From the NCBI RefSeq assembly GCF_004212215.1, contig NZ_QVFV01000007.1, forward strand, positions 127,650 through 191,577: a DNA stretch of 63,928 nucleotides, written 5' to 3'. Source of the stretch: Leptolyngbya iicbica LK (GTDB lineage: Bacteria; Cyanobacteriota; Cyanobacteriia; Phormidesmidales; Phormidesmidaceae). The notes beneath the pieces are model-generated. The model did no database searches. It was not told the origin of the DNA and saw only the letters and a program-made list of their open reading frames with translations. Made by a program: the position numbers and the translations under genes. Shown here piece by piece: positions 1 to 63,928 of the stretch (position 1 is the stretch's first letter; each line of letters begins with the position of its first letter).

Positions 1-63
1 CGAGGCGACTCGTTCATCGAACAAGTCGCCCAAGCCATGGTGCGGCAAAATCGCGCTGCTTAA
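1..63 (+). CDS. C-terminal end of an unidentified protein (partial)
   Basis: The first 63 bases read open from the window edge and close with TAA at 61-63. They encode a tail ending FIEQVAQAMVRQNRAA, which looks like an amphipathic helix and uses the same codons as its neighbours. Only about 20 residues are present, so no family can be named. The gene converges on the FAD oxidoreductase encoded on the other strand, with a 42 bp gap that holds a short palindrome. It could be a chance open frame; the coding-like composition and the clean convergent arrangement favour a real gene end. Confidence 0.5.
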   Translation, partial: RGDSFIEQVAQAMVRQNRAA

Positions 64-85
64 ATCGACGCTAAACACGTACCAA

Positions 86-102
86 AGGGGTGCGTCCCCT
101 GA
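86..102. repeat. Short palindromic repeat arm, REP-like family
   Basis: AGGGGTGCGTCCCCTGA is an imperfect palindrome lying between two convergent genes. It resembles the arms of the longer inverted repeats at 40905-40971 and 46695-46759, which also run AGGGG...CCCCTGA. It may serve as a weak bidirectional hairpin, but no T-run follows. It is probably a single-arm remnant of the same dispersed repeat family. Confidence 0.45.
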
Positions 103-105
103 GGG

Positions 106-1506
106 TCAAAACTTGTCGCGGACGAGGGCTTTGGTATATTCCACGATCGTTTCCACCAGTTCAAAGTTCATCAGCCCGCCGACGTAAAAGGTGTGGCGCT
201 GGCCCTGCATAGCTTCTAGCTGGTCGTAAAAGCCGTTGGCTAGAGCCTCAGACGTGACGTGGGGGAAGTAGGGCCAGAGGTCGTAGGTGAAATACTGTTC
301 AGGCAGTTCGCCCCCCAGATTTGTCACGGTTGTTGCGATGCCCGCCAGAATGCGTTGCTTGAAGTCTTCTAAGACTGGCTGCTCCTCTTCGGTAGTTTGC
401 AAAGTGGCCCAGTCTTCGCCGGGGATGCGGCTGTAAAAGGCGATCAGGTCATTATCGGGAAACTGTTGGGAAATGAACCAGGGATTTTCCATGGCATCCA
501 GTGGCACGACGTTGGTGACGCTCGTAGGCATCGACAGGTCGGGGATGGCGTAGGTGGTCAGGGCGTAGGGGTTGAGCACGATTTGCTGAAACAAGTCGCG
601 TTCATGGTCTGACAGATCAAGGTGGAGTGAGGTGTCGCCCTCGGCCAGCACATCGAGGGTGAGGGGACAGGCGAGGATGAGCCAGTCGAAGGTTTCGTGG
701 TGGTGCGATCGCCCGTAGCGATCAATCACCTGCTCCCGCTCTGAGAATTTAACTTCAATGCCTGCGCCCCGCTGAATCGAGTGAATATCCACATTCAGCC
801 GCACATCTAAATTCCAGGCGATGCGCTCCCAAAAGCGCTGAAAGCCCTGGACAAAGCGCTTGGGCCAGCCGCATTCCAGCCCCGCCCCATAGGTGACCAG
901 GGTGCCAAAGGTTTCCAGCGTCATGTATTTGAGGGCATAGATGGCGGGAATCTCGTGGAGATAGCCGTAGCCCATCGCCGTAATCGGAATCTCGAACAGG
1001 GTGCCCAGGCAGCTCAGATCCTTTTCTTCGAGCCAGGCGGCAAAGGATTGGGTGAGCTCAGGATGCTGGCTAATGCCCCGGAATCCCGGCACGGACACCA
1101 TCGGTTCCAGTTGCAGTCGCTCCCAGGTGTAGCGCGCCACCGCCGCCGCATAGGTGATGGGGTCGGTGCCCTGCATTACCGCACTCATGATGGACTGATA
1201 CGCGGGTTGCCCCGGCTGGGACTTTAGGGGGTTGTAAACCTGGCCTGGCCCCTCGGTGTAGAGGTCAGCGCCGACTTGGTCGGCAAGCGCCAACACCTCT
1301 TTGTAGGCTGGGGTGAGGTAGTTGGCCCCTAAATCGAAGGATTTGCCCTCATGGGTGACGGAACAGCACAGGCCCCCGACGCGGCCCTGCTTTTCCAGCA
1401 CGACGACGTTGTGGTAACCCTTTTGCTTGAGGTAGTAGCCAGTGGAGAGTCCGGCGGCACCAGCTCCCACAATGCAAATGCGATCGCGCTTAGAAACCAT
1501 GGGCAT
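106..1506 (-). CDS. FAD-dependent oxidoreductase, amine oxidase-like
   Basis: A 466-residue flavoprotein. The N-terminus carries the Rossmann dinucleotide motif VGAGAAGLSTGYYLKQ (about residues 12-29), followed by the acidic end of the second strand (VVLEKQGRVGG), as in the amine oxidase/protoporphyrinogen oxidase/phytoene desaturase fold. A DLGANYL segment near residue 60 matches the substrate-side loop of these enzymes. There is no signal peptide or membrane segment. It lies 56 bp downstream of the carotenoid oxygenase on the same strand, so the two are probably co-transcribed, and an isoprenoid or apocarotenoid substrate is a reasonable inference. The start ATG at 1506 lies two codons before a second ATG (MPMVSKRD), so either could be used. 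The precise reaction is unknown. Confidence 0.85.
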   Translation of the reverse strand: MPMVSKRDRICIVGAGAAGLSTGYYLKQKGYHNVVVLEKQGRVGGLCCSVTHEGKSFDLGANYLTPAYKEVLALADQVGADLYTEGPGQVYNPLKSQPGQPAYQSIMSAVMQGTDPITYAAAVARYTWERLQLEPMVSVPGFRGISQHPELTQSFAAWLEEKDLSCLGTLFEIPITAMGYGYLHEIPAIYALKYMTLETFGTLVTYGAGLECGWPKRFVQGFQRFWERIAWNLDVRLNVDIHSIQRGAGIEVKFSEREQVIDRYGRSHHHETFDWLILACPLTLDVLAEGDTSLHLDLSDHERDLFQQIVLNPYALTTYAIPDLSMPTSVTNVVPLDAMENPWFISQQFPDNDLIAFYSRIPGEDWATLQTTEEEQPVLEDFKQRILAGIATTVTNLGGELPEQYFTYDLWPYFPHVTSEALANGFYDQLEAMQGQRHTFYVGGLMNFELVETIVEYTKALVRDKF

Positions 1507-1533
1507 TCACCTGATGAACAATGAACAGTCGGG

Positions 1534-1583
1534 CGCATTAAGAGGCTGGGGATTCAAACGCATTAAGAGGCTGGGGATTCAAA
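1534..1583. repeat. Perfect 25-bp tandem duplication over a stop codon
   Basis: Two exact head-to-tail copies of a 25-bp unit occupy 1534-1558 and 1559-1583. The inner copy contains the last codons (FESPAS) and TAA stop of the carotenoid oxygenase on the minus strand. The outer copy repeats the same codons and stop in the gap before the FAD oxidoreductase. The protein is unaffected because the first stop is used. Perfect identity suggests a recent slippage or duplication event. Confidence 0.9.
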
Positions 1584-3638
1584 GTGAGGATAAACCTTTT
1601 CGTTGAACAGACGCCGGATCTCCGGTTGAGTGAGTAGGGGATCGTAATCCTGGCGCACGGGGACGTTGTAGGTGGCGGTGCGGGGAGCGATCGCGGGTAG
1701 CCAGTCGGTGTGCATGGTAAAGCCAAACTGAAACTCGGGATGGCTCAGTTTGCACACAGGGCCAGCGGCGATGTCGTCAGCGCGGAAGACCCAAATTTCT
1801 TTGCGATCGCGATCCACCGTCTCTTCCGCCTGGGGATCGGTGCCAAAGGCGGTGCAAATAATGTAACCGTCTTCGCCGCTGTCGTCGCCGTTTTGGCGGG
1901 GCACGAACTGGGGAGAGCTGAGAAAGTAGCCGGGCGGCGCATCGTAGGCGGCGGTGATGTCCAGCGTGGCGGCATCGACCTGGAATAAAGACGAGGGGCG
2001 ATCTGCTTCCTGGTCGAGCAGCTCTGAGAGGGCGATCGCTCGATAGGGATAGTCGGTGTAGAGGTCGTAGACAAACTCCGTCAGCAACTCCGGCCAAAAG
2101 CCGAGGGACTGCCAGTACAGCTTTTTGAGTTGGCGGGGCGGCATCCCCTCGGCGGTGCGCTCCTGATAGGCGTAGAAACCGATGCCCCAGTGGCGCTTGC
2201 TGTCGTAGGTGATTTTGGCCTCGGTGAGCCGTCCCGTGTCGCCGTCGATGCGATAGCGGGCAACGCGGCCAATATCCATTTGCCCGTTGGCAATCATGCC
2301 CCGCAGCCAGGCGGGCGGCCCGTGGGGCGGGTCAAATTTGAATACGTCGAAGTCGTGCAGCCATTCGCCGATGTCGGTGGCGGCGAGGTGGGCCGCATGC
2401 AGGGTGATTTCGCCGTTGGGATTGTCGTAATCCACCAGGTAATGGACGATCTCCATCGGAATGCGGGTGGACTGGGCCGTCACCGTGGGAATCGTGCCGT
2501 CGGCGTTGGGGGTGGCTGTGGCCTCAAGGTCGGCCCGTTTGACAATGTAGGTGGGCGAGTCGGGCTGCTGGGGGCGAGTCAGCGTCTGGCGCAGCAGGCG
2601 CTCCGTTTCAGGACTCTCGGGCACGGGATTGTTGAGAATTTGCTCTGGCCCAATTTTCAACGACGTGTCCATAATCACCACATAGTCTTGGGTGACGCCG
2701 ACCTGATGCATGCTCTGCTCAATGCGGACGGGGGTGCCATCGGGCATCACCAGTTGCCACCGCTGAATGTCGCCCTGCCCATCCCAACTGACGAGGTATG
2801 TAAAGTTAGGCAGCACCTCTCCCAGCAGGTGACCGACCCATTCCCACAGGTGCTGGCTGACCCCTTCGGCCAAACTCACCAGGCTCGCCAACGGCCCTTT
2901 GAGCAAAGGCGCATTGAGAATTTCGGCTAAGTGATGCAGCACTTGCTCCACTTCTTGGGGCAACCCTTCGAGCCCGTAGACAAAGCGGGCACTCTCCAAA
3001 AAGTTGTTGAGCGATCGCCCGTAATTCACCATGAACACCTCGTGGGTGTAGCCGTCGTAGGCGGGGTGCGAGGTGGTCATCAACGGCGCAAAAGGATAGT
3101 TCATCGGCAAAAAGGCTTGCCAGTCTTGTTGCTGACCGACTGGGGTGATGACCTCCAGGCTGTAGGTATCAATTTCGTAGGGGCGACCGGCCTCGTAAGT
3201 CACCAGCAGCCGATCCTGGTCTTCCCCCGCTGCTTTGAAGGGCAAAAAGGCGATGTCCACCTCATCCCGCAGGCCCAACGCAAAGGAAAACCGCAACATG
3301 CCATAGTCGCGAAACTGATAAGGCTGAAAGACCGGATCATCAAAGGTGGCGCGATCGGCGTAGTGGCAAGGGGTGCGCATGAGGCGATTCGCTGCCTTCA
3401 CTTCGCCCGCGCCCAGATCGAGCCGGTAAACCATGCCGTCGCTGTTGAAAATGTGGGTGCCGTTGGGATTGGGCAACCCGTCAGAGGCGACGGTGCCGAC
3501 GGGGGCAATGAAAAAGGAGGAACCGTACCAGTCAGTCGGGACGGTGCCCTCGATGCAGTTCAGGGTCAGCAGGGTGTCGCCAATGTGGTCGATGCGATCG
3601 GCGGTCATCGCCGCTTTTGGGAAACTGAGATCAGGCAT
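1563..3638 (-). CDS. Carotenoid oxygenase, RPE65/CCD family
   Basis: A 691-residue protein of the carotenoid cleavage dioxygenase family, which uses a non-haem Fe(II) held by four histidines in a seven-bladed propeller to split carotenoid double bonds. The expected histidine-containing segments occur in order: THEVFMVNYG (blade with SHPAYDGY), SMHQVGVTQDYVVIMD, the VHYLVDYDN/TLHAAHLAATD region, and FTMHTDWLPA near the C-terminus. The protein is longer than typical cyanobacterial apocarotenoid oxygenases (about 480-500 residues), mainly through a segment at about 215-290. The 5' flank carries a G-rich octamer repeat, and the 3' end lies inside a 25-bp tandem duplication. The FAD oxidoreductase follows 56 bp downstream. 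The substrate and cleavage position cannot be read from the sequence. Confidence 0.88.
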   Translation of the reverse strand: MPDLSFPKAAMTADRIDHIGDTLLTLNCIEGTVPTDWYGSSFFIAPVGTVASDGLPNPNGTHIFNSDGMVYRLDLGAGEVKAANRLMRTPCHYADRATFDDPVFQPYQFRDYGMLRFSFALGLRDEVDIAFLPFKAAGEDQDRLLVTYEAGRPYEIDTYSLEVITPVGQQQDWQAFLPMNYPFAPLMTTSHPAYDGYTHEVFMVNYGRSLNNFLESARFVYGLEGLPQEVEQVLHHLAEILNAPLLKGPLASLVSLAEGVSQHLWEWVGHLLGEVLPNFTYLVSWDGQGDIQRWQLVMPDGTPVRIEQSMHQVGVTQDYVVIMDTSLKIGPEQILNNPVPESPETERLLRQTLTRPQQPDSPTYIVKRADLEATATPNADGTIPTVTAQSTRIPMEIVHYLVDYDNPNGEITLHAAHLAATDIGEWLHDFDVFKFDPPHGPPAWLRGMIANGQMDIGRVARYRIDGDTGRLTEAKITYDSKRHWGIGFYAYQERTAEGMPPRQLKKLYWQSLGFWPELLTEFVYDLYTDYPYRAIALSELLDQEADRPSSLFQVDAATLDITAAYDAPPGYFLSSPQFVPRQNGDDSGEDGYIICTAFGTDPQAEETVDRDRKEIWVFRADDIAAGPVCKLSHPEFQFGFTMHTDWLPAIAPRTATYNVPVRQDYDPLLTQPEIRRLFNEKVYPHFESPAS

Positions 3639-3658
3639 AGGGTCAGCGTGGGAAGAAA

Positions 3659-3714
3659 GAGTGGATGGGTGACGGGGTGGATGGGTGGCAGGGTGGCAGG
3701 GTGGATGGGTGGTA
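3659..3714. repeat. Seven-unit G-rich octamer tandem repeat
   Basis: On the plus strand, units of the form GGGTGRNN repeat every 8 bp (starts at 3667, 3675, 3683, 3691, 3699 and 3707, with a degenerate unit at 3659). Six runs of three or more G separated by 4-5 bases satisfy the usual sequence pattern for an intramolecular G-quadruplex. The array lies 21-76 bp upstream of the carotenoid oxygenase start, with the G-rich strand being the template strand of that gene. It may affect transcription or simply be a slippage-prone tract. Confidence 0.85.
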
Positions 3715-3834
3715 GGTAACCCCTAAACGCACAGCGGCTTGCCCACACATTCAGTACGGACAAGCGCAGATTTCTAGGGACGACGAATTTTCAGGAAAGG
3801 ATTTGACCGATCGCTCCCGCACCAGCCAAGGGGA

Positions 3835-6800
3835 TCAGAGTTGTGACTGACAGCGTTCCACATAAATTCGGGCAACGGAATCCCCAGGATTATAGGTGAG
3901 GCATTCTTGAAAGCGTTGGTAGGCTTCACCAAACTTTTGGTTGTAGTAGAGCAGCAAGCCTTGCTCAAACTGCGATCGCGTTTGGATTTTGCCTGCTTTA
4001 ATTACCGGCTCATCGGCGTCAAACACTTCGTACACCGTCACGGCGATCGACTTGCCTTTGACTTTGGCTTTGTCCACAATGCGCAGGTGGTAGCGATCGT
4101 GGTCAGTCAGGTTAAAAAAGGTGCCTTCACCAATGAGCAGGGGCACGTCATAGACCTTGGTCAGTCCCTCAATGCGCGAGGCCAGGTTGACGGCATCGCT
4201 AATGACCGTACTATCCATGCGGTTTTGGCCGCCGACCGTGCCCAGCATCAAAGAGCCAGTATTGATGCCGATGCCGATGCGCAGGGGTTGATAGCCGTTG
4301 TGGGAACGATGCTCGTTGTAAGCGCGCAACTGCTCTAGCATGGCAATGCCGCCCTGCACCGCTTCGTCGGCAGAGCCACTAAAGAGCGCCATGATCGCAT
4401 CGCCGATGTACTTATCAATAAAGCCGTTGTGCTCGGCAATGACGCGATCCATGCGACTGAGAAAACTGTTAATGAGGGCAAAGTTATCTTCGGGGGAGAG
4501 CTTTTCGGATAGGGCCGTAAAGTCGCGAATGTCGGAAAACAGGATGGACATTTCCTGGCGGACACTGTCGCCCAGCTCCACCTTGGTGATGCTGTCTTTG
4601 CCTAAGAGCTGCAAAAATTGCCCCGGCACAAAGCGCTCATAGGCTTTGTTCAACGTCGCTAGGTCGGTATACAACCGCGCATTTTCAATGGAAATCGCCG
4701 CCTGGGTCGAAATCAGGTTCAGCAGTTCCAACCGTTTGGGGGTGAACGCCCCCGTGGTCAGGTTGTTTTCGAGATAAACGATGCCCGCCAGTTTGCCCTG
4801 ATTCAGCAGCGGCGCACAGAGAATGGACTGGGGCTGATGGGCTTGCACGTAGGCATCTTGCACAAAGTCGCCGATTTGGGTGGCGTCGTTGAGTACGACA
4901 CTGTTTTGCGTGCGGGCAACGTAGTTGACGATGCCGACAGAGAGCACGTCAGCATCGGCGATGTCGGCGATCGCGATCGACTCCGTGACTTCCACATCGG
5001 CTTGCTCATCCTCGGCCTGATCGACACTGCCCTGAGCCTCAATGCGAAAGTCGCCATCGGTTTCCAGCAGCAGCAGCCCCCGCTGCGCCCCGGCATTTTC
5101 AATCAACAGCCGCATCAGTGTTTTCAGCAGTTTGTCGAGCTGAATTTCCTCCGACAGGGCTTGGGAGGCGCGCATGGCGGTCATCCAATCCAGATTGTCG
5201 TTACTTTTGCCCCCGGTGGTATGCACCGACACCGTATTCCCCAGAGTGGAATAGACACTACGACTGGTAGGGTCGGTGTTCAGCGACGTCAACTGCGGAA
5301 ACTCGTCGACGAGGGCGTTGACCTTGGCGGTGGCCCCCCACTGGCCATAGAGATAGTGCGCCTCTTGTAGATAGGGCGTGGCAATTTTGGGGCGCTGCTG
5401 GTCGAGGTAGTACAGCGCGGCGCGTTCGTTGGCGAGGGCGGCTTCGGAGATGAACTGATGGTCTAACGCCAGGTGAATGGCGCGATCGTAGGCGATTTCC
5501 GCCTGTTGATAGCGCCCTTGCACCCGCTGAAGTTCGGCGTCTACCAGGGCGAGTTTGTGGGCGTAATTGGTCGGCGCAGAAGCGGCCCATGTCGCTAATT
5601 TACGGCGATTTTTTTTCGCCGCCCGGATGAGCTGACGGCGATGCTGGGGCGCAGCGGTCGCCACCAAGGCCAGCTGCGTCAGGGCGCTGTAAAACGTAAA
5701 CCAGCCGGTAATATACAGCGCCACCACCGCTTCGAGATATTGCTGACCAGCATCAGCGGCCGCGATCGCCCCCTCATAGTCTCCAAAGCTGTAGTGCAGC
5801 ATAAGCTGATAAGAGTAGGCGTAAAAAATGGCGGTGCGGTAGTTGGCGTCTAGATGTTGCGGCAGCTTCTCCTGCACGTCATAAAATTCGCCCACTAATG
5901 CGGTCGGCTGCTCACTCGTCCCCTGCAAATTGGCGATCGTCTGTCGCGACTGCTGAATCAATTCATAGATGGGCAGCTTTTTAAACTTGAGAATCGCCTC
6001 AGCAAAAGTTTGCGCTCGCTCGGCCAACTCAGGCAGGGGTTCCCCTGCAAATAAGCCGTGCATGGTCGAGAGCTGAGCACAAAAGCCCGCATATTCCGTA
6101 TCGCCGGTTTCGTACCCGGCTTGGAAGCCCCGCTGTAGTTCTGGCAGGGTCTCCGGCAGGGGATCCCGCCAGTGCCGCACAAAAGAATTCACCACGAAGA
6201 GGGTGCGGGGGGGCAACGCCTGAGCCTGAAAGCGGTTGAGCAGGGCCATGGCGAGTTCCCCAAAGCCGTAGCCGCCCTTGAGATCGCCCACCACTCCACA
6301 CAAAATCAGGCCATACATGGCGTAGGAAAACGCCGACAGCGGCAAATTGCCATACCGAGCCGATAGCTCTACTTGTTTGAACACCGTCAGGGGAAACAGG
6401 TTCGGCACCGCCAAATAGGTGGCTGAGGCAATGCTGGCCAAAATCCGGGTGGCCGCGATCGCGTAGGGATCGCTCATATCCGGCTGTTGTGCCAGGTTCG
6501 GGGTCGGTTTGCCCCATAGAGCCAGCTTCGTCCGCGCTAGTCCCAGCAAAATCTGCATTTGATTCGGCGCGGCGGGCAGTTTCACCCCCAGTTGTTGCAA
6601 CACCCGCAGTCCTAGCTGAGCGGCGGCGGCGAGTTCGTGGCGGGCCATCAACGCCTGAATCTGCACGGTATACACCGCGACGCAATCCAACACGTCGTGG
6701 GCCTGGCTGACGACGGTCGTCACCAGCCGATCCATCGCTTCAAAGTCGCCACTTAGAAAGGCAGCTTCGGTGGCGGCTTGGTGCAGTTGCAGGGTCAGGT

Positions 6801-9183
6801 CGTATTGCAGTTGCCAACTTTGCGCCGACAGGCAGCGCAGTCCGGCGCTCAGATAGGCATAGGCGGGCACATAGGCGGCGGCCGCGATCGCCTTTTGCCC
6901 TGCTGCCAAGTTCAGTTCCGCCAGGGCTTGCCGCTCATCATCCGCAGTGAGCAACTCGACCCCAAAGTTGAGCTGATTCACCAGGTCAAACAGGCGTTCT
7001 TGCTGCTGCTCGGCGGTGAGTTGTTGCTGCCAGGTGCGCCCAATTTGCAAGTGCAGGGCATTAATTTGGGCGGGATCAATCAGCGAGTAGGCGGCCTGCT
7101 GCACGCGATCGTGCAAAAAGCGGTAGCTGACCCCAGCGGTCATGGTGAATGGGTCATCGTCATGGGCCGCGATCGCCTGCCACAGTTTGTAGTTGTCGTC
7201 TTCAGGGATGATCAACCCCTGCTGAGCCGCTTCCCACAGGGCCGCCGCCGTTTGCTGGGGGGCGGCTTGCCGCACTGCGGCGACTAAATGCAGCGTAAAC
7301 ACATTACCGATGCCCGCGCCCACTTGCAGGGCTTGTTGCGTCGCCTCTGGCAGCTTTTGCAATTTGTCGGCCATCAGCTCGACCACGTTATCGGTGATTT
7401 GCGCCGCTTCAATCTGGTCGAGGCTCCACTGCCAGCCTTTGGAGGGCTCGAAATAGACCAGCCCATCGCTGTAAAGCGACTTCAAAAACTCCCCCATAAA
7501 GAACGGGTTGCCGTTGGTTTTGGCTTGCAACAGGGTCGCGAGGGCCTGACAGTCCTCGGCACTGACGCCCACAAACGTGTCTTGCAAGAGTGCCTGAATC
7601 TGCCCAAACTGCAGGGCTGTCAGGTGAAAATCGTGAATCGTGACCTGGGCTTGCTGCAAGTCCGCCAGGGTGGCCCGCAGGGGATGGGTCGCATCCACCT
7701 CGTTGTCGCGATAGGCCCCTACCAGGAGCAGGGACTGTTGGGCATCGGCCCGCATCAGCACCTGAATGAGCTGGAGTGAGGCACTGTCGGCCCATTGCAA
7801 GTCGTCTAAAAACAGCACTAGGGGATGCTGGGGCTGACTGAAGACGCGAATAAATTGCTCGAACACCAGGTTCAGCCGATTTTGGGCGGCGTCAGCACTG
7901 AGGGTGGGAGCCTCGGGTTGCGGCCCCAAAATCAGCTCCAACTCGGGGATCACTTCAATCAGCACAGCGGCATTGGGGGCGAGGGCAGCGTTGAGGCGAT
8001 CGCGCCACCGATCAATCTCGTCCCGACTGGCGGTGAGCAACTGCCGCACCAGCGTGGTGAACGCTTGAATCAACGCGCTATAGGGCAGGTTGCGTTGAAA
8101 CTGGTCGTATTTGCCGCTGATGTAATAGCCCCGCTTCGCCGTGATCGGCTTATGGATTTCTTGTACCAGGGCCGATTTGCCGATGCCCGAATAGCCCGAC
8201 ACGAGCACCAGTTCCGCCGGAGTATCGGCTTGGCTCACGCGGTCAAAGGCGGCGAGTAAGGCGGCGACCTCGGCCTCGCGACCGTACAGCTTTTGGGGAA
8301 TTTGGAAGCGATCGCTGCGATCGGCCTGGCCCAGTTCAAACGGTTCAATGTGTCCGGCTGCTTGCCAGGCTTGTAAACAGCGCTGCAAATCATGGGCCAA
8401 CCCGTGGGCACTTTGATACCGCGCTTCGGCGTTTTTGGCGAGCAGTCGCATGACGATTTGCGACACCATGTCGGGAATTGTGGGCTCGATCTGGGCGGGA
8501 GCGATCGGCTGGCGGGCGATGTGGCTATGCACCAATTCCGCCAAGTCTTCGCTCACAAAGGGGGGCTGCCCCGTTAGCAACTCATACAGCGTCGCCCCGA
8601 GGGAATAAAAGTCGCTGCGGTAGTCCAACGAGCGGTTCATGCGTCCCGTCTGCTCCGGCGAGAGATAGGCCGGGGTGCCCTCCAGGCTGTCCAGATTGCC
8701 GGGGCGCGTGTTTTCCTGCGAGAGCTGGGTGGCGATGCCAAAGTCGATAATTTTGACTTTGCCCGTGGCCTGATTCAGCAGAATATTGGCGGGATTAATG
8801 TCTTTGTGAATGATGCCATGCTGATGAATCACCGCTAGCGCCTGGGCCACCTGCAACGCAATTTCCAGCACTGCGGGCACGGTCAGGGGCACGCTCTCCA
8901 TCAGGACTTTGAGAGACTGCCCGCCATAGTCTTCCAGCACCAGCATCAACGTATTGTTGTAGGGCTCTAGGCCATAGGCTTGAATGATGCCGGGCGTTGT
9001 CAAGCATTTCGTCAGGTCATATTCCAGCCGAAAGCGCGCCACTTCTTCAGGCGTCGGATAGGACTTACGCAAAATTTTGAGCACGACCGGCTGCTGGTCA
9101 GAGGCCCGGTCGGCGCGATAGACCTGAGAGTTGAAACCGCTGTGAATCAAGTCTAAATCTTGATAACCTTCGACGCTGAGCAT
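3835..9183 (-). CDS. Giant Ser/Thr kinase-ATPase-GAF-adenylyl cyclase
   Basis: A 1782-residue signalling protein. Order of domains: Ser/Thr kinase (about 8-270) with ATP lysine in VVLKIL, catalytic HKDINPAN (D128) and DFG; AAA-type ATPase (from about 300) with Walker A GYSGIGKS and Walker B-like LVLFLDDLQWAD; a long helical repeat region; GAF (about 1345-1500); and a class III nucleotide cyclase (about 1540-1720). The cyclase keeps both metal aspartates (FSDIRDFT; YIGDAIMALF). Lysine before YIGD and threonine in STVISDAVN are the class IIIb adenylyl cyclase pattern, as in cyanobacterial CyaC. The last 60 residues look TPR-like. Known relatives with this kinase-ATPase core are common in cyanobacteria; the C-terminal cyclase makes cAMP output likely. 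It stands alone, about 200 bp from the carotenoid oxygenase start and with a 466 bp upstream gap. The signal is unknown. Confidence 0.93.
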   Translation of the reverse strand: MLSVEGYQDLDLIHSGFNSQVYRADRASDQQPVVLKILRKSYPTPEEVARFRLEYDLTKCLTTPGIIQAYGLEPYNNTLMLVLEDYGGQSLKVLMESVPLTVPAVLEIALQVAQALAVIHQHGIIHKDINPANILLNQATGKVKIIDFGIATQLSQENTRPGNLDSLEGTPAYLSPEQTGRMNRSLDYRSDFYSLGATLYELLTGQPPFVSEDLAELVHSHIARQPIAPAQIEPTIPDMVSQIVMRLLAKNAEARYQSAHGLAHDLQRCLQAWQAAGHIEPFELGQADRSDRFQIPQKLYGREAEVAALLAAFDRVSQADTPAELVLVSGYSGIGKSALVQEIHKPITAKRGYYISGKYDQFQRNLPYSALIQAFTTLVRQLLTASRDEIDRWRDRLNAALAPNAAVLIEVIPELELILGPQPEAPTLSADAAQNRLNLVFEQFIRVFSQPQHPLVLFLDDLQWADSASLQLIQVLMRADAQQSLLLVGAYRDNEVDATHPLRATLADLQQAQVTIHDFHLTALQFGQIQALLQDTFVGVSAEDCQALATLLQAKTNGNPFFMGEFLKSLYSDGLVYFEPSKGWQWSLDQIEAAQITDNVVELMADKLQKLPEATQQALQVGAGIGNVFTLHLVAAVRQAAPQQTAAALWEAAQQGLIIPEDDNYKLWQAIAAHDDDPFTMTAGVSYRFLHDRVQQAAYSLIDPAQINALHLQIGRTWQQQLTAEQQQERLFDLVNQLNFGVELLTADDERQALAELNLAAGQKAIAAAAYVPAYAYLSAGLRCLSAQSWQLQYDLTLQLHQAATEAAFLSGDFEAMDRLVTTVVSQAHDVLDCVAVYTVQIQALMARHELAAAAQLGLRVLQQLGVKLPAAPNQMQILLGLARTKLALWGKPTPNLAQQPDMSDPYAIAATRILASIASATYLAVPNLFPLTVFKQVELSARYGNLPLSAFSYAMYGLILCGVVGDLKGGYGFGELAMALLNRFQAQALPPRTLFVVNSFVRHWRDPLPETLPELQRGFQAGYETGDTEYAGFCAQLSTMHGLFAGEPLPELAERAQTFAEAILKFKKLPIYELIQQSRQTIANLQGTSEQPTALVGEFYDVQEKLPQHLDANYRTAIFYAYSYQLMLHYSFGDYEGAIAAADAGQQYLEAVVALYITGWFTFYSALTQLALVATAAPQHRRQLIRAAKKNRRKLATWAASAPTNYAHKLALVDAELQRVQGRYQQAEIAYDRAIHLALDHQFISEAALANERAALYYLDQQRPKIATPYLQEAHYLYGQWGATAKVNALVDEFPQLTSLNTDPTSRSVYSTLGNTVSVHTTGGKSNDNLDWMTAMRASQALSEEIQLDKLLKTLMRLLIENAGAQRGLLLLETDGDFRIEAQGSVDQAEDEQADVEVTESIAIADIADADVLSVGIVNYVARTQNSVVLNDATQIGDFVQDAYVQAHQPQSILCAPLLNQGKLAGIVYLENNLTTGAFTPKRLELLNLISTQAAISIENARLYTDLATLNKAYERFVPGQFLQLLGKDSITKVELGDSVRQEMSILFSDIRDFTALSEKLSPEDNFALINSFLSRMDRVIAEHNGFIDKYIGDAIMALFSGSADEAVQGGIAMLEQLRAYNEHRSHNGYQPLRIGIGINTGSLMLGTVGGQNRMDSTVISDAVNLASRIEGLTKVYDVPLLIGEGTFFNLTDHDRYHLRIVDKAKVKGKSIAVTVYEVFDADEPVIKAGKIQTRSQFEQGLLLYYNQKFGEAYQRFQECLTYNPGDSVARIYVERCQSQL

Positions 9184-9649
9184 TACGACGTGACAACCTG
9201 CTATCTAGAGGGGATGGACGAGGTCTAAGCGACTGGTTGATGAAGTCAGAATGCGCTCAGAGGAGCAGTTTCTCAGCTCATTCAACTCTTCGTTTCTATT
9301 CAAGCGAATGAATCATGTTTCGGGATGGTCTGTCCTGCCGATTACCCTGCCGACATTTTAATGATTGGGACGAATATTCCCAGAGCTGCGCCTCGTCTAT
9401 CTGCATTAGGATTGACAGATTTTAGCCGTTAATATTGCCCTGCTTAATGATGTTTGACTTTTGGGGCGTGGCTAACGCCTGACCGATATTCGCTTGTCCT
9501 GGCCCGCCGCAAATCGGTCGCCGCCGGGAACTCAGTACGGCTTCTTTGGGTGTCCTAAACAACGTGTTCTCATCGCGAAGAACGCTTTAGCCTCAGGCCA
9601 AAAGTCTCTACAATGCTGGGATGGAATGTTGTAGGCAGGAGATTGCCCC
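9184..9649. other. Divergent intergenic region, no gene seen
   Basis: This 466 bp separates the divergently transcribed kinase-cyclase and proS. I find no plausible small ORF, tRNA or strong hairpin. The only promoter-like element I can place is in front of proS. A lone TTGACA at 9412-9417 has no well-spaced -10 behind it. The region presumably holds the 5' regulatory sequence of the kinase-cyclase gene, but no operator is evident. Confidence 0.6.
9586..9614 (+). promoter_or_regulatory. Probable proS promoter
   Basis: TACAAT at 9609-9614 is a good -10 hexamer; the best -35 at 17 bp spacing is TTTAGC (9586-9591), which is weak. Transcription would start near 9621, giving a leader of about 30 nt that contains AGGAG (9637-9641), 8 nt before the proS ATG. 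Confidence 0.4.
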
Positions 9650-11455
9650 ATGCGCCTCTCTCAGATGTTGTTCGTTACCCTGCGAGAAGACCCCGCTGAG
9701 GCGGAAATTCCCAGTCATAAGCTGCTGCTGCGGGCGGGGTATATGCGGCGCATCGCCAGTGGGGTGTATGCCTATTTGCCGCTGCTGTGGCGGGTGCTGA
9801 ATAAGATTTCGGCCATTGTGCGCGAAGAAATGGATGCCACCGGGGCGCAGGAATGTTTGTTGCCCCAACTGCAGCCGTCCGATCTCTGGAAGGAGTCGGG
9901 TCGCTGGGATACCTACACCAAAGCGGAAGGCATCATGTTTTCGCTGATCGATCGCCGCGATCAGGAAATGGGGCTGGGGCCAACCCACGAAGAGGTGATT
10001 ACCGCGATCGCCCGTGACATGATCCGCTCCTATCGCCAATTACCGCTGAATCTCTATCAAATTCAGACCAAGTTTCGCGACGAAATCCGTTCCCGGTTTG
10101 GTCTGATGCGCGGTCGCGAATTCATCATGAAGGATGCCTACTCCTTCCACGCTGATGAAGACAGCCTGAAAGCCACGTATCAGGATATGTACACCGCGTA
10201 CACCAACATTTTGCAGCGGTGCGGCCTGAAGTTTCGCGCCGTGGATGCGGATTCGGGGGCGATCGGCGGCTCCGGCTCGACCGAGTTCATGGTCCTGGCG
10301 GATGCGGGCGAAGACGAGGTGCTGTATACCGAAGACGGCAAATACGCCGCCAACGTGGAAAAGGCGATTTCGTTGCCCGCCGATGCCGTGCCCTCCACGT
10401 TCACAAAATTTGAAAAGTTGGACACCCCCAACACCCCGACCATTGAATCGCTATCCCAGCTACTCAAATGCTCGCCCACCCAAATCGTGAAGAACGTACT
10501 GTATCAAGTGGTGTACGACACGGGGCGCACCGTGCTCGTGCTGGTCAACATTCGCGGCGATCAGGATGTGAACGACACCAAGTTGCAAAATGAGCTGTCG
10601 AAGCTGGCGGGCAATTATGGGGCCAGCGCAGTGATTGCCTTGGACGTTCCCGATGAAGACATGCAGGGCAAGTGGGCCGCCAAACCGCTGCCGCTGGGCT
10701 ACATTGCGCCAGATCTGGCGGATGACTACATCCAGTCGGGGCTCAAAGATGTGGAGCCGAAGTTCCTCAGAATGGTGGATCAGACTGCCGTTGATTTGCA
10801 GAACTTTGTCACCGGGTCGAATGAGTCGGGCTATCACACGGTCGGCGGCAACTGGGATCAGGATTATCCCAAACCGTCGCTGGTGGTGGATGTGCGGGAA
10901 GCCCAAGCGGGCGATCGCGCCACCCATGATCCGACCCAAACGCTGAAAACTGCACGCGGCATCGAAATCGGCCATATCTTTCAACTGGGACAAAAATATT
11001 CCCAGGCCATGGGCGCGACCTACACCGCCGAATCGGGGGAAGAGGTGCCCCTGTGGATGGGCTGCTACGGCGTCGGCGTTTCGCGTCTCGCCCAGTCAGC
11101 GGTGGAGCAATCCCACGATAAGAACGGCATTATCTGGCCAGTAGCGATCTCCCCTTATCACGCGATCGTCGTGGTGCCCAACGTCAGCGATGAGGCCCAG
11201 ATGACCGCCGCCGAGCAGCTTTATACCGATCTCAACGCCGCCGGGGTCGAGACGCTGCTGGACGATCGCAACGAACGGGCCGGGGTCAAATTTAAGGATT
11301 CCGAACTGGTGGGCATTCCTTTCCGGATTGTCACCGGGCGATCGCTGAAAAGTGGCAAAGTCGAAGTGGTGCAGCGAGCCACCGGGGAATCCCAAGAAAT
11401 CGAGATCGCCGACGTGGTGCCTACCCTCCAACAGTGGGTCGCCGATGCTCTGTAG
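9650..11455 (+). CDS. proS: Prolyl-tRNA synthetase
   Basis: A 601-residue class II aminoacyl-tRNA synthetase that charges tRNA-Pro with proline. The length and order match bacterial-type ProRS: an N-terminal catalytic segment ([16 protein letters not shown]-like motif 2, here [16 protein letters not shown]), an inserted YbaK-like editing domain at about 230-400, catalytic motif 3 ([11 protein letters not shown]) and a C-terminal anticodon-binding domain ([11 protein letters not shown]...[13 protein letters not shown]). The start is supported by AGGAG 8 nt upstream of ATG and by the conserved [15 protein letters not shown] opening. The gene stands alone. A palindromic repeat follows its stop. 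Confidence 0.98.
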
Positions 11456-11470
11456 GCGGCAAGTTGCGTT

Positions 11471-11562
11471 AACCTCACCTCACCTCTCCTGACTCAAGGA
11501 GAGGAACCGGAGTCTTCATAAACCTCTCCTTCGCAAGGGGAGGTGCCGCAGGCGGTGAGGTT
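11471..11562. repeat. Folded palindromic repeat element downstream of proS
   Basis: The outer arms AACCTCACC (11471-11479) and GGTGAGGTT (11554-11562) are exact inverted repeats. Inside them are two nested hairpins, CCTCTCCT/AGGAGAGG (11483-11504) and CCTCTCCTT/AAGGGGAGG (11523-11543). The whole 92 bp can fold into a cloverleaf-like structure. No T-run follows, so it is a poor terminator. It looks like a member of a non-coding dispersed repeat (MITE- or REP-like) rather than a gene. Confidence 0.75.
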
Positions 11563-11652
11563 GGCAGCGGCCCCAATCATCTGTCTGCGTCTCGATGAGA
11601 TTGAGCCCCCGGCTCCTCCCGCACCCCTACTTCGCTCAAAGAGGTCATCGCG

Positions 11653-12456
11653 ATGGAATGGATCACCATCATTATCTCTAGCCTATTCACCCTGATCTCA
11701 CCCGTCGGGTTAGTGGCGGATCAGATCGCTGAGGGCTTGATTCGCGACAATCTTTATCAGGCTGAACTCATCGATGTGCGGATCGACAATACGCCCAACT
11801 TCCGGCTTGTTGGAGGTCGGGTCGATCGCGTCCGCTTTGCCGGACGGGGCATTTCCCCGATTCCCGAACTGCGCATTGACGTGCTCGATGTGGAAACGGA
11901 TCCTATTGACATTGACTTGCCCGCTCTGCAAGACGGCAAGTTTGCGCTGGATGAGCCGATTCAGGCTGCTATGCATGTGGTGCTCAACACCGAGGATATC
12001 AACGCCTTTTTGCGATCGCCCCGTGTGCAAGAACTGCTCAACAGGTTGGAGTTCAATCTGCCCGGAGCCTCCGAACGGGAGCGCAACCGCTATGGCTTGA
12101 GCAATCCACAGGTCACTGCCCTGGAAGGCAATCGGGTGCGCGTGACGGTGGATTTGGCCGATCGTGTGCAGCAAGAACAGGTCGAAGCCCTCGTCGAAAC
12201 CGGCATTCAAGTTGTCGATGGTCATCAGCTGGTGTTGCTAGACCCCAGTATCGTCATTGATGGTCAGGCGGTGCCTCAGCAGCTGATTAAGGCATTTACT
12301 GAAGGCATTGCGTCAGAACTCACCCTCAAGCAGTTTGATGCCCTAGCGGTGGTCGCGCGGGTCTTGCAGTTTGAGCTGCAGCCGGAACAGATCAACCTGG
12401 TGGTTTACGTGCGGGTTGATCCGAATTCGCCGCTGCTCGATTTGGCCGACGAGTGA
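11653..12456 (+). CDS. DUF2993 (LmeA-like) protein
   Basis: A 267-residue protein of the DUF2993 family, which includes mycobacterial LmeA; members have a lipid-binding tubular fold and act at membranes or in the periplasm. The hydrophobic N-terminus (WITIIISSLFTLISPVGLVAD) acts as a signal or anchor. The diagnostic region GGRVDRVRFAGRGI, followed by repeated beta-type segments such as ELRIDVLDVETDPI, fits the family. DUF2993 paralogues are common in cyanobacteria, and none has a firmly assigned role that I know of. The ATG at 11653 is preceded by AGAGG (11640-11644), 8 nt upstream. It is followed after about 130 bp by a GerMN protein on the same strand. Confidence 0.8.
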   Translation: MEWITIIISSLFTLISPVGLVADQIAEGLIRDNLYQAELIDVRIDNTPNFRLVGGRVDRVRFAGRGISPIPELRIDVLDVETDPIDIDLPALQDGKFALDEPIQAAMHVVLNTEDINAFLRSPRVQELLNRLEFNLPGASERERNRYGLSNPQVTALEGNRVRVTVDLADRVQQEQVEALVETGIQVVDGHQLVLLDPSIVIDGQAVPQQLIKAFTEGIASELTLKQFDALAVVARVLQFELQPEQINLVVYVRVDPNSPLLDLADE

Positions 12457-12589
12457 TCCCCCAGCAGCGGCTTGAAGCGCCGTCATTCCACGACTCTGCG
12501 CATTCCCACTGAGAAGAAGTGTCATAATATAGCCCCGGTAAAGTTGGCCGCCGTGCCAAGCTATAGATAGTGTGTTGAGGGCTTCAGTA

Positions 12590-13282
12590 ATGGAAGATAA
12601 AACGACCCGACGGAGACCCCCCTTAGGGATTGCGATCGCCCTCGCCGCGATCGTCCTCAGTGCTGGTAGTGCCACCGCCTGGTTTACCTGGAAAGCGATC
12701 GCCCCGACGGCCCCGACCGCCGAATTTCCGGAACTCGAAATCGACGGCGACGCCGTCCCCGAGGGCTTTGATCCGCCCGCTACCGACCAGATCGAAGTCC
12801 CCGATCCACCGGAATCGGAGGTGGCGGTCAATCCCGATCAGTCGGGAACGCTTTACTGGCTCTCGGCAGACGGTACGACTGTCGCCCTGAACCCCGCCAC
12901 CATTGAAATCCCCGTCAATGCGAGCGATGCGGATGCCCTAGAACTGGCTTTCAGCAATCTCATGGGTGGCCCGGACAGTGAGGGGTTCGCCACTGGCATT
13001 CCTGAGCAAACCGAACTGCTGGCCCTCTCGGTGGAGTCCGATGGGGTGCATGTCAATCTGTCGGAAGATTTCACCTTCGGTGGCGGCAGTGCCTCGATGA
13101 TTGGCCGCTTGGCTCAGATCATCTACACCGCCACGGCCTTTGACCCTGATGAGGCGGTATGGATTGATGTCGAAGGTGAGCCGCTGACGCTGCTCGGGGG
13201 TGAAGGCTTAGAAGTGCGACAGCCGATGACTCGCGATGATTTGGCTACCGACTTTGGCGTTGAAGCGCCGCCGGAAGGTTAG
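12590..13282 (+). CDS. GerMN domain membrane-anchored protein
   Basis: About 230 residues: a single N-terminal membrane segment (IAIALAAIVLSAGSATAWF), a low-complexity acidic/proline linker, and a C-terminal GerMN domain (about 80-220; LYWLSADG, ALELAFSNLMGG, SVESDGVHVNLSEDF, AQIIYTATAF). GerMN is named from the spore germination protein GerM, but cyanobacterial members are anchored periplasmic proteins probably tied to envelope or peptidoglycan functions. The open frame extends back to a GTG at 12572, but ATG 12590 is preferred: GAGG lies 9 nt upstream and the MEDKTTRRRP start gives a normal positively charged N-terminus. The specific role is unknown. Confidence 0.82.
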   Translation: MEDKTTRRRPPLGIAIALAAIVLSAGSATAWFTWKAIAPTAPTAEFPELEIDGDAVPEGFDPPATDQIEVPDPPESEVAVNPDQSGTLYWLSADGTTVALNPATIEIPVNASDADALELAFSNLMGGPDSEGFATGIPEQTELLALSVESDGVHVNLSEDFTFGGGSASMIGRLAQIIYTATAFDPDEAVWIDVEGEPLTLLGGEGLEVRQPMTRDDLATDFGVEAPPEG

Positions 13283-13423
13283 AGACACCTGCGATCGCGG
13301 CTATAGTGTCGCGCAGAGAGTTCCTTGCATCTCTCTTGCTCAGGAACAAGGCGCTGAAATCACCTCTCCAGACCCACCAAGAAGCTGTACGGGTGGGGCA
13401 CGTTGTTTAGCGTTCCGCAGTAT

Positions 13424-13496
13424 CCCCTCCACTGGAGGGGTGGCCGCAGGGCGGGGTGGGTTTACCCCGTTGAGTTTTACCGGGCCGACCCACCCC
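13424..13496. repeat. Palindromic GC-rich intergenic repeat
   Basis: The short hairpin CCCCTCC/GGAGGGG (13424-13440) is followed by a larger inverted repeat, GGGGTGGG (13453-13460) with CCCACCCC (13489-13496). A further CCCCTCCC...GAGGG follows at 13501-13514. This resembles the GC-rich dispersed repeats common between genes in cyanobacteria. It sits in the 323 bp gap between the GerMN gene and the convergent arsR-type gene, which otherwise shows no gene. Confidence 0.7.
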
Positions 13497-13605
13497 TTCG
13501 CCCCTCCCAAGAGGGATTCTTACTGAATGAGTGGATTGACGCTAATCAGATACTTGGGCACTGCCCAACCCCAACGATTACGCCTTTGACCGGTAGGCCA
13601 CAAAG

Positions 13606-13959
13606 TCAGCTTTGACGAGAAGACGGGGAGAGGCTAAAGGCGCGAATGCTCTGGGCTTGCTGCTCAATGCGGGTCGCGAGGCGATCGCACACCAGGGTAC
13701 ACAGCTCGTAGGTCAGATCGTCGGTCACGCTGTAGTAGGCGGCAGTGCCCTCGCAGCGTCGGGCCAACATGCCTGCTTGCAGCATCACCTTGAGATGCTT
13801 GGAGACATTGGCCTGGCTCGTTGCGGTGGCTTCCACCAGATCCTGAACGCATTTTTCGCCATCGCGCAGCAGATTCAAAATCTTGAGCCGCATCGGTTCG
13901 CCCAGAATGCTGAAGTAGGCCGCGACCTGCTGAACCACGTCAGTGGATACAGGCTCCAT
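13606..13959 (-). CDS. ArsR/SmtB-family transcriptional regulator
   Basis: A 117-residue winged-helix repressor of the ArsR/SmtB type: the scaffold FSILGEPMRLKILNLLRDGEKCVQDL, recognition helix region SQANVSKHLKVMLQAGML, and wing GTAAYYSV. Family members usually sense metals, arsenite or thiol stress. This one has C37 in the alpha-3 region, C69, and a C87-x3-C91 pair in the last helix, so a thiol- or metal-based sensor is possible. It lacks the double-cysteine ELCVC motif of ArsR. It lies 82 bp downstream of cobN on the same strand. The gap contains TAAAAT on the minus strand (14007-14002), so it probably has its own promoter. Its target is not evident. Confidence 0.9.
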   Translation of the reverse strand: MEPVSTDVVQQVAAYFSILGEPMRLKILNLLRDGEKCVQDLVEATATSQANVSKHLKVMLQAGMLARRCEGTAAYYSVTDDLTYELCTLVCDRLATRIEQQAQSIRAFSLSPSSRQS

Positions 13960-14041
13960 GGGTTTAACTCCAAACTGTGTGTGAAAGGAACGATCCCCGC
14001 TATTTTAACAGTGAATCCGGCATTGCCTAGGGGACGACAGG

Positions 14042-17000
14042 CTAGTTTACGAAGGCTTGTTGATGGCCTTCAATGTCGGCTTCGGCGGTGTGGACGATAT
14101 CGCGTAGGGTTGCCAGCATCTCCGCTGGGGCATCGGCCCAGAGTTGGCGCTGGTGCGCTTCGAGCAGGCGCTCGGCCATGTCACGCAAAGCCCACGGATT
14201 AACCTTTTGCACAAAGGCGCGGGTGTCATCATCGAGTACATAAGCCTGGGCAACCCCGGTATACATATGGTCGGCGACGCAGTGGGTGGTGGCATCGTAG
14301 GCGAATAGATAATCCACCGTAGCCGCCATTTCAAACGCGCCCTTGTAGCCGTGGCGTTTGACTCCGGCAATCCATTTGGGGTTGACCACGCGGGAACGGT
14401 AGACACGGGCAATTTCTTGGGCCAGCGATCGCACTTTGGGATTTTCGGCCACGGCATGGTCACCAAAGTAGGTGTGGGGAGATCGCCCCGATGCGGCCTT
14501 CACCGCCGCCGTCAGGCCTCCCTGGAACTGGTAGTAATCATCGGAATCCAGCAGATCGTGTTCGCGATTGTCCTGATTGTGCAAGACGACCTGCATGGTT
14601 TCCAGGCGAGCCTGAAAGGCTTCCGGGGCGGAGCGGCCCTGGGCGTGGCGACCATAGGCGTAGCTGCTCCAGTTGACGTAGGCGCGGGCTAAGTCCTCAT
14701 CCGTCGTCCAATTTTGCGCCTCGATCAGGCCCTGGAGACCGGCTCCGTAGGCGCCTGGTTTAGAGCCGAAGATCCGATAGCGCGATCGCGCCTGCGCTTG
14801 CGCTGCCGTCAATCCCTGCCGTTGCCAAGTTGCTGTTTCCGCGTTGACTTTAGCCGCCAGGGGATTCTCGTCGGCAGTTTCGGGCAGGGCAGCGACAGCC
14901 TCCACCGCCTGGTCAAACAGGTCAATCAGGTTGGGAAAGGCATCGCGAAAGAAGCCTGACACCCGCAAGGTGACATCCACGCGGGGGCGACCGAGGAGGG
15001 CGATCGGCAAGATTTCAAAATCCACCACCCGCCGCGACGGGCCGTCCCACACGGGACGCACGCCGAGCAGGGCCAGGGCTTCGGCGATGTCGTCGCCCCC
15101 GGTGCGCATGGTGGACGTGCCCCACACCGACAACCCCAAACTTTGAGGATATTCGCCATTTTCCTGGGTGTAATGCTCCACCAGCACTTCGGCAGCATTC
15201 CGACCCACGTCCCACGCGCTCTCGGTGGGTATGGCGCGAATATCTACCGAGTAGAAGTTGCGTCCGGTGGGTAAGACATCGGGGCGGTTACGGGTGGGGG
15301 CACCCGCTGGCCCACTGGGCACATAGCGCCCGTCCAGACCTGCCAGCAGAGCGGAAATTTCGCGATCGGTTTGCCGCAGGTGGGGCAGCAGTGATGTCTG
15401 TAGCCATTGCAGCTCTGTCGCCAGAGCGGAGGCCAGCGGCGAGTTATCTGCCGGGAGGGGACGATCCGCAATCAGCGCTTCGACCCATTGCTGGGCTTGC
15501 GCTTCAAGGATGGCGACTCCATCGCCAACTGTCCGGCATGAGGCGAGTTCATCGCGCTGGGATGGCGGGACGGCGTGATCGGCAAGCAGTTGCCAGGTTT
15601 GGCCTAAGTCGTCGGTTAGCGGGTCGAGGTCGAGGTGCCAGGCTTGGGCGATCGCCCGCGTCAGGCCCACCCGTTCCCCAGCAGGATGGCGGGCGATCGC
15701 CACCACTAAATCGCGCAGTTGCCGACCCGTGGGGCAGCGCCCCAAAATATGCAGCCCGTCGCGGATCTGCGCTTCTTTCAGCTCACAGAGATAGCCATCG
15801 ACCGAAGGCAGTAGGGTGGCAAATTGGTCGTCGTTCCAAGCTGTGGTGGGGGCTAGTGTGGCCGAGCGATCGCCCGCGAAGTCCTCTAGCAAATGGCTGC
15901 TTTTGAGGATGTCGAGCAAGCGATCGCGGATGGCTGGCAACCGACTCGGATCCAGGCTCTGCGCTTCGTAATATTCATCGACTAAGCCTTCGAGCTGTTG
16001 CAGCGGGCCGTAGAGTTCGGCGCGGGTGAGGGGCGGCGTCAGGTGATCCACAATCACCGCTTGGGCGCGGCGCTTGGCCTGGGCACCCTCCCCCGGATCA
16101 TTCACAATAAAGGGATACAGGTGCGGCATCGCACCCAACATTGCTTCGGGATAGCAGTCCGCCGACAGGCCGATGCCCTTGCCGGGGAGCCATTCCAAAT
16201 TGCCGTGCTTGCCTACATGGACGATCGCCTGCGCGCCAAATTGTTGTCGTAACCAGGTATAAAACGCCAGATAAGCATGGGTCGGTACCAGATCCGGCGC
16301 GTGATAGTTCAGCGAGGGGTCGAGGTCGTAGCCCCGGCTGGGCTGAATGCCCACAAACACATTGCCCAACTGCAATCCCGCGATGGGCCAGGCATCATCC
16401 GGCGGCGGGGAATAGCGCGATCGCTCCTCGTCCGGCCTTCCCCATTGCTGCTTCATGCCTGCCTGCACCGATGGCGGCAACTGTGCCCAAACTGCCTTGT
16501 ATTCGGCCATCGAGAGGGTTTGGGTGATGGGACGCATGGCCCAACTTTCGGGGTCGTTCGTCACCCCGGTCGTCAGCCGTTGGATCAGGTCGTCGCCATC
16601 TTGGGGAATGTCCGTAACGGTGTAGCCCTCGGCTTGCAGCGCTTTCAAGATTTCCACACAGCTTTGGGGCGTATCCAGCCCCACCCCGTTGGCGAGTCGC
16701 CCGTCCCGGTTGGGATAGTTGGCCAGCACCAGGGCGATGCGCCGCTCGGCCACGGGGGTGCGGCGGAGCGTGACCCAGTTGGCGGCCAAATCGGCGACAA
16801 ACTGAATGCGATCGCCCACGGGCTCATAAGTGACCACGTCGGTTTCGAGGCGATCGCTGCGCTGGGCGGCGGTTTTGAACGACACTGCCCGCGTGATGAT
16901 GCGGCCATCCACCTCCGGCAAGGCCACATTCATGGCGATATCGCGGGGACTCAGTCCCATCGGGTTTTGCCGCCACGCTGCCTGTGTGCCCCCACTGAGA

Positions 17001-17911
17001 ATGACTTGCAGCACCGGGACATCGAGCTGCTGCCAGAGATCTAGCTGAGGCGTCGCCGTGTTGAGCTTGGCGATCGCAAAGCTGGTGGTATTCAACAATA
17101 AATCCACCCCAGGCGCGTCTTTGGGGCGCAGCCAATCGCGCAAATCGGCCTGAATGTCAGGACTTTGCAGGGATGACACAAACAGCGGCAGCGGGTGCAG
17201 TCCTCGCGCCTGTAACGCCTGACAGAGCGAGTCAATGGGGGCGGTATTGCCCGCCAGATAGTGAGCCCGGTAAAACAAAATGCCGACCCTGGCCGGGGCT
17301 ACGGTGGCCGATGCCCGTTGCGCTGGGGGAGTTGCCAGGGGGGACGGGCCTTGGGCCGCATCCCAAGGGTACTGACCCAACGGCGGCACGGGGGTCGGCT
17401 CGGGGGGGCGCAAATCGGTATGCAGATAGCGATCTCCCACGGCCATCAAGCCATACCGCCAATTGTCGATGCCGCCCTCATTTAAGTAGCGCCACAACTC
17501 GTGGGCTACCGTCAGCGGCACGGTGGAATGGCTAATCAGGTCAGGATCGGGGCGATCGTCACCGGGGAGGACAATCAGCGCTGTCTTGTTTTCGGCGGCG
17601 ATCGCCTTAACTACCTCTAGCCCATATGACCAGTAGGCCCGTCCGCCCAACAATCGCACGATAATTACCTGGGCCTGGCTCAACACCGTGTCGGCATAGG
17701 CATCGATCGCCAACTGCTGCTGGAGTTGGAGCAGATTAGCGACTCGGAGGGCTGGGGCCGACTCGGGCCAATGCTCGGCCACCCGTGCCAAACACTGAAT
17801 ATCGGTGTCCGCCGCGGTTAGCACCACGATTGGGGCCGGGGACTGCTCGACAAAAATCACCCCATCCACCTCGGGACTCCACCCGCCGGGTGTGGCCGCT
17901 AATCTATGCAT
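14042..17911 (-). CDS. cobN: Cobaltochelatase large subunit
   Basis: A 1289-residue CobN/ChlH-family protein, the large subunit that binds the corrin ring and inserts cobalt in the late-insertion cobalamin route. Recognisable blocks are RVGILFYRAHYLAGNTAPID, FVGIQPSRGYDLDPSLNYH, AIVHVGKHGNLEWLPGKGIG and, near the C-terminus, NPKWIAGVKRHGYKGAFEMA. The length and the GKHGNLEWLPGK motif favour CobN over magnesium chelatase ChlH. The partner ATPase subunits are not in the window; cyanobacteria are thought to borrow ChlI/ChlD. cbiD and cobW occur elsewhere in the window, so the cobalamin genes are scattered. I found no cobalamin riboswitch upstream. The start is at MHRLAATPGG. Confidence 0.95.
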   Translation of the reverse strand: MHRLAATPGGWSPEVDGVIFVEQSPAPIVVLTAADTDIQCLARVAEHWPESAPALRVANLLQLQQQLAIDAYADTVLSQAQVIIVRLLGGRAYWSYGLEVVKAIAAENKTALIVLPGDDRPDPDLISHSTVPLTVAHELWRYLNEGGIDNWRYGLMAVGDRYLHTDLRPPEPTPVPPLGQYPWDAAQGPSPLATPPAQRASATVAPARVGILFYRAHYLAGNTAPIDSLCQALQARGLHPLPLFVSSLQSPDIQADLRDWLRPKDAPGVDLLLNTTSFAIAKLNTATPQLDLWQQLDVPVLQVILSGGTQAAWRQNPMGLSPRDIAMNVALPEVDGRIITRAVSFKTAAQRSDRLETDVVTYEPVGDRIQFVADLAANWVTLRRTPVAERRIALVLANYPNRDGRLANGVGLDTPQSCVEILKALQAEGYTVTDIPQDGDDLIQRLTTGVTNDPESWAMRPITQTLSMAEYKAVWAQLPPSVQAGMKQQWGRPDEERSRYSPPPDDAWPIAGLQLGNVFVGIQPSRGYDLDPSLNYHAPDLVPTHAYLAFYTWLRQQFGAQAIVHVGKHGNLEWLPGKGIGLSADCYPEAMLGAMPHLYPFIVNDPGEGAQAKRRAQAVIVDHLTPPLTRAELYGPLQQLEGLVDEYYEAQSLDPSRLPAIRDRLLDILKSSHLLEDFAGDRSATLAPTTAWNDDQFATLLPSVDGYLCELKEAQIRDGLHILGRCPTGRQLRDLVVAIARHPAGERVGLTRAIAQAWHLDLDPLTDDLGQTWQLLADHAVPPSQRDELASCRTVGDGVAILEAQAQQWVEALIADRPLPADNSPLASALATELQWLQTSLLPHLRQTDREISALLAGLDGRYVPSGPAGAPTRNRPDVLPTGRNFYSVDIRAIPTESAWDVGRNAAEVLVEHYTQENGEYPQSLGLSVWGTSTMRTGGDDIAEALALLGVRPVWDGPSRRVVDFEILPIALLGRPRVDVTLRVSGFFRDAFPNLIDLFDQAVEAVAALPETADENPLAAKVNAETATWQRQGLTAAQAQARSRYRIFGSKPGAYGAGLQGLIEAQNWTTDEDLARAYVNWSSYAYGRHAQGRSAPEAFQARLETMQVVLHNQDNREHDLLDSDDYYQFQGGLTAAVKAASGRSPHTYFGDHAVAENPKVRSLAQEIARVYRSRVVNPKWIAGVKRHGYKGAFEMAATVDYLFAYDATTHCVADHMYTGVAQAYVLDDDTRAFVQKVNPWALRDMAERLLEAHQRQLWADAPAEMLATLRDIVHTAEADIEGHQQAFVN

Positions 17912-18243
17912 GCCAATTCCTTAACGCTCAACCACGAAATCTGAAGGAACTCTAGCATCTGCCCAGGGATGTCGAATTAGACCGCTACCATGTTTGGGAC
18001 GTTGCTTTGAGTCTCCAGGTCATGTGCTTGGCAGTCCAGAGCGGTGCATCTTCGACTGATCTGGCTATCCCTAATTGCCCAACTGGGCGAAGGCGATCAC
18101 CGCCAATGTCACCGAACAGCAGACCGTGACGCGGCACTGCTCAATGCCCTCACCGTCATTGAGGATGCGCCAGTTTTCTTGACCCGGCAGTTAGCTTAAA
18201 TTGCCATGCAGCTTCAGCAACGGGCGCTCTCACCGCAGAAACT
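17912..18243. other. Divergent gap between cobN and the hybrid kinase
   Basis: This 332 bp holds the 5' regions of cobN and the hybrid kinase. I looked for the B12-box and the multi-helix core of a cobalamin riboswitch on the cobN side and saw neither. The right half (18044-18199) contains a coding-like frame, described separately. No clear promoter pair could be placed. Confidence 0.5.
18044..18199 (+). CDS. Possible small ORF or gene remnant
   Basis: A frame from GTG 18044 to TAA 18197-18199 would encode 51 residues (ending LLNALTVIEDAPVFLTRQLA). The frame stays open further upstream to 18011 without an ATG. The second half has protein-like composition and alternating hydrophobic residues, which could mean a short unannotated gene or the C-terminal scrap of a decayed one. 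There is no ribosome binding site I can defend. It ends 44 bp before the hybrid kinase ATG on the same strand. Confidence 0.22.
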   Translation: MHLRLIWLSLIAQLGEGDHRQCHRTADRDAALLNALTVIEDAPVFLTRQLA

Positions 18244-20571
18244 ATGACTCTATTTCCCAAAAATTCAGAGTTGATAGTGCGGACTCTCTCAGAGTCGGCC
18301 TATCAGCAACTGCGGCGAGCCCTCTGGCACCTGGCGGATGCGCCCAAGTCTTTACGCCTCTCAGACGCGGATCGGGGCTTTCCCACCCTGGGGCATGATG
18401 GCCCTTCAGCCTCGTTCCAGTGGCAAAGCTGGCTTCTGATCGTGACGCCCACCACGCAGGCCCTACTGGTGCATCAACCGGGGGGAGAGCCTGACCCCAT
18501 GGCCCAACCAGAGGCTACGGAAACGGTTGGCCTGATGACCGAGCCGCAGCAAATTTTGGGCGTCATCCACCACTGGTCGCATAGTGTTTGGGCACAGCCA
18601 ATCACGCAGCCATTGGCCGTAGCCGAACATCGCCTGCGCGATCGCTCAGGAGCGGGTGGCACCGAGTTGCTGATGACCCTGCTGCCACTGTTGACGGCGG
18701 CACCCACGTCTCAGGCGGTTGCTTCCCTTGAGGCGACAGTGGCAGCGTCGGGCAATGTCCAAAACCGTCTCGACCGTCAGCTAGAGCAGGGCGAACTGCT
18801 CAGTCAAGTGATTGCCAAAATCCGCGACAGCTTAGATTTAGAGGTGATCCTTTCTACGACTGTGGCCGAGGTGCGCCAGTCCTTAGCGACTGATCGCCTG
18901 TTGATCTATCAGTTTCCCCCAGCACCGCCGCCGTCAGCCTTGTCAGCTATGGCAGCCGGAGAACCCGCCGTTCCCGGCCCCGGTTACATTACCTATGAGT
19001 CCCTCGCCGCCCCCACGATTGACTCAGTCAAACATTTTCACGAGCAATATTGCTTTGACGATCAAACCTACTGTCGTGAAAAATACAGTGCCGGTTTGCC
19101 GATCTCGATTAATGACATAGCGCAGGCGTACCGGGATACCCCCTGTTTGCAAAACTTTCTGCAAAAGGCCCAGGTTCGGGCCAAAGTCATCGCACCCATT
19201 CTAGTGAAAGGAGATCTTTGGGGGCTGCTCATTGCCCATCAATGCACCCGGTCTCGCGTCTGGACAGAGCAGGAACTCAAGTTTTTGCAGGGCATTGCTG
19301 AGCATTTGGCCGTGGCGATTCAACAGGCCGAGCTGTATGCCCGACTGCGGGAACAAGCCCAGTCTTTGGAAGTGTGTGTGATCAACCGCACTCAAGATCT
19401 CAAAGATGCGTTGGCGGCGGCCCAGTCGGCCAACTTAGCCAAAAGCGAATTTTTGGCCACCATGAGCCACGAACTACGCACACCCCTGACCTGCATTATT
19501 GGGATGTCAGCAACGCTGCTGCGCTGGTCATTGGGAGAGTTGAACGAGCGGCAACGCACCTATTTGCAGACCATTTATGACAGTGGTGAGCGACTGTTAG
19601 CGGTCATCAATGACATTTTAGAAATGGCGAAAATCGAGTCGGGTCGGGTCATTCTGGAAATCCAAGCGCTCTCCCTGACGCGCCTGGGCCAGCGATCGCT
19701 CGACCCCTTTCGCAAAACTGCCCGCGATCGCCACATCGACATCAACTTTGAGTCCACCCTGCTCGAAAACCAAGATTCGTTTACGGGCGATCCGCGCCGC
19801 ATCACGCAAATTCTCGAAAACTTACTCAGCAACGCCCTGAAATTCACTCCCGAAGGCGGCAGGATTAACCTGCGGGTCTGGCGCGAACAGCAGGTCGCCG
19901 TTTTTCAAATTGAAGATACTGGGATTGGTATCTCTGAAGAGCAACTGTCGCAGCTATTTCAGACCTTCCAGCAATTAGAAGCCAGCCGTCAGCGCCAATA
20001 TTCTGGCACGGGTCTGGGCTTGGCGTTGACCAAGCAACTGGCCGAACTTCATGGCGGCACCGTCTCGGTCAACTCGCGGGTGGGGGTGGGCTCCGTGTTT
20101 ACCGTACGCCTGCCAGCCCAACGCTTGGGGTCATCGCCCTCGCCCGGCTCTGAGACGGCCACCCTGGAGACGGCGCTGGTGCAGCCAGTGGTCGGACGGA
20201 TCGTGCTGGTAGAAGACCAGGAAGATCGGGCCGGTTTGCTCTGTGATTTATTGACGGCAGCGGGCTACCAAGTGATCTGGATGATTGAGGGGTCGCGAGT
20301 GGTGGAACAAGTCGCCCTCTTGCAGCCCACCGTGGTGATTTTGAATATGCATCTCAGCAGCATCGACGGTCAGCGCATGATTACGGCCCTGCGGGATTCG
20401 CTGGTCACCGCGCCAGTGAAAATTCTGGCCTTGACGGACAATCAGGTCGCCCAAGCCGCGACGCACCATGTAGACGCGATCGCCCCTCTACCGCTTGATC
20501 CTGAAATGCTGCTAGAGCAGGTTAATGCGCTGATCGCGGCTGAGTTGGGCAATGCCGCCGCCAACCCCTAG
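18244..20571 (+). CDS. GAF hybrid histidine kinase with degenerate receiver
   Basis: A 775-residue cytoplasmic sensor kinase. An N-terminal region of about 170 residues has no family I recognise. A GAF domain (about 185-365) follows, of the lineage used by cyanobacteriochromes, with C270 in YCF, C301 in DTPCL and the conserved [11 protein letters not shown] strand. C301 sits exactly where the bilin-attachment cysteine lies (nine residues before QVRA), but the usual next histidine is leucine. Then come HisKA (H409 in SHELRTP), HATPase ([23 protein letters not shown]) and a C-terminal receiver fold (about 650-765). In the receiver the acidic pair (VEDQED) remains, but the phospho-acceptor aspartate is N701 (VILNMHL) and the conserved lysine is gone. 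Phosphorelay through the receiver is therefore unlikely. The gene is transcribed divergently from cobN. Confidence 0.92.
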
Positions 20572-20618
20572 TTAGGCATGGGTGAGAACTGCGCCCGCCA
20601 ATCATGAGAGGAGAGAGC

Positions 20619-20647
20619 GTCACATTACCCCAAAGCTCTTCTATAAT
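20619..20647 (+). promoter_or_regulatory. Probable sigma-70-type promoter for serine hydrolase gene
   Basis: A perfect -10, TATAAT (20642-20647), is preceded by GTCACA (20619-20624, 4/6 match to TTGACA) with a 17 bp spacer. Transcription would start near 20654, about 30 nt before ATG 20683, and the leader includes a GAGGGG tract. Confidence 0.6.
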
Positions 20648-20682
20648 CAGCGGCAGTTTATTTGAGGGGTCTCTGCGCTGCT

Positions 20683-22014
20683 ATGGCCATTCCGTTTCGC
20701 TATCGATGGTCAAAGTACACCCTGTGGCGAGATTTGCCCCTGGCGGGCTTTGTCGTCGGCATGCTTACAGCGTTCAGCGTCCACAGTCTGCCCCGTGCCC
20801 ACTGGCTGACCCCAACGGCGGTAGAAACAGCGGTTTGTGATGCGGCTCCATTCTTCGGGCGGCTCCTGGCATCGGGCGATTGTGGCCCGATCGCGGTCCC
20901 AGCAACGAGCGTTTCGGCCATCTCCGCGATCACTCCCTCAATGCTCACCCGCAGCTTTGTGGGGCTGGATGATGTGCAAACAATGGGCGATCGCCCCCGT
21001 TATCCGGTGACCGTTCAACCCCCCTTTTTTCAAGCGAGTACGCCAACGCCGTCGCCGAGTCTCAGGCACATTGTGGATGAGGCCGTGGCGTTGATTGCTG
21101 CCCAAGACTTACCGACAGAGGCCGTATCCATCAGCTTGGTCGATTTGACGGACCAATGTTGTGACTATGCGGCCTACCAAGATCAACAGCCCCGCTATCC
21201 GGCCAGCATTGTCAAGCTGTTTTGGCTGGTGGCGCTGTATGGATTCTACGACGCTGATATCTTGCAGCCTGAGGTCGATGTTTACCGCGATGATGAGTTG
21301 CTGATGGCCCACTATTCCAACAATGGGGCATCGAGCCGCATTGTGGATGCTTTGACCCAGACAACCTCTGGGGAGGCTCTATCTTCTACCGAATTGCCGA
21401 CTTGGGTGGCCGCCCGAACCCGCTTAAATGACTATTTTCTGAGGGCCAATTACCCAGACTTGAATATTGCCCACAAAACCCTTCCCATCCCGGATTTAGA
21501 GATGGAAACACGCACTGGGCGCGACTTGCAGTTTGCTAATGGCGCATCCGTAGCCGCCTCTGGTGCCCTCAGCCGCAACTATCTCACCACGGCGGCGGTG
21601 GCCCGACTGCTTTACGAGATTGAGACCGGACAAGCCATCTCCCCCGCTGCCAGCGATCGCATCAAGCAACACCTGTATCACAACCCTGACCCAGCGGTGT
21701 GGCAATGGGAAGAGGACAATGCGATCGCGGGCTTTTTTGGGGAATATCTGCCTCCAGACACCCTGCTATACACCAAACTCGGTTTCACCTTTGACGATGG
21801 TCGCCAAGAAGCTGCCATCATTGCCTCACCTGACCAAACAGTACGCTTTGCCCTGGTGGTATTTGCCAACGATGCCGTCTTTTCTGCCCACGAGACCATC
21901 TTGCCCGCGATTGCTCGCCACATTTACGACCAAATGTACCGCCGCGCCGCTACTCACCGAACTCTCCCTGAGCGTTCAGCCGCCCCATCCACACAGCCAA
22001 GTCAGCAAGATTGA
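20683..22014 (+). CDS. Beta-lactamase-fold serine hydrolase, membrane-anchored
   Basis: About 443 residues. The N-terminus has a basic stretch, then a hydrophobic segment (LAGFVVGMLTAFSV) that should act as a signal or anchor; a proline/serine-rich linker leads to a class A beta-lactamase/PBP-like domain. The nucleophile motif SxxK appears as PASIVKLFW (S175, K178 from ATG 20683), the second motif as SNN (YSNNGAS), and the third as KLG in YTKLGFTFDD, where KTG is usual. Such proteins are D,D-peptidase-like or beta-lactamase-like enzymes acting on cell-wall peptides in the periplasm; resistance is not implied. ATG 20683 is preferred over the TTG seven codons upstream. The gene has its own promoter. 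A 772 bp gene-poor gap follows. Confidence 0.83.
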   Translation: MAIPFRYRWSKYTLWRDLPLAGFVVGMLTAFSVHSLPRAHWLTPTAVETAVCDAAPFFGRLLASGDCGPIAVPATSVSAISAITPSMLTRSFVGLDDVQTMGDRPRYPVTVQPPFFQASTPTPSPSLRHIVDEAVALIAAQDLPTEAVSISLVDLTDQCCDYAAYQDQQPRYPASIVKLFWLVALYGFYDADILQPEVDVYRDDELLMAHYSNNGASSRIVDALTQTTSGEALSSTELPTWVAARTRLNDYFLRANYPDLNIAHKTLPIPDLEMETRTGRDLQFANGASVAASGALSRNYLTTAAVARLLYEIETGQAISPAASDRIKQHLYHNPDPAVWQWEEDNAIAGFFGEYLPPDTLLYTKLGFTFDDGRQEAAIIASPDQTVRFALVVFANDAVFSAHETILPAIARHIYDQMYRRAATHRTLPERSAAPSTQPSQQD

Positions 22015-22786
22015 CCGTGTAAAGCAAGTCTGCCCCCGACTGGCTAATGGCCCAAAATCAAACTCAATTCATTGTTATAGCGCCGCGTAAATAGCTCCGT
22101 ACATCCCCATGCTGCGGAACAAGGGGCTTAAGCCCCTTGCCTGTTGGTACCTTACTGCGGACTGCTATAACCCTTGCGGAAAATCTGCGGAATTGGGCCA
22201 CCATGGGACCCCTCACCAGATTGGAGGTGTCAGTCCGGGCGTTGCCTTACCCCAAAGCCAGGGAGTACTCAGTTGATGAACTCTAATGTCCATAAGAGCG
22301 TCAATTTCGTCAGTTTTATGAAGATTAGATGAATTAGAATTCCTGACTTTCTCAGTGATTTTACTAACTGATACATTGGCTTTGAGAAAGTAGTTTAGCT
22401 AAAACTTTAAGGGTCTAGATATTTACGTTTGTATTTAGCCATTGTCGTGACCGTGGCACGCATTTATATTTTGTATTTCAAAAAATCTATGGATTAAGCG
22501 TCAAGGTCGGCGGCGATCGCGGTTGCGAGCGTGGCATCAAATTCGACCGTTGCTATTTCAGCAATCCGCTGAGTGAAACAGCGCCAAATCTGCATTGCCA
22601 TTCCACGCGGCGAGATTTTACAGCAAGGCACAGAGATTTTTCTGATCGCTTGTTCCAACAATTCTGCCTAGTGTTATCGATGTGTGTACACGAAAATGGC
22701 CCTTTATTCTCTAGAAAAATAATTGAAAAGAGCATTCCGAAATCTTTCTGTAGTGAAGGTTTAATTGACGGACGGAGATAATTAGC
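22015..22786. other. Long gene-poor, AT-richer intergenic region
   Basis: 772 bp between the serine hydrolase and the HAD-family gene. Visible content: the exact palindrome at 22121-22138; a distinctly AT-rich middle (about 22260-22500) with no open frame; and a coding-like but truncated minus-strand frame at about 22494-22602. The last 60 bp contain the ribosome binding site of the next gene. Base composition differs from the surrounding GC-rich DNA, suggesting an insertion scar or decayed gene. Confidence 0.6.
22121..22138. repeat. Perfect 18-bp palindrome
   Basis: AAGGGGCTTAAGCCCCTT reads identically on both strands. It is flanked by AAC and GCCTGTT, an arrangement that resembles short palindromic repeats scattered in many cyanobacterial intergenic regions. 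It lies 107 bp after the serine hydrolase stop and has no T-run, so a role as intrinsic terminator is doubtful. Confidence 0.8.
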
Positions 22787-24811
22787 ATGGTTAAAATTGC
22801 CTCTTTTGATGTTTTTGATACCGTCTTGACGCGGACGGTGGGCTCACCGGAGTCGAGCTTTTTGTTGCTAGGCAAAAAGCTGCAGCAATTATCCTTGATC
22901 GATTGCTCAGCCGAAGCCTTTGCGCGGATTCGGCAGGCCGCTGAACAACGCGCCTTCGACAATGCGGGGGGGCTTGATTCCAATGTCACCCTGGAGCAGA
23001 TCTATCGCGAAGTCGGGGTTGTGTTGCGTTTGCCTGCCTCCCACTGCAACCAGCTGATGGCGGTAGAAGAGCAGTTAGAGGCAGCCTTGCTCCAGCCGAT
23101 TCCTGCCTGCCGGGCCAAGCTACAGGCGGCGCGCGATCGCGGCGAGAAGATTCTGTTTTTGTCTGACATGTACATCGGTCATCGCTTTATCCAAAGCCAA
23201 CTGGAACGCCATGGCCTCTTTTTGCCAGGCGATCGCCTCTATGTCTCCTGTGATTATGCTCAGTCCAAGGCTTCGGGCCAGCTTTATGACACGATGCTCC
23301 AGCGCGAAGCGATCGAACCCGCTGCGGCGTCTCATTGCGGCAACAGCCAATGGTCAGACGTGGGTGCGGCCAAGCGCGCTGGGCTCCGTGTTGAGCCCTT
23401 TCTCCAGGGCAATCTCAACCGTTATGAGAAGATCTTGGAATCCTACACCTGGCAAACGGAGGGGTTGTCGTCAGCTGTGGCCGGGGCGGCCCGTCTGGCC
23501 CGACTCACGGTGCCAGCCCCTTGTAAGCGCACCCAGGCTTTACGAGATGTGGCGGCGGGGGTCGCTGCCCCCTTGCTGATTGGCTTTACGCTCTGGACGC
23601 TCAAGCGAGCTCAGCAGCTGGGGCTCAAGCGACTTTACTTTGTCGCTCGTGACGGCCAGATTTTGCTAGAAATTGCCCGGCGACTGTTACCCAAACTCGA
23701 TTTTGACTGCGAGCTTTGTTATCTCTACGGCAGTCGCCAGGCTTGGCTGTTGCCCAGTCTTACTACTTTGGATGAAACCGAGTTAGACGGCATTTTCCCG
23801 CTCAGCAAGGACGTTGATTACCTCTCTGTGCGGATTGTGTTAGCTCGGTTTGCCCTCGAACCTGAGGCGATCGCCGAACCGCTGGAGCGTCTCGGATTAT
23901 CCGCCCAAAACTGGGAGCGCAATCTGAGTGCGGCAGAGCGTCAGCGCTTGCGCCAAGCGCTATTGACGGAGCCTGAGTTGCGACAGCAAATTTTGCAGTC
24001 TGCGGCTCAGCAGCGGGCAGTGATGATGCAGTATCTGGAGCAGGAAGGTCTGCTAGAGACTCAACAGGTGGGCTTTATCGATCTAGGGACGGGGGCAACT
24101 CTACACTTGGCCCTCGCCACAGTCTTAGCCACTGCCCAGATCGAGCCACCGGCAAGCTTTTACCTGGGCTTGCGTGCCGAGGTGAAGCCAACGCGCTATC
24201 CCCTGCCTGAGGTCTACCTCTATGACGCCCGTTTCAAGCTTGGCTTTCTCGATCGCCCAGGCCTGACGGGATTTTTGGAATCTGTGTGTAGTGCAGACCA
24301 CGGTTCGGTCATCGGCTATCAGGTTCAGGGCGATCGGGTCGAGCCCCTGTTGGCAGCCGAGTCTAACGAGCGGATTATGGATTGGGGCTTTCCACTGGTG
24401 CGAGAAACCATGTGCTGCGTAGCCGATCAACTGCTGCTCGATGCGGCGCTGCTCAATCCTCAGGCTAATTTGTGTGAGGCGTTACTAGAAGCCTTTTCCC
24501 AGTTCTGGCAATTCCCAACCCCGGCCGAAGCCGCTGCTTGGGGTGCCTTTCCCCTCGAAGATGGTTGGGGTAAAGCAGCCTGCTATTTGACCTTGGCAGA
24601 GCCCTACCGCTGGGGCGATGTGATTGTGCTGAATAAGCACCGCCATTGGTGGTATGAAGGAGCCTTGGCGCAGACATCACCATTACTCAGACAAGCCTTC
24701 CGGCTCAGACGACTGGCGGGGGCCGTCGCCGCCCAAGCCCAGCAACAGCGAAGCCTGAAACAGGTGCTCAAGGGGACAGTACAGGTGCTGTTACAGCCTT
24801 CTACTCCTTAA
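22787..24811 (+). CDS. HAD-superfamily protein, COG5610-like, two-domain
   Basis: A 674-residue cytoplasmic protein. The N-terminal HAD domain (about 1-225) has motif I FDVFDTVLTR, motif II in ILFLSDMYIG, and a later acidic GNSQWSDVGAAKRAG segment in the expected motif IV position, so hydrolase or phosphotransferase chemistry is intact on paper. The C-terminal region (about 250-600) carries the conserved block RLYFVARDGQILLEIARRL and IDLGTGATLHLAL, typical of COG5610 proteins that often sit near glycan or capsule genes. Its substrate is unknown, and no glycosyltransferase is nearby. GGAG (22774-22777) sits 9 nt before the ATG. The gene follows the AT-rich gap, consistent with acquisition, though its own base composition looks native. 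Confidence 0.8.
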   Translation: MVKIASFDVFDTVLTRTVGSPESSFLLLGKKLQQLSLIDCSAEAFARIRQAAEQRAFDNAGGLDSNVTLEQIYREVGVVLRLPASHCNQLMAVEEQLEAALLQPIPACRAKLQAARDRGEKILFLSDMYIGHRFIQSQLERHGLFLPGDRLYVSCDYAQSKASGQLYDTMLQREAIEPAAASHCGNSQWSDVGAAKRAGLRVEPFLQGNLNRYEKILESYTWQTEGLSSAVAGAARLARLTVPAPCKRTQALRDVAAGVAAPLLIGFTLWTLKRAQQLGLKRLYFVARDGQILLEIARRLLPKLDFDCELCYLYGSRQAWLLPSLTTLDETELDGIFPLSKDVDYLSVRIVLARFALEPEAIAEPLERLGLSAQNWERNLSAAERQRLRQALLTEPELRQQILQSAAQQRAVMMQYLEQEGLLETQQVGFIDLGTGATLHLALATVLATAQIEPPASFYLGLRAEVKPTRYPLPEVYLYDARFKLGFLDRPGLTGFLESVCSADHGSVIGYQVQGDRVEPLLAAESNERIMDWGFPLVRETMCCVADQLLLDAALLNPQANLCEALLEAFSQFWQFPTPAEAAAWGAFPLEDGWGKAACYLTLAEPYRWGDVIVLNKHRHWWYEGALAQTSPLLRQAFRLRRLAGAVAAQAQQQRSLKQVLKGTVQVLLQPSTP

Positions 24812-25038
24812 CCCAAAGGCTTGATGTTGGCCGCTCTAGGGCTCAGATCGCGGATGAGGGCCTGGGCCGACCAAATCAATATGGCACATTGCTATCGAAA
24901 AAATGCTGGAGCAGCGCTGCGCAGCGATCTGGTCAACTGGGTGGCGCGATCTCCGCACCTGCCGGGTGTAAGAACCGGATTGCTTGGGGGCACACATCTG
25001 TTTACAGTTCTTAATCATAAAGTCAGTGGTTAAGTACG

Positions 25039-25236
25039 ATGGCAAAAAAGATTCAAGCGAGCGCTCAAGCGAGATGGCGCAAGACTCTGCTAAAAGGAAC
25101 GCTGTGGCTGTCGTCCGAATTAGTATTGGGCCTGATTGGCATGGATACGGTGGCCGACTATGGAGAGTTTTTAACAAAGCCGCAAGTGGCTGACCATATC
25201 AATCAGGCGATCGCGGCCATTACCACGGTAATGTGA
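25039..25236 (+). CDS. Small conserved-looking protein of unknown function
   Basis: A 65-residue basic protein beginning MAKKIQASAQARWRK and continuing with an amphipathic or weakly hydrophobic stretch (TLLKGTLWLSSELVLGLIG), then an acidic-polar tail. There are no cysteines or known motif. The segment from residue 15 to 37 could be a peripheral membrane helix. It lies 228 bp after the HAD gene and 142 bp before clpP on the same strand. The codon pattern is native. No strong ribosome binding site is present. I do not recognise the family. Confidence 0.55.
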   Translation: MAKKIQASAQARWRKTLLKGTLWLSSELVLGLIGMDTVADYGEFLTKPQVADHINQAIAAITTVM

Positions 25237-25377
25237 TTGGCCTGATGATGAGCTGTGATCGCCTCGGCATCGACAGTCACCCCTACAATGTTGCCAATTG
25301 CTCAAAATTGCATCGGCTGGCCGGGAATCTGACCCGCGACCGCCCTAACAAATCGGTAGAATCATAGAAAGCAGTAG

Positions 25378-25998
25378 ATGGAATTGACGTCGATGATCCC
25401 AACCGTTATTGAACAGTCTGGCCGTGGTGAGCGCGCCTTTGACATTTATTCTCGTCTGTTGCGAGAGCGCATCGTCTTTTTGGGCCAAGAAGTCACCGCC
25501 GACTCGGCGAACTTGATCGTGGCGCAAATGCTGTTTCTGGAAGCTGAAGACCCGGAGAAAGATATCTACCTCTACATCAATTCTCCCGGCGGGTCAGTGT
25601 CAGCGGGACTCGGGATTTTTGACACGATGAATCACATTCGTCCCGATGTTTGCACCATCTGCGTTGGTTTGGCGGCCAGCATGGGGGCGTTTTTGCTCAC
25701 CGCTGGCAAAAAGGGCAAGCGCATGAGCTTACCTAACTCTCGCATTATGATTCACCAACCGTTGGGCGGTGCCCAGGGCCAGGCGACCGATATTGAGATT
25801 CAAGCCAAAGAAATTCTTTATCTCAAAGATTTGCTGAATAAGGCGTTGGCTGAAAATACGGGGCAACCCCTCGATAAGATTGCTGCGGATACCGAGCGCG
25901 ATTTCTTTATGTCGCCCCACGAGGCGATGGAATATGGTCTGATCGACCAGGTGATCGATCGCCATTCCGTCGGTAGCCGTCCCACTCCAGTCTCTTAG
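25378..25998 (+). CDS. clpP: ATP-dependent Clp protease proteolytic subunit
   Basis: 206 residues; the serine protease core subunit that assembles in heptameric rings and degrades substrates fed by Clp ATPases. The catalytic triad is complete: S101 (GLAASMGAF), H126 ([10 protein letters not shown]) and D175 (DTERDFFM), with the spacing of E. coli ClpP. This is therefore an active ClpP, not the inactive ClpR paralogue that cyanobacteria also carry. An alternative start at ATG 25393 ([16 protein letters not shown]) matches many family members. A -10-like TAGAAT at 25357-25362 would allow transcription from about 25369. The gene is monocistronic, closed by a strong terminator at 26045-26080. Confidence 0.97.
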
Positions 25999-26044
25999 GT
26001 TGGAAGATTGAAGGGCTTAAATTAGGGATAAAGTGCTCATGATC

Positions 26045-26080
26045 AAAACGCTGGAATGCTGCAAAGCCTCCAGCGTTTTT
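26045..26080 (+). terminator. Intrinsic terminator after clpP
   Basis: AAAACGCTGGA (26045-26055) pairs perfectly with TCCAGCGTTTT (26069-26079); an inner GCT/AGC pair closes a GCAA tetraloop. The stem runs into TTTTTGTTGTTT. This is a textbook Rho-independent terminator, about 47 bp after the clpP stop. Confidence 0.92.
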
Positions 26081-26667
26081 GTTGTTTAAATATAAGCCTC
26101 TCAGTTAGCTCAGTGTCGTTATACCGCGTCTGTAATTTGAGTAGGCCGTTATTGTAAGTGCGCTGAGATCAGCCTGAGAGCCCAAATGTAATGACTTTAA
26201 GGCAGCAGTCGTTCTATCCGTTGAGACTCTTCGTGCCTCAGTTTTCCTATGCTTAAAGTAGTGGAAAATTCATGCTGCGCGGTGCTCAGGTGGCATCGTT
26301 TTGCCTTCGCAGACAGAATGCCAACGTGCTCATTCTATTAGGGCAGAGAAATTCCGGAGAACCCTGAGCGTTGCTCCGAAATTTAACGGTCTACAGCCAT
26401 GTGAAGTTGGTAAAACTGTTGGCAATAGTCCATGTTTCCGCTGAAACCACGCACAGAAAACTTTTGCACCCTCTAAAAAGAATGAATGAGTATCAGTATT
26501 CATAACTAAAGACTGACTGATTTAAGCAATCGTTTTACCTCTATTAAAAGTCACTTCACTTGGGAGAAGAGAATTGTTAACTTTGCATCAATAATCAGCT
26601 GACTTATCACTAAAGGATGAGGGGACCAGGCAAAGATAAGGATGTCACAGATTCAGCGTTTAAAGAT
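26081..26667. other. Long AT-rich upstream region of the PEP-CTERM gene
   Basis: Nearly 590 bp without a convincing ORF, lying between the clpP terminator and the PEP-CTERM gene. AT content rises toward the gene. Several partial promoter matches occur, such as TTCACT with TAACTT 17 bp later near 26555-26580, but none is clear. A long 5' region in front of a secreted protein suggests complex transcriptional control. No riboswitch fold is recognised. Confidence 0.5.
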
Positions 26668-27372
26668 ATGAAATCATCCCTTACTGGCTTAACTCTAGGC
26701 GTCGCGCTCACCGCTGGTTTAGTAATGGCGGGTTCGCAGTCAGCAGAAGCTGCCAGTGTAAAAGCGACCGTCACAGCAGATAACTTTTATGGATTGTTTT
26801 ATGGCAACGAAGATGGCAGCATCCTGAACTTTGTAGGGCGTAACGAAACAGGCGGTTCTGGTGCTCCAGGTCGGTATAACTGGTCTCTGCCCGAAACCTG
26901 GAACTTTGAGGTGAACAATAACGATTATTTGTATTTAGTAACTTGGGACGATGCTTCTGTCGCTGAAGCCTGGATTGGCGAGTTTGAAGTCGATGGTGAG
27001 AAACTCCTGTCGAGCGCAGAAGACTGGGAATATATCTTCAACGAAGATAACCCGTTTACTCGCGCTGGCAACCCAGTGCCTGAGGCCGATGAACTCGGAA
27101 CAGCCATTAGTGCCGGGGGTTGGCAAGACGGTACCACAGTTGGGAAGAATGGTATTCGGCCCTGGAATACCATTGCCGGAATCGATAGTGATGCAGACTG
27201 GCTTAAGACTGCTGAGCGGGGGGCTGACATGTACACTATTTTCCGGACTAAGGTCTCTTTGACTGAGACTGCGGGCGTCGCTGATGTCCCTGAACCCGCA
27301 TCTATGTTGGGTTTGCTGGCGGTTGGTGCGGTCGGTGCGGGGAGCGTGCTGAAGAAGAAAGCATCAGCTTAA
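26668..27372 (+). CDS. PEP-CTERM sorting-domain exported protein
   Basis: About 234 residues. It has a Sec signal peptide (MKSSLTGLTLGVALTAGLVM...SAEA, cleavage after AEA) and a C-terminal PEP-CTERM signal: VPEPASMLGLLAVGAVGAG followed by a basic tail (LKKKASA). In bacteria with exosortase this signal directs cleavage and display at the surface or in extracellular polysaccharide. The middle is acidic, rich in W, D, G and N, and resembles no enzyme I know. ATG 26668 puts the signal peptide at the N-terminus; the frame opens at ATG 26617, which would add 17 polar residues. Neither start has a good ribosome binding site. The gene stands alone between two strong terminators. Confidence 0.85.
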   Translation: MKSSLTGLTLGVALTAGLVMAGSQSAEAASVKATVTADNFYGLFYGNEDGSILNFVGRNETGGSGAPGRYNWSLPETWNFEVNNNDYLYLVTWDDASVAEAWIGEFEVDGEKLLSSAEDWEYIFNEDNPFTRAGNPVPEADELGTAISAGGWQDGTTVGKNGIRPWNTIAGIDSDADWLKTAERGADMYTIFRTKVSLTETAGVADVPEPASMLGLLAVGAVGAGSVLKKKASA

Positions 27373-27396
27373 ATTTTTGAGCTAGATAGTCACGCG

Positions 27397-27426
27397 AAAG
27401 CCCCAGGTTTTGGCCTGGGGCTTTTT
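27397..27426. terminator. Bidirectional intrinsic terminator
   Basis: AAAGCCCCAGG (27397-27407) and CCTGGGGCTTT (27414-27424) form a perfect 11-bp stem around a TTTTGG loop, followed by further Ts. The A-run on the other side gives a T-run on the minus strand, so it can serve both the PEP-CTERM gene and the convergent guaA. Confidence 0.93.
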
Positions 27427-27536
27427 AATTGCGCCTTTGGGAGAGGTTAATCGCTAACTGGGTGATTCCTAAACCTCGTCTGACGGCATTGATCAATTCC
27501 TTGACTGATGCCTCAAAAGGAGCTCCCAATCAGCTT

Positions 27537-29150
<1,614 letters not shown>

Positions 29151-29356
29151 GGCAGCAATCCTGTGGTTAAAAACGACAACAATGGCAACTTGGAGGACGC
29201 ACCTCTCAAGCACCGACAACGACTAACACAACTGGACTAGAGGTAAAAAATTATCGTTAACGCTGATCTTTAGAAGTTGCACCGAATGATAGCGGGTCTC
29301 ATCCGGTCTCAATCATTCAGCCGCAGAATGTGTAACTGGCTTCAAAAAAGTTATTC

Positions 29357-30505
29357 CTAACAGCTTACCAAAAGAGCTTGCAGGAGTGTGGTGGCTCGAT
29401 CGCTCTGGGCCACGATTTCTCGCTGGCGATCAAAGACGGCGGCTCCCACCGTGATGGAACGATCGGCGTTGGCCTGGATGTAGGCGATCGCCCGTTGATC
29501 AATCCGTTCTACGAGAGGCTGATAAATGCGCTGCACCCAGTCTTGCGATTGAGCTTGATCCAGTTGCCGCAGGTGAGTCAATCCAGCTTCTACCGTTGCA
29601 GCGGCGAGCAATTGCTGGACGTCGGCGGTGGGTAGTCCTTGGGCGGCAGCGATCGCACTCAAAATTTCCTGGCGACCGTCGGCGACATAATGATGGGTGT
29701 GGAAAATGCCCCCCGCCAGTTTGATTAGCTTGCCGTGATAGCCCAACAGCAAAATGCCCTGGACGCCGCATAGCGCCGCTTCGATCAATAGCGGGCCAAG
29801 CCAGTTGCCCGTTTTGACCCGTCGCTCGGCGGCAATGCCCAACGTCAGCGCCCGCTGCAAGCCATTTTCCCCCACGCAAAAGACGAGTGTATCGAACTGC
29901 TGGGCCTGCTCTCGCACATTTTGGCGAAAGGCTTCGAGTTGCCCCGGCGCACTGAGCGGCTCGGAAATGCCCGACGTACCCAGCAAAGACAGGCCGTCTA
30001 CCACGCCAAAGGCGGCATTGGAAGTTCGCAGGGCCAGCGATCGCCCCTCGGGCAAAATAATCGTCACCTGGAGCGATTTGTCCGGGGGGAGCAGCGGCTC
30101 TAGATTTGCCTGCATCACCTGCTGAGCATAGGCATAGATCGCGGGGCGATCGCCCTGATTTTCCAGTTTTCCTACCCCCTCGCCGCCCTCAAGGCGAATG
30201 CGATCGGGCTGCCGTGCCGAACCCCAACTCACCACGGCCCAGATAGGGGTGTGGCGTGTCAAATCGAGATTGTCGCCAGGATCACTGCGGGTAATGGCCA
30301 GGGCTGATCCATCGGGCAACTGCGCCACTTGCTCGACGGGAATGCTGGCAGTGCGTTCTGGGTTAATCAAATTCACCTCGACAGTATCTAGCGTCTGGTC
30401 GGGGGCGATCAACTTCTGCAAGGCCGCGATCGCACTGGCACAGGCAAACACGGGCAAGGTGTATCCGGCTCTGGGGTCTGGCGATAGATTCGTATCGGGC
30501 AGCAT
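29357..30505 (-). CDS. cbiD: Cobalt-precorrin-5B (C1)-methyltransferase
   Basis: 382 residues; CbiD-family enzyme of the corrin ring pathway, methylating C1 of the cobalt-precorrin with S-adenosylmethionine. The family signature RAGYTLPVFACASAIAAL opens the protein, followed by VEVNLINP, the glycine-rich IRLEGGEGVGKL block, TSGISEPLSA and GYHGKLIKLAGGIFHTHH. The length matches the family. It is divergent from moaA with about 90 bp between start codons; TATACT (minus strand, 30536-30531) is a good -10 for cbiD. guaA follows on the same strand. Confidence 0.95.
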   Translation of the reverse strand: MLPDTNLSPDPRAGYTLPVFACASAIAALQKLIAPDQTLDTVEVNLINPERTASIPVEQVAQLPDGSALAITRSDPGDNLDLTRHTPIWAVVSWGSARQPDRIRLEGGEGVGKLENQGDRPAIYAYAQQVMQANLEPLLPPDKSLQVTIILPEGRSLALRTSNAAFGVVDGLSLLGTSGISEPLSAPGQLEAFRQNVREQAQQFDTLVFCVGENGLQRALTLGIAAERRVKTGNWLGPLLIEAALCGVQGILLLGYHGKLIKLAGGIFHTHHYVADGRQEILSAIAAAQGLPTADVQQLLAAATVEAGLTHLRQLDQAQSQDWVQRIYQPLVERIDQRAIAYIQANADRSITVGAAVFDRQREIVAQSDRATTLLQALLVSC

Positions 30506-30508
30506 ACT

Positions 30509-30538
30509 TTGACAATCAAAATGTTGCTAAAGTATAGG
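30509..30538 (+). promoter_or_regulatory. Probable moaA promoter
   Basis: A consensus -35 TTGACA (30509-30514) and a -10-like TATAGG (30533-30538) are separated by 18 bp. Transcription would begin near 30545, about 53 nt before moaA ATG 30598. The -10 overlaps a divergent -10 (TATACT) for cbiD, so the two genes share a compact divergent promoter region. Confidence 0.55.
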
Positions 30539-30597
30539 GCGATCGCGCTCTGAGTGCGATCGCAAGTCTCGTGTATTGTCCGTCGGATTGCCTGGTT

Positions 30598-31584
30598 ATG
30601 AACCCTATCGACTATCTCCGCATCAGTCTGATCGATCGCTGCAACTTTCAGTGTCAGTACTGTATGCCGGAGGGGGCAGACCTCACGTATGTCCTCCAGC
30701 AAGATTGGCTCACCCGAGACGAATTGCGCACCTTGCTGCAACACGTGTTTATCCCCGTCGGTTTCACCCGCTTTCGCCTGACTGGGGGCGAGCCATTGCT
30801 GCGACCCGACGTGGTGGAAATTGTCGGCGATATCGCCCAGTTGCCCCAAACCCAGGATCTGGCCATGACCACTAACGCCTTCCTCCTGGCTCAAAAGGCC
30901 GAGGCGTTGTGGCAAGCCGGACTGCGCCGCATCAACATTAGCCTGGATTCCCTCGACCCCGACACCTTTCAAACCATTATTGGGGGACGGGGCAAATCGC
31001 GCTGGCATGAGGTTTGGGCGGGCATTCAAGCGGCTCACCGCGTCGGCTTTGCGCCGCTGAAGCTCAATGTCGTGGTGATTCCAGGCGTCAACGATGGCGA
31101 AATTTTGGATCTGGCGGCGCTAACGCTGGAGCGGGAGTGGCATGTTCGGTTTATCGAATTCATGCCCATCGGGAACGGCGACCTGTTTGCCCATCGCGGG
31201 TGGATTCCGTCGGAGGAACTGCGGCAGCGGATTCGCGATCGCTGGGGCCTGGTGGAAAGTCGCGTGCGGGGCAATGGCCCAGCGGATGTTTTTCAGATTC
31301 CTGGAGCGCAGGGCACGCTGGGCTTCATTAGCCAAATGTCGGAGTGCTTTTGCGATCGCTGCAACCGGATGCGGCTCTCGGCAGATGGCTGGCTGCGCCC
31401 CTGTCTGCTGAACGAAACCGGGCAAATCAACTTGCGGGAACAGTTGCGCAGCGGCGTCCCCCTGGCCGATATCCGCGCCCAAGTGGCCGAATTGGTGGGG
31501 GCGAAACCCGACATCAATTTCAAAATGCGAGAATCGGGCACTACCGGGGCCTACAGCCGCACTATGTCGCAAATTGGCGGGTAA
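30598..31584 (+). CDS. moaA: GTP 3',8-cyclase
   Basis: About 328 residues; radical-SAM enzyme catalysing the first step of molybdopterin biosynthesis. The N-terminal iron-sulfur motif CxxxCxxC is present ([13 protein letters not shown]), with [10 protein letters not shown] for SAM binding. A C-terminal second cluster site is seen as [20 protein letters not shown], and the chain ends in the essential Gly-Gly (MSQIGG). ATG 30598 ([11 protein letters not shown]) matches the usual start of cyanobacterial MoaA; a GTG nine codons upstream also keeps the frame open. No other moa or moe gene is in the window. Confidence 0.96.
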
Positions 31585-31749
31585 TACCAGTTCTGCGAAC
31601 TTATGGCAGCATATCCAGTTGGCTTAGAGCTTCTGCTGACCAGCTATTTGTCTAGCAAGAGTCTGGTCAAGATTTGAATCGCAAGGCTTTTGCTCATGAC
31701 TGACAGGGGTTGGTAAGGCGAAGATGTCGACTCCGTTAGGTTGTGGCGA

Positions 31750-31809
31750 CTGGGGGCAATTTCGATTTGCCCCCAGACCCCCATCGACCAGGACGAACTG
31801 CCGTCCTGG
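31750..31809. repeat. Pair of strong hairpins between convergent genes
   Basis: CTGGGGGCAA (31750-31759) pairs with TTGCCCCCAG (31767-31776), and CCAGGACG (31788-31795) pairs with CGTCCTGG (31802-31809). They sit in the 436 bp gap between moaA and the convergent mnmE, which shows no other gene. There is no T-run after either hairpin. The pair looks like part of a dispersed structured repeat and may still help separate the converging transcripts. Confidence 0.65.
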
Positions 31810-32020
31810 ACCTCGCAGATTAGGTTGCGTGTGGGAGTTTACACAAACTATTGAGAGCAATCGGATAAGGCTTCTAGGTTTCTTGGTACTCCCAACTGGT
31901 TGTGAGACCTTTGTTAAATAAGCAATAGAGTGACTTTTGTGGAGAAAACAGCGCAAGGCGGCGACGACAGCAAGAGATCCCAAACCTACGGAGTTATTTC
32001 AGCATCGAGATGAACTCACC

Positions 32021-33406
32021 TTATTTGCCGATGCAAAAGCGGCTAAAAATTTCGTCCAGCATGGATTCGGTGATTTCTTCGCCTGTCACTTCGCCCAGGG
32101 CATGGACGGCGGCGCGGAGGTCGATTGTCCAAAAGTCGAGGGGGAGTTGATCGGCGATCGTGGTTTGCACTTGCTCTAGCGCCGCGCGAGCCCGGGTCAG
32201 GGCGGCAGCCTGACGTTGATTGATGGTGATGTCAACATTGCTGGCTTGCAGGCGATCGCCCTCCACCACCTGCAAGATCACAGTTTCGAGATCGGTAATG
32301 CCCTGGTTGAGCGCCGCTGCCGTATAGACCTGGGGCAACTCCCGGTCTGGCAAGCCGAGGGATGCTGCCGATTCGAGTAAATCTTGTTTGTTGATGACCA
32401 AAATAATGGGGCGCTCACGAATGAGTTGATAAAGCTGCTCATCAGCGGGAGTCCAGCCCTGTTGGGCATCGATAGTGAACAGCACCAAGTCAGCAGATTG
32501 CGCCGCCGATCGCGATCGCTCGATGCCCATTTTTTCGACCTGATCGCTGGCTTCGCGAATCCCGGCTGTGTCGAGCACTTGGATGGGGATGCCGCCGACC
32601 ACCAGTTGCGATTCCACCACATCGCGGGTGGTGCCTGGTAAGTCGGTGACGATGGCGCGATCGCTGCGACTCCAAGCATTCAACAAACTCGACTTGCCGA
32701 CATTAGGCCGTCCCACAATCGCCACCTTCAGCCCATCTCGCAACAGTTCTCCCTGGTGTGCTGTCGCCAGGATCGCCGTTACTGACTGCAACACCTGTGC
32801 CAGTTGGTCGACCACTGCGGCTTCATCCAGTGGCGGCAGGTCATCTTCAAAATCGATGCGGGCTTCGACCTCGGCCAAAATGTCGAGACAGGCCGATCGC
32901 AATTCGCGAATCGGGGTTGTGAGTTTGCCTTGTACTCCAGCCAGCGCGGTTTGGGCTGCCTGGGGCGACTGGGCTCCCACCAGTTCCGAAATGCTCTCGG
33001 CCTGGGTCAAGTCGAGCCGACCATTGAGAAAGGCGCGGAGGGTGAATTCTCCCGGTTGGGCCAATCGCGCACCCTGGGCCAAACACAGTTGCAGCACTTG
33101 CTGCACCGCCATGATGCCCCCGTGACAGTGAAATTCCACCACATCTTCGCGGGTGTAGGAACGGGGCGACGCCATTAGCAGCAGGAGGGCCTCATCCACC
33201 GTCTGCTGGGTGCGCGGATCGCGGACGTAACCATACAAAATGCGATGACTTTCCCACTGTTGTCGTCCCGGCGCGTGAAACAGCGTCTGGGCAATCGCTC
33301 CCGCTGCCGCTCCCGACAGCCGCACAATGCCCACACTGCCCTGCTGGGGCACAATCGCCGTCGCGATCGCCGCGATCGTTTCCCCCTGCACAATCTCCTG
33401 TCCCAT
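32021..33406 (-). CDS. mnmE: tRNA modification GTPase MnmE
   Basis: About 461 residues. With MnmG it installs the 5-(carboxy)methylaminomethyl group on wobble uridine 34. The N-terminal TrmE domain begins [17 protein letters not shown]. The GTPase domain is embedded in the helical part, with G1 [14 protein letters not shown]3 DTAGIRE and G4 NKQD. The chain ends FSRFCIGK, the family's C-terminal C-[IL]-GK motif. The frame opens at TTG 33421; ATG 33406 ([10 protein letters not shown]) is the more natural start. It is convergent with moaA. Confidence 0.97.
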
Positions 33407-33561
33407 ACCCTTCTCTTGCAAACAGATTTAATCTTTCGGTTAAGCAGTAAGCGGCGGCGGTATTGAGTGATGTACGGAAAAGTAAGATCCTGATGAGTTG
33501 ATTTATCTGCTTATCGATGGCATTCATCAGGGGCTCTCTCACCATTCACAGTGAAATGCGC

Positions 33562-33894
33562 TCAGACAGTCGCCATAGCAGCCCTGATACAAGCGCTCAC
33601 ACCTTGCCAGTCGCGTTCGGATAACTGACCAATTACGACTAGGTTGGCTGAGCGGGGCAAAGTCACGACGAAGCTGCGGAAAATTGACTTAACCCTTAGT
33701 CCAGCGATTTGCCAGTCTTGTAGCTCGTAATCAGTGACGCCCATGTTTTGGGTCTGCGAAGTCACTAGTCCAATAATCACATCAGGACGATGGGTGTGGT
33801 ACGTAGTTGATGAAAGGACGACAGCGGGACGACGTTTAGTGCCTGTAACTCCTGGGAAGTCAACGGTTACAACGTCGCCTGGATTAATGCTCAC
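33562..33894 (-). CDS. MazF/PemK-type toxin
   Basis: 110 residues. The N-terminal SH3-like barrel of MazF/PemK ribonucleases is clear: INPGDVVTVDFPGVTGTKRRPAVVLSS, followed by VIIGLVTSQ and the later RSANLVVIGQLSERD. Members cleave mRNA at short sites when freed from the antitoxin. The start overlaps the stop of the upstream antitoxin gene by 4 bp (ATGA type, 33891-33894), the usual coupling of type II toxin-antitoxin operons. This supports the call and the start. Confidence 0.88.
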   Translation of the reverse strand: MSINPGDVVTVDFPGVTGTKRRPAVVLSSTTYHTHRPDVIIGLVTSQTQNMGVTDYELQDWQIAGLRVKSIFRSFVVTLPRSANLVVIGQLSERDWQGVSACIRAAMATV

Positions 33895-34106
33895 TCAGTC
33901 ATCTCCTCATCAGGAAAAACAGCTACCGCATGCTGTAAGGCATAAGCCGATAGGTCAAGTTGATCCTGCTCCGTCCAAGCATCATTGTCGTCAACAATAT
34001 TTCTGCTGTCTTGAACCAAGTCATTCAGAATCAGCGTTGCCAAACGTAAACGATCCGTTGGTGACAGAATCCGAGTCACTTGGCTGTAGATTTCTTGGAT
34101 AGTCAT
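33891..34106 (-). CDS. Antitoxin of the MazF-type module
   Basis: A 71-residue acidic protein, MTIQEIYSQVTRILSPTDRL..., with a helical N-terminus and an acidic tail (DDNDAWTEQDQLDLS...FPDEEMTE). Its position directly upstream of and overlapping the MazF-type toxin identifies it as the antitoxin. The N-terminal QVTRILSPTDRLRLATLIL helix pair resembles small cyanobacterial antitoxins, but it is not an AbrB or RHH fold that I can recognise. It likely represses its own operon, as is common for the type. Confidence 0.78.
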   Translation of the reverse strand: MTIQEIYSQVTRILSPTDRLRLATLILNDLVQDSRNIVDDNDAWTEQDQLDLSAYALQHAVAVFPDEEMTE

Positions 34107-34181
34107 GGGTCTGCACGTGACTCATTTGCCTTAATTTTAGTGCACCGACTCAAATCGATTAGCTTAAATGTTTGGGCTCGG

Positions 34182-35108
34182 TTACTCCACTTCGATCGCC
34201 TCCTCAGTCTGGATAGTGCCTTGGGTGACCTCTAAATAAATGTGCTCTAGTTTGACGGGGCTACGGGAAATGGCATCGAGGGGCACCCCGTCGAACCGCG
34301 CCAGCAAATCGCGCAGTTCCAGCTCGTCGGGCACCCAGAAGGCCAGCTCTGAGCCATAGCGACGAGGCGTGAAGCCCAATTCCTGGGCGCGGGCGATCGC
34401 GGCCTCCGGTTCCTTCGTTTCCACCGTCATAATTTCGCAGGCGGGAATGCGCTGCCGCAGATCGGGCAAGGTCCCCTCAGTCAACAGCTGGCCCTGCTTA
34501 ATAATGCCGATGCGTTGACACAGTCGTTCCGCCTCGTCCAATAAATGAGTCGTGAGCAAAATGGTCATGCCCTGCTCGCGACTCAGCAGCCGAATCAAGT
34601 TCCACACTTCGTGCCGGGCTTCGATATCTAGCCCGGTGGTGGGTTCGTCGAGGATCAGTAATTTGGGCGAATGGACGATCGCCACCGCCAAGCTCAACCG
34701 CCGCTGCATCCCGCCGCTCAGGTTTTCCACTGGGGTGTGGGCGCGATCGCTCAAACTCACCGCCGCCAAACAGTCTTGAATGCGGAGCGATCGCCGTCGT
34801 CGGGGCAGCCCATAAATCTTGGCAAAAAATTGGAGGTTCTCTTCGCAGGTGAGCGATCGATACAGCAAATTTTCCTGGGGCATGACGCCAATCCAAGGTT
34901 TCGTCGCGCTTCCCGCCACCTGGTTATTGACCAGCACCTGCCCCTCATCTGCCTGCAACAACCCACAAATCAGATTAATGGTGGTGGTTTTGCCGGCACC
35001 GTTTGGCCCCAATAGCCCGTAAACTTCCCCCGGCAAAATGTCTAAACTCAGATTTTGCAGCGCTTGCCGCCCCCGATAGGTTTTGCTCAAATTGCGAATC
35101 GACAGCAT
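34182..35108 (-). CDS. ABC transporter ATP-binding protein
   Basis: About 308 residues; the nucleotide-binding subunit of an export-type ABC transporter (CcmA/DrrA-like). Walker A GLLGPNGAGKTTT, Q-loop MPQENLL, signature LSGGMQRRLSLA, Walker B LLILDEPT and the H-loop in LLTTHLLDEAERL are all intact. A C-terminal extension (about 215-308) is typical of DrrA-like proteins. The frame opens 39 codons earlier, but ATG 35108 has AGGA about 7 nt upstream on the minus strand and matches the family's MLSIRNLSKTYRG opening. No permease gene is adjacent in the window, so its partner must be elsewhere. Confidence 0.93.
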   Translation of the reverse strand: MLSIRNLSKTYRGRQALQNLSLDILPGEVYGLLGPNGAGKTTTINLICGLLQADEGQVLVNNQVAGSATKPWIGVMPQENLLYRSLTCEENLQFFAKIYGLPRRRRSLRIQDCLAAVSLSDRAHTPVENLSGGMQRRLSLAVAIVHSPKLLILDEPTTGLDIEARHEVWNLIRLLSREQGMTILLTTHLLDEAERLCQRIGIIKQGQLLTEGTLPDLRQRIPACEIMTVETKEPEAAIARAQELGFTPRRYGSELAFWVPDELELRDLLARFDGVPLDAISRSPVKLEHIYLEVTQGTIQTEEAIEVE

Positions 35109-35356
35109 GGCCTGTTCCTGACTGATGAGCCGGGCGCAAAGTTGCCCATTAGAGAAAAAGGCTATCACGCTCAGCTCGTGCTGACTGGTGGGGGCGGCTG
35201 CATTCAGACCCGTGGTAGCCCCCAACTGTCGGCTTTTTCACTCGGGCTGGCCAGTCGCTAATGTCCGTGGAATCACGATGATGAGTCGCCATCCACTAGG
35301 CGGACGCTGATCGATTCGGGCATCCTTAAACCAGATCATCCAAGGAGTGTCCTGCC

Positions 35357-37189
35357 GTGATGCTTGCCCTTTTGCCCAATACTGCGAGCTATATCCCCCA
35401 TGGGCATTGTTACCTGTGGCAAACACCGTTGGTAACGCTGCATGTCGCTGCGGATAGCTTGATTGCGATCGCCTACTTTTCCATTCCCCTTCTGCTGATT
35501 TACTTTATCCGGCAGCGCCGTGATCTACCTTTTCCGGGAATTTTTTGGCTGTTCAGCGGCTTTATTGTGTCCTGCGGCATTACCCATCTGTTTGCCATCT
35601 GGACGCTCTGGCACCCCACCTATTGGCTGTCGGGTGCCGCCAAAGCATTTACCGCTTGGATTTCCATCACGACCGCGATTTGGCTTCTACCATCGCTGCG
35701 TAAGGCGCTGGCCCTGCCTAGCCTGACCGAAATGCGTAACCTCAACGAAAACCTGCGACAAGAAATCGACGATCGCAAGCAGATCGAAATTGCCCTAAAA
35801 AAGAGCGAACTCAAGTTTCGCGGCATTTTTGACCAGATGTATCAATTCATCGGGCTGCTGACTCCCGAGGGCATCTTGCTAGAGGCGAATCGTGCGGCCC
35901 TCGAATTTGGCGGTACCGAGATCGAGGCGGTGCGGGGTAAACCGTTTTGGGAGATTGTCTGGTGGCAAATCTCGCCTCAAACTCAAGCAAGATTACGGGA
36001 GGCGATCGCCCAAGCGGCCCAGGGCGAGTTTGTGCGCTACGAAGTGGAAGTGCAAGGCGCTAACGGCGCTGTGATTACGATCGACTTTTCGCTGCGGCCC
36101 GTGTTGGATGAGGCGGGACAAGTCGTGTTGCTGATTCCTGAGGGGCGGGATATTAGCGATCGCATCCAAGCCGAAAAGGCCCTGCAACTGCAAGCCGTGA
36201 TTACTCGCAACATGGCCGAAGGCATCTGTTTAGTGCGGGCCGACAACGGCATCATCGTCTACGCCAACCCCAAATTTGAACGGATGTTTGGCTACGATTC
36301 CGGTGAGCTGAATGGGCAACCCGTCGCCGTTGTGAATCATCCCGATGCGGCGATGTCTCCAGAGGTCGTCATGGGCTCAATTCGAGATCTGGTGTTGGCG
36401 AAAAAAGAAGCCACCTATGAGGTTTACAACATCAAAAAAGATGGCACCCCGGTGTGGTGTGAAGCGACCACCGCCGTGTTTGACCATCCGGACTATGGCA
36501 CTGTGCTGGTGGCGGTGCAACAGGATATTAGCGATCGTAAAACCGCTGAAGCTCAAGCCCAAATCAAAGCCTCTTTAGAAGAAAAGGAACTCCTACTTAA
36601 GGAAATCTACCATCGTGTCAAAAACAACCTACAGGTTATCTTTAGCCTACTTAATTTACAGGCCAATAATTTAGACGATGCCCATGCCAAGGCGGCCCTG
36701 CGGGAGAGTCAGAATCGCATTATTGCCATGTCACTGGTTCACGAAAAACTCTATCAATCGAGTGATTTAGCTCATATCGAGCTCTCTGACTATGTGACCA
36801 GTTTGGCCAAAAGTCTGCTCGAAACCTATCGCTTTGAAGTCAGTAAAGTTTCTCTTGACATTAAGATTGCTCACTGTTGTCTAGACATTGAGACCGCAAT
36901 TCCTTGCGGCTTAATCCTCAACGAGCTCATTACCAATTCACTAAAATATGCGTATCCCCAGGGCCAACCCGGGATCTTGTCCATTGAGTCAAAGAGTTCG
37001 GATGCCCGACGCATTGTCCTGACGATTAGAGATAACGGGATTGGTTTATCCCCGGGCTTTGATCTACAACAGATATCTTCTTTGGGCCTCCAACTGGTCA
37101 GGAATTTAGCTAAGCAGCTGCGCGGTGAAATTCAGATTGTTCCCTCCTCTCTCGGCACCGAATTTGAGCTCTCTTTTCCACAACCATAA
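35357..37189 (+). CDS. Ethylene-receptor-like sensor histidine kinase
   Basis: A 610-residue membrane kinase. The first 110 residues form three helices matching the ethylene-binding domain of plant ETR1: D33, Y40, I43, P44, C73 and H77, with the same spacings as ETR1 D25, Y32, I35, P36, C65 and H69. The core reads IAIAYFSIPLLLIYF...IVSCGITHLF. C73 and H77 are the copper ligands in ETR1. Two PAS domains follow (about 150-270 and 280-395), then a HisKA_2-type kinase (phospho-acceptor H419 in EIYHRVKNNLQ) and HATPase (LILNELITNSLKYA; DNGIGL). AAGGAG (35342-35347) serves GTG 35357 or ATG 35360. The next gene, 9 bp on, encodes a REC-GGDEF-EAL protein, almost certainly its partner. Synechocystis has an ETR1-like kinase (SynEtr1), so ethylene sensing is an inference by homology. 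Confidence 0.93.
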   Translation: MMLALLPNTASYIPHGHCYLWQTPLVTLHVAADSLIAIAYFSIPLLLIYFIRQRRDLPFPGIFWLFSGFIVSCGITHLFAIWTLWHPTYWLSGAAKAFTAWISITTAIWLLPSLRKALALPSLTEMRNLNENLRQEIDDRKQIEIALKKSELKFRGIFDQMYQFIGLLTPEGILLEANRAALEFGGTEIEAVRGKPFWEIVWWQISPQTQARLREAIAQAAQGEFVRYEVEVQGANGAVITIDFSLRPVLDEAGQVVLLIPEGRDISDRIQAEKALQLQAVITRNMAEGICLVRADNGIIVYANPKFERMFGYDSGELNGQPVAVVNHPDAAMSPEVVMGSIRDLVLAKKEATYEVYNIKKDGTPVWCEATTAVFDHPDYGTVLVAVQQDISDRKTAEAQAQIKASLEEKELLLKEIYHRVKNNLQVIFSLLNLQANNLDDAHAKAALRESQNRIIAMSLVHEKLYQSSDLAHIELSDYVTSLAKSLLETYRFEVSKVSLDIKIAHCCLDIETAIPCGLILNELITNSLKYAYPQGQPGILSIESKSSDARRIVLTIRDNGIGLSPGFDLQQISSLGLQLVRNLAKQLRGEIQIVPSSLGTEFELSFPQP

Positions 37190-37198
37190 GGGTGACCC

Positions 37199-39304
37199 AT
37201 GCCACGCTGTACTGTTCTTGTCGTCGAAGACGAAGTCGTCATTGCGATGGATTTGCAGGCGACCTTAATCAAGCTGGGTTATGACGTGCCAACGATCGCC
37301 ACCTCAGGAGAAGACGCCATTCACCAAGCGATCGCCCTGCAGCCGGATATTGTCTTGATGGATATTCACCTGGGTCAGGGGCTCGACGGTATTGATGCCG
37401 CCCAGCAGATTGTCGAGACGTTAGAGATTCCCATCGTGTATCTCACCGCCTACGCCGACGAAGCGACCCTCACGAGAGCCCGCACCACCCTGCCGTTTGG
37501 TTATGTGCTCAAACCCTTTGAGCCGAGGGAACTCAAAGCTAATTTAGAAATCGCCTTCCACAAACACCAGTTTGATCAACTGCTCAAAGACAATCAGCAA
37601 TGGTTGTTAGGGGTTCTCACCAGTATCAGCGAAGGGGTGGCAGCGACCGATGCCGAGGGGTTGATTAAGTTTCTCAATCCCGTGGCGGAAGCATTGACGG
37701 GCTGGTCAGAGGCTGAGGCAATCGGGAAGTCCCCCGAAGAAGTCTTACGCCTGGTGCATGAATTTTCCCAAGAATTAGTGGAAAATCCGGTGATGCAGGC
37801 GCTAAAACGGGGCACGATAGTCAACGCCGATACCAGCATGTTTCTCGCCAATCGCGCTGGCGACACGATCCCTGTGATTCCCAGTACTGGACCGATTCAG
37901 ACGTCACAAGGCCAGATTCAAGGCGCTGTGGTGGTGTTTCGCGATATGAGCGAACAGCATCAGCTACAGGCGCAGTTAGAACATAATGCCATGCACGATT
38001 CGCTAACCCAGTTGCCCAATCGAGCCTTATTATTCGATCGCCTGCAACTAGCCATTGAGCGGGCCCAGCGATCGCCGACCTTCGGCTTTGCGGTCATGCT
38101 GTTAGACATTGATCGTTTTAAGTTTATCAACGACACCTTTGGCCATACGGTGGGCGATCAAGTCTTGGTGGCGGTGGCGCCCCGCCTGCTAGAGCAACTG
38201 CGATCGGTCGATACGGTGGCCCGGCTGGGCGGCGACGAGTTTGCCATTTTGCTCGAAGATGTGACCGACCCTAATGTCGCCTTAAAAACGGCTCAGCGCA
38301 TTATTCACACGATTAGTCAACCGCTGCCGCTCACCGCTCATACCTTGCAAGTTACCAGCAGTCTCGGCATTGTGTTAAGCACGCCGACTTACACGAATGC
38401 GTCTGATTTGTTGCGCGATGCCGATATCGCGATGTACCAGGCTAAAGCGAGCGGCGGTAACGGTTGCGAGTTGTTTGACAGCAGCATTCATCACCAGGCC
38501 AAAGACCGTATCCAGCAGGAGCAAGAACTGAGACGGGCGATCGCCCAGGCCGATTTTCAGGTTTACTATCAGCCCATTGTGGACTTAGCGACGCGCCAAC
38601 TTGTGTCCGCTGAGGCCCTGATTCGCTGGCAAAAACCAGGCAGTGGCCTGGTGCCCCCGGATGAGTTCATTCCCCTCGCTGAAGAATTGGGACTCATTGC
38701 GCCGATTGATCAGTGGGTGTTGCAAACCGCCAGTCGCCAACTGCAAGCCTGGCAACAGTTACAACCTGAAAATGCGCCGCCGCTCAAAATCAGCATCAAT
38801 CTGTCGAGCCAGCAAATCAACCAAAATGCCTCTCTGAATGAGTTAGAGACTGTGTTGCAGACGCTCGGCAGCGTTCGCCAGCATCTCCGGCTTGAAGTCA
38901 CAGAAAGCGTGTTCATTAAAAATATCGATCGCGCTACCGAACTCTTTCAGCGCTTTCAAGCCTGGGGGATGCAAATTTGTCTGGATGACTTTGGCACGGG
39001 GTATTCATCCCTCAGCTATTTGCATCGTTTGCCCATTGATGGGGTGAAAATTGATCGGTCTTTTGTCGCTGGCATGGATAGCGACCCCAACAAACTGGCA
39101 ATCGTGCGGGCGATCGTGGGGCTGTGCCACACGCTCAACAAAGCCGTTATTGCCGAGGGCATCGAAAACCATGCCCAACGCCGCTTGCTCATGGATCTGG
39201 GTTGCCAACAGGGCCAAGGTTATTTGTTTGCGCCACCGCTCCCGGCCGATCAGATCCCCGCGTGGTTAGACACCGATCCGGCGACGGCGACCCATCGCGA
39301 TTAG
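37199..39304 (+). CDS. Response regulator REC-PAS-GGDEF-EAL
   Basis: 701 residues. The receiver (about 1-120) is complete: acidic pair in VVEDEV, phospho-acceptor D55 (IVLMDIHLG), K105 (YVLKPFEP). It is followed by a PAS domain (about 130-255), GGDEF (about 265-425; LGGDEFAILLED, no change in the active motif) and EAL (about 435-690; SAEALIRWQ, LDDFGTGYSSLSYL). Both c-di-GMP synthesis and breakdown are chemically possible. The gene starts 9 bp after the ethylene-receptor-like kinase stop, with AGGGTG before the ATG, so the pair forms one operon and one phosphorelay. Net activity cannot be predicted. Confidence 0.95.
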   Translation: MPRCTVLVVEDEVVIAMDLQATLIKLGYDVPTIATSGEDAIHQAIALQPDIVLMDIHLGQGLDGIDAAQQIVETLEIPIVYLTAYADEATLTRARTTLPFGYVLKPFEPRELKANLEIAFHKHQFDQLLKDNQQWLLGVLTSISEGVAATDAEGLIKFLNPVAEALTGWSEAEAIGKSPEEVLRLVHEFSQELVENPVMQALKRGTIVNADTSMFLANRAGDTIPVIPSTGPIQTSQGQIQGAVVVFRDMSEQHQLQAQLEHNAMHDSLTQLPNRALLFDRLQLAIERAQRSPTFGFAVMLLDIDRFKFINDTFGHTVGDQVLVAVAPRLLEQLRSVDTVARLGGDEFAILLEDVTDPNVALKTAQRIIHTISQPLPLTAHTLQVTSSLGIVLSTPTYTNASDLLRDADIAMYQAKASGGNGCELFDSSIHHQAKDRIQQEQELRRAIAQADFQVYYQPIVDLATRQLVSAEALIRWQKPGSGLVPPDEFIPLAEELGLIAPIDQWVLQTASRQLQAWQQLQPENAPPLKISINLSSQQINQNASLNELETVLQTLGSVRQHLRLEVTESVFIKNIDRATELFQRFQAWGMQICLDDFGTGYSSLSYLHRLPIDGVKIDRSFVAGMDSDPNKLAIVRAIVGLCHTLNKAVIAEGIENHAQRRLLMDLGCQQGQGYLFAPPLPADQIPAWLDTDPATATHRD

Positions 39305-39489
39305 GAGATCTCTGAAAAAGCAATTACCTGCAAGAAGGTGCAGCGTCGGTTGCGTTGACGTCAGGGAACCCAACAGCATCAAGGATTCCAGCCGGTTGGT
39401 CTCGTTCCTCGATACTCACCGACGATGGGAAATTGATTTCTAGAGAACGCTTTAAAGCGCCTCAAGATTCAAACCCAGCGGGCTGACAA

Positions 39490-39855
39490 CTATGTTTTTG
39501 ACGGGCCCGCTTTGGTTGTGGTTACCTCAAAGGAAATTGAAGCGGAGCGCTTGGCTGGACTCGATGACAGTGGCGGAGCTAACCGCGGCGGAGCCGACAG
39601 TGGCGCATCGGTCGGGGTGGGAGGCGTTGGGCGGGTTGGTGGGACAAGAGGATCGCCAGGGACGGTAGCCGCCGTCTTGGGGGTGGTCAGGGATTGCCAA
39701 GCTTTGTAGTTAGAGGCGATCGCCAATCCCAAGCCGCCCAAAACCAGCCACGGCAACGAAAGCTCGGGCGTCCCAAACCAGCTTTGCTGACTCAGCCAGT
39801 CATAGCCCCGTGACGTGATGAAGAGCAAAATGCAGCACAGCAACCAAAGAGCCAT
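39490..39855 (-). CDS. Small membrane protein with proline-rich tail
   Basis: 121 residues with two predicted membrane segments (ALWLLCCILLFITS; LSLPWLVLGGLGLAIAS) and a low-complexity Pro/Thr/Ser tail (about 60-110) that would project into cytoplasm or periplasm. I recognise no family. A -35 TTGACA and weak -10 lie upstream, giving a leader of about 30 nt. It is divergent from map. The codon usage and hydrophobic pattern favour a real gene. Confidence 0.6.
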   Translation of the reverse strand: MALWLLCCILLFITSRGYDWLSQQSWFGTPELSLPWLVLGGLGLAIASNYKAWQSLTTPKTAATVPGDPLVPPTRPTPPTPTDAPLSAPPRLAPPLSSSPAKRSASISFEVTTTKAGPSKT

Positions 39856-39892
39856 AAACGCGATCGCTACTCAAACCCACTCTGACAACAGA

Positions 39893-39920
39893 AGGGTAGC
39901 GAATTCCGCCCGGTTGTCAA
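39893..39920 (-). promoter_or_regulatory. Possible promoter of the small membrane protein
   Basis: On the minus strand TTGACA (39920-39915) is followed after 16 bp by TACCCT (39898-39893), a weak -10. The predicted start near 39886 leaves a short leader before ATG 39855. Confidence 0.35.
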
Positions 39921-40001
39921 GAGCCGCCACCCTGCCCAATTTGACCGGGCAACGTTACAGTAGAAAACGAATGTCGTTGTCCAAACACCCAAAGAATCAC
40001 T

Positions 40002-40796
40002 GTGGAACAGCAAGAGGTCATTACGCTGCTATCGCGTCGGGAAATTGAAAAAATGCGTCAGGCTGGCCGCCTCGCCGCACAACTGCTGGACTACCTAGAA
40101 CCCATGGTGAAACCAGGGGTAAGCACCCAAGAATTGAATGATGCGGCTGAAGCCTGGACCCAAGAGCACGGCGCCAAGAGCGCGCCCCTTGGTTATCCTG
40201 GCGCGGTTGACCCGTTTCCCCGCTCCATCTGCACCAGCATCAACGAAGTGGTGTGTCACGGCATCCCCAGTGCGGATCAGGTGTTGCGCGATGGCGACAT
40301 TATGAATATCGATGTCACGCCGATTGTGGATGGCTACCATGGCGACACCTCTCGCACCTTTTTTGTCGGCACCCCTTCCCCCCTGGCCAAAAAGCTGGTG
40401 GAGGTGACAGAGGAGTCGATGTGGCGCGGCATTCGGGCGGTAAAGCCGGGGGCACGCATCGGCGATATCGGCGCGGCCATTCAAGAATATGCGGAAGCGG
40501 AAGGCTTTTCGGTCGTTCGCGATTTTGTGGGTCACGGCGTCCATCGCATCTTCCACACTGCGCCTCAAATTCCCCACTATGGCACAGCAGGGAAAGGCAA
40601 GAAACTGCGTAAAGGCATGGTGTTCACCATTGAGCCGATGATTAACGTGGGCACCTACGAAGTCGAGGTATTGGCCGATGGCTGGACTGCCGTGACTGCC
40701 GATCGCAAACTTTCTGCCCAGTTTGAGCACACCGTCGCCGTTACCGAAACTGGCGTCGAGGTTTTGACCCAAGCTGAAAGCAAAGTACCGGCATAA
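40002..40796 (+). CDS. map: Methionine aminopeptidase, type I
   Basis: 264 residues; removes the N-terminal methionine from nascent proteins. The dinuclear metal-site residues are present: D in NIDVTPIVDGYHGD (two aspartates), H in DFVGHGVHRIFH, E in FTIEPMINVG and E in AQFEHTVAV. The start codon is GTG at 40002 (MEQQEVITLLSRREIEKMRQ), agreeing with the family's N-terminus; no convincing ribosome binding site precedes it. The gene stands alone. A dispersed inverted repeat follows about 110 bp after its stop. Confidence 0.96.
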   Translation: MEQQEVITLLSRREIEKMRQAGRLAAQLLDYLEPMVKPGVSTQELNDAAEAWTQEHGAKSAPLGYPGAVDPFPRSICTSINEVVCHGIPSADQVLRDGDIMNIDVTPIVDGYHGDTSRTFFVGTPSPLAKKLVEVTEESMWRGIRAVKPGARIGDIGAAIQEYAEAEGFSVVRDFVGHGVHRIFHTAPQIPHYGTAGKGKKLRKGMVFTIEPMINVGTYEVEVLADGWTAVTADRKLSAQFEHTVAVTETGVEVLTQAESKVPA

Positions 40797-40904
40797 ACGC
40801 CTCGCAACAGTCTGTTCAGAGTCGGTTGCCTACTTTATCGGCCATGGTGAATGAGGGCTAGCTACGATCGCGACTCCTGCATCACAAACCACGTTGGCGC
40901 ATAG

Positions 40905-40971
40905 AGGGGACGGTGCCCCTGACGGATCCACCGATCCTGTCGCATCCTGTTTAAGGGCATCGTCCCCCTGA
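40905..40971. repeat. Inverted-repeat element, family copy A
   Basis: Left arm AGGGGACGGTGCCCCTGA (40905-40922) and right arm AGGGCATCGTCCCCCTGA (40954-40971) are imperfect inverted repeats of each other, starting 49 bp apart. The same two arms, 48 bp apart, occur at 46695-46759, and a base-swapped version with 48 bp offset at 61602-61664. It lies between map and the RusA-like gene. Confidence 0.8.
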
Positions 40972-41035
40972 GCGATTGCGGTTCAAGGAACGACGGCGCT
41001 GAGAGCGGCGGGGATGATCACCCGGGATTGGGGTT

Positions 41036-41455
41036 GTGCTGCCTTTTGATTTCGTCATTATTGGTCGACCGGTGCCCCACCGCGCGAAGGACAAAAAAGC
41101 GCTGAAACTCTGGCGCGGTCATGTGGCCGCGACGGCGCGGGCTCGTTGGGGCGATCGCCCCCCCTTAACGACAAAATTATTTCTCCAGATCACTCATTTT
41201 TACGATCAGCCCGTGGGACAACCCGACCCCGATCTCGACAGCGAGCGCACCATTAAACCCGTGTTAGACGCCCTCAATGGCGTGATTTATCAAGACGACT
41301 ATCAAATTGCTGAACTGGATACGCGGCGACGTAACCTCAACGGCTCCTTTCGTGTCAAAGGCATATCGGTGGCCCTGGCTGAGGGTTTTTGCCAAGGCGA
41401 CGAGTTTTTACACGTCAAAGTGGACTGTTTGAGGCATCCAGACAGCTTGCTGTAA
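41036..41455 (+). CDS. RusA-like Holliday junction nuclease family protein
   Basis: 139 residues. The acidic core of the RusA family is visible: PDPDLDSERTIKPVLDALNG followed by VIYQDDYQIAELDTRR, corresponding to the catalytic aspartates and the conserved DALNG...DD.Q pattern. RusA enzymes resolve Holliday junctions as dimers. They are often prophage-borne, but here no phage gene is near and codon usage looks native. The start is GTG 41036; the N-terminal FDFVIIGRPVPHRAKDKKAL matches the family's first strand and basic loop. Whether it is enzymatically active is not known. Confidence 0.8.
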   Translation: MLPFDFVIIGRPVPHRAKDKKALKLWRGHVAATARARWGDRPPLTTKLFLQITHFYDQPVGQPDPDLDSERTIKPVLDALNGVIYQDDYQIAELDTRRRNLNGSFRVKGISVALAEGFCQGDEFLHVKVDCLRHPDSLL

Positions 41456-41642
41456 GCCAAAGATGGCCAACAAATCTGGTAAGTGGTTGCTAAATTGGGG
41501 CTGGGCAGTTCCATCCCAGAGCTGCAAAGCGCCGCCCACCGGGAAAAACAATAAGTTTGATAAGCACAATCCAAGATCCCTGGTGTCAATGGGCATGCTA
41601 ATAGGCATTCTTCTAGATCGGGATGATGCTTAGGGAAGGTTT

Positions 41643-43061
41643 ATGAGTCGATCTTCACCGTGGTGTTTTGAGCGATCGCGCCGCCGCTTTTTACAAACTG
41701 TCCTCGCGGCGGCGGGAGCGGCCCAACTGCTCGCCAACTGTCAGCAGTCCGGTGCCCCCAAGCCTGACGATGCGATCGCGCCAGCCAACGACGCCTTTGA
41801 CTGGCGTTGCTGTGAAGGACAAACGCTCCATCTGTTATTAAACAGGCATCCGTGGACGGCGGGATTACAGCCTTACTTAGCGAATTTTGAAGCCCAAACC
41901 GGCATCCAAACCAACCTCACTATCGTGCCTGAGCCGGACTACTTTCAGGTGATGGAAACGGCACTACAAGATGAGACGATTGCGATCGATGTCTTTTTCT
42001 TACCGATGGATTCCACCGCTTATCGGCTGTGGCAAGGGTCGCTGCTGCAACCGCTGACGCCTTTGCTGAACGATGTGCGACTCACTGAGCCCAGCTACAA
42101 CCTGTTTGACTTTCCCGAAGGCTTTCGGCTGGCGGCTATGTATCCCCCAGAGGCGGAGTCACAGCAGCTGTTTGGCATTCCCATCACCTTTGAGTCGTAC
42201 ATCCTGTTTTATAACCAACAGCTGGTGAACCAGTATCTAGATGGGAGGGTGCCGCAAACGATGCCAGACCTGATTAGCGCGGCCCAAACCATCAATCAAC
42301 GCGGCCAAGGCGAGGTGTTTGGGGCGGTGATGCGGGGGGTGCGCTCAGACACGATTATTGACACTGTGACGGGGCTAGTGCTGAATAGCTGGGGCAGTCC
42401 AGCCACGCCGCTGCCCTACAACGTGTGGTTCGATCGCGACTGGCAACGCCCCCGCTTTACCGACCCCAAAATTGTGGCGGGACTCACGGCCTACGCCCAG
42501 CTCATGCAGGCGGGGCCGCCCAACATTCAGGCGATTGACTGGCCGGAGGCGACGCAGTTGTTTCAAAACGGGCAGGCCGCCTTTTATATTGATGCCAGTC
42601 TGTTTGGGCCAGGGTATGAGCAACCGGATTCCGCGATCGCGGGCAACGTGGGCTATACGCGACTGCCCCGCGTGCAGTCGGCGAGTCTGACCGGGCACTG
42701 GCTGTGGGGGCTTGGCATCGCTCAGCAATCGAGCCAGCCAGAGGCTGCCTGGCTGTTTGTGCAATGGGCTACCAGCCCCCAAATGGAACCGCTCATCTCC
42801 GTCAACACTGGCGGAGCCCCGCGCTTTTCTTCTTGGATTAATGCGTCTCCTTACACGGCAGCGATGAACATTGAATACGCGCTATGTGTGCAAAAAGCAA
42901 TGCAAACCTCCCGCCCCACCGCCGTTTTACATCCCCGCTGGAACGAAATTGCCCTGGCGATCGCTGACACCATTCAAGCGATTTATCAAGGTACGGACGG
43001 ATCCGCCGCCGCCGCCCAACTGCAAGCCCGGGTAGAGCAACTCATCGCTCAGGAGGCTTGA
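41643..43061 (+). CDS. Tat-exported solute-binding protein, family 1-like
   Basis: 472 residues. The N-terminus has a twin-arginine signal (SRRRFLQT, residues 12-19) and a hydrophobic stretch ending at C33 (LLANC), a possible but non-canonical lipobox. The mature part follows the sugar-type extracellular binding protein fold: LAFNFEAQTG-like motif (here YLANFEAQTGIQTNL), DVFFLPMD, LFGIPITFESYILFYNQQLV, and WGLGIAQQSSQPEAAWLFVQW. GGAAGG precedes the ATG. Its stop overlaps the next start (TGATG), so it is translationally coupled to a membrane GGDEF-EAL protein. No ABC permease or ATPase accompanies it, so a sensory role is likely; the ligand is unknown. Confidence 0.88.
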   Translation: MSRSSPWCFERSRRRFLQTVLAAAGAAQLLANCQQSGAPKPDDAIAPANDAFDWRCCEGQTLHLLLNRHPWTAGLQPYLANFEAQTGIQTNLTIVPEPDYFQVMETALQDETIAIDVFFLPMDSTAYRLWQGSLLQPLTPLLNDVRLTEPSYNLFDFPEGFRLAAMYPPEAESQQLFGIPITFESYILFYNQQLVNQYLDGRVPQTMPDLISAAQTINQRGQGEVFGAVMRGVRSDTIIDTVTGLVLNSWGSPATPLPYNVWFDRDWQRPRFTDPKIVAGLTAYAQLMQAGPPNIQAIDWPEATQLFQNGQAAFYIDASLFGPGYEQPDSAIAGNVGYTRLPRVQSASLTGHWLWGLGIAQQSSQPEAAWLFVQWATSPQMEPLISVNTGGAPRFSSWINASPYTAAMNIEYALCVQKAMQTSRPTAVLHPRWNEIALAIADTIQAIYQGTDGSAAAAQLQARVEQLIAQEA

Positions 43062-45964
43062 TGTTGGTGTCGTTGCGGTGGTTAAAGACAATTCGGTCAC
43101 AACTGCTGTTTGGCTTTGGGGCGATTTTGCTGGTCAGCTTCACCAGTTCGGCGATCGGCTATCGCAGCTTGGCCCAACTGCGCAACACCAGCCAAACCCT
43201 GCTCGAACGGTCAGCGCGAGTGCGTGAGCTGAGTCTAGAACTCCAGCGCAATTTTTTGACCGCTCGGCACACCGAAGAGGTCTACCTCAACAGTTGGAAA
43301 GACCGCACCGCCCCCACCGACGCCCAAACCCTCGTATCAGAAAACCAGGCAGCCTTGAGCGCGGCCCGCGCCAATCTGGCCGAACTGACCCAGTTAGAGG
43401 GGCCAGACTCTGACCTGGCTCCTGAACTGGCATTGCTGCAATCCCTGTTTTTGAATTACGAGTCGGCCTTTAAAACCACCACGCTCCAGATTCAAACGAG
43501 CGCTCAAGACTACGCTTTGGAAGATCGCCTGCAGCAGCTATTTGCGACGATCGCCGCCACCAACAACAATGCCGATCGCGATTGGCAAACGACGCTCTGG
43601 ATGATTGCCGCAAAAGAACAAGCCTATTTCAACTCGGGGGATGCTCAATATCTCACCGATGTACGCAATGAACTGGAGCAACTGGCAACCGCCTACTCAC
43701 CCACTGCCGCCCCTGATCTTTCCCGCGAAGTCGAAGACTACCTGGCCGACTTAAACACCGCACTGCTGCTAGAACAGCAAATTGAAGTCAACACCATTGT
43801 CGCCGACAGCATCAACCGCGATATCGATCGCATCATTCATGAAATTGAAGCCATCACCCAGACCCGCGCTCAACAAGCCCGCCTAGAGCTGGCCAAAACC
43901 GCCCGTCAAAGCAACGCCGCCCTCCTCGCCACCGCGCTCACGGCATTGGGACTGACCGTCTGGGCCAGCCTGTGGTTGAGTAGTCGCATTTTGCGGCCCA
44001 TCACCGCGCTCAAAACAGCGGCAGAACGGGTGAGTGCTGGAGATTTAAATACCCAGCTACAGCTCGCTAGCCAAGATGAGTTTGCGATCGTCGCGGCGAC
44101 GTTTAACCAGATGGTGGCGCAACTCCGCCATACCCTCGTTGATCTTGAAACCCGCATTGCGGAAAGAACCGTGGCCCTGGAGACCTCGAATCAATCGCTC
44201 GAAGAAAAAACTCAGTCCTTAGAACAAACCCTCAAACAACTGCGAGATAGCGAAAATAACTACCGATCGCTCCTCGAACATTTGCAAGCGGGCGTGGTGG
44301 TGCATGACCGTGATACCCACATTGTGTTGTGCAACCAAATGGCCGCCCAACTGTTGGGCATTGCTGCCGACCAGCTGCTCGGTCGGGGGGCGTCGCACCT
44401 CGCTTGGCCTTTGATTGACGAATTGGAAGCTCCCCTGACCGTTGATCAATACCCGGTTAATCAGGTCATCAGCACCCAACAACCGCTGCACAACTATGTT
44501 GTCGGCATTCAACAAGGCGACCCTGTGCAAACTGTCTGGGTCTTGGTCAATGCGTTTCCAGTGCTGGACGACCAATTGACCCTCCAGCAGGTGGTGGTGA
44601 CGTTTAGTGACATCACCGAGCGCAAGCACAACGAAGAGAAGCTGCGCCACCGCGCCCTGCATGATGTTTTGACCAACCTCCCCAATCGCACGTTGTTGGT
44701 CGAACGGCTCGAACATGCCCTGCAGCAAAACCGTCGCCAGCCAGACCAGCAGTGTGCTGTGCTGTTTATCGACCTCAACCGCTTTAAAGTCATTAACGAC
44801 AGCTTGGGCCACGCGATCGGCGACCAACTGTTGATCAAAGTGGCCAAAATTTTGTTGGCACAAGTGCGCAATGTTGACACCGTGGCGCGGTTAGGCGGCG
44901 ATGAATTCGTGATTTTGCTAGAGCAAGTGCAAAGTGTGCAAGAAGTCATCCACGTGGTCGAACGCATTCAAACGCAGCTGCAACGGCCCATGACGCTGCG
45001 AGGCTACACGATGTTTACCTCTGCGAGTATTGGCATTGCCCTCAGCAACAACACCTATCAACGAGGGCACGATATCTTGCGGGACGCGGATAATGCGATG
45101 TATCGGGCCAAGGCCAAAGGCGAATCGGGCTACGAAATTTTTAATCCTGAAATGCACGCTCGGGCCATGCAGCTGTTGAATTTGGAAACCGATTTGCGGC
45201 GGGCGATCGCCGACCAGGCCTTTTGTCTGCGCTATCAGCCCATTGTTGATCTCGCGTCGGGCAAGATCATCGGGTTCGAGTCGCTCGTGCGTTGGCAGCA
45301 TCCCGACCGGGGCTTAGTGTCGCCCGATCAGTTCATTCCCCTGGCTGAAGAGACGGGGTTGATTATCCCGCTCAGTGAGTGGATTGTGCGGTCGGCCTGC
45401 GAACAAATGAGCCTTTGGTCCCGTGATCCTACGCTGCCAGCAGATTTCACCATGAGCGTCAATATTGCGGCGGCCTCATTTCAAAATCCGCGCTTTGTTC
45501 ACGAGCTGGATCAGGCTTTGACCCAAACCCAGCTATCCCCCAGTCGCCTCAAATTAGAGGTGACGGAAAGCGTACTGCTCGAAAATATTGACAGTGTGCG
45601 AGAAACACTGGCCCAACTCAAACAACGGCAAATCGAAATCAGTCTGGATGATTTTGGCACGGGTTACTCATCCCTCAGCTATCTCAAACAACTGCCTATT
45701 GATACGCTCAAGATCGACAAATCTTTCATCGATAGCCTGACCGAAGATGGTGACGCCAGTTTAGTCGAAGCCATCATTCAAATCGCGAACTCTTTGACGA
45801 TGACAGTCGTGGCTGAAGGGGTGGAAACTGCAATGCAGCGATCGCGGCTACAGCAACTCGGGTGCGGCGCCATCCAAGGGTATTTGATCAGTCCACCGAT
45901 GGATGGTGCGGCGGCTGAGAACTTTATGCGCACCTTTCAACCCCATGACTGGCAGCACGGTTGA
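43061..45964 (+). CDS. Membrane sensor HAMP-PAS-GGDEF-EAL protein
   Basis: About 967 residues. TM1 (about 14-36), a helical periplasmic sensor region of about 250 residues, TM2 (about 290-310; ALLATALTALGLTVWASLWL), HAMP, a coiled coil, PAS (about 390-515), GGDEF (about 535-700; LGGDEFVILLEQ) and EAL (about 710-960; FESLVRWQHPD, LDDFGTGYSSLSYL). Both catalytic domains keep their signature motifs. ATG 43061 overlaps the stop of the solute-binding protein gene by one base, and AGGAGG (43051-43056) sits just upstream. This suggests the binding protein docks on the periplasmic helices and tunes c-di-GMP turnover. Confidence 0.93.
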   Translation: MLVSLRWLKTIRSQLLFGFGAILLVSFTSSAIGYRSLAQLRNTSQTLLERSARVRELSLELQRNFLTARHTEEVYLNSWKDRTAPTDAQTLVSENQAALSAARANLAELTQLEGPDSDLAPELALLQSLFLNYESAFKTTTLQIQTSAQDYALEDRLQQLFATIAATNNNADRDWQTTLWMIAAKEQAYFNSGDAQYLTDVRNELEQLATAYSPTAAPDLSREVEDYLADLNTALLLEQQIEVNTIVADSINRDIDRIIHEIEAITQTRAQQARLELAKTARQSNAALLATALTALGLTVWASLWLSSRILRPITALKTAAERVSAGDLNTQLQLASQDEFAIVAATFNQMVAQLRHTLVDLETRIAERTVALETSNQSLEEKTQSLEQTLKQLRDSENNYRSLLEHLQAGVVVHDRDTHIVLCNQMAAQLLGIAADQLLGRGASHLAWPLIDELEAPLTVDQYPVNQVISTQQPLHNYVVGIQQGDPVQTVWVLVNAFPVLDDQLTLQQVVVTFSDITERKHNEEKLRHRALHDVLTNLPNRTLLVERLEHALQQNRRQPDQQCAVLFIDLNRFKVINDSLGHAIGDQLLIKVAKILLAQVRNVDTVARLGGDEFVILLEQVQSVQEVIHVVERIQTQLQRPMTLRGYTMFTSASIGIALSNNTYQRGHDILRDADNAMYRAKAKGESGYEIFNPEMHARAMQLLNLETDLRRAIADQAFCLRYQPIVDLASGKIIGFESLVRWQHPDRGLVSPDQFIPLAEETGLIIPLSEWIVRSACEQMSLWSRDPTLPADFTMSVNIAAASFQNPRFVHELDQALTQTQLSPSRLKLEVTESVLLENIDSVRETLAQLKQRQIEISLDDFGTGYSSLSYLKQLPIDTLKIDKSFIDSLTEDGDASLVEAIIQIANSLTMTVVAEGVETAMQRSRLQQLGCGAIQGYLISPPMDGAAAENFMRTFQPHDWQHG

Positions 45965-46080
45965 GTCGTCACCCGGCAACCCGATGCAGGGGGGGGCGAT
46001 CGCGCTAAGGCACCGTGGGGCGATCGCTGAGCCACCGGGCCGGCATGATGACAATTCACCAGACCGCACGATGCATCGTT

Positions 46081-46094
46081 AGGGCATCGTCGGG
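46081..46094. repeat. Partial arm of the dispersed inverted repeat
   Basis: AGGGCATCGTCGGG matches the right arm of the repeat family (AGGGCATCGTCCCC) over its first eleven bases. It lies in the 233 bp gap between the GGDEF-EAL gene and thioredoxin, about 50 bp upstream of a -10-like TATGAT. No left arm is present. Confidence 0.45.
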
Positions 46095-46197
46095 CCTATC
46101 GACTATCTTAAGAAGGGACACAACCCGTCATGGACTGAGCGTATGATTTGGTCGTGACGCTGAGCCGACATCCGCCTTCGTTAGGAGATTCAACATC

Positions 46198-46530
46198 GTG
46201 GCCGCAGCAACCAAATATGTCACCTTGACCGATGCCAATTTTGAGACCGAAGTCTTGCAAAGCAATGTGCCTGTTGTGGTCGATTTTTGGGCGGCGTGGT
46301 GTGGTCCTTGCAAGCTTATGAACCCGATTATCGACAGCTTGGCCGAAGAGTTTGACGGTCAGGCGAAGCTCGCCAAGATCAACATCGACGAGTACGAAGA
46401 ACTCGCGAGTCAGTATCACATCATGGGGGTGCCCACCCTCCTATTTTTCAAAGATGGCAATCTGATCGATCGCACCGAAGGCGTAATGGCGCAAGGGGCG
46501 ATCGCGGAAAAAATCAACGGTCTGCTCTAA
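46198..46530 (+). CDS. trxA: Thioredoxin
   Basis: 110 residues, the classical thioredoxin: WCGPC redox site in DFWAAWCGPCKLM, and the cis-proline in GVPTLLFFKDG. It reduces protein disulfides in the cytoplasm. The start is GTG 46198, supported by AGGAG (46183-46187) 10 nt upstream and the usual length. TATGAT at 46142-46147 is a likely -10. It is flanked on both sides by members of the inverted-repeat family, and no other redox gene is adjacent. It is not certain which cyanobacterial thioredoxin type (m, x, y) it represents. Confidence 0.95.
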   Translation: MAAATKYVTLTDANFETEVLQSNVPVVVDFWAAWCGPCKLMNPIIDSLAEEFDGQAKLAKINIDEYEELASQYHIMGVPTLLFFKDGNLIDRTEGVMAQGAIAEKINGLL

Positions 46531-46694
46531 TACTGTCGCTGCCCTAAACCGCCGGTCTGAGCTCGCCAGATGACAAGGGTCAACTGTCGTCACTGACTAA
46601 AAATGCGGGTGATGTGAGGCCAGACTGAGACCGGGATGACTCGCTCACCGGCTAAGCGACATCCGCTAGGGGCAGCGCTATGAATCAATCGGTC

Positions 46695-46759
46695 AGGGGA
46701 CGGTTCCCTTGATCCGTTCCTGACTGCATCGGCTGAGCCGACAGGGCATCGTCCCCTGG
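46695..46759. repeat. Inverted-repeat element, family copy B
   Basis: Arms AGGGGACGGTTCCCTTGA (46695-46712) and AGGGCATCGTCCCCTGG (46743-46759) start 48 bp apart and match copy A closely. A further GGGGGACGGTGTGATCG occurs at about 46787-46803, another left-arm-like piece. They fill much of the 415 bp gap between trxA and the MscS channel gene, where I see no ORF of interest. Confidence 0.78.
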
Positions 46760-46945
46760 CCCTTTGCAGATCGCCCTTTGCAGAGCGGGGGACGGTGTGA
46801 TCGTGGTAATGGCTGTTGCCCTGCCAAGGGTTAGGCCAGCAACTTGTCAACATTTTTAAAAATGCAGATGGCTTGTCATGATGTTGACGGTGTGAATTAA
46901 CCGACACCACTCGGGGTTGGAAATCTAGGAGGTTGCGAGAGCGCA

Positions 46946-48547
46946 ATGGGGGAACGAAGACCGTCACGCCAACAGCCGCGGCGAGGGCTGCTGAACCGTT
47001 GGCGACTGCTCTGGGCAGGGCTGATGGCGCTGGTATTAGGCATCAGCATCATCGGCAGTGTCATGGCCCAACCCTTAGTGCTAAATAGTGCCCCCATCGT
47101 GCTAGATGGGCGGCCACTGTTTGAGGTTGCTCCTGCGAATCAGATGACGGCTGATGAGCGGGCTGAACAAATTAGCGGTGATTTAGAAGACTTGCTTGAG
47201 GAGGATGATGGGCTCAACGTGAGCACTGAAGTCCGCAATAAAGCGCCTGTCATTTTGATCGATGGGTCTTACCTCATGACGGTGACCCAAAATGATGCGG
47301 ACTTGAATGATGCGGACTCTCCCGAGGAGCTGGCTCCGGTCTGGGCGGAACAACTTGATCAAGAGCTCGAAATCGCCCAAACCGAGCGGAGTAACGCGGT
47401 CTTACAGCGCCGCCTGGTGTATTCTTTGGGGTTAATTGCCCTGACGTTGCTGGCCCATCGCCTGATTGGTTATCTGTGGCGGCGATCGCTGCGCCCCCTG
47501 TTAGAAAACCTGGCCACCTCTCGAGATGACGGGCAAGCGCCCCCGGCTGGGTTTAACTTACTCATGTCACTCTTGCTCAGCCTGATTCGCTTTGGCCTCT
47601 GGCTGGGCGTGATTAATTACATCACGCTGCTGTTTCCGCTGACCCGCCGCTGGAGCTATTTTTTTCAGCGGCAAGTCCTTGAGGGCCTGCTGGCTCCCAA
47701 TTTTCAGTTGGGACAGACTGAGATTTCCATCTTTAGCCTGTTTGTGCTGATTGGCATTTTGCTCGGCATTGTGGTGGTATCGGGCATCTTTGCCAATTTT
47801 TTGCGCTCTCGGGTATTACGGCTGACGGGCATCGATCGCGGCTTACAGGCGGCGATCGCGGTCATCGCCAAATACAGCATGATTTTTGTCGGCACCGTCT
47901 TGCTGCTGCAAATTTGGGGAGTTGACCTCAGCTCTCTCGCGTTGATTGCCAGTGCCCTGGGGGTCGGTATTGGTATTGGCCTGCAAAATATCGTCAAAGA
48001 CTTTGGCAGCGGTTTTATTTTGGTGTTTGAACGCCCGATTCAGGTGGGCGATTTTGTGGCCTTTGGCGAGTTTCAAGGCACGGTAGAACATATCGGCGCT
48101 CGCAGTACCGAGATCAAAACGCTGGATCAGGTGTCGATTATCGTGCCCAATTCTCGCTTTTTAGAGCAGGAAGTCATTAACTGGAGTCACCGCAACCCGG
48201 TTTCGCGCATTCGGTTGCCAGTGGGTGTGGCCTACAGTTCTGACCCCAAAGACGTCAAACAAGTCCTGATCGAAGCCAGTTATCAGCATCCCCAGGTGCT
48301 ATCCAAACCGCCGCCGTTGGTCTTCTTTAAAGGATTTGGCGATAGTTCCCTCGATTTTGAACTGTTGGTTTGGATTGCTGACCCACCGAAGCAGTTAGTG
48401 ATTAAGAGCGATCTATATTTCTCGATCGAGGCGGCCCTACGTCAACACAATATCGAAATTCCCTTTCCTCAGCGCGACTTGCACATCCGCAGTGAACAGC
48501 TGCCCGTGGAGGTGCTCAAACAGTTGCGGCCTGGCGATCGCTTATAG
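46946..48547 (+). CDS. MscS-family mechanosensitive channel
   Basis: 533 residues. A signal/TM1 segment (WAGLMALVLGISIIGSVMA, ending AQ) is followed by an extended periplasmic part of about 110 residues, several membrane helices between about 150 and 345, and the MscS core: pore helix SSLALIASALGVGIGIGLQNIVKD, then the beta domain FERPIQVGDFVAFGEFQGTVEHIG and IIVPNSRFLEQEVINWS. It opens on membrane tension to release solutes in hypo-osmotic shock. AGGAGG (46927-46932) lies 13 nt before the ATG. It belongs to the larger cyanobacterial MscS type with extra N-terminal helices. It converges on the next kinase gene. Confidence 0.94.
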   Translation: MGERRPSRQQPRRGLLNRWRLLWAGLMALVLGISIIGSVMAQPLVLNSAPIVLDGRPLFEVAPANQMTADERAEQISGDLEDLLEEDDGLNVSTEVRNKAPVILIDGSYLMTVTQNDADLNDADSPEELAPVWAEQLDQELEIAQTERSNAVLQRRLVYSLGLIALTLLAHRLIGYLWRRSLRPLLENLATSRDDGQAPPAGFNLLMSLLLSLIRFGLWLGVINYITLLFPLTRRWSYFFQRQVLEGLLAPNFQLGQTEISIFSLFVLIGILLGIVVVSGIFANFLRSRVLRLTGIDRGLQAAIAVIAKYSMIFVGTVLLLQIWGVDLSSLALIASALGVGIGIGLQNIVKDFGSGFILVFERPIQVGDFVAFGEFQGTVEHIGARSTEIKTLDQVSIIVPNSRFLEQEVINWSHRNPVSRIRLPVGVAYSSDPKDVKQVLIEASYQHPQVLSKPPPLVFFKGFGDSSLDFELLVWIADPPKQLVIKSDLYFSIEAALRQHNIEIPFPQRDLHIRSEQLPVEVLKQLRPGDRL

Positions 48548-48572
48548 TCCAGCTTGGTGGGGACGGAAACAG

Positions 48573-48590
48573 GCTAGGAATCGACCTAGC
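48573..48590. terminator. Weak hairpin between convergent genes
   Basis: GCTAGG (48573-48578) pairs with CCTAGC (48585-48590) across a six-base loop, followed by GCTTTAAA. The 46 bp gap between the MscS gene and the convergent kinase contains nothing else, so this may be a weak terminator. Confidence 0.35.
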
Positions 48591-48593
48591 GCT

Positions 48594-50831
48594 TTAAACG
48601 GCCAGGGTCATATCGAGCGGCAGGATGATTTGAAAGGCGGTGCCGGAGCGATCGCTCGTCACCTGAATATCGCCGCCGATATGAATCAAGAGTTTTTGCA
48701 CCAGGGCGAGGCCGAGTCCCGTGCCGCCCTGCTTCCAGGGGTCAGAACTGGGCACGCGATAAAACTTGTCAAAAATGCGCGGCAGCTCTCCTGACGGAAT
48801 CTCGGCCCCGCTATTGGCTACCGTCACCCGGATCTGATCTGCGGGATCGGCGATCGCCGCGACGGAAATCGTCTCCCCCGGTGGCGTATATTTGCAGGCA
48901 TTGTTCAGCAATTCGGCAAAGACCCGTTCGAGGCTCGCCTGATCACTCACCACCGCTGGCAACGTCTCGGGCAAATCAATTTCGATCGCTTGCTGGCGGC
49001 TTTGAGCCCGTTCATAAAAGCTATTGGTAATCCCCGAGAGCCAACTGGCTAAATTAATCTGCTGTGGCGTGATGGGATGATTGCCCCCGTCGAGCCGCTG
49101 CAGATCGAGCAAATCGTTAATCAGGCTAATTTCGCGTTCGCACTCTTCTTTCAGCACGGTGTAGTAACGCGCGACGCGATGCTGGCTGTCCTTGGGTTTT
49201 TGCAGCTCTTGATTCAGGTTGAGCTCTTGGTTGAGGGTGGCGCCTAACAGTTGCAGAGCCACGCGCATACTGGTGACGGGAGTGCGCAACTCATGGGAAA
49301 CCGTGCTGAGAAAGTCATCCTTCAGTTGGTTCAGCCGCTCTAACTCTTTGACTTGGGCTTGTGAGGCCTGATAGAGGCGCGCCTGTCGAATGGCGATCGC
49401 GCACTGGTTGGCGACCTGCTGCACGAGGCGAATCTCTTGGTCCTCAAACCCGTAGTCTTTTTCATTGATCAGCCAGAGGTCGCCAAGCACGCCGCGATCG
49501 TCGCGAATCGGGCAGGCAAACATGGCGACATGCCCCCGCACCGGATTCGGCTCTTTTGAGCAAAACTGGAAATATTGGCCGTCGAGCAGTTGATGATAGA
49601 CCTCGGGGAAGGCTTCCATCTGGGCGACCCGGCCCTGATAAGGGGGCAGCGACTCGTTGTACTCGTAGTAAATCGTGGAAGTGCCCTGTTCGAGGTCGTA
49701 CAGCGCGGTGTTCGATCCCTTGGCACCCAAGACGCCCGTCAGCTCTTCGACCGCTGTTTGCAAAATTTGCGATTCGTCCAAACTATCGCGGACGCGATCG
49801 GCAATCCGCTTGAGGGTGGCTTCAAACTCTAATGCCTGTTGCAGTTGGCGAGTGCGCTGTTCGACCTGGGTTTCTAACTCGGTGTTGAGTTTGCGCACCT
49901 CGTTGTACAGATCGGCTTGGGCGATCGCCCGCCCAACTTGAATGGCCACATCTTTCAGCGAATCAATTTCCCACGTTAGCCAGGGGCGGGGATGACTGCA
50001 ATCATGGACACAAATCAGGCCCAGCAGCCCATCGGCTTGAATGACCGGCAGCGCCACATAGGACTGCACATCAAAGGCCTGTAGATGTTTCTTTAACTCG
50101 GCAGGCAGCAAGGCCGCTTCTACATCCTCCACCACATGCACTTCGCCCTGTCGGTATTGCTCCAACTCATCCGGATCAAAGCAGGTGAACTCGAGCAAAA
50201 TTTCTTTCAGTGAGCATTGATCGGGCACCACCGCTTCGGCAATGACACCGGGATTTTCGGGCCGCAAACTGTAGAACAGGACGCGATCCGCTTCTAAAAA
50301 GCGCCGCACCTCTTCCATACTGCGTTCGAGTAAGCTTGTCGGCCGCATGGATTGCAGCAGATGTTTCGCGATCGCCCCCAGCAATCGTTCACGCCGCGAT
50401 TCTCGCTGGAGTCGTTGCTCTGCCTCAACCCGATAGGTAATGTCTCGCAGCGTATGGACGAGAAATAGGGCCGCGTCGGCTGACATCACACTGATTTTGA
50501 CCGCCAGAATGCGAATTTCGCCCTCACTATCCCGCAGGGCAATTTCTCGCTCTTGCATGGCGCGGGTCGCGACGGCCTTACCCTGCGAGCCCTGCAAAAT
50601 ATCGAGCCCCACTTGGGTGAGCCAAACCGGATCAGGTGACCCGAGCAAAGTTGATTGCGGCAGCCCAAACAACTCGCAACAAGCGTGGTTTACGTACAGC
50701 CACTGGCCGGCCGCATCTGTCAAAAAGACGGGGTCAGCAACGGTGTCTAAGATGGCCGGAATTGCAGGAAGTGTATCGGTCACTTTTCGACGGGGTGATA
50801 CGGGTTTAGGGGTAAATAACTCTTGAGTCAT
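48594..50831 (-). CDS. PAS-GAF-GAF sensor histidine kinase
   Basis: About 745 residues, soluble. PAS (about 25-135) is followed by GAF1 (about 150-310), coiled coil, GAF2 (about 335-500), HisKA with phospho-acceptor histidine in STVSHELRTPVTS, and HATPase ([26 protein letters not shown]). GAF1 belongs to the cyanobacteriochrome-like lineage (YRQGEVHVVEDV...LPVIQADGLLGLICVHDC) but has no cysteine at the bilin position, so it probably binds no bilin. ATG 50831 is preferred over TTG two codons earlier. It has no receiver nearby. A 5' region of nearly 390 bp separates it from a small-RNA-like unit on the same strand. Confidence 0.92.
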   Translation of the reverse strand: MTQELFTPKPVSPRRKVTDTLPAIPAILDTVADPVFLTDAAGQWLYVNHACCELFGLPQSTLLGSPDPVWLTQVGLDILQGSQGKAVATRAMQEREIALRDSEGEIRILAVKISVMSADAALFLVHTLRDITYRVEAEQRLQRESRRERLLGAIAKHLLQSMRPTSLLERSMEEVRRFLEADRVLFYSLRPENPGVIAEAVVPDQCSLKEILLEFTCFDPDELEQYRQGEVHVVEDVEAALLPAELKKHLQAFDVQSYVALPVIQADGLLGLICVHDCSHPRPWLTWEIDSLKDVAIQVGRAIAQADLYNEVRKLNTELETQVEQRTRQLQQALEFEATLKRIADRVRDSLDESQILQTAVEELTGVLGAKGSNTALYDLEQGTSTIYYEYNESLPPYQGRVAQMEAFPEVYHQLLDGQYFQFCSKEPNPVRGHVAMFACPIRDDRGVLGDLWLINEKDYGFEDQEIRLVQQVANQCAIAIRQARLYQASQAQVKELERLNQLKDDFLSTVSHELRTPVTSMRVALQLLGATLNQELNLNQELQKPKDSQHRVARYYTVLKEECEREISLINDLLDLQRLDGGNHPITPQQINLASWLSGITNSFYERAQSRQQAIEIDLPETLPAVVSDQASLERVFAELLNNACKYTPPGETISVAAIADPADQIRVTVANSGAEIPSGELPRIFDKFYRVPSSDPWKQGGTGLGLALVQKLLIHIGGDIQVTSDRSGTAFQIILPLDMTLAV

Positions 50832-51218
50832 AGCCAACAGGAAACTGAGACAACAAGCAGCTGAGGAGAAACTCGCCGGGCATCGAGATCGGTGGCGGCA
50901 GTGGTGAGCATGGAGCGGGCAACCTCAGCGGCAACTGCATCAGCGTATTGAGATTTCCGAGACTGGCGATCAGGCTGTCACGCTTCTAAGGGGAAGCGGC
51001 AAGCGGCTCAATAGCGAGGACTCAATCAGTGGCAATCAGGGTCAGAAGCAGCCTCAGCAAAAGTACGGATCAGGGCTGACTCGCCAGAGCGTTGCAGCTA
51101 GTTTCTAGATAATCTTCACCAAATCTACACGTTCACTATTCCCGGATTTTGGCAAAAAAGCTCAGCAGCGATCGCTTTTTTAAGAGAAAGTCCGTATTCC
51201 CAGGGAGAGTCAGTAACT
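50832..51218. other. Upstream region of the PAS-GAF-GAF kinase
   Basis: About 390 bp without a gene, between the kinase start and the terminator of the small transcription unit. There is one HIP1-like GCGATCGC near 51167 and no other clear element. It must hold the kinase promoter unless transcription reads through from the small RNA. Confidence 0.5.
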
Positions 51219-51300
51219 ATAAAAATAGGTGCCTCAGTTGAAGCACCTAGAGCGTTGTTGAGAGGAGAACAGGAACGCTTAACGGTTAAGCCTCCAAGTT
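51219..51300 (-). ncRNA. Candidate small RNA, about 80 nt
   Basis: Read on the minus strand, a consensus promoter starts transcription near 51300. The RNA would contain a first hairpin GCTTAA-CGG-TTAAGC (51291-51277), then a CU-rich unpaired stretch including CTCCTCTC (51267-51260), and end in a terminator hairpin (TAGGTGC...GCACCTA, 51249-51226) followed by a T-run. There is no ORF. The layout of hairpin, exposed CU-rich seed, terminator is like known cyanobacterial regulatory RNAs such as Yfr1, but the Yfr1 core ACUCCUCACAC is not present exactly. The seed is complementary to purine-rich ribosome binding sites, so translational repression in trans is a reasonable inference. It could instead be a leader with an attenuator for the downstream kinase gene. 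Confidence 0.6.
51221..51249 (-). terminator. Intrinsic terminator of the small RNA
   Basis: On the minus strand TAGGTGC and GCACCTA form a 7-bp stem, extended inside by a TCA/TGA pairing, followed by TTTTTAT. It is the only strong terminator downstream of the nadE operon on this strand, so it could also end nadE transcripts. Confidence 0.8.
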
Positions 51301-51306
51301 AACCTT

Positions 51307-51334
51307 ATTCTAGCTTATTGAAACTGAATGTCAA
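51307..51334 (-). promoter_or_regulatory. Consensus promoter for the small RNA
   Basis: On the minus strand, TTGACA (51334-51329) is a perfect -35 and TAGAAT (51312-51307) a 5/6 -10, separated by 16 bp. This is one of the best promoter matches in the window, and there is no ORF downstream for over 400 bp, only the structured segment and terminator. Confidence 0.75.
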
Positions 51335-51608
51335 TAAATTATGTTTGATTATTTTGAGCTGGCGGTTGCTCTGACGAGTCTACAGATTGCCTGAGCGCTG
51401 GAATCGCCATTGGATAGATGCTTCACAGCTGATGGGTGAGGATGGTTGCGAGGAAAAGTTGGATTTGTGGGTCTTCCTCTTGAGATTGGTTGTCAAACAG
51501 GGGGTGGCGAGAGGCGGTCATGAAGGTGGATGCGCGATCGCTGGCCCCCACCGATCTCCTTGGACACCGACTCGTACACCAGGCACTAGACTCGTTGCCC
51601 CTGGCCGA

Positions 51609-53375
51609 TCACGACACCGCGGTGGAGGCCAGCGCGATCGCTGGTTGGGGGGCGAGATTGCCCGTCCAGCGGCTGGCGATCGGCATGCGCCACTCGGAGC
51701 CAAAGGCGCGATCGGTTACTTTAAGCACGGGGGGAGCCTGACGACGCTTGAATTCGGCGCGACTCATGAGGCGGACAACTTTGTTCACAATCTCGACATC
51801 ATGACCAGCGGCCACAATGTCGCCGATCGCTTCGTGACGCTGCACGAGGCGCTCCAAAATGTCGTCCAACACTTCATAACTCGGCAGGGAATCTTGATCG
51901 ACTTGGCCGGGTTTGAGTTCGGCGCTGGGGGCTTTGGTCAAAATATTGGCGGGAATGATGGGATCCGTTTGGCCGGAGTGGGCGAGGTCGGGGAAGATTT
52001 CCGGGTGTTGGTTTAGCCAGTCGCAAATACGGTAGACGCGAGTTTTGGGCACGTCGGCAATCACCGCCAGGCCCCCGTTCATATCGCCATAGAGGGTGCA
52101 GTAACCCACGGCCATTTCTGACTTGTTGCCGGTGGATAGCAGCAAATGCCCAAATTTGTTGGCGATCGCCATCAGCAAATTGCCCCGAATGCGGGACTGA
52201 ATATTTTCTTCCGCAACGCCGAACTCGGTGTCAGCAAACAGATTGCTCAACGTCTCGTCGTAGCCCGCCATCAGCGTGCCAATCGCTAGCGTTTCGCTCT
52301 GGATGCCGAGATTTTGCACCAGTTGCTCGGCATCGCTGAGGGAGTGATCAGAACTATAGGGCGAGGGCATGAGCACGCCGAGCACATTTTCCGGGCCGAG
52401 GGCGGCTGCCGCGATCGCCGCCACCAGGGCCGAGTCGATGCCGCCGCTGAGGCCAATCACTGCCTTGCGAAAACCACATTTGCGGGCATAGTCTCCCACA
52501 CCCAGCACGAGGGCCGACCAAATTTCGGCGTTGATGTCGGTCGTAGCGGGGGCGATCGCACCTGCCTGCAAGTCGGCACTGGGGGGATCGTAGGTCAGCC
52601 ATTGCAAATCTGGCTGGAAGGCGCGGGCGCGGGTGACTAACTCGCCCTGACGATTGACCGCGACACTATTGCCGTCAAAAATCAGGTCGTCGTTCGCGCC
52701 AATCTGGTTGGCATACACAATCGGCACATCAAAGCGCCGGGCACTGTGGGCCAGCATCGCTTCCCGCGTCTGCTGCTTTTGCGCCGTGAAGGGTGAGGCC
52801 GACAGGTTGACCACCAGATCCACACCGACATCTTTGAGCTGCGCGATGGGGTTATGGGGATACTTGCGCTGTCCCCAAAACTGTTCGTCGTTCCACAGGT
52901 CTTCGCAAATCGTGACGCCGATGTGAAGGCTTTGGCTATCCGCGAGGGCCAGGTAAAAGTGGTTGGCCACTTGTCCCGGTTCAAAATAGCGGTCTTCGTC
53001 AAACACGTCGTAGGTGGGCAGCAGTTGTTTGTGAAACACCTGCTGGACTTGCCCCTGCTCTAAATAAGCGATGCTGTTGTAAAGGGGTTTTTCGCCGCGA
53101 TCGCTGGCCCCGGCATTGGGCTCGGCAAAGCCCACCAGCACCGCCACTTCGGGCGGTAGGGCAGCGGCCAAACCTTCCAACTGCTGCCGCATCGCCGCAA
53201 TAAAACCGGGACGTAACAACAAGTCACGGGGCGGATAGCCACATAGCGACAGTTCTGGCGTCAGCACCAGGCGAGCCCCGCCCGCCGCCGCATGTTTTAC
53301 CGCCGCGACAATCTGCTCGGCATTGTGGGTTAGGTCGCCAATGGTGGGGTTGAGTTGAGCGATCGCAATTTTCAT
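51609..53375 (-). CDS. nadE: NAD+ synthase, glutamine-hydrolysing
   Basis: 588 residues; amidates nicotinate adenine dinucleotide to NAD+. The N-terminal nitrilase-type glutaminase has the catalytic Glu in LVLTPELSLCGYPPRD, Lys in VFHKQLLPTYDVFDEDRYF and Cys in GVTICEDLWND. The C-terminal ATP-pyrophosphatase domain carries VIGLSGGIDSALVAA. The usual protein ends soon after SEWRMPIASRW; here about 18 extra residues follow (TGNLAPQPAIALASTAVS), perhaps from loss of the original stop. It is the last gene of the NAD operon (pncB, nadD, nrtR, nadE), 115 bp after nrtR. Confidence 0.97.
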   Translation of the reverse strand: MKIAIAQLNPTIGDLTHNAEQIVAAVKHAAAGGARLVLTPELSLCGYPPRDLLLRPGFIAAMRQQLEGLAAALPPEVAVLVGFAEPNAGASDRGEKPLYNSIAYLEQGQVQQVFHKQLLPTYDVFDEDRYFEPGQVANHFYLALADSQSLHIGVTICEDLWNDEQFWGQRKYPHNPIAQLKDVGVDLVVNLSASPFTAQKQQTREAMLAHSARRFDVPIVYANQIGANDDLIFDGNSVAVNRQGELVTRARAFQPDLQWLTYDPPSADLQAGAIAPATTDINAEIWSALVLGVGDYARKCGFRKAVIGLSGGIDSALVAAIAAAALGPENVLGVLMPSPYSSDHSLSDAEQLVQNLGIQSETLAIGTLMAGYDETLSNLFADTEFGVAEENIQSRIRGNLLMAIANKFGHLLLSTGNKSEMAVGYCTLYGDMNGGLAVIADVPKTRVYRICDWLNQHPEIFPDLAHSGQTDPIIPANILTKAPSAELKPGQVDQDSLPSYEVLDDILERLVQRHEAIGDIVAAGHDVEIVNKVVRLMSRAEFKRRQAPPVLKVTDRAFGSEWRMPIASRWTGNLAPQPAIALASTAVS

Positions 53376-53490
53376 AACAGTTACCGATACACAGTGAATG
53401 TCTTAAACGCTTGGATCACGAACTGAGTCATGCACAGAGAATGCGAGGGGCGATCGCCATCCAGCTTGGGTCATGTGGCCCCATTGCCGG

Positions 53491-54237
53491 CTAAATAAAG
53501 ACCATCGGCTTATCTTTCAATAGCTCGAAGGCATCGGCGTCGAAGCGGTAGAGGCTGGCGGGGCGACCGGCTCCTCGGGAGGTTTTGTTGCCCGTGTCTT
53601 CTAAAAAGCCCAGCTTGAGCAGTCGCGCCCGAAAGTTGGAATAGTCGGAAAAGCCTTCGCCTAAGACCGTGACGTAGAGCTGGTAAAGGTCTCCCAGGGT
53701 GAAAATATCCGGCAAGACATCGAAGGCGATCGGGCTATATTCCAGCTTATTTTTGAGGCGTTGGTAGCCATAGGCGAGCACCTCGGCATGGTCGAAGGCC
53801 AGCGTGGGCACTTGCGCGAGGGGATACCAGGCAATGCCGCTGACGCCGTCGGCAATGAGTTCCGCTTCGGCAAAGCGCACCAAGGCAAAGTGGCTGACTG
53901 AGAGATAGCGCACGCCGTAGGAATCCTCCTCCTCGCGGGGATCGCGATCCGGCCCGCCAAAGGTGTAGAGCTGTTCGAGATAGAGGTTGTTGACGCGAAT
54001 CTTTTCGGACAGCACCCGGTAGGCGGCATCTTCTAACGATTCGCCCTGGCGTACCAGGGTGCCGGGCAAGCTCCAGCAGCCGCAGTAGGGCGCGTCGTGG
54101 CGCATGACCAGCAGCACGAGCAGCCGATTTTGATCCGTATCAACGGAGAAAATCACGTTGTCGACCCCGACCTTAAAGTCGGCCAGGGGTTCGGCGTTCA
54201 AGAGATGGCCTGTTTTTCTTTGGAGCTTGCCGTGCAT
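53491..54237 (-). CDS. nrtR: Nudix-winged helix regulator of NAD metabolism
   Basis: 248 residues with a Nudix-fold domain (about 20-160) joined to a C-terminal winged-helix domain (about 165-240; PDIFTLGDLYQLYVTVLGEG, RGAGRPASLYRF), the architecture of NrtR. The Nudix box is degenerate: PGTLVRQGESLEDAAYRVLS keeps little of the catalytic REUxEExG, fitting a ligand sensor (ADP-ribose or NAD derivatives in studied NrtRs) rather than a hydrolase. It is encoded between nadD and nadE and overlaps the nadD end by 40 bp; a TTG at 54201 would be an alternative start touching the nadD stop. The operator is probably the palindrome at 56295-56315. Confidence 0.9.
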   Translation of the reverse strand: MHGKLQRKTGHLLNAEPLADFKVGVDNVIFSVDTDQNRLLVLLVMRHDAPYCGCWSLPGTLVRQGESLEDAAYRVLSEKIRVNNLYLEQLYTFGGPDRDPREEEDSYGVRYLSVSHFALVRFAEAELIADGVSGIAWYPLAQVPTLAFDHAEVLAYGYQRLKNKLEYSPIAFDVLPDIFTLGDLYQLYVTVLGEGFSDYSNFRARLLKLGFLEDTGNKTSRGAGRPASLYRFDADAFELLKDKPMVFI

Positions 54238-54797
54238 GGATACAAGTTGCGTTGGTTAATATAGGCGCGAACAGCGGTCGGTAAGGCTTGGGCGTCTTCG
54301 GTTTGGCGGTAGTAGGACGACGACACCTCAAAGGTTTTGAGGGTTTCGGCGATCGCCACCTGGCCTCCCTGTTGACGAATCGCCGCTAGCGCTTGGTCAG
54401 AGGGACGGTAGCCGGGGCGCGGCATGACCAAGATGTTGGCCAGTTGGAACAGCTCAGCCGCCTTGTACCAGTGGGGTAATTGCTCGACCAAGTCGGCCCC
54501 CACGATCAAAGTGAGTTCGGCCTGGGGCCACCTCTCCCGCGCTTGCTGGGCGCTGACTAGACTATGCCGATGGCTGAGTTCTTCATACAACGCGATGCGA
54601 CCGGGGGGCACGGGCAGGTCTTGAATCATCAGCTTGAGCATGGCTTGGCGATCGCGCAGTGGGCACTGGTGCTGCTTGTAGGGGTTATCGGCTGCCCACA
54701 CCGCCACATGGTCAAAATGGCGGGCGAGCCAGCGCAGCACCCGACCATGCCCCCGATGGGGCGGGTCGGCACTCATTCCAAATAGGGCAATTTGCAT
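54198..54797 (-). CDS. nadD: Nicotinate-nucleotide adenylyltransferase
   Basis: About 199 residues; adenylates nicotinate mononucleotide. It begins QIALFGMSADPPHRGHGRVL, the nucleotidyltransferase (H/T)xGH site, with later YRQTEDAQALP near the C-terminus in place of the canonical ISSTxIR; here the segment reads VSSSYYR, a conservative variant. The frame opens at 54860, but ATG 54797 (MQIALFG) gives the usual N-terminus. It is the second gene of the operon, 100 bp after pncB, and its 3' end overlaps nrtR. The enzyme supplies NaAD for NadE. Confidence 0.9.
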   Translation of the reverse strand: MQIALFGMSADPPHRGHGRVLRWLARHFDHVAVWAADNPYKQHQCPLRDRQAMLKLMIQDLPVPPGRIALYEELSHRHSLVSAQQARERWPQAELTLIVGADLVEQLPHWYKAAELFQLANILVMPRPGYRPSDQALAAIRQQGGQVAIAETLKTFEVSSSYYRQTEDAQALPTAVRAYINQRNLYPCTASSKEKQAIS

Positions 54798-54897
54798 GGG
54801 CTTTTCTAACATGGGCAGACCGATTAAGAGAGTGGGGAGCAGGTGAGTGAACGCAGCCATCTGAGTCAGCTGGGGGATGAGGCTGGTAGTGGAGCGG

Positions 54898-56277
54898 TCA
54901 TGACTGGCCCCCGCTGGGTACCGTTGATTTAGTCTGGTGGCGAGTGGCTTGGGTTAACTGGGCGAGCGCTGGCGTCGTCTCCACAGTGTAAGGGCCGGGG
55001 TCTTGCACTTGCCGTACCGCTGGTGACAGGGATGCCACCGACTGGGCGGTGCGCTGGGCGATCGCGGGCAAATCTTCCAACGGTGTGATGAGCTGCCCCT
55101 GTTGCATCACGGGTTGCAGCAAGGGCTGGGCTCCGGGGGGCGGTGATTCGGTGGTGAGGGCGAGGAAGTCGTGCGTGGCGCGATCGCCCGCATATTGCCG
55201 AAAGATTTGTTTACGGCCTGGATAGGTGACTTTGCTCGACGACTCTTTCATCACGGGAATGCCATCAATTTCGACGAGCTTATAAACTCCATTAACTGGA
55301 CTCCCCGTGACCAGACGAGTGCCCAAACCATAACCGTCGATGACGGCCCCAGATTGCTTTAGCCGTACAATTTCATATTCGTCAATGTCGCCACTGGCAA
55401 AAATGGGGATATCCGGCAGCAGCTCGCGCACCTGCTGCGAGAGCCCGGCAATATCGCCAGAATCGAGGCGCACGCCCGCTAAAGCGGCTTGTCCTTGTTG
55501 GCGCTGGTTGGCCAGGTGCTGGGCCGCTGCCACCGTATTAAAGGTGTCGATCAGCAACGGCGCTCCGGGAAAGTAGCGATGAAACGCTTCAAAAGCGTCG
55601 GTTTCACTGCCTTCCAGGGCCGCGATCGCCATCACTAATGCATGGGCCATGGTGCCCGTCGGTTTCTGCCCCAATTGCAGCGCTGCCAACACGTTCGAGG
55701 TGCTATCGAGCCCGCCCGCGATCGCCGCCCGCGCCGCCCATAACGCCCCTTGGGGACTGAAGGCGCGGCGGGTGCCAAATTCCAGCAATTTCGCTTCGGG
55801 ACCCGCCACATCCCGCAGGCGAGCTGCCCGCGTGGCAATCAGGGTTTGATAATTGAGCGTATTTAGCAGATACGTTTCCACCACTTGGGCTTGCCACAGC
55901 GGCGCTTCAATGCGCAGCAGCGGTTCGTTGGCAAAGACGGCAGTGCCCTCCGGCACCGCCCACACATCCCCGGTGAATTTGGCGTGGCGTAGGGTTTCCC
56001 AAAAGGCGGCGGGCGCATGGGCAAAGATCCCCGTCGCCTGGAGCTGCTCAAGGTGGCGATCGCTAAACGTAAAGGCTTCCAGGTACTCGATCGCCTGAGT
56101 CAACCCCATCGCAATGAGATAGCCAAAGTTTGGCGGCAATCGGCGGGTAAACAGCTCAAAGCTGGCCCGCCGCTGATCTAAGCCCTCACCGACATAGCAG
56201 GCGCTCATGGTGAGCTGATAGAGATCCGTCAGCAAACTGTAATCTTCTGGCAAAACCTGTAAAGGAGAGAGTGACAT
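54898..56277 (-). CDS. pncB: Nicotinate phosphoribosyltransferase
   Basis: About 459 residues; first step of the Preiss-Handler salvage route, nicotinate to NaMN. The opening YSLLTDLYQLTMSACY, FELFTRRLPPNFGYLIA, LLEFGTRRAFSPQGALWAAR, LIDTFNT and RLDSGDIAGLSQQVR are typical of the family. The frame opens at ATG 56313, but that codon lies inside a perfect palindrome and -10 region. ATG 56277 (MSLSPLQVLPEDYSLLTD) is therefore the likely start. It is the first gene of the NAD operon. A proline/serine-rich 30-residue tail is poorly conserved. Confidence 0.95.
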   Translation of the reverse strand: MSLSPLQVLPEDYSLLTDLYQLTMSACYVGEGLDQRRASFELFTRRLPPNFGYLIAMGLTQAIEYLEAFTFSDRHLEQLQATGIFAHAPAAFWETLRHAKFTGDVWAVPEGTAVFANEPLLRIEAPLWQAQVVETYLLNTLNYQTLIATRAARLRDVAGPEAKLLEFGTRRAFSPQGALWAARAAIAGGLDSTSNVLAALQLGQKPTGTMAHALVMAIAALEGSETDAFEAFHRYFPGAPLLIDTFNTVAAAQHLANQRQQGQAALAGVRLDSGDIAGLSQQVRELLPDIPIFASGDIDEYEIVRLKQSGAVIDGYGLGTRLVTGSPVNGVYKLVEIDGIPVMKESSSKVTYPGRKQIFRQYAGDRATHDFLALTTESPPPGAQPLLQPVMQQGQLITPLEDLPAIAQRTAQSVASLSPAVRQVQDPGPYTVETTPALAQLTQATRHQTKSTVPSGGQS

Positions 56278-56294
56278 AGCGAGCCTTGGGCGAC

Positions 56295-56315
56295 TTATGG
56301 TTATTTTAACCATAA
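56295..56315. promoter_or_regulatory. Probable NrtR operator
   Basis: A perfect inverted repeat, TTATGGTTA (56295-56303), TTT, TAACCATAA (56307-56315), lies 18 bp upstream of the pncB ATG. It covers the -10 box of the predicted promoter, a standard repressor position. The operon includes its own NrtR-type regulator. No other copy was seen in front of nadD, nrtR or nadE. Confidence 0.78.
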
Positions 56316-56331
56316 ATATCTGATGTGTCTC
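56303..56331 (-). promoter_or_regulatory. NAD operon promoter overlapping operator
   Basis: On the minus strand GAGACA (56331-56326, 4/6 to consensus) and TAAAAT (56308-56303, 5/6) are separated by 17 bp. The -10 lies at the centre of the palindrome, so bound regulator would block polymerase. Transcription would begin near 56296. Confidence 0.6.
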
Positions 56332-56587
56332 GTGAAATGAAAGCCAGGTTTATGAAGATTTCATGGCTTGAAAAATGACGGCAAATTGGCTGGACTGACC
56401 TTTGAATAGTCTTTGGCGATGGTTGGTGATGCCGCAAGATCTGTCTTAAGTGCCATCAAAGCCGGCGTGATATCGCTACTAAAGCATGATATTTGGTGGC
56501 CTGATTTTGGTGGAAGCTAATATTTCCCCTTGGAACGAGATTCCCCAACGGGGCTATGCTGAAGGGTGGAAATCTGTTGCTGTGACT

Positions 56588-57472
56588 ATGGAAACGCGCG
56601 ATCTGCCTCGCCCCGACCCCACCTGGAAAGCTGTTTTGCGGCTGATGCGTTGGGATAAACCCACCGGGCGGTTGATTTTAATGGTGCCAGCGCTGTGGTC
56701 CTTGTATTTGGCCGCACGGGGGACGCCGCCAGTGGGCTTGCTCGGGGTGATCATTGTGGGCAGCTTAGTCACCAGTGCGGCGGGCTGTGTCGTCAACGAC
56801 CTGTGGGATCGTGACATTGATCCTCAGGTGCAGCGCACCAAAACTCGACCGCTGGCAGCGAAAGCCTTATCGGTGCGAGTGGCGATCGCCCTCGCCATCC
56901 TCATGTTTCTCTGCGCCTATGGCCTCACCTTTTATCTCAATCCGCTGAGCTTCGCGCTCTGTGTGGCGGCAGTACCGGTGATTGTGCTGTATCCCCTGGC
57001 AAAGCGGGTGTTTCCGGTGCCGCAGTTGGTGCTGGCGATCGCCTGGGGCTTTGCGGTACTGATTCCCTGGGCGGCGGTGACCGGCACGCTGGAGCTAGCA
57101 ACCTGGCTGCTGTGGGCCGCCGTGATTGTTTGGACGCTGGGCTTCGACACGGTCTACGCCATTCCCGATCGCCAGTTTGACCAGCAACTGGGCATCAACT
57201 CCAGCGCGATTTTTTTTGGCAAACGGACACCGCTGGCCGTTACTCTCTTTTTTGTCGCAACGGCGGTGTTGCTCGCGGCGGTTGGCGTCGTCATGGCTTT
57301 GGGGTGGCCCTATTGGCTGGCGTGGGTGGGAGCGATCGCGGTTTGGGGCCGTGAGGGCTATCTACTCAGTCTTTACAACCCACCGCCGTCTTTGTACGGC
57401 AAGATTTTTCGCCAAAATGTACTGCTCGGCTTCATCTTGCTAGCGGGCATGATTCTCGGTTGCTTTGTTTAG
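56588..57472 (+). CDS. 4-hydroxybenzoate polyprenyltransferase, plastoquinone route
   Basis: About 294 residues, UbiA superfamily with eight or nine membrane helices. It attaches a polyprenyl chain to 4-hydroxybenzoate; in cyanobacteria this enzyme works in plastoquinone-9 synthesis. Both aspartate-rich motifs are present: NDLWDRDIDPQVQRTKTRPL and DTVYAIPDRQFDQQLG. The frame opens at 56486; ATG 56588 (METRDLPRPD) gives the family length and places the first helix correctly. It is divergent from the NAD operon and convergent with the CHAT-FHA gene (40 bp gap). UbiA-type symbols are often used, but I leave the symbol blank because the product here is plastoquinone. Confidence 0.93.
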   Translation: METRDLPRPDPTWKAVLRLMRWDKPTGRLILMVPALWSLYLAARGTPPVGLLGVIIVGSLVTSAAGCVVNDLWDRDIDPQVQRTKTRPLAAKALSVRVAIALAILMFLCAYGLTFYLNPLSFALCVAAVPVIVLYPLAKRVFPVPQLVLAIAWGFAVLIPWAAVTGTLELATWLLWAAVIVWTLGFDTVYAIPDRQFDQQLGINSSAIFFGKRTPLAVTLFFVATAVLLAAVGVVMALGWPYWLAWVGAIAVWGREGYLLSLYNPPPSLYGKIFRQNVLLGFILLAGMILGCFV

Positions 57473-57512
57473 GCGATCACTCGCCGCCAGAGCCATCTTG
57501 GCGGGAACTGGC

Positions 57513-59114
57513 TTAAGCTTCCACCACAAATTCCATCAGTCGCCCTTGGGGGCTGCCAAAACGCAGGCGCGTGCCCGATTGCAGACAAATTTCGGTGCGG
57601 TGCAGTTGCTGCCAGGTGCCCTGCTGCTCACAAAACGTGCCGTAGCGCGAATCATCGCGTAAATAGTAGGCCATGGACTGAGCCCCGTCAGGGGTATTCG
57701 TCTGTCGACAAAAGATTTCGGCATGGTGACCCGATACCCAGGGTTCAGGGATCACCAGGTCATTTTCGGGGCGGCGACCAATGCGCAGCATACTGCCGTA
57801 GAGATACCAGGCTAAATGCGGTTCATCGACCGCGCGAATGACTGCCAACGGGGTGTTAGAACAGGCTTCACCGGGCAGGCGAGTAATATCGGTGTCTTGG
57901 TCGGCGAGCACCTGGCTATCAAAATCGGGATGCCGATACAACACGGGCAACGTCCAAGCAGGTTGATTGAACTTGTAGAGGGTGAGCAGTTGCTGGCGGG
58001 CGATCGCGACGGCTCGGTCAACGGAGTTGCGCTCGGCCAGCGCTTGCGAAAAGACCTGGATAAAGCTCAGGGCTTCTTCATCGGCAATGGCATCGCGCAT
58101 GGCAATGACCGCAGGCACCCCATGGTGCAACAACACTTCGGCCAGACTGCTGCGGGGAATCGGTCGCTGCTCTTGCTGATCGGGTCGCGCGCCCCAACAG
58201 GTGTTAAACACGGCTAATTTCACCTGATTGAGCAAGAGCAGTTGGGCCAGCTCCGTTCCATTCAGCGTCGATTCGGCTTGTAGATAAATGAGGCCGCCGT
58301 CAGGCGCGGGCACACCATGCCCAGCGTAGAAAAAGACGTTGTATTCACCGCGATCGATCGCCTTGATGAGTTCACTGGCGCGGGGCCGCACGAGCACATC
58401 CACCTGGCAAGGTGCGCCGGTGCGGGCCTGCAGGCCAGACGTACTTTCTCCGGTCAAGATGCGCTTGAGCAGTTGAGCCTCAGCTTCGAGCTGCAGGGTG
58501 TCGGCGGAGTCGCGATCGCCGGGCACATCCGGTTCCCCCAGCACGAGCAAAATCTTGAGTTCCTGATCGAGACGGATCTCCGCCAGGGGATCGACATCGC
58601 TCGTGGTGCGGCTAAACCGCACATATTCGTTTAACGACATGGCCTGACGACCCGGCTGGGGCTGCATGATTTCCCAGGGTAGGCCGATGAGGTCTGGGTC
58701 GCGAATGTCGAGACACAAAGACAGGGGATTGCCCTGGCCCATGGCAATGCCCAGACTTTGGTCGAGGCTGCCTTTAATCGCGCCGTCAAAGAGCCACTGC
58801 CAGAGCTTGACGCCCAGAGTTTGCATCAAGCGACCAGAATATCCCTGCACCTTGCCATCGGGCGACTTGAGCAACTCGGGCGTCACCATTTGCGGCACAT
58901 AAGAAGCGGGGACGTGGGGCACGGGCGGTAAGCCCCGCAGCGAAAAAAGCTCAAGCCAGCTTTGCCACAGTTGATTGAGTTCATCACTCCAGGGGCGATC
59001 GTGGTGGACATAGCCACCTGGGTAGGGGGCTTCGACCACCCAAATTGCGTAGTGGGGGGTGGTGGCATTCGCCAGACGATCGATGGCAATACGCAGACGG
59101 GTAGGCTCTGACAT
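57513..59114 (-). CDS. CHAT (caspase-like) protease with C-terminal FHA domain
   Basis: 533 residues. The CHAT domain (about 140-400) has the caspase-type pair H266 (FFYAGHGVPAPDGG) and C306 (AVFNTCWGARP). The C-terminal FHA domain (about 425-530) shows LRIGRRPENDLVIPEPWVSGHHAEI, the phosphothreonine-binding core. About 130 N-terminal residues have no recognised domain. No signal peptide or TM is present. A PP2C phosphatase gene lies 104 bp upstream on the same strand, and the FHA domain suggests recruitment to phosphorylated partners. CHAT proteases in bacteria include regulated-death and defence effectors, but many cyanobacterial ones have no known role. Target unknown. Confidence 0.9.
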   Translation of the reverse strand: MSEPTRLRIAIDRLANATTPHYAIWVVEAPYPGGYVHHDRPWSDELNQLWQSWLELFSLRGLPPVPHVPASYVPQMVTPELLKSPDGKVQGYSGRLMQTLGVKLWQWLFDGAIKGSLDQSLGIAMGQGNPLSLCLDIRDPDLIGLPWEIMQPQPGRQAMSLNEYVRFSRTTSDVDPLAEIRLDQELKILLVLGEPDVPGDRDSADTLQLEAEAQLLKRILTGESTSGLQARTGAPCQVDVLVRPRASELIKAIDRGEYNVFFYAGHGVPAPDGGLIYLQAESTLNGTELAQLLLLNQVKLAVFNTCWGARPDQQEQRPIPRSSLAEVLLHHGVPAVIAMRDAIADEEALSFIQVFSQALAERNSVDRAVAIARQQLLTLYKFNQPAWTLPVLYRHPDFDSQVLADQDTDITRLPGEACSNTPLAVIRAVDEPHLAWYLYGSMLRIGRRPENDLVIPEPWVSGHHAEIFCRQTNTPDGAQSMAYYLRDDSRYGTFCEQQGTWQQLHRTEICLQSGTRLRFGSPQGRLMEFVVEA

Positions 59115-59218
59115 CGAAAATCGTGAGGAAGAAAACAGACGCGAAGGTAAGGTAGATCAGGCTGCCCTGAATCGAACGCCGCCAACTGGGAGGGCTCCTG
59201 CCAGCGTGACTGAGATCG

Positions 59219-61462
59219 TTAGTCAGTACACAATCCCTGCTGAGGGCTAGATGTGTCAAGTAAGGGAGCCGCAAAGGTGGCGAGATCGGCTTGCAAGATC
59301 CATCCTTGATCGCCGGGTGCAGCGATCGGCCAGGCGGGCTCAAGACTCGTGCTCTCAGGGGACGTCGAGGGCAGTGCGTCGGTCGCTTCCCCAGTGGGTT
59401 CTGGCGTCGCTGTAGAGCAGACTTGCAGACGCACCCACAATTCACCCGCCGGGGTTTGTTGACGGCTACGCACCTGCACCACCGTTTGGGCGGTCAGCAA
59501 ACGTTTGGGCGTATCGATCGCCTCGGGGGCATCGGCGGCTGGAGGTGAGGCGGTCGTCACGAAGGTGGCTGCAGCGGTCGGATCTGCCAGGGTTTTAATT
59601 TGGAGAAAATCACCCACGGCGAGATCGGCGATCGCGGTCGTTCCGGTCGGGGGCGGAGCCGATGGCGAGAGGGTTGACCCGCCCGAGGACTCAGCATCGA
59701 CCGACGGCGCAGCGGCGCGGCGTTGCCACCATTGCCACCCCAGTGCTCCGGCAATGCCTACCCCAGCCGCGATTAGCACACTGACCATGATGAGCGGCCA
59801 TTTTGTTTTCGGTTTGGTTGGGGGTGGGGCAACGGGCCGCAGCGTGGTGGGAGCCGTTGCCATTGCCGGGGCCGTGACCAAGGGGGCTGTGACATCAGGA
59901 GCGGCTTGATGGAGCACATCCACCAGCTGCACGGGCACGGGCTGAACTGTCGCCGCCGCTTGGGGACTCACGCGCAACAGTCCTACGGTGACATTGTCAT
60001 GGCCATTGTGGGTGTTGGCGAGGGTGACTAATCGCTGAGTCGTGGCCCCCACTTCGCGATCGCCCGTCAACACGGGGAGCAATTCCGTCGCCCACAGCTG
60101 ATCGACCAAATCGTAATCGCTAAGGCCATCGGAACACAGCAAAATCAAACTATTAGCGGCGATCGCAAACAGCTGCACGGTGGGATGCAGATGCTGAGTC
60201 GGGGCCATGCCCAGCGCTTGCACCAAAGCCCCCGCGCCGGATTGCTGTAGCGCTTCGGCATAGAGCCGCAGACCCAGGCGGGTGTCGCGGGCGGCCACAT
60301 CATCATCCAGGGTGAGTTGCCGACAATTGTGCGATCGCACCCGATAGGCCCGACTGTCTCCCAAATGCGCGATATATAGACACCCGTCGTATACCAGCGC
60401 CATGACGATGGTGGTGCCCATGCGTCCCCGCTCCCGCTTATGATCAGCGTCGTTGCGCAGGGAAATCGCTTCATTGGCCTGCAACATGGCCTGTTTCAGT
60501 GCCAACACAATCTCGGTGTGGGGTGTGCCATTGCGCACCAGCAACGGCTGGAGGGCTTGCGTCACTTCAGCGATCGCCGTTTGCGAGGCGATATTGCCCC
60601 CTTCGTGACCACCGATGCCATCACAGACGACTAATAACGGCGCTGGGGTGAGCTGATAGTCTGTATTGGCAGTGAGGTGCACCGTTTGGGTCGTACCACT
60701 GACCGGAAAACAGGCGTCTTCATTCCGATTGCGAGTCGGCCCTTGATCTGACTTAACCGATAGTTGCACTGGGTATTGCCGCTGCGCCGATTGTTGTCTG
60801 AGGGCTTGCGCCAGAGAATTCACCAATCCACTGACCTGTCCCCGACCGGCGGCTAGCTCCTGGGTTAAGCGCATCAAATAGTCGCGAATCGCGGGTGCAG
60901 CTTGAGGGGCCAAGCCCTGCCAATGTTGCCCCAAATCCGCTAAGGCGAGGGGCGACGACTTAACGGTCAAAGTCAATAGCCGCACATCTTCACCATCGAC
61001 TCGCACTAAATCAGGGTCCAGCAAACAGTGAGCGACTTGCTGATCGAGACAGGGCTGCCACAGTTGGGCCAATTGCCACAGCCACGACAACTGCTCAATC
61101 GCCGACGCTTGGGGCCAGGCTTCGGTCAGCGCGGGCAATAAGTCAGGCGGTGCAGCGGCATGGGGCGGTGCTTGCAACGGCACCTCATCGAGCAGCAGCA
61201 ATGGCTGGCCATCTGCCTGCGTCACCTGGGTAAAAGGGCGGGGAATTGCTGTTAGGTAAGGTGACAACGCCAGGTAAGGCATCGCCTCAGGCGGCACATC
61301 AGCTAAGGCTGGCGGCGGCAACTGCGGTTGGGTATCGCGCACCAGGGGAAAGCGAATGACCTGATAGCGCTGCATCAAATAACTGCCCGCTGATAAGGGC
61401 GCAGCTACCGTGCCCTGTGCCCATAGATAACGATGTATCGGTGGCAACTGCGAATTCGGCAT
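59219..61462 (-). CDS. PP2C-type Ser/Thr phosphatase with membrane anchor
   Basis: 747 residues. An N-terminal region of about 230 residues resembles an inactive, kinase-like or accessory domain (YQVIRFPLVRD...). The PP2C catalytic domain (about 235-500) has the metal and substrate motifs RNRNEDACF, VVCDGIGGHEGGNIAS, AHLGDSRAYRV and NGHDNVTVGLL. A proline-rich linker leads to one TM helix (PLIMVSVLIAAGVGIAGALG, about 558-577) and a C-terminal presumably external domain of about 165 residues that resembles an SH3-like region (LAVGDFLQIKTLADP). It is encoded just upstream of the CHAT-FHA gene, so the pair likely links dephosphorylation to the protease. Confidence 0.92.
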   Translation of the reverse strand: MPNSQLPPIHRYLWAQGTVAAPLSAGSYLMQRYQVIRFPLVRDTQPQLPPPALADVPPEAMPYLALSPYLTAIPRPFTQVTQADGQPLLLLDEVPLQAPPHAAAPPDLLPALTEAWPQASAIEQLSWLWQLAQLWQPCLDQQVAHCLLDPDLVRVDGEDVRLLTLTVKSSPLALADLGQHWQGLAPQAAPAIRDYLMRLTQELAAGRGQVSGLVNSLAQALRQQSAQRQYPVQLSVKSDQGPTRNRNEDACFPVSGTTQTVHLTANTDYQLTPAPLLVVCDGIGGHEGGNIASQTAIAEVTQALQPLLVRNGTPHTEIVLALKQAMLQANEAISLRNDADHKRERGRMGTTIVMALVYDGCLYIAHLGDSRAYRVRSHNCRQLTLDDDVAARDTRLGLRLYAEALQQSGAGALVQALGMAPTQHLHPTVQLFAIAANSLILLCSDGLSDYDLVDQLWATELLPVLTGDREVGATTQRLVTLANTHNGHDNVTVGLLRVSPQAAATVQPVPVQLVDVLHQAAPDVTAPLVTAPAMATAPTTLRPVAPPPTKPKTKWPLIMVSVLIAAGVGIAGALGWQWWQRRAAAPSVDAESSGGSTLSPSAPPPTGTTAIADLAVGDFLQIKTLADPTAAATFVTTASPPAADAPEAIDTPKRLLTAQTVVQVRSRQQTPAGELWVRLQVCSTATPEPTGEATDALPSTSPESTSLEPAWPIAAPGDQGWILQADLATFAAPLLDTSSPQQGLCTD

Positions 61463-61601
61463 AGAGGGCGATCGCCTCGCTCGTCGGTCATGTCAGGCGG
61501 GGCTCACTGCCCCACTCAAGCTACGAAATTATGCCACACTCTCAATCTTGCTGAGAGAAAGTCCTGGTTTACAGACGTTCTCATTCATATAGAGTTGTGG
61601 C

Positions 61602-61664
61602 AGGCACCCGGTCCCTTGACTTGGCTCTCAGGCTACTGGCAGAACGGCCAGGGACCGGGTGCCT
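61602..61664. repeat. Inverted-repeat element, family copy C (perfect arms)
   Basis: AGGCACCCGGTCCCT (61602-61616) and AGGGACCGGGTGCCT (61650-61664) are exact 15-bp inverted repeats starting 48 bp apart. The spacing and the TTGA following the left arm match copy B, though arm sequence differs by compensating changes (ACGG to CCGG type). The paired changes keep the stem intact. Confidence 0.85.
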
Positions 61665-61698
61665 AAAGGCTAACCCAAGCTTTGTTGCAGAAACTAAG

Positions 61699-61713
61699 AG
61701 GGACCCGGTCCCT
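61699..61713. repeat. Solo palindromic arm near copy C
   Basis: AGGGACCCGGTCCCT is a near-perfect palindrome and a hybrid of the two arms of copy C, 35 bp downstream. It resembles the solo arm at 86-102. Confidence 0.55.
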
Positions 61714-61964
61714 CATCACGCGCAGATCGCCCTTCTTGCTCCCTGGAATTAGCGCGCCACCATCAGGGCCGGATTTGCGGTGAGTGCGTTGAATCCCGTC
61801 GCTTCAGGCTTAGAATATGGCCCTGCGGCAGGTTCAGGACGGTCAGGTTTTGCCCTGGCTGCTGCCAAGCTAGTCGTTCACCCAGTCAGCTCACCAACTG
61901 ACTCGTTTGTATCTATCCATTGACTCTGATACCCACCCACGTACTCACCGACCCCTTGAGCAAT

Positions 61965-63011
61965 ATGCATAAAATTCCCGTCACGGTCGTCACTGGCTTC
62001 CTCGGTTCTGGCAAAACAACGCTAGTGCGGCATCTGCTGCAAAACAATCAAGGACGCCGCATCGCGGTGTTGGTGAATGAATTTGGGGAAGTTGGCATCG
62101 ATGGCGACATCTTGCGATCGTGCCAGGTCTGCGACGATGAGGATCCGAATGTGGATGCCACTCATCCAAATATTTTGGAACTCGCTAATGGCTGCCTTTG
62201 CTGCACCGTGCAGGAAGAGTTTTTGCCCACCATGCAGAAATTGTTAAAGCGGCGAACTGAGATTGACGCGATCGTCATTGAGACATCGGGGCTGGCGTTA
62301 CCCAAGCCCCTAGTGCAAGCTTTTCGCTGGCCTGAGATCCGCACTGGGGCAACGGTCGATGGGGTCGTGACCGTGGTGGATGGCGACGCCCTAGCGAAGG
62401 GGCAGATGGTGGGCGATCTGGCCGCTTTGGAGGCGCAACGCCAAGCTGACGATAGCCTGGAACATGAGACACCGATTGAAGAATTATTTGAAGATCAGCT
62501 CGCCTGCGCGGACATGGTGCTGCTGACGAAAACCGATTTAATGGCGGCGGCAGAGCGCGATCGCGTGCAAGCCTGGCTACAAGCCCAAGCACCGACGGGC
62601 ATCAAAGTCGTGACCTGTCATCAGGGCAAGATTCACCCCGAAGTGCTGCTCGGCTTTAACGCAGCGGTGGAAGATCACCTCGACAGTCGCCCCAGCCACC
62701 ACGACCACGAAGCAGACCACGACCACGACGAAGACATCAACTCCATTTGCGTGGAGCTCAACCAAGCCCTCGATCCTAAAATCTTGGTCAAGCGTTTACA
62801 AACGCTCGTCCAGCAGCAAGAGATTTATCGCATCAAAGGGTTCGTGGCCGTACCCAACAAAGCCATGCGCTTGGTGTTGCAAGGGGTCGGTCAGCGGTTC
62901 GACCATTTTTACGATCGCCCCTGGAAACCCTCAGAACCCCGCCAAACTCGATTGGTCTTCATCGGTCACAGTCTCGATGGTGAACAAATCAGGCAAGCGA
63001 TCGCGGGCTAA
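61965..63011 (+). CDS. cobW: CobW-family zinc/cobalt GTPase
   Basis: About 348 residues. G1 GFLGSGKTT, the CxCC metal motif in ANGCLCCTVQEE, G3-like ETSGLALP, and TKTD for guanine. The histidine-rich loop HHDHEADHDHDED near residue 252 binds metal. The C-terminal CobW_C domain follows (SICVELNQALDPKIL...). Length and the GIDGDILRSC segment favour true CobW (cobalt supply for cobalamin) over the zinc chaperones ZagA/YeiR. The frame opens at 61920, but ATG 61965 (MHKIPVTVV) is the family start. cobN and cbiD elsewhere in the window support the cobalamin role. Confidence 0.9.
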   Translation: MHKIPVTVVTGFLGSGKTTLVRHLLQNNQGRRIAVLVNEFGEVGIDGDILRSCQVCDDEDPNVDATHPNILELANGCLCCTVQEEFLPTMQKLLKRRTEIDAIVIETSGLALPKPLVQAFRWPEIRTGATVDGVVTVVDGDALAKGQMVGDLAALEAQRQADDSLEHETPIEELFEDQLACADMVLLTKTDLMAAAERDRVQAWLQAQAPTGIKVVTCHQGKIHPEVLLGFNAAVEDHLDSRPSHHDHEADHDHDEDINSICVELNQALDPKILVKRLQTLVQQQEIYRIKGFVAVPNKAMRLVLQGVGQRFDHFYDRPWKPSEPRQTRLVFIGHSLDGEQIRQAIAG

Positions 63012-63164
63012 AGGCTGGGCGATTATCGGCCAGCATCCCCCTAGCTCCACGGCCCCGCTCATCCTCAGGGGCTTGGGCCTGGCGATCTCCCATGAAAATT
63101 TTGTCTCCGTGCATTGGTTTAGTAGAACATCGGTATCCTGAGAGATAAGGGAACTCATGATGCC

Positions 63165-63743
63165 ATGCTGACTAATCCATCGATTCGTCGCAGTGTGATG
63201 TTGCTGTGCTTTGGCGCCGCTGGATTGCTGCTGGCTGCCGAGTGGCACATTATGCGATCGCGGCCTGACCCCGTGGCGACGCCCATCCGCCCGACCCGCG
63301 TCAGCCAATTGGCGACGCTGCTGCGGCAGTCGCCGCTGCCCAACATGGTGCGCGAAGCCCGTCTGGTCATTCGCCTCGGGCCTAAAAAGTTGGAATATTA
63401 CGAAGGCGAAACTCTGATCAAGCAGTACGACATTGCCGTGGGCCAAGCCGATTGGGAAACCCCAGTGGGACATTTTTCCGTCCTCGATCTGCGCGAAAAT
63501 CCTCTCTGGAAGCACCCGATCACAGGCAAAGCCATTCCCACCGGACCCGAGAATCCGCTGGGCTCGCGCTGGATTGGGTTTGCCTACGACGACGAATATC
63601 ACATCGGTATTCACGGCACGAATCAAGAGGAACTGGTGGGGCAAGCCGTCTCTCATGGATGTGTGCGGATGCGCGACGGCGAAATTCAGGAGCTGTACCA
63701 GAAGCTCGCGATCGGGACGCCGATTACGGTGAGTCCAGAGTGA
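63165..63743 (+). CDS. L,D-transpeptidase (YkuD domain), membrane-anchored
   Basis: 192 residues. One N-terminal hydrophobic segment (SVMLLCFGAAGLLLAAEW), a short linker, then a YkuD domain (about 65-190) with IHGTNQEE and the catalytic SHGCVRM, cysteine and histidine both present. It forms 3-3 cross-links in peptidoglycan or anchors envelope proteins from the periplasm. The gene is alone after cobW, about 150 bp downstream. Confidence 0.94.
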   Translation: MLTNPSIRRSVMLLCFGAAGLLLAAEWHIMRSRPDPVATPIRPTRVSQLATLLRQSPLPNMVREARLVIRLGPKKLEYYEGETLIKQYDIAVGQADWETPVGHFSVLDLRENPLWKHPITGKAIPTGPENPLGSRWIGFAYDDEYHIGIHGTNQEELVGQAVSHGCVRMRDGEIQELYQKLAIGTPITVSPE

Positions 63744-63875
63744 GCCGTTCCCCGGCGATTGACGACTCCCAGCATCGCTGCAACGACTCTGCTGGCTCCT
63801 GTGATTACAGCGCGATGCACCCCGACCTAAAATTACCTAAGAGGATGTTTGATAAATCGCTCAGTCAGTAAAAAA

Positions 63876-63924
63876 GCTCACTCGCCATAAGCTGAAGATA
63901 CGAACCATCAGCCCTTGAGTGAGC
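63876..63924. repeat. Inverted repeat at the right edge
   Basis: GCTCACTC (63876-63883) and GAGTGAGC (63917-63924) are exact inverted repeats separated by 33 bp. They are in the last 185 bp after the L,D-transpeptidase gene, which is otherwise without a visible gene. The run AAAAAA before the left arm could give a T-run on the minus strand, so a minus-strand terminator for a gene beyond the window is possible. Confidence 0.4.
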
Positions 63925-63928
63925 ATGA

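Follow-up and report, generated by a model that had tools for sequence, protein, structure and literature searches.

In the literature searched, what acts downstream of a bacterial ethylene receptor is described for very few organisms. In the SynEtr1/UirS-UirR-LsiR system of Synechocystis, which affects phototaxis and biofilm, a histidine kinase bearing an ETR1-type membrane domain is linked to regulators. According to the available parts of the two reports, its kinase carries a bilin-binding GAF domain and its output consists of one regulator each of the AraC and PatA types plus a small RNA rather than a c-di-GMP enzyme (PMC3546692, PMC6682694). In Azospirillum brasilense, the proven ethylene binder AzoEtr1 combines an ETR1-type domain, PAS, and a kinase with an adjoining response-regulator gene, and ethylene lowered c-di-GMP in metabolomics; the regulator, AzoRRetr1, has 135 aa and, in the portion of the report at hand, no other recognisable output motif (PMC11819568). 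GeiEtr2 of Geitlerinema sp. PCC 7105 is a receptor of 1025 aa with PAS/GAF domains and its own receiver, and a diguanylate-cyclase gene is grouped with it (excerpt of PMC6682694). Both this neighbour and the ethylene-driven c-di-GMP drop in Azospirillum are already in print. The word 'ethylene' is absent from the main text of a 2022 review of c-di-GMP stimuli (PMC8846402, word search).

The locus described here lies in a window of 63,928 nt from Leptolyngbya iicbica LK, which is the whole stretch of DNA that was analysed. It shares an ETR1-type domain, a histidine kinase, and a linked regulator gene with the Synechocystis and Azospirillum systems, and PAS with the latter. In contrast to GeiEtr2, its kinase is of the HisKA_2 type, with neither GAF nor receiver; the Pfam scan of the kinase found no GAF domain of the kind that binds bilin in SynEtr1/UirS. 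Its regulator has a GGDEF-EAL output that sets it apart from AzoRRetr1. The sequence-only reading had stated that SynEtr1 is tied to other response regulators, in agreement with the available text of PMC3546692, and had suggested that the present wiring would be distinct. The latter is weakened, as the wiring is not unique given the diguanylate-cyclase gene beside GeiEtr2 (PMC6682694, in the part available) and the many other links between ETR1_N and c-di-GMP genes found here.

Layout of the kinase and regulator genes

The features of the two genes are as follows.

35342..35347, + strand: AAGGAG, ribosome-binding-like, 5' of the kinase GTG start (read directly)
35357..37189, + strand: sensor histidine kinase, 610 aa, ETR1_N-PAS-PAS-HisKA_2-HATPase_c (reading frame, Pfam)
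35429..35716, + strand: kinase ETR1_N ethylene-binding-type membrane domain, aa 25-120 (Pfam PF25487, E 1.2e-38; residues; low-confidence model)
35828..36535, + strand: two kinase PAS domains, aa 158-269 and 288-393 (Pfam)
36602..36829, + strand: kinase HisKA_2 phosphoacceptor domain, aa 416-491, H419 codon 36611-36613 (Pfam, motif check)
36911..37183, + strand: kinase HATPase_c catalytic domain, aa 519-609 (Pfam)
37199..39304, + strand: response regulator, 701 aa, REC-PAS-GGDEF-EAL (reading frame, Pfam)
37214..37546, + strand: regulator receiver domain (Response_reg), D55 codon 37361-37363 (Pfam, motif check)
37616..37963, + strand: regulator PAS domain (Pfam)
37988..38461, + strand: regulator GGDEF domain with I-site RSVD and intact GGDEF (Pfam, motif check)
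38522..39238, + strand: regulator EAL domain with EAL, DDFGTGYSS, and the other sought motifs (Pfam, motif check)

Reading frames and Pfam agree with the sequence-only reading on the coordinates of both genes and the domain make-up of the regulator, and its 9-nt spacing between the kinase stop and the regulator gene on the same strand is correct. The kinase is of the HisKA_2 type (96.3 bits) with phosphoacceptor H419 and a HATPase_c domain, and the regulator has an intact receiver with D55 and intact GGDEF and EAL motifs, as had been claimed, plus an I-site RSVD. Because the regulator has both GGDEF and EAL, the sign of the c-di-GMP change is not readable from its sequence. An AAGG overlapping the kinase stop codon is a possible ribosome-binding site for the regulator gene. 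A scan for promoters and terminators gave 0 promoter-like sites against 2.7 expected and 10 terminator-like sites against 5.4 expected, none of the latter 3' of the regulator on its strand. Against the closest relative, dN/dS is 0.095/0.813 for the kinase and 0.083/0.949 for the regulator, which likewise speaks against chance.

The ETR1_N match at the kinase N-terminus scores 131.7 bits, which is so far over the cut-off of 27 that it is beyond chance. Ethylene binding in ETR1 needs seven residues (available parts of PMC6682694 and PMC11819568), with D25 and C65 among those named in print (PMC11819568, in part). In the alignment, all seven positions are intact in the window kinase (D33, Y40, I43, P44, I70, C73, and H77), including the isoleucine at the seventh, I62 of ETR1, and the six that the sequence-only reading had listed are at the exact spacing. 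Counted from the aligned domain start, the invariant D, Y, I, C, and H fall at 25, 32, 35, 65, and 69, the same numbers as in ETR1, where those beyond D25 and C65 are what we take to be the ETR1 numbering. Judged by its residues, the binding domain is of the canonical ETR1 type. Three helices are predicted in the expected place (23-53, 60-82, and 90-118) in a low-confidence AlphaFold model, in which the membrane part has a pLDDT of about 50-65; a copper-site argument from this model was dropped as too weak. A search of solved structures with the ETR1_N alignment found no relative.

Ethylene is not the only signal that such a domain could receive. The domain may instead sense copper, redox/peroxide, or another small alkene or gas and control c-di-GMP accordingly, since sequence does not reveal the ligand and the site is not always kept: 30 of 203 ETR1_N rows in our sample lack at least one of the six residues, though in two cases only through a cut frame. 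We consider this unlikely because the seven positions are kept in the window kinase, and its ETR1_N stretch is under purifying selection relative to G001 (dN 0.073, dS 0.905). Moreover, the domain is 49% identical to the sole ETR1_N place in the A. brasilense Sp7 plasmid record, which we take to be the proven binder AzoEtr1.

Conservation of the kinase-regulator pair and its sensors

The sequence-only reading had proposed a search for the same gene pair in other genomes. The orthologous pair does recur, but only in G000 and G001 among the six genus genomes; Halomicronema sp. CCY15110 has the two genes at 84% and 86% identity. More broadly, a receiver gene follows all 28 distinct ETR1_N-HisKA_2 kinases sampled; 8 of these receiver genes carry GGDEF(-EAL), 15 a histidine kinase, and 5 neither. 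A full-length HisKA_2 match occurs in 24 of the 57 family genomes, and 24/24 also hold a relative of the REC or REC-PAS part of the regulator; in this count, regulator relatives were accepted whatever their output domain, kinship was not corrected for, and partial HisKA_2 matches, as in G002 and G034, did not count.

The closest family regulators (57-61% identity) likewise adjoin HisKA_2 kinases, whose sensors, however, are PAS or REC domains. These family pairs (L317-L322 and L325-L329) have the same kinase core, regulator architecture, and adjacency as the window pair, and differ in having PAS or REC sensors, as called by our own profiles, in place of ETR1_N. In the REC-PAS tree, a single clade (100/100) unites the window pair, L037, and the 11 family pairs whose sensors differ, and the same 13 rows are grouped, less firmly, in the HisKA_2 tree (92/88). 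The pairs of L048, L053, and L056 were rejected as orthologues of the window pair, as they fall in a separate clade in both trees. The set of pairs excluded those with a regulator score below 150, plus L147; both trees also left out L147, L308, L312, and L316 for long branches or poor filling, together with regulators shorter than 300 aa and kinase fragments shorter than 150 aa.

The two genes are a probable cognate pair by their adjacency in relatives and their parallel phylogeny, the latter with the lesser branch support on the HisKA_2 side. Since the closest family regulators stand beside HisKA_2 kinases with PAS or REC sensors, the conserved unit is the kinase-regulator pair and the exchanged part is the sensor. 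As the usual pair of the family has other sensors, the ancestral signal of the regulator need not be ethylene. The same 11 pairs, which show only PAS or REC sensors, could also mean that the window kinase senses light, redox, or some cytoplasmic ligand through its two PAS domains, with the ETR1-type domain serving mainly to anchor it in the membrane. This seems quite improbable, given that ligand residues needless for a mere anchor are intact in both the window kinase and L037.

With 70 HATPase_c places scoring above the cut-off in the genome, cross-talk is possible, with gene order misleading and phosphate going to a main partner other than the adjacent regulator. This is very unlikely in view of the 9-nt gap, the 24/24 co-occurrence, the matching trees, and the failure to find a second HisKA_2 kinase in the genome. 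A same-strand GGDEF lies within 2.5 kb of 2/3 ETR1_N kinases and 5/67 other kinases (Fisher p 0.025 on very few kinases; of 73 HATPase_c rows, the 3 that fell short of the cut-off were left out), which weakens a chance pairing in a kinase-rich genome only modestly. The regulator, which would make or break c-di-GMP, is probably controlled by the adjacent ETR1-like sensor.

The second receptor of this genome (L006) is an ETR1_N-GAF-HisKA-REC protein followed by REC-GGDEF-EAL (Pfam). This arrangement, with an adjoining phosphorylase-like gene recognised by eye, resembles the GeiEtr2 locus (PMC6682694, in part). A search for effectors found no PilZ and five ComFB; as ComFB is reportedly a c-di-AMP receptor, no effector is claimed.

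ETR1_N domains and c-di-GMP output across the sample

The link between ETR1_N and c-di-GMP output recurs: it was seen in 33 of 200 distinct genes sampled, including 10 direct fusions; the other 167 have no c-di-GMP gene fused or in an operon-like run, in stretches some of which end at contig ends. The sample was not random and comprised 43 hand-chosen family stretches (17 linked to c-di-GMP), the best 80 of at least 559 matches (6 linked), and 80 among the matches listed, mostly one per genome (10 linked). The repeats L131, L186, and L168 (of L041, L047, and L049) were dropped from the count of 200, and L147, the same record as L048, from the residue check onward; L257 yielded no ETR1_N frame and L224 two. 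Pfam was used for the window genes, the ten fusions, and L006, and the other domain calls come from profiles made for this analysis out of window and retrieved proteins.

Pfam confirmed all ten fusions, nine of which have all seven binding residues. Fifteen further two-domain ETR1_N-GGDEF proteins were found among frames chosen by their length of about 300 aa, and such a protein is present in at least 17 of the 57 family genomes. No description of the fusions was found in the literature searched. Together, the fusions and the two-domain proteins lend convergent support to a putative route from ETR1_N to c-di-GMP. On the tree of the ETR1_N domain, the c-di-GMP label changes 20 times at face value, with only 3 changes forced by starred branches, and the fusion label alone changes 8 times, with only 1 forced. 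Counting origins from this tree was given up because the domain is too short.

It is an even chance, in our judgement, that c-di-GMP is a regular output of ethylene sensing in cyanobacteria, with the ETR1-type domain wired to c-di-GMP enzymes several times independently. The routes would be sensor exchange, as in the window pair, hybrid kinases with REC-GGDEF-EAL neighbours, and direct fusion; in the last case, the minimal two-domain ETR1_N-GGDEF protein (about 300 aa) would unite ethylene gating and diguanylate cyclase in one piece.

Proposed mechanism and significance

Given the domains, residues, gene order, and shared phylogeny of kinase core and regulator, we infer, with a probability of roughly 60%, a two-gene two-component system that links ethylene to c-di-GMP and was born by sensor exchange. 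The membrane kinase would bind ethylene via copper held by C73 and H77 of the ETR1-type domain, and binding would alter the autophosphorylation of H419, from which phosphate would pass to D55 of the neighbouring regulator. The regulator, acting on balance as diguanylate cyclase or phosphodiesterase, may then shift c-di-GMP and hence motility or biofilm behaviour. For AzoEtr1 and SynEtr1, losing the receptor has the same effect as ethylene, and by this analogy ethylene probably decreases kinase output here. The system may have originated when the sensor end was exchanged on a HisKA_2 / REC-PAS-GGDEF-EAL pair that this family of cyanobacteria conserves. The relay first proposed from the sequence gains a supported partnership between kinase and regulator, from the sole HisKA_2 kinase, the co-occurrence, and the trees, but its wiring is not unique.

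The residue-complete pair and the single-polypeptide fusions of an ethylene site with a cyclase make the link from a gas hormone to a second messenger directly testable in vitro. If true, the system would offer a compact gas-gated c-di-GMP switch for engineering. A link between ethylene and c-di-GMP could also explain the effects of ethylene on cyanobacterial phototaxis and biofilm formation.

The kinase-regulator pair and its genome

The kinase and the regulator occupy adjacent same-strand frames, and AAGGAG, read directly, ends nine bases upstream of the kinase start codon.

34182-35225, opposite strand to the pair: ABC-transporter ATPase gene, upstream neighbour
35357-37189, + strand: kinase, single open frame, 610 aa, GTG start
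37199-39304, + strand: regulator, single open frame, 701 aa
39490-39855, opposite strand to the pair: 121-aa frame with no Pfam match, downstream neighbour
40002-40796, + strand: next same-strand gene, 697 bases past the regulator

Because the flanking genes lie on the other strand and the next same-strand gene is 697 bases away, the simplest reading of the pair is a two-gene unit. The frames and domains proposed by the sequence-only reading are borne out, with Pfam identifying ETR1_N (PF25487, the plant-ethylene-receptor-type binding domain), PAS, PAS, HisKA_2, and HATPase_c in the kinase and Response_reg, PAS, GGDEF, and EAL in the regulator. That reading had also named D33, Y40, I43, P44, C73, H77, H419, and D55, all of which are present, and had rightly described the receiver and both c-di-GMP motifs as intact. 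Ethylene binding in ETR1 is reported to require seven residues (PMC6682694; PMC11819568), and the alignment of ETR1_N sequences indicates that the seventh position is also retained in the kinase.

The Leptolyngbya iicbica LK genome (5.72 Mb, 16 contigs) yielded 73 HATPase_c and 43 GGDEF matches in profile searches; despite the latter, PilZ had no match. The search for the same gene pair elsewhere, suggested earlier, found it in G001, a genome of the same genus code that shares an identical contig with Halomicronema sp. CCY15110 (kinase 84% and regulator 86% identity). The dN/dS values between the two genomes (0.095/0.813 for the kinase and 0.083/0.949 for the regulator) point to purifying selection on both genes. 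Elsewhere in the window, a solute-binding protein gene (41643-43061) overlaps a HAMP-PAS-GGDEF-EAL gene (43058-45964) by four bases; the latter product is a second c-di-GMP enzyme of the window, perhaps controlled by the binding protein.

Probable partnership and sensor exchange

The window kinase is the sole HisKA_2 kinase found in its genome. Full-length HisKA_2 matches occur in 24 of the 57 family genomes and relatives of the REC or REC-PAS portion of the regulator, with any output, in 25 (E 1e-30); the two co-occur in all 24 HisKA_2-bearing genomes, a count uncorrected for genome kinship, with adjacency checked at fetched stretches only. A same-strand receiver gene also follows each of the 28 distinct ETR1_N-HisKA_2 kinases examined with their neighbours. 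Together, these observations argue that the kinase and regulator are partners, and the pair is real and probably cognate, with known families newly arranged. The receiver genes after the 28 kinases carry GGDEF-EAL (7), GGDEF (1), a histidine kinase (15), or neither (5). In Nostocales and other cyanobacteria (L160, L179, L181, L184, L189-L191, and others), the ETR1_N-HisKA_2 kinase is followed by a REC-PAS-histidine kinase, so the predicted output end of the regulator varies too among these loci.

The closest family regulators (57-61% identity over REC-PAS) form 11 pairs, spread over 10 genomes, with adjacent HisKA_2 kinases whose sensors, by self-built profiles, are PAS or REC rather than ETR1_N. 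These 11 pairs, the window pair, and an ETR1_N relative (L037) form one clade in the REC-PAS tree (support 100/100), and the same 13 rows group in the HisKA_2 tree with support of 92/88, below the starred level. Since the same rows group in both trees, the sequences suggest that the kinase core and regulator move as a unit while the sensor varies. Within the genus, G015 has a regulator (59% identity) at a contig end beside a HisKA_2-domain fragment, the sensor lying outside the readable sequence, and a second HisKA_2 kinase without ETR1_N at the end of a different contig; G023 has an ETR1_N-HisKA_2/REC-PAS-GGDEF-EAL pair that groups with two similar pairs (L053 and L056) in a separate clade. 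Scored as a label, the combination of an ETR1_N kinase and a GGDEF regulator changes four times on the REC-PAS tree, at least three changes being forced by well-supported branches, and three times on the HisKA_2 tree, at least two being forced; this wiring was therefore probably gained or lost more than once. The observation of the sequence-only reading is thereby confirmed and its interpretation holds in part: the pair is probably cognate, but among the genomes covered its ethylene-type sensor is limited to a few relatives.

Proposed signaling and known receptors

The window pair is probably a two-component system through which ethylene controls c-di-GMP levels; its parts are observed, and we infer the ligand, copper, and phosphotransfer. 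The ETR1_N of the window kinase is 49% identical to the sole ETR1_N location in the plasmid record of A. brasilense Sp7, which is taken to be AzoEtr1; residues 1-130 of AzoEtr1 bind ethylene after expression in yeast (PMC11819568). As receptor loss is reported to mimic ethylene in AzoEtr1 and SynEtr1 (PMC11819568), ethylene would, by analogy, probably lower kinase output. The sign of the c-di-GMP change is not predictable because both regulator domains are intact; in Azospirillum, ethylene is reported to lower c-di-GMP (PMC11819568). SynEtr1/UirS feeds AraC-type and PatA-type regulators (PMC3546692), in agreement with the earlier statement that it is tied to other regulators, and AzoEtr1 has a regulator of 135 aa described as without recognisable output (PMC11819568).

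A second receptor locus of the L. iicbica genome, L006, encodes ETR1_N-GAF-HisKA-REC followed by REC-GGDEF-EAL, an order that recurs in L061, L064, L075, L216, L219, L229, and L234, with an altered binding residue in L061 and L075. A phosphorylase-like gene (L006 8663-11206), recognised by eye, adjoins the ETR1_N kinase of this locus. Starch phosphorylase is reported beside GeiEtr2 of Geitlerinema sp. PCC 7105, with which a diguanylate-cyclase gene is also grouped (PMC6682694), and AzoEtr1 is described with a maltodextrin or glycogen phosphorylase gene upstream (PMC11819568).

ETR1_N and c-di-GMP enzymes across cyanobacteria

ETR1_N matches occur in 44 of 57 family genomes and 88 of 386 phylum-sample genomes. 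The survey covered 204 ETR1_N genes (200 distinct proteins) from 43 family stretches chosen by hand, 80 named-genome loci (the best 80 of at least 559 matches), 80 phylum-sample stretches picked among the matches listed, and the window. Ten of the 200 proteins are direct fusions, six to GGDEF and four to GGDEF-EAL; for a further 23, a gene with GGDEF or EAL lies within their operon-like run, and 167 show neither link. In L230, counted among these 23, a short GGDEF frame comes after a short ETR1_N frame, possibly a fusion that has broken apart. With repeats counted, linkage was found for 17/43 family genes, 6/80 genes among those best named-genome matches, 10/80 phylum-sample genes (four being fusions: L188, L218, L240, and L246), and the window. 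Six binding residues are all visible in 173 of 203 aligned ETR1_N rows. In some ETR1_N-PAS-PAS kinases (L005, L049, L058, L060, L062, and others), alanine replaces the proline of Y-x2-IP, which makes ethylene binding by these proteins doubtful.

Pfam confirmed ETR1_N and GGDEF in all ten fusions. Nine of them retain the full set of seven binding residues, whereas L007 of the L. iicbica genome has N in place of D and an ETR1_N match of just 37.9 bits. Among 17 further family frames of ~300 aa, picked for length, 15 are two-domain ETR1_N-GGDEF proteins by self-built profiles and the other two run off the contig end. All 15 carry D-x6-Y-x2-IP and C-x3-H, and 14 carry a GGDEF-type motif. Counting L071 and L072, no fewer than 17 of the 57 family genomes encode such a protein.

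L071 6564-7439; L072 6075-7007; L342-L354, L356, L357: two-domain ETR1_N-GGDEF, ~270-310 aa
G000:C1:359794-360000 (L007 5094-7022, L. iicbica LK genome); L358, L359, L360: divergent ETR1_N-like half domain with GGDEF-EAL

The half-domain fusions lack the usual N-terminal stretch and keep Y-x2-IP, with N instead of D in L007 (alignment) and in L358-L360 (by eye). The two-domain proteins appear to be very short fusions of a putative ethylene site to a cyclase. Searches of open-licence papers on ethylene reception with c-di-GMP, and on domain architecture (including PMC4686702, PMC12288463, PMC5812497, PMC8846402, PMC7291507, PMC10653868, and PMC1183210), turned up neither an account of ETR1_N-GGDEF fusions nor one of a window-type pair. 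A stronger conclusion than that on the pair, and one of wider reach, is that cyanobacterial ETR1_N is repeatedly joined to c-di-GMP enzymes, down to a two-domain fusion.
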